A stretch of 26,541 nucleotides of DNA from a virus. Under the pieces are notes generated by a model. The model worked only from the letters and a program-made list of their open reading frames with translations, had not been told where the DNA came from and searched no databases. How positions within the stretch are numbered: position 1 is the stretch's first letter; each line of letters opens with the position of its first letter. Positions 1-26,541 of the stretch are shown piece after piece. The stretch is from the IMG/VR virus record IMGVR_UViG_3300042401_002034, positions 1 through 26,541 of that record; one strand, 5' to 3'. Both the position numbers and the translations under genes were made by a program.

Positions 1-272
1 CAAATATACCAAATGGTATAATAGTTTATAATGCCACAGTAAGTGTTAGTAATTCTAATGTGCCCGTAATTGGTGTTCAGTATGCATGGAATTATACTGG
101 TGGGGGTAGTCCAATATTGTTTACAAGTATACCTGCACAGATTATAGGAACTGCAGGTGCAATATCCACCGATTCAACAGTTGTTACATCAACAAATACA
201 TTTGTATTCGGTATTCAAAACAATACAGGTTCAAACGTTACGGTTAATTATGGATATTTGAAAATAAGTTAA
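1..272 (+). CDS. C-terminal fragment of a virion/fibre-type protein (5' end outside window)
   Basis: The reading frame is open from the first bases of the window (codons in phase with position 3) to the TAA at 270-272. The visible part is therefore the last ~90 residues of a longer protein, and the GTG at 60 is internal rather than a start. The sequence is rich in Ser, Thr, Asn, Gly and Val with alternating hydrophobic residues, as in beta-rich fibre or decoration domains, and ends in YGYLKIS. The next gene starts one base after the stop, which suggests translational coupling within a structural operon. No catalytic motif is visible. I do not recognise the family; the virion role is inferred from composition and from its Thr/Pro-linker neighbours. 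Confidence 0.65.
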   Translation, partial: NIPNGIIVYNATVSVSNSNVPVIGVQYAWNYTGGGSPILFTSIPAQIIGTAGAISTDSTVVTSTNTFVFGIQNNTGSNVTVNYGYLKIS

Positions 273-273
273 A

Positions 274-579
274 ATGTATACAACAGACTGCAATTATTTC
301 AATATAACAAACTATAATAATGTTCAAGAAGGATATTATAGGTGGACAGGATGCACAGGTATCGTGAGTATCTCACCGATTAATACCTTAGACTCACACT
401 ATGTTTGTGCAAGAGATATTATGGTTGAAGAATATGGAGCACCTTTGACAGTTGTTTTTGCAGGACTATGTCCTTCAAATACACCAACACCAACAATGAC
501 ACCAACAATCACTCCAACACCTGTCACACAAACTCCAACTCCAACACCAACAATTACTCCGACAATAACTCAAACATAA
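274..579 (+). CDS. Small virion surface protein with C-terminal Thr/Pro-rich tail
   Basis: The 101-residue protein starts with ATG one base after the preceding stop. Residues 1-68 form a small Cys-containing domain (Cys6, Cys27, Cys46 and Cys66 region) rich in aromatic residues. From about residue 69 to the C-terminus it is a low-complexity Thr/Pro tract built of TPT, TIT and TPV units. The same linker chemistry joins folded modules in the next two genes. Here nothing folded follows the tract, so the protein ends as a free Thr/Pro tail, or the gene is a truncated relative of the longer neighbours. There is no frameshift visible: the stop TAA follows TQT, and a new box plus ATG follows at 617-630. 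Function unknown; exposed, possibly O-glycosylated virion protein is an inference. Confidence 0.65.
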   Translation: MYTTDCNYFNITNYNNVQEGYYRWTGCTGIVSISPINTLDSHYVCARDIMVEEYGAPLTVVFAGLCPSNTPTPTMTPTITPTPVTQTPTPTPTITPTITQT

Positions 580-616
580 TGGTCGAGTTCTTGTAATTAA
601 AAATAAAAGAGTTAAG

Positions 617-624
617 TATTTATA
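617..624 (+). promoter_or_regulatory. TATTTATA box, 3 nt before ATG
   Basis: GTATTTATA ends three bases before the ATG at 628. The same octamer precedes many genes in this window. It is the reverse complement of the T4 late box TATAAATA and also fits the Bacteroidota -7 pattern TAnnTTTG loosely. If it is a -10/-7 element, the transcript would begin at or next to the start codon. Confidence 0.5.
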
Positions 625-627
625 GAC

Positions 628-1245
628 ATGGCAGTATGTGGTGTAACAATTTTTAGTGAAAATTTAAGTGGTCTTACGACAAACGTAACGTTTTACCCAT
701 GCTCAGGAGGCACAATATCATTAGGTGACCAAGTTTTTCCTTTTAACTATGTTGATGATTATTATTTTGGTCAGTTTGATTGTTATGTTCCCCTATATGA
801 TTACAACTACATATTAGAAATTCCTTGTCCATCACCAACACCAACCGTAACCACAACACCAACAGAAACTCCTACTGCAACGCCAACACCAACAATTACT
901 TCAACCGTAACCCCAACTCCAACAGAAACACCAACAAACACTCCAACGGTCACACCAACGATAACTCCAACAAACTCAAGATTTGAATTTATTTGTTGCA
1001 CAGGTTCTACATTATCTGATGCATGTGGATGTTTAGGTGGAACAGTATCAATTTGGGGTGACGAAAGTAATTTTGACCAAAATACATTATTTTATAATGA
1101 ACAATTGGGGCCTGTGACAATCAATATGTCAGGTTTTTATAACAACTCAAATGTTGTTATTGAGTTGATTTCTGACGGAACAACAACAGGTTTTTTCTCT
1201 TTCTGTCCGACTCCAACACCAACGGTCACACCATCGGCAATTTAA
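628..1245 (+). CDS. Modular virion/fibre protein: N-domain, Thr/Pro linker, GYYS-type module A
   Basis: The 205-residue protein has an N-terminal domain (about 1-67; Cys4, Cys25, Cys52, Cys67), a Thr/Pro-rich linker (about 68-115, [13 protein letters not shown] style), a folded module of type A (about 116-194), and a short Thr/Pro tail. Module A begins NSRFEF, has a SDACGC cysteine cluster, an [17 protein letters not shown] stretch and ends in FSFC. It closely matches two modules in the next gene (NSRNSF... and ARFSF...), so the two genes are paralogous in architecture. There is no signal peptide or transmembrane segment, as expected for an intracellularly assembled virion part. Likely a fibre, whisker or capsid decoration; that role is inferred. 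The minus-strand Val/Gly ORF across the linker is only the shadow of the repeat. Confidence 0.7.
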
Positions 1246-1292
1246 TAACAACATTTTTTTCAAACCATATAATAAAATAGCCTGAATCGTAG

Positions 1293-1300
1293 TATTTATA
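1293..1300 (+). promoter_or_regulatory. TATTTATA box, 17 nt before ATG
   Basis: AGTATTTATAAG lies 17 bases upstream of the ATG at 1318 in a non-coding spacer (1246-1317). It is an exact copy of the box seen before the preceding gene; putative phage late promoter. Confidence 0.5.
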
Positions 1301-1317
1301 AGAAAAATAGTAATACA

Positions 1318-3117
1318 ATGGCATGTAGCAAATATACACTAACGAATACTGGTTCAACAACAGTAAATTTTAATTATCAAAGATGTGATGACACTCTTTG
1401 GCAATATCAAATAGAATTATTACCAAATCAAACAAAAAATATTTGGCTTGTAAATGGAACATATTCTTCCGCTCAATTATTTCAACAATCAATTGTTTTA
1501 ATTGATAACGGAGTTTTCCCTCCACTTCAAATCACTCCTACACCATCTGTTACGCCAACATTAACTCCAACACCTACGGTTACTTCTACAGTAACTCCAA
1601 CACCGAGTGTAACGGCAACAGTTACTCCAACTGTTACACCAACAATAACAGTAACACCGACAAACTCGAGAAATAGCTTCGCAGTTACATCGGGAACAAC
1701 TGCAGAAATTGCTTGTCAGGGAATTAACCCGACAACAATTTGGGGAGAAGACCTAGCATTTGATGCTAACACACAATTCTACAATTCAGTATCAGGACCT
1801 GTATCAATTGACATGACAGGTTACTATAGTGATGGTACGGACGTTGTTCAAGTTGATTCAACAGGAACAACAGTTGGATTCTTTACAATATGTTTAACTC
1901 CAACTCCAACTCCAACGAACACACAAACTCCAACAGTCACTTCAACGGTGACCCCAACGGTTAGTGTAACTCCAACAATCACACCAACTCAAACTCAAAC
2001 TCCAACTCCTTCAATAGGATATTATACTTATGTATTAGGAACTGGAACAACAACAAATGACGCATGTAATAACTTTAACGTAGCACCACAAACATTATTC
2101 GGAACATTAGCAGGTGGCGTTGGACCAAACATTGGTGAAACATTATATCTCGATAGTTCGCTATCAACTCCAGCAACAAATGCATTCTATTCTAATGGAA
2201 CTGCATTATATCAAATAACAGGTGGAGCGGGATTAATAACTGCCGTGGAACCTGATGGTTGTGTCGGTATTGTAACACCAACTCCAACAATTACTGAAAC
2301 TCCAACACAAACTCCTACAAATACTCCGACAATATCTTTGACCCCAACTAACACTGTTACTCCAACAATTACTCCAACAACAACACAAACACCTACTTCA
2401 ACTGAAACACCTACACAAACACCCACACCAACTGAAACACCTACACCAACTGTGACTGCAACGGTTACTCCAACAATTACTCCGACTGCAACGGTTACTC
2501 CAACAATTACTCCAACAACAACACAAACACCAACTCCGACTCAAGCTAGATTTAGTTTCACAGTATCATCTGGTTCAACAGGATATGATGCTTGTCACGG
2601 AGGTTCTTCAGTAACAATTTATGGTGATGTTTCTATTTTCGATGATAATGATTTCTTCTATGATTCTGAAATAGGACCTGTAACAACAGATATGTCAGGG
2701 TTTTACTCAAGTGGTGGTGATGTTTGTGAGTTGATTAGTGATGGAACAACGACACCATTAGGTGCATTTTCTCTATGTGCGTCACCGACTCCTACACCAA
2801 CAATGACTCCAACAACTACTGTAACACCAACTCTCACTCCAACATCAACTGTAACACCAACACCATCAATCGGTTATTATACTTATAGTTTAGGATACGA
2901 CGCATCGTCAGCATCAACAGCATGTTCTAATTACTTTTCATCACCAATATTAGTTTACGCACCATTGATTGGTGGAGTAGGTCCAAATGTGGGTGAAACT
3001 TTATACTCTGATACGGCAACAACAACACCAGTATCAAACGGTAACTATTCTAATGGTGTTGATTATTTTGTTGTGACAGGAGGTTCAGGATTGATAAGTT
3101 CAAGAGCAAACTGTTAA
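1318..3117 (+). CDS. Large mucin-like modular virion protein with four Thr/Pro-rich stalks
   Basis: The 599-residue protein alternates folded modules with Thr/Pro tracts. The order is N-domain 1-71, linker 72-115, module A 116-193, linker 194-231, module B 232-319, long linker 320-409, module A 410-488, linker 490-516 and module B 517-599. Type A modules end in FTIC or FSLC and contain a GPV(S/T)...DM(S/T)G(Y/F)Y core. Type B modules begin SIGYYTY, contain GGVGPN(I/V)GETLY and end near GxGLI. Both types carry paired cysteines (DAC/TAC...C) and an FYS/GYYS/GNYS signature, suggesting one ancestral module. Linkers are almost purely Thr and Pro with Val, Ile, Gln and Glu, like mucin stalks. The downstream terminator ends the unit. 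Likely a fibre or head/tail surface protein for host or matrix contact; the exact virion location cannot be told from sequence. Confidence 0.75.
2356..2531 (+). repeat. Direct and tandem DNA repeats inside the longest Thr/Pro linker
   Basis: A 38-bp stretch (2356-2393) recurs exactly at 2494-2531. Between them a 30-bp unit at 2455-2484 is repeated head to tail at 2485-2514 with one mismatch (last base). Units are multiples of 3, so loss or gain by slippage or recombination keeps the frame and changes the stalk length by whole blocks. Confidence 0.85.
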
Positions 3118-3142
3118 CAAAACAAAAATTAAAATTATACAT

Positions 3143-3176
3143 AACCCTCTACTTTTGTAGAGGGTTTTTTATTTTT
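3143..3176 (+). terminator. Intrinsic terminator after the fibre genes
   Basis: A perfect 10-bp stem AACCCTCTAC / GTAGAGGGTT (3143-3152 with 3157-3166) with a TTTT loop is followed by a T-rich run. It separates the structural unit from the glycosyltransferase operon starting at 3193. Confidence 0.9.
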
Positions 3177-3192
3177 ATACCAAATATAATTT

Positions 3193-4461
3193 ATGAGCAA
3201 AATTTTTATACAAATTGCAAGTTACAGAGACCCTCAATTGGTTCCAACTTTAAAAGATATGATTGCAAATGCAAAGAAACCGAAAAACTTGGTTTTCTCG
3301 ATTGCAAGACAATTCAATGAAACAGATGGTTTTGATAACCTTGATGAATTCAGAAAAGATAAAAGATTTAAAATCTTAGATATTCCTTACCAAGAAGCTA
3401 AAGGTGTTTGTTGGGCAAGAAACCTAACACAACAATTGTATGATGGTGAGGAATATACAATGCAGATTGATTCTCACATGAGATTTGAAAAAGATTGGGA
3501 TGAAACCTTAATCAAAATGATAAAGGGTCTACAAAAAGACGGTTACAAAAAGCCTCTACTTACGGGTTATGTTCCGTCTTTTGACCCTGAAAATGACCCT
3601 GCGGGAAGAGCACAAGATGCTTGGAGAATGGCATTCGACAGATTTATTCCTGAAGGTGCTGTGTTCTTTTTACCTGAAACAATTCCAGGTTGGAGAGAAC
3701 TTAAAAAACCTGTAACAGCAAGATTCTACTCAGCACACTTCTGTTTTACACTAGGTCAATTCTCAGTTGAGGTTCAACACAATCCTGAATATTATTTCCA
3801 CGGAGAAGAGATTTCAATTGCGGTAAGAGCTTACACATGGGGTTATGATTTATTCCATCCACATGTTCCTGTTGTTTATCACGAATATACTCGTAAGGGT
3901 AGAACAAAACAATGGGATGATGATAAAGGTTGGGGTGAAAGAAATAGAATTTCTCATCTAACTAATAGAAAATTATTTGGTATGGATGGTGAAAAACAAG
4001 AAGGACATGACGGTCCTTATGGTTTCGGAACTGAAAGAACTTTAAGAGAATATGAAAAATATGCGGGAATTTTATTTGAAAAAAGAGCAATTCAACAATA
4101 CACAATAGATAAAAATTATGCACCGAATCCTTATAACTATGAAACAGAAGAGGATTGGAAAAACGATTTTGCTGTAGTATTCAAACACTGTATTGATATT
4201 GGGTATAGTCAAGTTCCTGAAAAAGATTATGATTTTTGGGTAGTTGCATTCCATAACAAGGAAGATAAAACTTTATTCAGAAAAGACGCTGATAAGGCAG
4301 AAATTAGTAGAATGATGAATGACCCTGATAAGTATTGTAAAGTGTGGAGAGAATTTCAAACATCAGAAACACCGACTTATTGGGTTGTTTGGCCTCACTC
4401 AGAGTCAAAAGGATGGTGTGATAGAATTACTGGTCAACTAACCCATCATCATGTTAGTTAA
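3193..4461 (+). CDS. GT60-type (Skp1/mucin-type) polypeptide alpha-GlcNAc-transferase
   Basis: The 422-residue protein matches the GlcNAc-transferase family of Dictyostelium Skp1 hydroxyproline GlcNAc-transferase and related mucin-type enzymes. Visible family hallmarks are IFIQIASYRDPQLVPT at 5-19, CWARN at 73-77, the metal-binding MQIDSHMRF (D93-S94-H95) at 90-98, the FHGEE and R212 region with TWGYDLFHP at 202-223, and VVYHEYTR at 227-234. The known reaction transfers GlcNAc from UDP-GlcNAc to a hydroxyl of hydroxyproline or threonine on a protein. It is the first gene of the operon and lies directly behind the Thr/Pro-rich virion genes, which are obvious candidate acceptors (inference). 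The start ATG follows the terminator by 16 bases; no SD site. The C-terminal ~190 residues are not assigned. Confidence 0.85.
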   Translation: MSKIFIQIASYRDPQLVPTLKDMIANAKKPKNLVFSIARQFNETDGFDNLDEFRKDKRFKILDIPYQEAKGVCWARNLTQQLYDGEEYTMQIDSHMRFEKDWDETLIKMIKGLQKDGYKKPLLTGYVPSFDPENDPAGRAQDAWRMAFDRFIPEGAVFFLPETIPGWRELKKPVTARFYSAHFCFTLGQFSVEVQHNPEYYFHGEEISIAVRAYTWGYDLFHPHVPVVYHEYTRKGRTKQWDDDKGWGERNRISHLTNRKLFGMDGEKQEGHDGPYGFGTERTLREYEKYAGILFEKRAIQQYTIDKNYAPNPYNYETEEDWKNDFAVVFKHCIDIGYSQVPEKDYDFWVVAFHNKEDKTLFRKDADKAEISRMMNDPDKYCKVWREFQTSETPTYWVVWPHSESKGWCDRITGQLTHHHVS

Positions 4462-4490
4462 TAAAGTTTACAAATAATACAAATAGAATA

Positions 4491-5129
4491 GTGATAACAT
4501 ATTGGCAATATAACTCATCAGTTAAAGATTTAATTGGTGATGTAAAAAAAATAATATCTGAGAACGACTATAAAACAATTGATATTGGAGCATCCGCTCA
4601 GTTTTGGTCTTATCCTGAATGTAAGTTTGTTGCAGACATTGTAGAAATACAAGAGGAAGGAGTTAAGTTTTTTAACTTCAATATCCAAAATAAAGACACT
4701 TGGGGCGAGTTAATTTCTTATGTTGAAGAACATGGAAAATTTGATTTTAGTATTTGTTCTCACACATTAGAGGATGTTTTAACCCCTGTTGATTTGTTAA
4801 ATCTTTTACCGAAAATCTCAAAGAGAGGATATATTGCAGTTCCTTCAAAGTTTGATGAATTCTCATTTTTATGGGATAACAAATACAGAGGAAATGCTCA
4901 TCATAAACAAATTATCGATGTTAAAGATGACATGATTTGTATATATCCAAAATATCCATTCATAGAAGTATATGATGAATCTGATGAAATTTTAAAAAAT
5001 TCTTTAGGTAAAGAATTAGTTGTTTTTTGGGATATTGATATACCATATAAATTTTTCTCTCAGAATAATATATTTCATAGTGATGGTGAATTAATTAGTG
5101 AGTTTTACAAACAAATATCAACTAACTAA
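4491..5129 (+). CDS. Class I SAM-dependent methyltransferase-like protein
   Basis: The 212-residue product shows a Rossmann methyltransferase pattern: a glycine-poor motif I TIDIGASAQFW (29-39), an acidic strand end at VADIVEI (47-53), and the late motif FDFSICSHTLEDV (84-96) followed by a strand KRGYIAVPSK (111-120). This resembles type 11/12 methyltransferases that sit among sugar-modifying genes. Motif I lacks the usual GxGxG, so SAM binding is likely but not certain. The start is GTG at 4491; no ATG lies near, and the first internal Met would remove the core. It lies between two glycosyltransferase genes in one direction, which suggests methylation of a sugar or other decoration on the glycan (inference). 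Confidence 0.6.
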   Translation: MITYWQYNSSVKDLIGDVKKIISENDYKTIDIGASAQFWSYPECKFVADIVEIQEEGVKFFNFNIQNKDTWGELISYVEEHGKFDFSICSHTLEDVLTPVDLLNLLPKISKRGYIAVPSKFDEFSFLWDNKYRGNAHHKQIIDVKDDMICIYPKYPFIEVYDESDEILKNSLGKELVVFWDIDIPYKFFSQNNIFHSDGELISEFYKQISTN

Positions 5130-5130
5130 T

Positions 5131-5832
5131 ATGAAGAAAGTTGCAGTGTTATCTGTCCTATTTGACTATCCTGAATACTTCAAACCAGTGTTTGAAACGA
5201 AATTTTTGAAAGATTTTGACGTCAATGACTATTATGTTATAAGATATAAGAGTGACGATTATGGAATTACAAACGAAAGTTATTATTTCAAATTTACTTT
5301 CTACAGGATAAGGGAAATCGTTAAATTTATTGAAGAATCAATTCTCAACAAATATGAATATTTCATTCTTTTAGATGCTACCGATGTTGGATATGTTGGT
5401 AATATTCATAAAGTTGAAGACATTATGAACCATTACAATTGTAATATATTATTTGGTGGTGAAAGAAATTTGTGGCCAACAACAGACTATAGTCATTTAC
5501 ATCAGAACAAGACGGTTAATTCAGATTATAAATTTTTAAATGCTGGAGTTTTCTGCGCAAAAACAGAATCCTTTTTAGAACACATTAAAACTATTTTAGA
5601 GAGAGGGTTAGTTGGTCTGTGTGACCAAGGAAATTGGCAGATAGAGTATTTGTTAAATGAGGATATAAAACTCGATAGTGAAAATAAATTAGTGTTGAAT
5701 ACGTATTTAGCGAAAAAAGATGTTGACGTAAAAGATAACGTTGTAACATTTTTGACTGAAACTCCAATCTTTGTCCACGACAATGGTGGGTATAATGATG
5801 ACACTGTTAAATTAATGGATTATTTCAAATGA
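5131..5832 (+). CDS. PLOD/procollagen-type glycosyltransferase
   Basis: I place the start at ATG 5131 (MKKVAVLSVLFDYP), one base after the upstream stop, rather than an earlier GTG that would overlap that gene. The 233-residue protein looks like the glycosyltransferase domain of lysyl hydroxylases and collagen glucosyl/galactosyltransferases. It has a DxxD motif YFILLDATDV (77-86), ILFGGERNLWP (106-116), FLNAGVF (135-141), a CDQGN segment (164-168) and a late FVHDNGG (214-220) whose His is a typical metal ligand. Such enzymes add hexoses to hydroxyl groups of proteins or to earlier sugars using UDP-sugars. Next gene overlaps by ATGA. The acceptor is unknown. Confidence 0.7.
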   Translation: MKKVAVLSVLFDYPEYFKPVFETKFLKDFDVNDYYVIRYKSDDYGITNESYYFKFTFYRIREIVKFIEESILNKYEYFILLDATDVGYVGNIHKVEDIMNHYNCNILFGGERNLWPTTDYSHLHQNKTVNSDYKFLNAGVFCAKTESFLEHIKTILERGLVGLCDQGNWQIEYLLNEDIKLDSENKLVLNTYLAKKDVDVKDNVVTFLTETPIFVHDNGGYNDDTVKLMDYFK

Positions 5833-6812
5833 AAACAATAAGAATTACAAGACAAGGGTTCCCGAATCACGGCCAACATAGTTGGATGAATTACTTTAAA
5901 TTCATTTTGTCAAAAAAATATAATGTTATTATTGACCCAATAAATCCAGACATTGTTATACATTCTGATTTGAATTGTAATGAAAATGCTTTGGATACTT
6001 ATACCGGTCATTTACCAACAAGTTTAAATCAGACAGATAAAAATAAAAAGTTTTTATATGTTTCTGGTGAAGTTGCAAATTTCAGAAATTGTTTAGATAC
6101 AAATGAAAATCAATGGTCTATAGGATATAATAAATTTGAACATCCGAGATTCTTGAGACAACCATCAGGTGTTTTTGACGTGTGGACTTTATATGATGAA
6201 TCAAGATTGGTTGACAGTCCATTAAATTGGCTTACAGAAAAAAGAAATTTTAATGTCATATCAAAAAGAAATGATAGATTTTGTTCAATCACTCAGGCTT
6301 CTCATAATGATTTTAGAGAGATTGTTTTCAACAAGTTATCTGAATACAAACAAGTTACTTCTTCAGGTCCGTGGAAACAAAACATTGCAAGGGAAGAAGA
6401 ATTAAATAAACATCAATGGATGAATCCTGTTTATATAGGAAGAAATGATGGACTGACATATCGAGAAAAAATTGGATTTTTTCAGAAGTATAAGTTCAAT
6501 ATGGCAATTCATTATACAAACACAGATTATATTTTACAAGAGAAAATATATCATGCATTCTTCAGTGGAGCAATACCAATTTTTTTCGGTAACCAATATA
6601 TTTTAGAAGAGGGATTCAATCCTGAGAGTTTTATTAATCTCCATAACTTTACTGATTTAAATGATTTTTTATCCTTAATTAAGGAAATTGATAATAATGA
6701 AACATTATATAAACGTTACATTGAGTCACCAATCTTTGTCGATAATAAACTACCAGATTATTATGATTTCGATTATACCCTCAATTTTTTAGAAAAAATA
6801 GTAGAAGCTTAA
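5829..6812 (+). CDS. GT10-family (alpha-1,3-) fucosyltransferase-like protein
   Basis: The 327-residue protein carries the C-terminal GT10 signature: YKFNMAIHYTNTDYILQEK (221-239), then AFFSGAIPIFFG (243-254), equivalent to the FxFxxENS...DYxTEK...G-xPVxxG block of alpha-1,3-fucosyltransferases. The earlier region contains FNVISKRNDR (141-150), matching the family's start of the nucleotide-binding domain, and VSGEVANF (78-85). GT10 enzymes move fucose (or a related sugar) from GDP-fucose to GlcNAc-containing acceptors. That fits an operon headed by a GlcNAc-transferase. The canonical ENS is replaced by HYT, so donor or acceptor may differ. The start overlaps the preceding gene by ATGA and the stop overlaps the next ATG by one base. 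Confidence 0.85.
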   Translation: MKTIRITRQGFPNHGQHSWMNYFKFILSKKYNVIIDPINPDIVIHSDLNCNENALDTYTGHLPTSLNQTDKNKKFLYVSGEVANFRNCLDTNENQWSIGYNKFEHPRFLRQPSGVFDVWTLYDESRLVDSPLNWLTEKRNFNVISKRNDRFCSITQASHNDFREIVFNKLSEYKQVTSSGPWKQNIAREEELNKHQWMNPVYIGRNDGLTYREKIGFFQKYKFNMAIHYTNTDYILQEKIYHAFFSGAIPIFFGNQYILEEGFNPESFINLHNFTDLNDFLSLIKEIDNNETLYKRYIESPIFVDNKLPDYYDFDYTLNFLEKIVEA

Positions 6813-7525
6813 TGAAATATATTTTTACAACTTTAGCTGTTGGAGATTCTTACCTAAAGAATGCTTCAGAATGTTATACCAAATACAGTGAAAAATGCTC
6901 TGCAGATTTCAATATCACAACAAATGAAAATTGTGAGGTTGGACCAAAAGTTAATTTAAACCTTTTCAAATTAGACAGATATGAAGATGGAAATCCTGGA
7001 TTTTCTTTTTATTTAAATCTGAAAGTTTTATCCTTAAAATATTGTTTGGATAAGGGTTATGATTACATCATATACAATGATGCTGATTGGAGAATGACAG
7101 ATAATTTTAGTGAAGACAAACTACTCAACTTGTTCAACCACATGGAAATGAATGATTTGGATTTCTTGTTTGAAAGACCTGCATTAATTGGTGGTCATAA
7201 AAGGGATATGAGTAATTGTTTTTTCGATAGAAAGTTATATGACTATCATGTGTTTGAACATACTAAATGGGATAATGCACACGTTGTTAATGAACAATTT
7301 ATGGTGTTTAGAAACAATTGGAAGTTTAGATATTTTGTTAGAAGATGGGAAGAATTCTTATGGTATTCAATCCACAATAACATAAGGAATTATCCGGATG
7401 GTTTTGATATAGGTGTCTCAGCATTAGAGGCGGAAATGAAATGGGATTATAACAGTTTTAGAGGTCTTTTACCCAGTTGTTTTGAATTTCATGATAAAGC
7501 AGGAAACTTACATATAAGATTTTAA
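6812..7525 (+). CDS. GT-A-fold glycosyltransferase-like protein with DAD motif
   Basis: The 237-residue product begins at ATG 6812, sharing one base with the preceding stop (TAATG). The N-terminal strand KYIFTTLAVGDSYL, a conserved Lys-rich helix (SFYLNLKVLSLKY, 65-77) and YDYIIYNDADWRM (83-95, D90-A-D92) match GT8/galactosyltransferase-like enzymes, in which DxD binds the metal and nucleotide sugar. Later features NEQFMVF and a terminal GNLHIRF are consistent with an acceptor-binding half. I cannot assign the GT family or sugar. Its fixed place in the operon suggests it extends or branches the same glycan. Confidence 0.6.
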   Translation: MKYIFTTLAVGDSYLKNASECYTKYSEKCSADFNITTNENCEVGPKVNLNLFKLDRYEDGNPGFSFYLNLKVLSLKYCLDKGYDYIIYNDADWRMTDNFSEDKLLNLFNHMEMNDLDFLFERPALIGGHKRDMSNCFFDRKLYDYHVFEHTKWDNAHVVNEQFMVFRNNWKFRYFVRRWEEFLWYSIHNNIRNYPDGFDIGVSALEAEMKWDYNSFRGLLPSCFEFHDKAGNLHIRF

Positions 7526-7527
7526 TT

Positions 7528-8157
7528 ATGAATATACAAGAAAATATAACGAAATTTACCAACCTCGATGCTAATGACAGTCTATCAGCATTCAAAGGTA
7601 ATACCGCACAACAATTCCATGGTGCGTATGAAGTGTTCTATGAATTTTTAAAACAGGTTAAACCAAATCAAATTTTAGAAATCGGAACCGCATTAGGCGG
7701 ATTTACACAGTTTTTAAAACTTAGTGTAGATGACCTCGGACTCTCAACTAAAATATTATCATATGATATTGCTGAAAGACCTTGGTATAAAGATATTATC
7801 AACTTGGGAGTTGATGTTAGAGTCGAAGATGTTTTTGACTTTATAAATTTCACAGTTAAATCTGAAGTAGTTGATTTTATTAAACAAGATGGAATTACGA
7901 TTGTGTTATGTGATGGTGGTTGGAAAATTGGTGAATTCAAAGTTTTATCTGAACATATCAAATCGGGAGATTTTATTTTGGCTCATGACTATGCTGAGAA
8001 CAAAGAAGTTTTCGAATCTAAAATTGATGGAAAAGTTTGGAACTGGCATGAAATACAAGATTCAGATATCAGTGAGGCTAGTGATAAAAATAATTTACTG
8101 ATTTATAATAAAGAAACATTTGAAAATGTTGCTTGGACTTGTAGAGTTAAAAAATAA
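7528..8157 (+). CDS. Class I methyltransferase / cephalosporin hydroxylase-like protein
   Basis: The 209-residue protein has a clear SAM motif I ILEIGTALGGFT (49-60), an acidic motif II strand ILSYDIAERPW (76-86), VLCDGGWKIGEF (125-136) and GDFILAHDYAEN (146-157). This order and the final AHDY are typical of the cephalosporin hydroxylase/sugar O-methyltransferase-like group often found in polysaccharide clusters. Gap to the previous gene is two bases. In this context methylation of a sugar hydroxyl, acting as a cap, is more likely than antibiotic chemistry (inference). A second overlapping plus-strand ORF at 7871-8101 is a frame shadow. Confidence 0.6.
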   Translation: MNIQENITKFTNLDANDSLSAFKGNTAQQFHGAYEVFYEFLKQVKPNQILEIGTALGGFTQFLKLSVDDLGLSTKILSYDIAERPWYKDIINLGVDVRVEDVFDFINFTVKSEVVDFIKQDGITIVLCDGGWKIGEFKVLSEHIKSGDFILAHDYAENKEVFESKIDGKVWNWHEIQDSDISEASDKNNLLIYNKETFENVAWTCRVKK

Positions 8158-8160
8158 GAT

Positions 8161-9828
8161 ATGAACGGAGTAACTTTAGTAACGGGTATTTGGGATATTG
8201 GGAGAGGTGAACTATCTGAAGGATGGTCAAGACCTTACCAACATTATTTAGATAGATTCGAAAGATTATTGGATGTTGAAGAAAACATGATAATCTACGG
8301 TGATGAAAGTTTAAGAGAGCTTGTTTTCAGAAAAAGAACTTCAGAAAACACTCAATTTATTGTTAGAGATGTTTCTTGGTTCAAGGGTGAGTTTTATGAT
8401 AAAATTCAAAAGATAAGAACGGATTCTGATTGGTTTAATCAAGTTGGTTGGTTAAAAGATTCTACCCAAGCTAGACTCGAAAATTATAATCCTTTGGTAA
8501 TGTCAAAAGTTTTCCTTTTACATGATGCTAAGATAATGGACCAATTCAATTCCGATTATTTATTTTGGATTGATGGTGGTATTACGAATACGGTTCATTT
8601 AGGTTATTTCACTCATGACAAAGTTTTTGACAAATTACATAAGTATATTTCTAAATTTTCATTTATTTGTTTCCCATATGAAGCAACAAGTGAAATACAC
8701 GGATTTAATTCACACGTTCTAAATGAAATTGCTGGAGAAAAAGTTAACAAAGTCGCTCGAGGAGGATTTTTTGGTGGACCCAAACACACCATCACAGATA
8801 TTAATTCAATTTACTATGGGTTATTAAGTTCAACTTTGAATGATGGATACATGGGAACTGAAGAGTCTATCTTTTCAATCATGTGTTACAAACATTCAGA
8901 TTTGATAAATTACTTTGAAATTGAAGGTAACGGTTTGATTAGTAAATTTTTCGAAGATTTGAAAAATGAAACTTTGGTTGTTAAGTCTGAAAATCCTACA
9001 AGGGGAGCATCTAATTTAGATACAAATAAAGTAGGTCTTTACGTTATTGGGTTCAATAGTCCAAAACAATTCAAAACCTTGATTGATTCTATGTTGGCAT
9101 ACGACCAAGATTATATTTTAAAAACTAAAAAGTTTTTGTTAGATAATTCAACAGACTTGTCAACTAACGAGGAATACTTGGCAATTTGTCAAGAGTTTGG
9201 TTTTGAACATATTAAGAAAGATAACTTAGGTATTTGTGGAGGAAGACAATGGGTTGCTGAACATTTTGATTCAAGTGATTTAGATTACTATCTATTTTTT
9301 GAAGATGACATGTTTTTCTATAATAAAGACGGAGTTTGTAGAAATGGTTTCAATAGATTCGTTCCAAATCTTTATTCTAAGTCATTAGAAATAATGAAAA
9401 AAGAAAACTTCGATTTTTTAAAATTAAATTATTCTGAATTCTTTGGTGATAATGGAACTCAGTGGTCGTGGTATAATGTTCCACAAAGTGTTAGGGTAGA
9501 GTTTTGGCCTGAAAAACCAAGGTTACCTCGAATGGGATTAGACCCAAATGCTCCGAGAACTGTATTTGAATCGGTTCATTCTCATAAAGGTGTTCCATAT
9601 ACTAAAGGTGAAATTTATTATTGTAACTGGCCTCAAATAGTATCAAGAACAGGAAATCAAATAATGTTTTTGGATACAACTTGGGCACATCCATTCGAAC
9701 AAACTTGGATGAGTCATATGTATCAACTCACAAAAAAGGGAAAAATGTATTCAGGTTTATTATTGTTAACACCAACAGAACACGATAGATTCGAACATTA
9801 CGACAGAAGTATACGCAAAGAGTCATAA
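8161..9828 (+). CDS. Two-domain glycosyltransferase: HtrL/YibB-like N-half, GT-A-like C-half
   Basis: Residues 1-280 match the HtrL/YibB (WlaTC-like) family: VTLVTGIWDIGRG (4-16), a Trp/Tyr-rich helix, NMIIYGDE (42-49), PLVMSKVFLL (111-120), YLFWIDGGI (133-141) and a late MGTEESIFSIM (231-241). Residues 288-555 start a new beta strand, KVGLYVIGFNSPKQF, followed by a GT2-like layout with FFEDDMFFYN (379-388) as the DxD equivalent, and a WAHPFEQTW stretch near the end. The 555-residue length is about twice that of a single HtrL protein, so two transferase domains are fused. HtrL-type proteins occur in LPS/O-antigen clusters. It is the last gene of the operon; a TATTTATT box follows at 9834. Confidence 0.7.
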   Translation: MNGVTLVTGIWDIGRGELSEGWSRPYQHYLDRFERLLDVEENMIIYGDESLRELVFRKRTSENTQFIVRDVSWFKGEFYDKIQKIRTDSDWFNQVGWLKDSTQARLENYNPLVMSKVFLLHDAKIMDQFNSDYLFWIDGGITNTVHLGYFTHDKVFDKLHKYISKFSFICFPYEATSEIHGFNSHVLNEIAGEKVNKVARGGFFGGPKHTITDINSIYYGLLSSTLNDGYMGTEESIFSIMCYKHSDLINYFEIEGNGLISKFFEDLKNETLVVKSENPTRGASNLDTNKVGLYVIGFNSPKQFKTLIDSMLAYDQDYILKTKKFLLDNSTDLSTNEEYLAICQEFGFEHIKKDNLGICGGRQWVAEHFDSSDLDYYLFFEDDMFFYNKDGVCRNGFNRFVPNLYSKSLEIMKKENFDFLKLNYSEFFGDNGTQWSWYNVPQSVRVEFWPEKPRLPRMGLDPNAPRTVFESVHSHKGVPYTKGEIYYCNWPQIVSRTGNQIMFLDTTWAHPFEQTWMSHMYQLTKKGKMYSGLLLLTPTEHDRFEHYDRSIRKES

Positions 9829-9833
9829 CAATA

Positions 9834-9841
9834 TATTTATT
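9834..9841 (+). promoter_or_regulatory. TATTTATT box, 3 nt before ATG
   Basis: ATATATTTATTG ends three bases before ATG 9845, in the only spacer (16 nt) between the glycosyltransferase operon and the next gene. One mismatch from TATTTATA. Probable independent late start site for the small structural gene. Confidence 0.45.
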
Positions 9842-9844
9842 GTT

Positions 9845-10225
9845 ATGGAATTTTATATCAAGAAAAACGCAACACTACCTGTATTAAAAATGCAGGTTGT
9901 AAAAGATGGTAGAGCGGGTTATCTGCAGTTAATGGAAGACTTAGAAGTTTCAACAATTTTCTTTTCGATGATTGATGTTGAGACTGGTATCCCTAAGATT
10001 GTATCTGCTCCTGCTGAGATTGTTGCATTGATAATGGCTGAGGACGGAGCTCCAACCGAATACTACATTTATTTCAAATTTACGGCAAGAGATACCAACA
10101 CACCGGGTAGATATCAAGGTCAATTCTTAATTAAGAATGACGAGGGTAATTTAATTCTCCCGATTCGTGAAGAACTTTATATCAATGTTCAAGATAGTTT
10201 TATTTCTGAGACAGCTTGTTGTTAA
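9845..10225 (+). CDS. Small beta-rich virion protein, BppU N-domain-like
   Basis: The 126-residue protein begins MEFYIKKNATLPVLKM and contains IFFSMIDVETG, YYIYFKFTARDT (73-84), GRYQGQFLIKNDEG (88-101) and LPIREELYINVQ. This succession of beta strands, with a GxYxxxF element before a final strand, resembles the N-terminal Ig-like domain of baseplate upper proteins (BppU) and similar phage structural domains. It ends in a double Cys. There is no linker and no catalytic motif. The similarity is recognised by pattern only; it could instead be a fibre or decoration domain. It has its own TATTTATT box and lies directly upstream of the polymerase leader. Confidence 0.5.
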   Translation: MEFYIKKNATLPVLKMQVVKDGRAGYLQLMEDLEVSTIFFSMIDVETGIPKIVSAPAEIVALIMAEDGAPTEYYIYFKFTARDTNTPGRYQGQFLIKNDEGNLILPIREELYINVQDSFISETACC

Positions 10226-10250
10226 TTTGATTAATCCGCAACATTTTTTA

Positions 10251-10258
10251 TATTTATT
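10251..10258 (+). promoter_or_regulatory. TATTTATT box in the DNA polymerase leader
   Basis: TTATATTTATTAGG lies 57 bases before the polymerase ATG at 10316, leaving room for a real 5' leader, unlike most other copies of the box. Putative promoter, one mismatch from TATTTATA. Confidence 0.35.
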
Positions 10259-10270
10259 AGGGAAGGTAAA

Positions 10271-10287
10271 TTTCACATATCGTGAAA
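10271..10287 (+). promoter_or_regulatory. Hairpin in the polymerase mRNA leader (possible operator)
   Basis: TTTCAC-ATATC-GTGAAA forms a 6-bp perfect stem with a 5-nt loop, 28 bases before the polymerase start codon. In T4 and RB69 the polymerase represses its own translation by binding a leader hairpin; an analogous role here is inference only. No T-run follows, so it is not a terminator. Confidence 0.35.
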
Positions 10288-10315
10288 GCTAATAGACCAC
10301 TCTAAAAAATATATT

Positions 10316-13105
10316 ATGATATCTAACGAAGAGATAGAATCGTTTCTACATGGGAACGACCCTGAAGAATTTATAGTCGCAATCGAGTTTGACTACGCAT
10401 CCAATTCAATTTACAAAATCAAAGAGTTACCGGGTAAAGGAAAAGAAATTCGAAAGGATACGTTTATTCCGTTTGCATGGGTTGGTGATTTACGTGGGTT
10501 AAAGTTTTATGGTGATTCCAAAGCGGTTCAGAAAGAGGCGATGACTAAATACGGAATCATGATTGACAAGTTAGAGACTCAGGGTAATGAAAGACTTGAG
10601 AATGGTTTAACTTATATGGTTAAGTCTTTGAAGGGATATCGTGAGTTAATTCAGTTTTTTAGAGATGGTGGTTGTGACCCTTGGGGAGAAAAGGCTAAGG
10701 ACAAAATAATGATTCTACCTCCTGTAGAACAATACTTAATTTCCAAAGAAAAAAGATTATTTAAGGGTTATGAAAATTATGAGCAAGTTACGAGACTTGT
10801 ATTTGACTTAGAGACCGATGCCCTTGACCCTAAAGATGGTCGTATTTTCATGATTGGAATCAAAACCAATAAAGGATACCACCGAGTAATTGAGTGTCTT
10901 GACGAGTCTCAGGAGAAGACTGCAATCATCGAGTTCTTCCGAGTGATTGATGAAATCAAGCCGAGTATCATTGGTGGATACAATTCAGCGAACTTCGACT
11001 GGCATTGGATATTCGAAAGATGTAAAATATTGGGAGTTGACCCAAAGAAGATTTGTCGTTCATTACACCCCCAACATTCATTTACAAGAAAGGATAGTAT
11101 GTTGAAACTTGCGAATGAGGTGGAAGAATATGTTCAGACTTCGATTTGGGGTTATAATGTAATTGATATTATCCATGCTGTTCGTAGAGCTCAGGCAATT
11201 AATTCGAGTATTAAAGCTGCGGGTTTGAAATATATTACAAAGTTTATTAATGCTGAAGAACCTGACCGTGTGTATATTGACCACGAGAATATTGGTAAGA
11301 TGTATAGGAACAAAGAAGAGTATTGGTTGAATGTTCAGAACGGAAAATATAAGAAGGCGACTGAATACCAAGATTTGGATGTTAAGTTTCCTGGTGTATA
11401 CATAAAAACTACTGGGGATAACCTTGTTGAGAGATATCTTGACGATGACTTGGATGAGACTTTGAAAGTTGATAAGGAATTCAACCAAGGTTCGTTCCTA
11501 CTTGCTGCAATGATTCCAACAACATATGAGAGAGTTTCCACGATGGGAACTGCAACACTATGGAAAATGTTGATGTTAGCTTGGTCATATAAACATGGAT
11601 TAGCCATTCCTGCCAAACAATCAAAGACAGACTTCGTAGGAGGTCTTTCTCGACTACTTAAGGTCGGTTATAGTAAGAACGTCCTCAAGCTCGATTTCTC
11701 GTCTCTATACCCCTCTATTCAACTTGTGCATGATGTTTTCCCTGACTGTGATGTGACAGGTGCGATGAAAGGAATGTTAAAGTATTTCCGTGACACCCGT
11801 ATCAAGTATAAAGAGTTGTCTGAAAAATATTATACAACAGACCCTGCTAAGTCAGCGTCGTATGGTAATAAACAATTACCGATTAAAATCTTCATTAACT
11901 CAATGTTCGGTGCTTTGTCAGCTCCTCAGGTTTATGCTTGGGGTGACATGTATATGGGAGAACAAATCACTTGCACTGGTAGACAATATCTTCGTCAAAT
12001 GATTAGATTCTTTATGACAAAAGGATATGTTCCGTTGGTAATGGATACGGATGGTGTGAACTTCTCTACTCCTGATGACGCCAAAGACCGAGTTTATGTT
12101 GGTCGTGGATTGAATTGGAAGGTGAAATTGGGTAAAGAATATTATGGACCTGAAGCCGATGTTGCGGAGTATAATGATATCTTTATGAGAGGTGAGATGG
12201 CACTTGATACCGATGGGGTATGGCCTTCATGTATAAATCTTGCCAGAAAAAATTACGCTGTTATGGACGCCAAGGGAAAGATAAAATTGACTGGCAACTC
12301 CATTAAGTCAAAGAAACTACCTTTATATATTGAAGAATTTTTGGATAAGGGTGTTAAGATGTTATTAGAAGGCGATGGTAAAGCATTTGTTGAATACTAC
12401 TACGAATATCTACAGAAGATATTTGATAAGAAAGTTCCATTAAGTAAGATTGCACAAAGAGCTAAGGTTAAGTTAACTCTTGATGAATACAGAAAGAGAT
12501 TGACAACTAAGACTAAAGCAGGAAATAGTATGTCTCGTATGGCTCATATGGAACTTGCGATACAGGATGGGTTAGGTGTAAACTTGGGTGATGTGATTAT
12601 GTATGTTAACAACGGCACAAAGGCTTCACAAGGTGATGTTCAGAAGATGACTGTAAAACAAATTAAAGATACAAACGCATTAAATTTACATAACAACCCT
12701 AAGGCAAAACCAATTACTGATGGTGTTATGGTAAACTGTTATATGTTAGATAAAGATATCTTAGATAAAGACCCTGACTTAACAGGTGATTATAATGTTC
12801 CAAGAGCAGTTGCAACTTTCAATAAAAGAATTGAACCTTTGATGGTGGTATTCCAAGATGAAGTTAGAAATGGTTTGATTGTAACTGACCCAGCAGAGAG
12901 AGGTATTTTCACCACAGCACAATGTGAGTTAATTAATGGACATCCATTAGGTGAAGGTGACCAAGATGATTTACAAAAAGATGTCTTGGATGTAACTGAA
13001 CAGGAGTTAAATTATTGGGAAAGGCGAGGTCTAAAACCTGACTACATGTATGATTTAGCTGAAGAAGGTTGGGAACTTAAATTAGGAGTTCTTGAGACCG
13101 TCTGA
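10316..13105 (+). CDS. Family B DNA polymerase with 3'-5' exonuclease (T4 gp43-like)
   Basis: The 929-residue enzyme (T4 gp43 is 898) replicates phage DNA. Exonuclease motif I is LVFDLETDAL (D164, E166), motif II is GGYNSANFDWHW (D228), and a YLDDDLDET segment fits motif III. Polymerase motif A is LKLDFSSLYPSI (D460), motif B is KIFINSMFGAL (K524, N528, G532) and motif C is VMDTDGVNF (D577, D579). All catalytic acids are present. Two oddities: motif C has Gly instead of the usual Ser after DTD, and the A-to-B spacing is only about 64 residues, far shorter than in T4 (about 150). The long C-terminal part (~600-929) forms thumb and tail; I see no obvious clamp-binding motif. The 3' end overlaps the convergent minus-strand gene by 24 bp. 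Confidence 0.95.
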   Translation: MISNEEIESFLHGNDPEEFIVAIEFDYASNSIYKIKELPGKGKEIRKDTFIPFAWVGDLRGLKFYGDSKAVQKEAMTKYGIMIDKLETQGNERLENGLTYMVKSLKGYRELIQFFRDGGCDPWGEKAKDKIMILPPVEQYLISKEKRLFKGYENYEQVTRLVFDLETDALDPKDGRIFMIGIKTNKGYHRVIECLDESQEKTAIIEFFRVIDEIKPSIIGGYNSANFDWHWIFERCKILGVDPKKICRSLHPQHSFTRKDSMLKLANEVEEYVQTSIWGYNVIDIIHAVRRAQAINSSIKAAGLKYITKFINAEEPDRVYIDHENIGKMYRNKEEYWLNVQNGKYKKATEYQDLDVKFPGVYIKTTGDNLVERYLDDDLDETLKVDKEFNQGSFLLAAMIPTTYERVSTMGTATLWKMLMLAWSYKHGLAIPAKQSKTDFVGGLSRLLKVGYSKNVLKLDFSSLYPSIQLVHDVFPDCDVTGAMKGMLKYFRDTRIKYKELSEKYYTTDPAKSASYGNKQLPIKIFINSMFGALSAPQVYAWGDMYMGEQITCTGRQYLRQMIRFFMTKGYVPLVMDTDGVNFSTPDDAKDRVYVGRGLNWKVKLGKEYYGPEADVAEYNDIFMRGEMALDTDGVWPSCINLARKNYAVMDAKGKIKLTGNSIKSKKLPLYIEEFLDKGVKMLLEGDGKAFVEYYYEYLQKIFDKKVPLSKIAQRAKVKLTLDEYRKRLTTKTKAGNSMSRMAHMELAIQDGLGVNLGDVIMYVNNGTKASQGDVQKMTVKQIKDTNALNLHNNPKAKPITDGVMVNCYMLDKDILDKDPDLTGDYNVPRAVATFNKRIEPLMVVFQDEVRNGLIVTDPAERGIFTTAQCELINGHPLGEGDQDDLQKDVLDVTEQELNYWERRGLKPDYMYDLAEEGWELKLGVLETV

Positions 13106-13417
13106 TGATAAAATATACCAATTGTTAACAACGAATCTAAACTCAACACAAGCGTATCTATCCAAAAGAATTTCATCATAATCCTCATCGATTTTTCCGA
13201 TGTCAGGTTTTACGAGTGTTCTTGTCATAGCTTTGACAACTACGTGGTCTGTGGTTCTTGAGTCCAATACAATTGTTGACTCATCGATACCTCTCACAAC
13301 GATACATGCCTCTCCGTTTGTTGAGTATTCTCTTTCTGACACAGTAGATATTTCGGATGTCTTTAATGTTATTCCGTTGATAATTCTCTGTGATGGTATT
13401 GTTCTAATAATTGCCAT
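13082..13417 (-). CDS. Small virion-type protein with fibre-like C-terminus
   Basis: The 111-residue product starts at ATG 13417, sharing one base with the stop of the gp13-like gene (TAATG), so the two are probably translated together. The centre has a run of beta strands (EACIVVRGIDESTIVLDS, VVVKAMTRTLVKP), then a D-rich turn (GKIDEDYDE). The C-terminus is VEFRFVVNNWYILSSDG: an aromatic strand plus Trp-Tyr and SSDG, which recurs at the ends of phage fibre and decoration proteins with a shared trimer-type domain. No enzyme motif. Likely a small head or neck fibre/decoration protein; assignment is by pattern and context. Confidence 0.55.
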   Translation of the reverse strand: MAIIRTIPSQRIINGITLKTSEISTVSEREYSTNGEACIVVRGIDESTIVLDSRTTDHVVVKAMTRTLVKPDIGKIDEDYDEILLDRYACVEFRFVVNNWYILSSDGLKNS

Positions 13418-14544
13418 TATATTACGTATATTTGTCTTGGCATTGCTCTAAACTTCATTTGTTTATTTAAGTTCTCAGCAATTAATGCTTCTCTTTCCAT
13501 TACCTTTTCAGGTCTTAATCTTGTTAACCATCCCTCAGGACCAATAAGTTCTTCAATTAATTTGGACTTTTCGTCTTTAGATTCTGTTAATAAAGATTGG
13601 TAATCCATTATAATTTCAGAGTCAGGTGTTTTCAAATTTCCACTATACTTACCTCTTACTCTTGCTAAGGTTTCTTTAACATATGCGGTAAACCATCTTC
13701 TTACCCATTGTTTACCTGGAGTATTCAAATCTTCCCAAGTCAAATCTTCAATAGGAACGTCTGTTGGTAATTTGATAATGTCTGGATTCGCTTTCAAACA
13801 ATTTGCTCTATCATCAGAACCCACGTCATAATACCAATACCAAACGGCTTTACCAGCATATAAACTATAGTTATTCCAATTAAATCTTCCACCAGGAGTG
13901 TTGTAAAGGAAAACGTTTCTTTTACCATCAGGTAATCCTGTGATTCTATATGTTAGAGAACCACCAAGGATTCTGTTTAAGATATTTGACTCTTGCATTC
14001 TTATCAAGTAATCAAATCCTGACATCATGAAATAAGAACCTTGATAACCCATTTGAGCATACCCTGCTTCATTAGCACCTAAACCAATACCACCAAAACC
14101 GAATCCACCAACACCACCTAATCCGAAAGCGGTGAATGGTTGGTTGCTGAACCATAAAAGTTCGTTGACCTCACGACCAGCCGGTATTTCGTAGTTTTGT
14201 GTGTTTGCACTTAATATAAAATAATCTTGTTTTAATACCCAAGGACCTACAGTCTGAAGACCAACAATTTTAGAATATGAATATGCGAATTGTTGTTCGA
14301 AGTCCATTGTTCTTGTAACAAGAGCTCTGGCAACAGATTTTTCAGTCATATTAAGATTAACGAGGTTAACCCACTGACTATCAATCAACCATTGAAGAAC
14401 ATATTCTTCATAATCACCAATGGCTAGTTCCATCAGAGAATCCATCATCTCATCTTCAACTTCCACACTTCTAAGTGGAGCACCTAACAGGTGTTTAATT
14501 CTGGTATATATTTTCGACCTTTCTGGTTCTGGTATTACTGGCAT
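13417..14544 (-). CDS. Head completion/neck protein, T4 gp13-like
   Basis: The 375-residue protein begins with the gp13-type N-terminus: IYTRIKHLLGAPLRSVEVEDEMMDSLMELAI (12-42; quoted in part: RIKHLLGAPLRSVEVEDEM), i.e. a short helix, LGAP, an acidic strand and an acidic helix. In T4 gp13 with gp14 forms the neck that seals the filled head and docks the tail. It is longer than T4 gp13 (309) mainly because of a Gly-rich insertion (about 141-169, GLGGVGGFGFGGIGLG). A TATTTATA box sits 4 bases before its start. It lies on the strand opposite to the gp14-like, sheath and tube genes, unlike the usual co-directional neck-tail order, and is followed by a small fibre-like gene. Confidence 0.65.
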   Translation of the reverse strand: MPVIPEPERSKIYTRIKHLLGAPLRSVEVEDEMMDSLMELAIGDYEEYVLQWLIDSQWVNLVNLNMTEKSVARALVTRTMDFEQQFAYSYSKIVGLQTVGPWVLKQDYFILSANTQNYEIPAGREVNELLWFSNQPFTAFGLGGVGGFGFGGIGLGANEAGYAQMGYQGSYFMMSGFDYLIRMQESNILNRILGGSLTYRITGLPDGKRNVFLYNTPGGRFNWNNYSLYAGKAVWYWYYDVGSDDRANCLKANPDIIKLPTDVPIEDLTWEDLNTPGKQWVRRWFTAYVKETLARVRGKYSGNLKTPDSEIIMDYQSLLTESKDEKSKLIEELIGPEGWLTRLRPEKVMEREALIAENLNKQMKFRAMPRQIYVI

Positions 14545-14548
14545 ATAA

Positions 14549-14556
14549 TATAAATA
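14549..14556 (-). promoter_or_regulatory. TATTTATA box, 4 nt before the gp13-like start
   Basis: Read on the minus strand, ATATTTATATTATATG places an exact TATTTATA four bases before the ATG at 14544. Putative late promoter giving an almost leaderless transcript. Confidence 0.5.
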
Positions 14557-14565
14557 TATCTTTGT

Positions 14566-16104
14566 TTATTCTATTTCATGTATCAGAGAATCTATGTTAA
14601 ATGAATATTGATTTTCACTTGTTAACGGATTGTTTCTGAAAATAAGTATCTTATTTGTTTTCTGATTAACAAATATTAACCAATCAGTATCATATTTTTT
14701 TACATTACCGGTGTCTAACAATTCTATCTTGTCTTTGATTATTGACATTGTTGAATATGGTTTAACTTGTGCGGTATATTCTTTATCGTTCAATTTGACA
14801 ATCAAGTCAATTCCTTTGAACGCATCTTTTTTCTGACCGTGACCACCAACTTGAATTACTTTGGCATTTTTACCAAAATATATTTCCATTTTCTTTGTTG
14901 CACTTGATTCACTTTTTTGACCCCTTTTCCATAACGCCATCAAAACTTTTATGATATTGATGAAGTCTTTATTTTCTTTAGTAAAAATTTCACCCTTGAA
15001 ATATTCCAATGCCCTTAAGAACCTTTTTACCTCTTCTAAATTTCTGTTTTCAGGTTTTGAAAAATCAAACAACTTATCCATTTGACCTAATCCTTCAATT
15101 TGATTATTAACCGCTTTTACGATTAAACAAAACGAATTGAAATTCGTGTTCAAGTTATTTAACATGGACCTACCTTCTTTGGTTTCTATTCCATAAAATC
15201 CTGACATTTCTTTTGATGTCGAATCAACCCAAAATTGACTAAATACCTTTTTCAAGATGTGTGTTATACCATTTTGATAAACGTCTTTAATCTTTCTATT
15301 ATTGATTAATTCATTATAAAACGCAACCTCTTTTGGAGAACAAAATTTAGGTTCAGCTGCTTCAGAAATTACCTTTGAAAATCCCTCAGATTCTAAAAGT
15401 TTTGTTTGAGTTCTCATTTCATAAAGTTTGGTAATGAAGTCCCAATTGACAACTTTCCAAAAGTTTGCAATATATTCGTCTCGTTTGTTTCTATACTTCA
15501 AATAATATGCGTGTTCCCAAAGGTCCAACCCTAAAAGTGGAAACCCACCTCCCTCAATAACATTCATCAAAGGATTGTCTTGGTTTGGAGTTGACATAAT
15601 TTTTAAACCATTCTTTGCGGTCAAGACCAACCAAACCCATCCTGAACCAAATCTATCTTTGGCGACGGCTTCAAATTTTTTCTTAAATTCTGGAAAACTA
15701 CCGAATTCTTTTGTAATTTTTTTGTATAAGTCACCCGTCAACTTTTTTGGTTGTGGTGTTAACATGTTCCAAAATAACGCGTGATTAAAAGCACCACCTG
15801 CATTATTTCTTATTGTTTTGTCAAATCGGCTGATTGTTTTGATGATTTGTTCTAGTTCTAAATCACCATATTTTTTCTTTGATAACGCTGCGTTTAGTTT
15901 ATCCACATACCCTTTGTAATGTTTGTTATAATGGAAATCCATTGTTTCCGCATCGATAAATTGTTTCAGGGCTGAATAGGAATAAGGTAATTTTTCTATT
16001 CCAATTTTTTTCATTTCATTAATCAACAACTTTTTTTCTTCTTGAATGTGGTTTTCGTGTAATTGTTTTTCAAGTTGTTGAATTTTCTCTTCTGTCTTGT
16101 TCAT
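14566..16104 (-). CDS. Mn/Fe superoxide dismutase fused to a PD-(D/E)XK nuclease-like domain
   Basis: The 512-residue protein has a coiled-coil-like N-terminus (1-35), a complete superoxide dismutase domain (about 36-230) and a long extension. All four metal ligands are visible: H58 (DFHYNKHY), H108 (GGAFNHALFW), D194 and H198 (LDLWEHAYY). Q175 in STPNQDNPL and Gly at the Fe-type Gln position point to the Mn type; one second-sphere residue differs (GGAFNH for the usual GGHxNH). Residues 400-490 carry a nuclease-like core: MEIYFGKNAKVIQVGGHG, then GIDLIVK (D433), then YTAQVKPY (Q446-x-K448), the Q-variant of D...(D/E/Q)xK. The SOD removes superoxide; the second domain may bind or cut DNA. Its own TATTTATA box lies 20 bases upstream. 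A fusion of these two domains is unusual. Confidence 0.85.
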   Translation of the reverse strand: MNKTEEKIQQLEKQLHENHIQEEKKLLINEMKKIGIEKLPYSYSALKQFIDAETMDFHYNKHYKGYVDKLNAALSKKKYGDLELEQIIKTISRFDKTIRNNAGGAFNHALFWNMLTPQPKKLTGDLYKKITKEFGSFPEFKKKFEAVAKDRFGSGWVWLVLTAKNGLKIMSTPNQDNPLMNVIEGGGFPLLGLDLWEHAYYLKYRNKRDEYIANFWKVVNWDFITKLYEMRTQTKLLESEGFSKVISEAAEPKFCSPKEVAFYNELINNRKIKDVYQNGITHILKKVFSQFWVDSTSKEMSGFYGIETKEGRSMLNNLNTNFNSFCLIVKAVNNQIEGLGQMDKLFDFSKPENRNLEEVKRFLRALEYFKGEIFTKENKDFINIIKVLMALWKRGQKSESSATKKMEIYFGKNAKVIQVGGHGQKKDAFKGIDLIVKLNDKEYTAQVKPYSTMSIIKDKIELLDTGNVKKYDTDWLIFVNQKTNKILIFRNNPLTSENQYSFNIDSLIHEIE

Positions 16105-16124
16105 AAGTTTGAGTTATTCTTACA

Positions 16125-16132
16125 TATAAATA
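16125..16132 (-). promoter_or_regulatory. TATTTATA box, 20 nt before the SOD-nuclease start
   Basis: On the minus strand GAGTTATTTATATG contains an exact TATTTATA, 20 bases before ATG 16104, in the short spacer behind the SNF2 gene. Putative late promoter for the SOD-nuclease gene. Confidence 0.5.
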
Positions 16133-16145
16133 ACTCGTATTTCAT

Positions 16146-17900
16146 TTAATGACGCATTTCATTAATTCTCTTTAAAATTTCTTCAGCAACGTCTCCGCTG
16201 TTTTGATTGTCCCCCATCACCGTGGCAATCACTTGTTTTTTATTATTCAATATGTCGTAGATAATTCCTTCGATTGTGTTCTCGAATATGGGGTAGTAAA
16301 CTAATACATTATTTTTTTGACCGTATCTATAAGCTCGGTCTTCTGCTTGGGCGTGGTCTGATGGTAAAAATGAAAGGTCGTTCATTATTACTGCTTCAGC
16401 AGCTGTAAGAGTAAGTCCAACACCTGCGGCTTTAATATTGCCAACAAATACTTTAACCTTTGGGTTATCTTGGAATTCATCGACACTATGTTGTCTTTCA
16501 GGTTTAGACATTGAACCGTCGACTTTTACTGCCGCTTTACCAAAGTGTTCAACAATTTTATTTAATGATTCTGTGAAGTTACAGAATATGATAACCTTCT
16601 TGTCTTGTTCTAAAATGTTTTCGGTTAGTTCAATTGTTTGTGTAATTTTTTCGTTGGCAATTATTTGACGAATTTTTGTCAACTTTGTGAACTGAACTGT
16701 TAATGATTTAGATTCTTCGGGATTCTTTTCATACCAATTATAATATTCACCCATAACTTCTTCATACTCTTTAGATTTCAATCTTAAGTATACCGGTGTT
16801 ATAATCTTATCGGGAAGGTCTAACACATCTTCTTTAAGTCTTCTAAGGGTTAATCCTAATGTTCTGTCTCTAAGTTCTTCAAGGTTCGATGCACCCATGA
16901 CATTCCAAACTTTTCTTGGACCAACTTTAAATTGATATCCTTGACAATACCTGATTACATATGCCATCCAATTTTTTGCCACAGGAGAATCGACCAAACT
17001 TAATAAGTTATAATAATCAATTGGTCTTGAAGTCATCGGGGTTCCTGTAAGGAGCCAAATCCTATCAACATTTTTTACAATGTCATTTATTAATTTTGTT
17101 CTTTGAGCCTGAGCATTTTTGATATAGTGTGCTTCATCAACAACAACCAAATCAAAATTGGCTCTAAGAATTTCCGAATCATCTTTCTTTTTAGGGTCAT
17201 GGAAATTTTTTATTATGTCGTAGTTTATGATTACAAAGTCGTGTTCTGTTGAAAAGTTTTTCCCTTCTGCAATATAAACACTTCTGTCTGAATAATTTTC
17301 AATCTCTCTTTTCCAGTTTATTTTAAGTGTTGCAGGACAAATGATTAATATCTTTTTTGCACCTGTTTCGAGAGCACCAATAATGGTTGATGTTGTTTTA
17401 CCAAGACCCATATCATCTGCCAAAATGTATCTTTTGTTTTCAACCAATTTTTGTATTGCTTCTTTTTGGTGAGATAGTGGAGGACGGTGAGAATATTTTT
17501 CATAATCGATGACAACGTCTTTTACTGTGTTGTCTTTAATGATGGACGCCTTCGGTAACCAAAAATCATGAAACTCTTCCGTTTCAAACACTCTTCCCCA
17601 AATGTGATACGCTTTATCTTTTTCAGCTAATAATTTTTCAACCCAAACCTTCTGTGGTATTTCTGTGTATAATTTATCGTCAGCCAATTTTTGTGCGAAG
17701 TATGCATCGAGTATTATCCATTTCTTTGCAACCTTAGGTTGTTTGTCATGATTGTTGATAATGTATTCTGATTGACTTCTGGTTGGATAAAACTTTCGGT
17801 TGACTTGGGATTTTCTTTTCAGTTCAAGCAAATAATTGTTAGCTCCTTCGTAATTCTCAAGAAGTAACAACGCCTTTGATTCTAAACTAATATTTTCCAT
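16146..17900 (-). CDS. SNF2-family helicase/translocase
   Basis: The 584-residue protein has all SNF2/SF2 ATPase motifs: ADDMGLGKTT (161-170, Walker A), KKILIICPATLKINW (motif Ia), VVVDEAHYIKN (252-262, DEAH box), WLLTGTP (282-288), then lobe 2 with KVIIFCNFT, GVGLTLTAAE and QAEDRAYRYGQ (518-528, motif VI). The family translocates on double-stranded DNA using ATP, and phage members take part in replication restart, recombination or repair, a role close to T4 UvsW though UvsW is a different SF2 branch. Residues 1-135 are a phage-type N-domain I cannot assign. The ATG overlaps the SET gene stop by one base (TAATG), so the two are coupled. Confidence 0.93.
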   Translation of the reverse strand: MENISLESKALLLLENYEGANNYLLELKRKSQVNRKFYPTRSQSEYIINNHDKQPKVAKKWIILDAYFAQKLADDKLYTEIPQKVWVEKLLAEKDKAYHIWGRVFETEEFHDFWLPKASIIKDNTVKDVVIDYEKYSHRPPLSHQKEAIQKLVENKRYILADDMGLGKTTSTIIGALETGAKKILIICPATLKINWKREIENYSDRSVYIAEGKNFSTEHDFVIINYDIIKNFHDPKKKDDSEILRANFDLVVVDEAHYIKNAQAQRTKLINDIVKNVDRIWLLTGTPMTSRPIDYYNLLSLVDSPVAKNWMAYVIRYCQGYQFKVGPRKVWNVMGASNLEELRDRTLGLTLRRLKEDVLDLPDKIITPVYLRLKSKEYEEVMGEYYNWYEKNPEESKSLTVQFTKLTKIRQIIANEKITQTIELTENILEQDKKVIIFCNFTESLNKIVEHFGKAAVKVDGSMSKPERQHSVDEFQDNPKVKVFVGNIKAAGVGLTLTAAEAVIMNDLSFLPSDHAQAEDRAYRYGQKNNVLVYYPIFENTIEGIIYDILNNKKQVIATVMGDNQNSGDVAEEILKRINEMRH

Positions 17901-18289
17901 TACTCGAAAACAATTCCGTTATCATAATTTATCAATAGTTCTTCTTCTCGATTTATATCTCTCAGTGCGAAAAATATAAACGTTCGATTTTCTTCATCTG
18001 TATACCAATCAACGTTTGGTGTTTTGGAATGATTATAGTATGAACCATAACCCAAAACTAATGCATGTTCTCTCCAATTTTCAGAACGAGGATAACAAAA
18101 CGCATAGTTTGAAAATACAGGTATTTTTTCAAGGTTGCTTTGAGGGAATGAAATAAATGGACATACGTCTATGATATCATGTTCCTTTATTGGTTGTGAC
18201 GAAAAAACGCCTAAATTGTGTAGGGGACTATTTCCCAAATAAATTTTGGTTGGTGGTGTAATTTTCATATTTGGTTTAAATATAGTCAT
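17900..18289 (-). CDS. SET-domain protein (putative lysine methyltransferase)
   Basis: Starting at ATG 18289 the protein is 129 residues; a TTG at 18307 and a second ATG at 18268 are alternatives. It is a minimal SET domain: KIYLGNSPLHNLGVFSSQPI (15-34) matches the N-terminal GxGxFA region, YYNHSKTPNVDW (84-95) contains the NHSxxPN SAM-binding motif, and ALRDINREEELLINYD (108-123) is the ALRDIxxGEEL-xxxY motif with the catalytic-type Tyr122. Such stand-alone SET proteins methylate lysines of proteins. There is no substrate domain. It forms an operon with the SNF2 gene (1-nt overlap) and starts back to back with the gp14-like gene. Substrate unknown; it could be a virion, host or DNA-binding protein. 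Confidence 0.85.
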   Translation of the reverse strand: MTIFKPNMKITPPTKIYLGNSPLHNLGVFSSQPIKEHDIIDVCPFISFPQSNLEKIPVFSNYAFCYPRSENWREHALVLGYGSYYNHSKTPNVDWYTDEENRTFIFFALRDINREEELLINYDNGIVFE

Positions 18290-18297
18290 ATAATGAG

Positions 18298-18305
18298 TAT
18301 TTATC
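18298..18305 (+). promoter_or_regulatory. TATTTATC box, 3 nt before ATG, in a divergent spacer
   Basis: GAGTATTTATCAATATGG places the box three bases before ATG 18309. The spacer to the divergent SET gene is only 19 nt, so both directions must be served from this very short region. No TATTTATA copy is visible for the SET gene on the minus strand (it reads GATAAATA). Confidence 0.45.
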
Positions 18306-18308
18306 AAT

Positions 18309-18821
18309 ATGGAAAATTTAGTCCCAATAACAAGATTAGGTAAATTCTTTGGTCGTGAAGACTATGCTTTAGATATTGGTATGGGTGAAGAGTGGTTGAT
18401 TGGTGATATGAACTTTACCGTTATATTATATCGTATTGATAGATATAAGACAAAGACCGATGATGTTTATGGTGAGGTGTTAGAAGATGGTATTCAGTTC
18501 TTGGCTCCTATTGAACTTAAGGGATATGTTCAAGTTATGGCTCCGGCTAATAAAAACTATGGTAACTCTAAAGTTGAAATTCACGAACCTGGTAATATGA
18601 AGTTTTCAATCTATCAAAAGACTCTTGAAGATTTAGATGTTGAGATATTCAAAGGTGATTATTTCGGATATTATGAAACAGAGGATAGGGTGAGATATTA
18701 TGTTGTTAGTGATGATGGATTTGTCAGGTCTGATAATAAACATACGTATGGTGGGTATAAGCCGTTCTATAGAACGATAACAGCAACATTCGTTAGTGAA
18801 AACGAATTCAGAGGTATATGA
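18309..18821 (+). CDS. Probable neck protein, T4 gp14-like
   Basis: The 170-residue protein contains DDVYGEVLEDGIQF and PIELKGYVQVMAP, then KFSIYQKTLEDLDVEIFKGDYF and YYVVSDDG. The order (YGE segment, beta-rich middle, then a 'G-D-Y-F...' turn and a strand pair) resembles the gp14 neck family, where a VxPDxxFGED and GDLIYFP pattern is seen. It is shorter than T4 gp14 (256). Position supports it: it precedes gp15-like, sheath and tube genes, the T4 order 14-15-18-19. The stop overlaps the next ATG (ATGA). Assignment is moderate; it could be another small head-tail connector. Confidence 0.5.
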   Translation: MENLVPITRLGKFFGREDYALDIGMGEEWLIGDMNFTVILYRIDRYKTKTDDVYGEVLEDGIQFLAPIELKGYVQVMAPANKNYGNSKVEIHEPGNMKFSIYQKTLEDLDVEIFKGDYFGYYETEDRVRYYVVSDDGFVRSDNKHTYGGYKPFYRTITATFVSENEFRGI

Positions 18822-19237
18822 TAATTCTAATAACCGAGGCTCAAAAAAAATCTTTATCGAACAGTTTAATCGGTGAAAGGGTTATGGTTTATTATAATTT
18901 ACATAAACACACCTTTTCAGTTCAGAAAAATGGGATTGTTGTTTTTCACGCCGATTACTTGAAATTGAAAGATGTTGAGTTCAGAGTTAGAGTTGGGGGA
19001 AAAGAAAAGGTTAGAAAAGAAAAATCGAAGAATGTTCATGCATTCGTTATTGGTATCTTAGAAGATTTTTGTGAATATCCTTGTGAGGAAATGCCTGAAG
19101 AACCTGTGGGTGAGATAATAACATATAATCCGTATTTATATGATAGTTTTGTTTTCAGAAAAACGAAAGAGCCAGTATACAACGCAAATGAGGTTGTTAT
19201 GATAAACTTAAAAAATAAAATATTTGTAATCGAATAA
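18818..19237 (+). CDS. Hypothetical protein with N-terminal LITEAQ tag
   Basis: The 139-residue protein overlaps the preceding gene by ATGA. It begins MIILITEAQKKSL, resembling the 'hydrophobic-I-x-E' start of several proteins in this window and of T4 capsid-targeting sequences. A basic stretch (GGKEKVRKEKSKN, about 66-78) is followed by an acidic Cys/Pro segment (FCEYPCEEMPEEPVGE). The C-terminus is beta-rich. No known domain seen. Genes between neck and tail-completion functions often encode virion or assembly proteins; that is the only hint. Function unknown. Confidence 0.6.
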   Translation: MIILITEAQKKSLSNSLIGERVMVYYNLHKHTFSVQKNGIVVFHADYLKLKDVEFRVRVGGKEKVRKEKSKNVHAFVIGILEDFCEYPCEEMPEEPVGEIITYNPYLYDSFVFRKTKEPVYNANEVVMINLKNKIFVIE

Positions 19238-19248
19238 ATATTTTTAAT

Positions 19249-20289
19249 ATGCCATTACCGAAACAAGTCAAACCTACATTACCGTTAGTCCCTAAGAAAA
19301 CATTGTCCGCTAGAAGGGAACAGTTATTGGAGTTTATCAATAAAGACGGAACGTTTTTGCCTAAGTCAGTGTTACATGCCGACTTGGATAGAGGGATGCT
19401 CGATTTTGTTAAAGGTGAGTTGGAAGTTGTAACCGCAGGAAAAGTTGTTCCTATGGTAGACACAATCATTACTACTCAAAACTGGGCTCAATACGTTGAA
19501 ACCGCTTTGTTCGTTGATTTGGATTACAACCCATCACCACCATTTCTTACTGTTGTTAGAAGTCCTGAGGTTAAGTTCGGAACGAATCCCGCACTACAAT
19601 ATACTATACCGAATAGAAAACAATTTTATTATGCATCGGTCCCAACTTGGAACGGAAACGAACAAGGTATGGACATATATACAATACCTCAACCTGTTCC
19701 TGTCGATATCAATTATAGTTTGAAGTTTATCTGTAATAGAATGAGAGAGTTGAATCAACTCAACAAAATTGTTATGCAGAAGTTTTCTTCAAGACAAGCC
19801 TATACCTTTATCAAAGGTCAGTATGTTCCAATTATATTGAATAATGTTTCTGATGAATCTCAAATGAGTTTAGACGCCAGAAAGTATTATGTTCAGAGTT
19901 ATGATTTTACAATGTTGGGTTATTTGATTGACGAAGAAGAGTTTGAGGTCAAACCTGCAATTGCTAGAGTTTCTCAAGTATTCGAAGTTCAGTCTGACAA
20001 CAAAAAGAAAAAAAGAAAAATATATCCTGAAAACCCCGATGAGTTTGGTCAGAATTTTTTATTTGTTTCAGGGAATAACGTTCTGAGTGGTATTGTTGAT
20101 TTCACTGTTGACATGACAATCATTTCTACAAATAATATTATTTCGTTTGATGTCTTCATTAATGGAGATTATTATGGAACAGATTTGAACTTTATACAAG
20201 TTACTTTAGACGACGTTCTCAGAATCGAAGTTGTTAAAAATGATGATACTTCGGATGGTAATATTTTATTTGAAAATAAGTTAGTTTAA
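19249..20289 (+). CDS. Probable tail completion/sheath stabiliser protein, T4 gp15-like
   Basis: The 346-residue protein lies between the neck genes and the sheath, where gp15 sits in T4-like genomes. The middle contains YTIPNRKQFYYAS, PVPVDINYSLKFICNRMREL and FIKGQYVPIILN, then YYVQSYDFTMLGYLIDEEEFEV. This layout (paired strands, a 'Ψ-YxLxF' strand, an Arg-rich helix, then a late beta sheet) matches the gp15 plan of MIYELSIFTRYEDD and RRRIEWSLTFEVNG. The C-terminal ~100 residues after a basic run (KKKKRK) form an extra domain absent in T4 gp15 (272 residues). A T-rich TAAATATTTTTAATATG precedes the start. Assignment rests on context plus weak pattern. Confidence 0.45.
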   Translation: MPLPKQVKPTLPLVPKKTLSARREQLLEFINKDGTFLPKSVLHADLDRGMLDFVKGELEVVTAGKVVPMVDTIITTQNWAQYVETALFVDLDYNPSPPFLTVVRSPEVKFGTNPALQYTIPNRKQFYYASVPTWNGNEQGMDIYTIPQPVPVDINYSLKFICNRMRELNQLNKIVMQKFSSRQAYTFIKGQYVPIILNNVSDESQMSLDARKYYVQSYDFTMLGYLIDEEEFEVKPAIARVSQVFEVQSDNKKKKRKIYPENPDEFGQNFLFVSGNNVLSGIVDFTVDMTIISTNNIISFDVFINGDYYGTDLNFIQVTLDDVLRIEVVKNDDTSDGNILFENKLV

Positions 20290-20447
20290 TTTTCTCCGTA
20301 TATATCTTTTTTCTCTTTACACTTCTCAATTATTAGATTCTCCAAAAATTTATAAATTTTTATTCCTCTCTTATCACAGTATTTTTTTAGTATATCATGT
20401 GATTCAGGGGATATTTTTATGTTTTTGATTTCTTTCTTTGTTTTCAT
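20286..20447 (-). CDS. 53-residue ribbon-helix-helix-like protein
   Basis: A short open frame on the minus strand (ATG 20447, TAA 20288-20286) encodes 53 residues: a basic N-terminus, then IKNIKISPESHDILKKYC and KIYKFLENLIIEKCKEKK. The pattern (a beta strand K-x-I-K-I-S, Pro-Glu, helix 1 ending Tyr-Cys, a turn with G-I-K, and helix 2 K-F-x-E-x-L-I) is that of Arc/MetJ-type ribbon-helix-helix DNA-binding proteins. Such proteins dimerise through the strand and bind operators. It overlaps the gp15-like stop by 4 bp, convergently, and has an exact TATTTATA 33 bases upstream on its strand. It sits in the only gap before the sheath gene, where it might act as a regulator. Not verified beyond pattern. 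Confidence 0.6.
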   Translation of the reverse strand: MKTKKEIKNIKISPESHDILKKYCDKRGIKIYKFLENLIIEKCKEKKDIYGEN

Positions 20448-20480
20448 GGTAGAAAAAAGGCAGAATTTATTCTCACCGTT

Positions 20481-20488
20481 TATAAATA
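20481..20488 (-). promoter_or_regulatory. TATTTATA box upstream of the RHH gene
   Basis: On the minus strand CTATTTATAAACGG lies 33 bases before ATG 20447. On the plus strand the same bases read TATAAATA, the exact T4 late box, 78 bases before the sheath ATG, so direction is uncertain. Confidence 0.4.
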
Positions 20489-20525
20489 GATATCAGAAAG
20501 TCAAGTTTTTTCATTCAAATACTAA

Positions 20526-20533
20526 TATTTATC
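20526..20533 (+). promoter_or_regulatory. TATTTATC box upstream of the sheath gene
   Basis: CTAATATTTATCATT is 33 bases before ATG 20567, leaving an AT-rich leader without SD. Together with the minus-strand box at 20481-20488 it makes this 119-nt spacer (20448-20566) a small divergent control region. Confidence 0.45.
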
Positions 20534-20566
20534 ATTAAAATAAATCTGCATTAGAACAATTTAATA

Positions 20567-23500
20567 ATGGCAACAGCACAAGCAAATCAAAAAGTATACG
20601 TTTCTCCCGGTGTCTATACCTCAGAAACAGACTTATCTTTCGTGGCTCAAAGTGTCGGTGTAACGACATTAGGTCTTGTTGGAGAATCCATCAAGGGCCC
20701 TGCATTTGAACCTATCTTTATCACGAACTATGATGAATTCCAAGCTTACTTCGGTGGAACAATTCCCGAAAAGTTTGTGAATACACAAATCCCTAAATAT
20801 GAAGCGGCGTATATTGCCAAATCTTATCTTCAACAGTCGAACCAAATGTTCTTCACAAGAATTCTTGGTTTATCTGGATATGATGCAGGTCCATCATGGA
20901 GTATAAGAGTAACTGCAAACCCAGACCCAACAACAATAGGTCTTAGTTCAGCGGTTGCAACATCGACTTGGACAGCAGGTTTTACGGGTTCGTCATCTGC
21001 AAATACAATAACATTCGTTAGTGGAGCATTACCAACACCCGTTTTACAAAACTTAAATGTTCAATTTAGGTTATCAAACGGTTCAACTTCAACATATGCT
21101 GAAGGTTTTAATACATACGTTGGTAATATAATAGATACTCCTTCTTTGTCTGCAACAACAGCAGTTGTTTACGGGTCAATTCCTGATACTGATTATTCGA
21201 ATTTATCAGGTTATACAACAATTGTTAATGCGTTTGGAAGTGATTCAACTAATTTATTATTCAATGATTTATCTGCAGCAGATAACGACCCATGGTTTTA
21301 TGCAACTTTCGATATTCCAAGTGGTAACAACTATTCAGGATATTCATTTGATTATGTGGTAAATAATTTAGTTTCATTAGGTGGAACCGTTTATAGTGGA
21401 ACAGTATCAGGTAACTCTTATACGTTCTCAGGAACTGCATTTGAAGAATATAATAATATGGTTGTTGCAACTTTACGTTCAAGAGGTATTTCTCTTTACA
21501 CTAATAGTTCTGCAAGTCTTAATCACGGACCAGTCTATGAAGTTACTGGATTAACTGACGTTCAGTTAGTTTGTAACGACCAATATTCAGGTGTTACTAA
21601 AAATCCTTTTGGAACTTTCTTACTTTCAGGGGTGACTAAAGATAATGACATTTTCTCTTTCGAGACTTCTTTATTAGCTTCATCTTCTAAGTATCTTACT
21701 AAGGTATTAGGTGTTGATAACTTTGGAAAATCAAGAAATGAAGTTCCTTTGTTTGTTGAAGAAATTTATCCTGGTTCTTTAAATTATGCATTTAACCAAA
21801 GTTACATCAGAGGTTTAAACTGTGACTTGGTTGCATTACCTGAAGCTAGAGATACGACATCAACTACAACTATTGCTTGGAAATTACAACAATATCAATC
21901 ACCACAAACACCTTTTTTTGTATCTGAGTTAAGAGGTAATAGAGTTTACAACTTATTTAGATTCATTTCAATCTCAGACGGAGATGCTGCTAATACTGAG
22001 GTAAAAGTTTCAATTGCAAACATTTCTTTTAACAATATGACATTTGATGTTTTAGTTAGAGATTTCTTTGATACAGACCAAAATCCTGTGGTAATTGAAA
22101 AATACACAAATTGCACATTGGACCCAGCAACTAACAACTTTATTGGTGTTAGAATCGGGACTTCAAATGGCGAGTATGCTTTAGTATCAAAATACATCAT
22201 GGTTGAAATGGCTGACGGAGCTCCTATAGATGCTTTACCTTGTGGTTTCAATGGATATACACAGAGAGAATATGATTCAATGTCGAATCCTTCTCCTATG
22301 ATTGTATACAAAACAAAATACTACTTCCCAGGTGAAGTTATTTATAACCCTCCATTCGGAACTAACTCTGGTGGTTCAAACACAGTAGAGTCTCCTGGTG
22401 ATGTGGTTAGAAGAACATATTTAGGTTTCTCAACTCAGTTTGGTGTTGATGATTCTTTCTTACAATATAAAGGTCAACAAAATCCAATAGCTGATTGGGC
22501 TCAAGCAACTGATTCTATTCCTTGGAACTACCTTTCGAAAGGTTTCCACATGGACTCAGGTGCAACTGTTGTGACTATCGGAAACGTTTATGATACAAGT
22601 GGTCAAACGGCTTATGAATGTGGAGTTGCTGAATTTAGAAATGACCCTGAATCTCAAGAGAACCCTTACTATTTCATCTACGCTAGAAAATACACTTGTT
22701 GTTTTGCTGGTGGATTTGACGGATGGGATATCTACAGAGAATTCAGAACTAATGAAGATAGATTCCAATTAGGTGCTACAGGTTTCTTAGCAGGTTTCGC
22801 ACCTGACCAAAGATACCCAACAGCAACAGGTGATGGTTTATTCAAGAGAATTGTTGTTCAGAATAACAGAAGTGATTTTGCTAACACTGACTACTACGCT
22901 TACTTACTTGGTATCTTAACATACGCTAACCCTGAATCTACAAACATTAACGTGTTTGCAACTGCATCAATTAACTATGTAGATAACTCAAACTTAGTTG
23001 AGGCGGCTATCGATATGATTCAATTCCAAAGAGCGGATTCTGTGTATATCACAACGACTCCTGACTACGATATGTTCTCACCAGATGCTACAGACCCTCA
23101 ATTGATTGTTTACCCACAAGAAGCTGTAGACTCTCTTGATAACACAGGAATTGATTCGAACTACACAGCTACTTACTATCCTTGGATATTAACAAGAGAT
23201 ACAGTTAACAATACTCAAATCTACTTACCAGCTACTGGTGAAGTTTGTAGAAACTTAGCATTGACTGATAACATCGCATTCCCTTGGTTCGCATCAGCGG
23301 GTTACACAAGAGGTCTTGTTAATTCAGTTAAAGCGAGAGTTAAACTAACTCAAGAAGATAGAGATACTTTATATCAAGGTAGAATCAACCCAATCGCAAC
23401 TTTCTCTGATGTGGGAACTGTAATTTGGGGTAACAAAACTTTACAAGTTGCTGATACCGCTCTTAACAGATTAAACGTTAGAAGATTGTTGTTACAAGCT

Positions 23501-23776
23501 CGTAAGTTGATTTCAGCGGTGGCTGTAAGATTATTGTTCGAACAAAATGACCAAATCGTTAGACAACAATTCTTAGACAGTGTTAACCCAATCTTAGATT
23601 CAATCAGAAGAGACAGAGGTTTATACGATTTCCGTGTAACAGTTTCTTCTTCACCTGAAGACTTAGATAGAAATACACTAACAGGTAAGATTTACTTAAA
23701 ACCTACGAAGGCATTAGAATTCATCGACATCGAATTCTTCATTACTCCAACAGGAGCTTCGTTTGAGAATATTTAA
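20567..23776 (+). CDS. Tail sheath protein (T4 gp18-like)
   Basis: The 1069-residue protein shows both ends of contractile sheath proteins. The N-terminus is VYVSPGVYTSETDLS (about 10-24) followed by GLVGESIKGPAFEP, and a YFGG segment. The C-terminus has GRINPIATF, TVIWGNKTLQ, LNRLNVRRLLLQARKLISA and a final SSPEDLDRNTLTGKIYLKP. In the virion it forms the contracting tube around the tail tube, and contraction drives DNA delivery. It is far longer than T4 gp18 (659): the extra ~400 residues are mostly a Ser/Thr/Gly/Asn-rich beta-type insert at about 115-400, likely exposed on the tail. Clean start at ATG after an AT-rich leader; a strong terminator follows. Confidence 0.95.
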   Translation: MATAQANQKVYVSPGVYTSETDLSFVAQSVGVTTLGLVGESIKGPAFEPIFITNYDEFQAYFGGTIPEKFVNTQIPKYEAAYIAKSYLQQSNQMFFTRILGLSGYDAGPSWSIRVTANPDPTTIGLSSAVATSTWTAGFTGSSSANTITFVSGALPTPVLQNLNVQFRLSNGSTSTYAEGFNTYVGNIIDTPSLSATTAVVYGSIPDTDYSNLSGYTTIVNAFGSDSTNLLFNDLSAADNDPWFYATFDIPSGNNYSGYSFDYVVNNLVSLGGTVYSGTVSGNSYTFSGTAFEEYNNMVVATLRSRGISLYTNSSASLNHGPVYEVTGLTDVQLVCNDQYSGVTKNPFGTFLLSGVTKDNDIFSFETSLLASSSKYLTKVLGVDNFGKSRNEVPLFVEEIYPGSLNYAFNQSYIRGLNCDLVALPEARDTTSTTTIAWKLQQYQSPQTPFFVSELRGNRVYNLFRFISISDGDAANTEVKVSIANISFNNMTFDVLVRDFFDTDQNPVVIEKYTNCTLDPATNNFIGVRIGTSNGEYALVSKYIMVEMADGAPIDALPCGFNGYTQREYDSMSNPSPMIVYKTKYYFPGEVIYNPPFGTNSGGSNTVESPGDVVRRTYLGFSTQFGVDDSFLQYKGQQNPIADWAQATDSIPWNYLSKGFHMDSGATVVTIGNVYDTSGQTAYECGVAEFRNDPESQENPYYFIYARKYTCCFAGGFDGWDIYREFRTNEDRFQLGATGFLAGFAPDQRYPTATGDGLFKRIVVQNNRSDFANTDYYAYLLGILTYANPESTNINVFATASINYVDNSNLVEAAIDMIQFQRADSVYITTTPDYDMFSPDATDPQLIVYPQEAVDSLDNTGIDSNYTATYYPWILTRDTVNNTQIYLPATGEVCRNLALTDNIAFPWFASAGYTRGLVNSVKARVKLTQEDRDTLYQGRINPIATFSDVGTVIWGNKTLQVADTALNRLNVRRLLLQARKLISAVAVRLLFEQNDQIVRQQFLDSVNPILDSIRRDRGLYDFRVTVSSSPEDLDRNTLTGKIYLKPTKALEFIDIEFFITPTGASFENI

Positions 23777-23791
23777 TACTATCAATAGTAT
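23776..23791. repeat. Palindrome at the sheath stop codon
   Basis: ATACTAT-CA-ATAGTAT is a perfect 7-bp inverted repeat beginning on the last base of the sheath TAA. It precedes the main terminator by 4 bases. Possible mRNA 3'-end structure. Confidence 0.5.
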
Positions 23792-23795
23792 TTCG

Positions 23796-23825
23796 AAATC
23801 CCCCACCACAAATGGGGGATTTTTG
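23796..23825 (+). terminator. Intrinsic terminator after the sheath gene
   Basis: AAATCCCCCA (23796-23805) pairs with TGGGGGATTT (23813-23822) around a 7-nt loop, followed by a T-rich end. The next gene has its own box 11 bases later. Confidence 0.9.
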
Positions 23826-23836
23826 TTTAATAAAGG

Positions 23837-23844
23837 TATTTATA
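23837..23844 (+). promoter_or_regulatory. TATTTATA box, 4 nt before ATG
   Basis: AAAGGTATTTATATGTTATGG places an exact box 4 bases before ATG 23849, directly behind a terminator. Expression of this gene cannot come from the sheath transcript without read-through, which supports promoter function. Confidence 0.55.
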
Positions 23845-23848
23845 TGTT

Positions 23849-24937
23849 ATGGGAAAAAAATTGATTATCAGTGAATCAGAAGTTGATGAAATCCGTAGAA
23901 TGTATGGGTTGTTAGTTGAACAACAATATAGTGACGGTATGATTCCTTCAAAGGGTTACGAAATTATTGAAGATATTGAAGGTAACATGGGAAAAGCCCG
24001 TAAAGTTAATGGAGTTTGGAAACCAACTCCAACTCCTTATAAAGGGGATGTGCTTGAAACTCAAATAAAAAATTATATTACTAAGTATTTGCCCGAAAAA
24101 CAATGGTTTAAGATAGACCCTTTATTCAGAACTCAAATATATTCTTTTATGTTCCAAGCGGGTTCAAGTTCAGGAAGAGAATTTAGATGGATTGCAGGTT
24201 TAGCAAATGCAATCGACCCTTCTCTTGACAGGTCGGAGATAATCAATGATGAAAATAAAAGAGACTTCGCAGCCAAAATTATCAAACAAGCAATTAACAG
24301 TGGAAAGATTAATAATTTCTATAATAATTACCTCTCGGTCGTTGACACCCAGTATAAGGGGTTGAAAAAAACCGAAGGTAAAAAAGAAGACATCGAGGAA
24401 TTCGGTAAACAATACGAAATTGTTTGGAAAAACAGACCAACGATTATCGAAGAGATGTGGAATGGTGCAACAATTAAGGATATCATGAATAAATACTACC
24501 CTGACCCTAACGTAACCAAATCCTCGAAAATAAACCCGACAGGACAGAAAGATAAAGTTGTCACTATTCCTACTAAGTCTGGTGTTAAACCTGTTTCGGA
24601 ACCAACTTCAAACGTCCCGATTAAGACTAAAGAAAAAATTAAAGTAACTGGTAGAGATTTACAAGAATTTTTAGATAACATAAGAAGTAAAACAGTCGGT
24701 CTTAAGGTTGATTTTGATTCTGTGAATATTGACATGGATAAACGAGAATTAACTTTTAGTTTAGATGAAACCAAAGAACCTGTCAAAAGGTTGGTATTTG
24801 CAGTTAACCTGCGTGATGAGAAAACTTGTGAATCTTGTGTTAACATTGGGAAAAAAAACAATGTTCCTAATGACAAGAGAATTAAAGGAAAGTTTGAAAA
24901 CGGAACAAGAATGTTTGAGTTATTCGCCCTTTATTAA
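23849..24937 (+). CDS. Hypothetical protein with N-terminal IISES tag and basic C-terminal region
   Basis: The 362-residue protein begins MGKKLIISESEVDEIRRMYG followed by LLVEQ, a tag-like start. A helical middle (about 55-205) includes PLFRTQIYSFMFQAGSSSG, WIAGLANAIDPS and YEIVWKNRPTIIEEMW; its 'F-Q-A-G ... W-x-A' spacing loosely recalls lysozyme-like domains, but no catalytic Glu can be fixed. A Lys/Pro/Thr-rich linker (about 225-265) leads to a C-terminal alpha/beta domain (265-362) with a C327-x2-C330 pair. It is inserted between sheath and tube, which are neighbours in T4. Possible structural, packaged or lysis-related protein; I do not recognise the family. Confidence 0.7.
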   Translation: MGKKLIISESEVDEIRRMYGLLVEQQYSDGMIPSKGYEIIEDIEGNMGKARKVNGVWKPTPTPYKGDVLETQIKNYITKYLPEKQWFKIDPLFRTQIYSFMFQAGSSSGREFRWIAGLANAIDPSLDRSEIINDENKRDFAAKIIKQAINSGKINNFYNNYLSVVDTQYKGLKKTEGKKEDIEEFGKQYEIVWKNRPTIIEEMWNGATIKDIMNKYYPDPNVTKSSKINPTGQKDKVVTIPTKSGVKPVSEPTSNVPIKTKEKIKVTGRDLQEFLDNIRSKTVGLKVDFDSVNIDMDKRELTFSLDETKEPVKRLVFAVNLRDEKTCESCVNIGKKNNVPNDKRIKGKFENGTRMFELFALY

Positions 24938-24944
24938 AAAAGGA

Positions 24945-24952
24945 TATTTATA
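24945..24952 (+). promoter_or_regulatory. TATTTATA box, 4 nt before ATG
   Basis: AAGGATATTTATATAATATG: exact box between the stop of the preceding gene (24937) and ATG 24957. It fixes the start of the HAD gene, since the longer open frame upstream would run inside the preceding gene. Confidence 0.5.
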
Positions 24953-24956
24953 TAAT

Positions 24957-25787
24957 ATGTTAAGAGTTATTAAAGAAGGTTTTAAAGAACCTAATAGTCC
25001 AGATATGAAATATTATGCGTTCGATTGGGACGATAATATTGTTCATATGCCAACAAAAATCGTTCTTAAGACGGATGATGGTGAAGAGTTTGGAATGAGC
25101 ACAGAAGACTTTGCGGAATATAGAAGTGAAATTGGTAAGGGGCCTGTAGAATATAAAGGTAAAACTATTGTAGGGTTTGCTAACAATCCATTCAGAAACT
25201 TTAGAACTGAAGGAGACAAACAATTTTTGGTTGACTCCATGAAAGCTAAACTTGGACCTGCGTTCGATGATTTCAGAGAAGCAATCAATAATGGTTCAAT
25301 ATTTGCCATCATCACAGCAAGAGGTCACAATCCCAACACACTGAAAGAAGCTGTCTACAATTACATTATAAATGATTTCAATGGTATAAGTAAGGAGAGT
25401 CTTCTGAAGAACCTTAGAAAATATAGGTCGTTCGTCGATGAGGGAGAAATGAGTGATGATGATTTAATAAAATCTTATTTAGAACTCAACAAATTCCACC
25501 CCGTTTCTTTTGGAGACGACAAGGGTGCGGCAAGTCCTGAAGAGTTAAAGGTTATTGCGATGGATGATTTTGTGAGTTATATTAAAGGAATGGCTGCAGT
25601 ATTAAATAAGAAAGCATTTCTTAAAAAAGATATAGGTAATAAATTCGTTCCATCTAAACCAGTTATAGGATTTTCAGACGATGACCCTAAAAACGTAGAA
25701 GTAATGAGTAAACACTTTAAAGATAAACCAGATAATCTAGTTAAGACTTATTCTACAGCTGGAGGAATTAAAAAGGAAGTTAAATAA
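24957..25787 (+). CDS. HAD-superfamily hydrolase/phosphatase-like protein
   Basis: The start is ATG 24957 (MLRVIKEGFKEPN), giving 276 residues; an upstream extension of the frame lies inside the previous gene and is not real. HAD motif I is YYAFDWDDNIV (D23 nucleophile, D25), motif II is FAIITARG (116-123, Thr120), and motif IV is VIGFSDDDPKN (236-246). The DxDxN form and ITARG occur in phosphatases acting on nucleotides, DNA ends or sugars. A cap-like segment (about 30-110) lies between motifs I and II. The N-terminus VIKEG fits the I-x-E tag seen in nearby genes. Substrate unknown. Placed between sheath and tube genes, with its own box. Confidence 0.75.
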   Translation: MLRVIKEGFKEPNSPDMKYYAFDWDDNIVHMPTKIVLKTDDGEEFGMSTEDFAEYRSEIGKGPVEYKGKTIVGFANNPFRNFRTEGDKQFLVDSMKAKLGPAFDDFREAINNGSIFAIITARGHNPNTLKEAVYNYIINDFNGISKESLLKNLRKYRSFVDEGEMSDDDLIKSYLELNKFHPVSFGDDKGAASPEELKVIAMDDFVSYIKGMAAVLNKKAFLKKDIGNKFVPSKPVIGFSDDDPKNVEVMSKHFKDKPDNLVKTYSTAGGIKKEVK

Positions 25788-25799
25788 AGAATATTCTTT
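25786..25799. repeat. 14-bp palindrome at the HAD stop codon
   Basis: AAAGAATATTCTTT is a perfect 14-bp palindrome starting within the TAA. No T-run follows it. Possibly a protein-binding site or weak 3' structure; may be chance in AT-rich DNA. Confidence 0.4.
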
Positions 25800-25839
25800 C
25801 AGAAAAAAAAGTAAAGTAATATATTTTTCCATAAGACTA

Positions 25840-25847
25840 TATTTATA
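25840..25847 (+). promoter_or_regulatory. TATTTATA box upstream of the tail tube gene
   Basis: GACTATATTTATAACAT is 35 bases before ATG 25883. As for the sheath gene, the leader is about 30 nt, A-rich and lacks a SD site. Confidence 0.5.
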
Positions 25848-25882
25848 ACATATAAACGAGAAAAAAACAAAACTAATATAAC

Positions 25883-26371
25883 ATGGCTGATTTATTAATG
25901 AAAATGCCGATACCTTACGAACCGAAACGCCAGAATCGATTCATTCTAAGATTTCCTTCGAGTTTAGGTATTAATGAGTGGTTTGTTGAATCAACATCAA
26001 GACCATCAATCAAAATCGTATCTACAGAAATTCCATTCTTAAACACTTCTACATATGTGGCTGGTAGATTCACTTGGGACGAAATCCCTGTTAAATTCAG
26101 AGACCCAATTGGTCCTTCTGCAGCTCAAGCACTTATGGAGTGGGTTCGTCTACACGCTGAATCTGTGACAGGTCGTATGGGTTATGCTGCGGGATACAAG
26201 AGAGATATCGACCTTGAGCTTTTGGACCCAACAGGAGTTGTTGTGGAAAAGTGGATTTTATACGGAACATTCTTAACGAGTGTAAACTTCGGAACGTTAG
26301 CTTACAACACAGACGCTTTGGCAGACATTTCAGCCAGTCTTCGTCCTGACCGTTGCGTGTTAGTATACTAA
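25883..26371 (+). CDS. Tail tube protein (T4 gp19-like)
   Basis: The 162-residue protein is almost exactly the T4 gp19 length (163). It has the family layout: an N-terminal NRFILRFPS strand (about 18-26), FVESTSRPSIKI (34-45), FTWDEIPVKFRDPIGPS (63-79), a central helix ALMEWVRLHAES, then LELLDPTG (about 111-118) and WILYGTFLTSVNFG (123-136), ending in a short RPDRCVLVY strand. It polymerises inside the sheath as the inner tube. The leader carries a TATTTATA box, and a strong terminator follows, so it is probably its own transcription unit. Codon choice looks biased to a few codons, as for other abundant virion genes here. Confidence 0.92.
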   Translation: MADLLMKMPIPYEPKRQNRFILRFPSSLGINEWFVESTSRPSIKIVSTEIPFLNTSTYVAGRFTWDEIPVKFRDPIGPSAAQALMEWVRLHAESVTGRMGYAAGYKRDIDLELLDPTGVVVEKWILYGTFLTSVNFGTLAYNTDALADISASLRPDRCVLVY

Positions 26372-26405
26372 TACTATATACAAAAAATCAATACTAATTA
26401 TATTT

Positions 26406-26440
26406 AACCGTAAAGACATAAACTTTACGGTTATTTTTTT
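26406..26440 (+). terminator. Intrinsic terminator after the tail tube gene
   Basis: AACCGTAAAG (26406-26415) pairs with CTTTACGGTT (26423-26432) across a 7-nt loop, followed by a run of seven T. Confidence 0.9.
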
Positions 26441-26442
26441 AT

Positions 26443-26541
26443 ATGGAAAATCAAGCAAGAGACTACGGTCAAGAAAATTTCACATTACCACACGACATGG
26501 TGCCCCTACCATCACAAGGAGTATTTTATAAAAATAAAAAG
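26443..26541 (+). CDS. N-terminus of a tail/baseplate-type protein (3' end outside window)
   Basis: ATG 26443 opens a frame that runs off the window (33 residues seen). It starts MENQARDYGQENF, followed by TLPHDMVPLPSQGVFYKNKK. The motif LPxxxVPLPSxGxFYxxK occurs at the start of T4-like tail/baseplate assembly proteins (gp26/gp51-like group), which follow gp19 in related phages; I recognise the motif but not the exact family. Start is 2 bases after the terminator's T-run, with no SD. Confidence 0.6.
   Translation, partial: MENQARDYGQENFTLPHDMVPLPSQGVFYKNKK

Follow-up and report, generated by a model that had tools for sequence, protein, structure and literature searches.

A single gene in a viral contig raises the question of why a phage should encode a superoxide dismutase (SOD) followed by a C-terminal part (residues 231-512 of the protein) that is matched by no family in Pfam, and of what the two halves do. 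The contig, analysed over its whole length of 26.5 kb and called the window here, carries T4-like genes for a tail sheath, a neck protein, PolB and an SNF2 helicase. The fusion gene is a single uninterrupted frame of 512 aa, and the downstream neck gene follows on the same strand after a gap of 21 bp (Table 1).

Table 1. Coordinates of the features discussed, in the window unless a related contig (L088) is named
Feature	Position	Strand	Basis
Fusion gene	14566-16104	-	
N-terminal leader, residues 1-30, ending [LFI][IL]xE/M before the conserved SOD start	16015..16104	-	E30 and M31 invariant, 108/108
Fe/Mn superoxide dismutase, Mn-type, residues 31-229	15418..16014	-	PF00081/PF02777; invariant residues; PDB MnSODs, E down to 1.7e-59
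Junction leader KLxE[ST]...hhxE/[SGA], residues 230-248, predicted prohead-protease-type site after E248	15361..15417	-	hhxE[ASG] in 100/108
Helical half of the module, residues 249-398, RSMLNNLNTNF motif	14911..15360	-	Family alignment; model helices; homology to gp82-like fusions
PD-(D/E)XK-like nuclease core, residues 399-512	14569..14910	-	E399, D427, D433, Q446, K448 invariant, 108/108; Foldseek; dN/dS ~0.085
D433 codon, predicted metal ligand	14806..14808	-	Invariant, 108/108
Q446-V-K448 codons, predicted QxK catalytic motif	14761..14769	-	Invariant, 108/108; same QxK as DREN Q60/K62
GAGTTATTTATATGTAAGAATAACTC hairpin, conserved TTATTTAT 20-30 nt 5' of the start codon	16111..16136	-	Upstream sequences of relatives
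SNF2-type helicase, upstream neighbour	16146..17900	-	PF00176, E 1.1e-28; syntenic anchor, kept upstream in relatives
Head-tail adaptor (neck) protein, downstream neighbour	13417..14544	-	phrog_211, E 3.4e-9; kept downstream in relatives
PF25735 (L5 gp82-like) protein	18818..19237	+	PF25735, E 1.9e-29; homologues in related phages bear a second nuclease-module copy
Tail sheath protein, 1069 aa	20567-23776	+	Sheath profile matches limited to about the last 220 residues
555-aa protein	8161-9828	+	N-terminal HtrL_YibB, PF09612, E 1.7e-21; weak glucosyltransferase PHROG match further on
PF25735 protein with second nuclease-like module	L088 5488-6933	-	Likewise in L095, L097, L101, L104, L107, L111, L113

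To begin with, the fusion is widespread. A scan of viral contigs gave 595 related stretches, the best 80 of which all had the fused C-terminus, with a mean identity to the window of 90% in the SOD and 65% in the C-terminal part. A second scan was queried with the SOD part of a divergent relative. Here the protein was fused in 78 of the best 80; of the other two, L242 is cut off by a contig end and L240 probably has a frameshift. The preliminary description had proposed a search for the same architecture in other phages; among viral contigs it is present in at least 108 distinct full-length proteins, several of them on contigs of 317-322 kb. An assembly artefact or a chance frame is excluded by this number of distinct sequences. 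Both halves are under purifying selection, with dN/dS values of about 0.03 for the SOD and of 0.06 and 0.085 for the C-terminal part. A UniProt entry from an uncultured Caudovirales phage (A0A6J5L953, 501 aa) appears to be the same fusion, since it matches the C-terminal part over its full length (BFVD, TMq 0.67, 30% identity, E 7.4e-17); it is recorded only as a superoxide dismutase, that is, by its SOD half. A literature search returned nothing on a SOD-nuclease phage protein, and a search for virion proteomics of a relative likewise gave no result.

With regard to the N-terminal half, Pfam placed Sod_Fe_N (PF00081, E 1.5e-22) at residues 36-115 and Sod_Fe_C (PF02777, E 1.3e-39) at residues 123-226, and residues 36-222 are 49.5% identical to an enterobacterial-type SOD. 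An intact frame with the four metal ligands H58, H108, D194 and H198 had been described for this gene; this was confirmed, and the ligands are invariant in all 108 distinct full-length relatives. The Mn-type second-sphere residues G104 and Q175 are equally invariant (108/108), and it is this pair on which the predicted preference for Mn is based. The ligands and the Gly/Gln pair are shared with bacterial Mn-SODs of the SodA type, from which the fusion differs by an extra leader of about 30 residues and a C-terminal extension of 280 residues. The SODs of other phages that we checked are also different in being stand-alone proteins of 182-199 aa. Apart from its end at E30, the leader (residues 1-30) is poorly conserved among the 108 fusions.

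For the C-terminal module (residues 249-512), profile searches gave no significant match in Pfam, nothing convincing among PDB sequences or in PADLOC, and in the PHROGs a weak uncharacterised match only (phrog_5018, 17 of 33 members, best E 7.9e-5). Bacterial and archaeal genomes, scanned twice, yielded no relatives, tblastn searches of phage records with the module sequences P0003 and P0002 yielded none either, and in the 484-kb relative LR756508 no module was present within the 35 kb around the helicase. In an AlphaFold model built from 33 family members (pLDDT 81), the helical half leads through a long helix into a beta-rich core, where D433 and Q446/K448 lie on adjacent strands (E198-208 and E211-220 in module numbering). 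Foldseek returned the PD-(D/E)XK homing endonuclease I-Ssp6803I (2OST) as the best PDB match of this model (E 2.2e-3, prob 1.00), with further matches to the SPARDA DREN nuclease and to the Holliday junction resolvase of Thermus phage 15-6. A second model, of a paralogous module described below (12 sequences, pLDDT 82), again had I-Ssp6803I first, followed by archaeal Hjc resolvases. These scores are moderate (E 2e-3 and 1e-2, with a target-normalised TM of about 0.4). The D433...Q446-x-K448 arrangement listed in the preliminary description is present in the extension, and E399, G423, D427, G431, D433, Q446 and K448 are all invariant in the 108 fusions.

DREN itself resembles I-Ssp6803I and has the catalytic residues D41, Q60 and K62 (PMC12205087), so that the predicted D..QxK residues of the module correspond to those of a nuclease that is also among its fold matches. 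Because the two models agree and the triad is absolutely conserved, PD-(D/E)XK is the best reading of the module, and we regard its prediction as a nuclease of this type as very probable. The earlier assignment of the C-terminal half to this fold is probably right in as far as 2OST is the best match of both models and the D..QxK pattern is that of DREN, but the canonical second helix of the core is absent from the first model. The module and I-Ssp6803I have in common a long helix followed by strands; they share only 13-16% identity at a low TM, and the module has no intron and is a C-terminal domain with an added helical half. DREN belongs to a short-Argonaute system, whereas an Argonaute or APAZ domain was not found in the fusion protein.

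To see how the two halves occur relative to each other, the interval between helicase and neck gene was read in 160 relatives, with the neck protein as bait. It held the SOD with the module in 123 of them, a SOD without this type of module in 25, the module without a SOD in 10-11, and nothing in one (L263). The 25 SOD loci comprise nine SODs alone (about 260 aa), 15 fusions to a HEXXH-domain and one SOD with a diverged C-terminal domain (L300). The HEXXH-domain is N-terminal in these fusions, carries a HEWVH or HEWIH motif and has no Pfam match; by its motif it would be metallopeptidase-like. In the module-only forms the N-terminal leader and an hhxSE/S junction are kept and the SOD is cleanly gone, as in L267 (MKNTENKVNLIIEEIKKNETDRKVTLILSE/SKAEKCS; here and below a slash follows the Glu of the motif). 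The SOD and the module each persist without the other at this one locus, which makes a redox-coupled enzyme unlikely, and the earlier proposal of a redox-linked DNA effector is therefore not upheld. Most likely, as judged from these gene arrangements, the SOD and the module work independently.

Some further domains were observed among these contigs. HEXXH-domain-SOD proteins of about 700 aa (L259, L291, L295, L298, L307 and L311) have an extra C-terminal domain, GYDFEALIAGLLGG...YDVFTTNGDKISCKII, which looks PD-(D/E)XK-like by eye; it had no Pfam match, and the two that were scanned had no PHROG match. A protein of L313 (3392-4477, plus strand) and the C-terminus of L300 have a DWSxxNxFDTN motif with a D..QxK-like core behind it, and they appear to form a diverged branch of the module family. 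In L320, a 243-aa ORF of zinc-finger or HNH appearance (688-1419, plus strand) separates the helicase from a gene for the module alone.

Next we considered the borders between the domains. Among the 108 fusions, the motif hhxE (hydrophobic-hydrophobic-x-Glu) is conserved at two positions only, E30 (108/108) and E248 (104/108), and these two flank the SOD. At E248 the motif is followed by A, S or G in 100 of the 108, while the next commonest such position reaches 19; the motif is short, with a background of about 0.7% per residue in the proteome of the relative G001, a 321-kb contig. Met, as found after E30, is unusual for a gp21 site. A few junctions between SOD and module are without hhxE (L101, L235 and L236). 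The border between HEXXH-domain and SOD has an hhxE-type [FY]E motif in 14 of 14 distinct fusions (LVFE/S, MMYE/G, IIYE/E and SIFE/G), and a similar two-motif junction leader is seen in fusions of the PF25735 protein, for instance VINEIKSKIIKE/SEEE.

Glu is the residue after which T4 gp21 and the prohead proteases of giant phages cut (PMC5694885). In the relative G001, a T4-type gp21 prohead protease is encoded (PF03420, E 1e-21), as is a capsid protein of gp23 type (PF07068, E 4.2e-71); both lie outside what the 26.5-kb window contains. By analogy, HLINE/ASS at the expected end of the propeptide would be a candidate site in the gp23-type protein of G001, and QIVSE/ANV in the capsid protein and GLLTE/SKV in the protease would be candidate sites in the cultured Flavobacterium phage immuto. 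In T4, 65 residues are removed from gp23, and a capsid-targeting sequence of about 10 aa directs proteins into the core (PMC9958956); the internal proteins of T4 are otherwise diverse and have only this targeting sequence in common (PMC3012670). The present proteins are candidate parallels of the internal head proteins of T4 (IPI-III and Alt) and of the ejection proteins that prohead protease cuts in giant phages, given their short leaders, their candidate cleavage after Glu and the diversity of cargo domains in one locus. The fusion differs from them in that a leader stands between two enzyme domains, and the papers searched describe no comparable SOD or nuclease as cargo.

A candidate for a capsid-targeting tag was seen in G001 (loci L118-L134), where a short leader with the pattern LTESDLxRLVxxVLxE stands at the front of many unlike proteins, among them those at 199373-199729, 202589-202996 and 214551-214850, all on the minus strand. 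A regular expression for this leader matched 18 times within the first 30 residues of the 421 ORFs and four times internally, one of the four being the junction between SOD and nuclease. These leaders may have another role, since at least one of the many G001 proteins that they head looks membrane-bound.

Our tentative explanation, for which we see about as much to say as against it, is that the fusion is a modular, head-targeted and protease-processed cassette of a Mn-type SOD and a PD-(D/E)XK nuclease. The layout would be that of a polyprotein, with a leader (1-30), the SOD (31-248) and the endonuclease module (249-512). The protein would be targeted into a T4-like prohead, where a gp21-type protease would cut it after E248 and perhaps also after E30; the freed SOD and nuclease would travel in the virion and reach the cell together with the DNA. 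Inside the cell, the predicted task of the SOD is to remove superoxide and that of the metal-dependent nuclease to cut DNA, be it that of the host, of a rival or of a plasmid. We infer head targeting and processing from the hhxE motifs at the borders, the gp21 and gp23 relatives, the T4 analogy and the adjoining neck gene, and cleavage, packaging, injection, catalysis and the DNA target are all put forward in this sense. It is also possible, though here we are more hesitant, that the whole locus is an exchangeable polyprotein cassette for a HEXXH-domain protein, SOD and several nuclease-like domains, with prohead-protease sites between them and delivery along with the genome, in which case the SOD-nuclease fusion would be one of several domain combinations at the locus.

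Alternatively, the protein may stay uncut and act in the cytoplasm during infection as a two-domain enzyme, the SOD limiting superoxide in the dying host and the tethered nuclease degrading host DNA or processing phage DNA. The fusion is indeed intact and near-universal in close relatives, and the adjoining helicase could mean a context of DNA metabolism. Moreover, DREN and I-Ssp6803I are tetrameric (PMC12205087), which makes an oligomeric partner plausible, and the SOD dimer or tetramer may then provide the scaffold on which a tetrameric nuclease assembles. However, SOD-only and module-only forms with the same leaders occur at the same locus, so that tethering is not required, and this reading does not account for the conservation of hhxE at the borders; we consider an uncut enzyme unlikely.

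The module is also found on other genes. In L088 and related contigs (L092-L113) the homologue of the window's PF25735 gene has a C-terminal extension, a second module that some phages have and others, such as the window, lack. Profile comparison by hhalign related the SOD-borne and the PF25735-borne module with E 2.9e-13 over 194 columns that take in both the helical half and the core, the RSMLNNLNTNF region of the former being homologous to the DWSIMNYFDTK region of the gp82-like fusions. A third member, in G001, is a free-standing protein of 454 aa, the second module occurs without the PF25735 domain in L324 and L326, and a marine phage protein of 1113 aa in the BFVD has a module-related domain. 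Judged by these comparisons, the module behaves as a movable unit that is fused to a SOD or to a PF25735 protein or stands free. Its position behind two unrelated genes, its free-standing form, its presence on the PF25735 gene in some phages only and the homing endonuclease I-Ssp6803I as its nearest solved fold would all suit a selfish, homing-type nuclease cassette that attaches downstream of phage genes, the SOD being merely the host gene. This is improbable, as the module is almost fixed behind the SOD in close relatives and under purifying selection, and as SOD-less modules at the same locus, where other domains are exchanged too, do not conform to homing behaviour. That the module keeps the nuclease fold as a DNA-binding anchor holding the SOD on phage DNA, as the preliminary description had suggested, would bring a simple benefit by protecting packaged DNA and would agree with the SOD as the best conserved part (dN/dS 0.03), but it is quite improbable given that none of D433, Q446, K448 and E399 varies among the 108 fusions, which points to catalysis, and that module-only and SOD-only forms exist.

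If the reading as a head-targeted, processed cassette is correct, a phage packages an antioxidant and a DNA-cutting enzyme by means of a proteolytically split fusion, and hhxE at domain borders would be a sequence rule by which the large phages of aquatic Bacteroidota can be searched for further injected cargo. The module represents a nuclease-like family that has no significant Pfam model and is attached to two or more different phage genes. Whether packaging is right or wrong, an abundant phage group has a SOD-nuclease fusion that is near-fixed, is under purifying selection and has so far been recorded as a plain SOD. The phages that carry it are probably large and T4-like with a host among the Bacteroidota, the latter because of the style of signal peptides in G001 (SFGQ, TFAQ) and the similarity of the sheath to that of Flavobacterium phage immuto.

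Finally, the sequence upstream of the gene was compared. A T4-like TATAAATA late promoter found no support, since the motif (up to one mismatch) is no more frequent in the window than chance predicts and lies on the opposite strand. TTATTTAT or TATTTAT precedes the SOD gene in 77 of 80 distinct upstream sequences, and the hairpin (8-nt arms, up to one mismatch) is kept in 40 of these 77. Within it TTATTTAT is constant and the outer stem varies (GAG, GGA, GGC and GGG pairs). In G001, a TTATTTATA motif like that before the SOD gene lies 29 nt 5' of the start of a gene (126060-129335, plus strand) for a protein of 1091 aa, whose signal peptide (SFGQ) is in the style of the Bacteroidota. In LR756508.1 (L244), several adjoining ORFs at about 180000-215000 share YRGT...IRKDR...KRSESKF and possibly form a repeated effector-like family.
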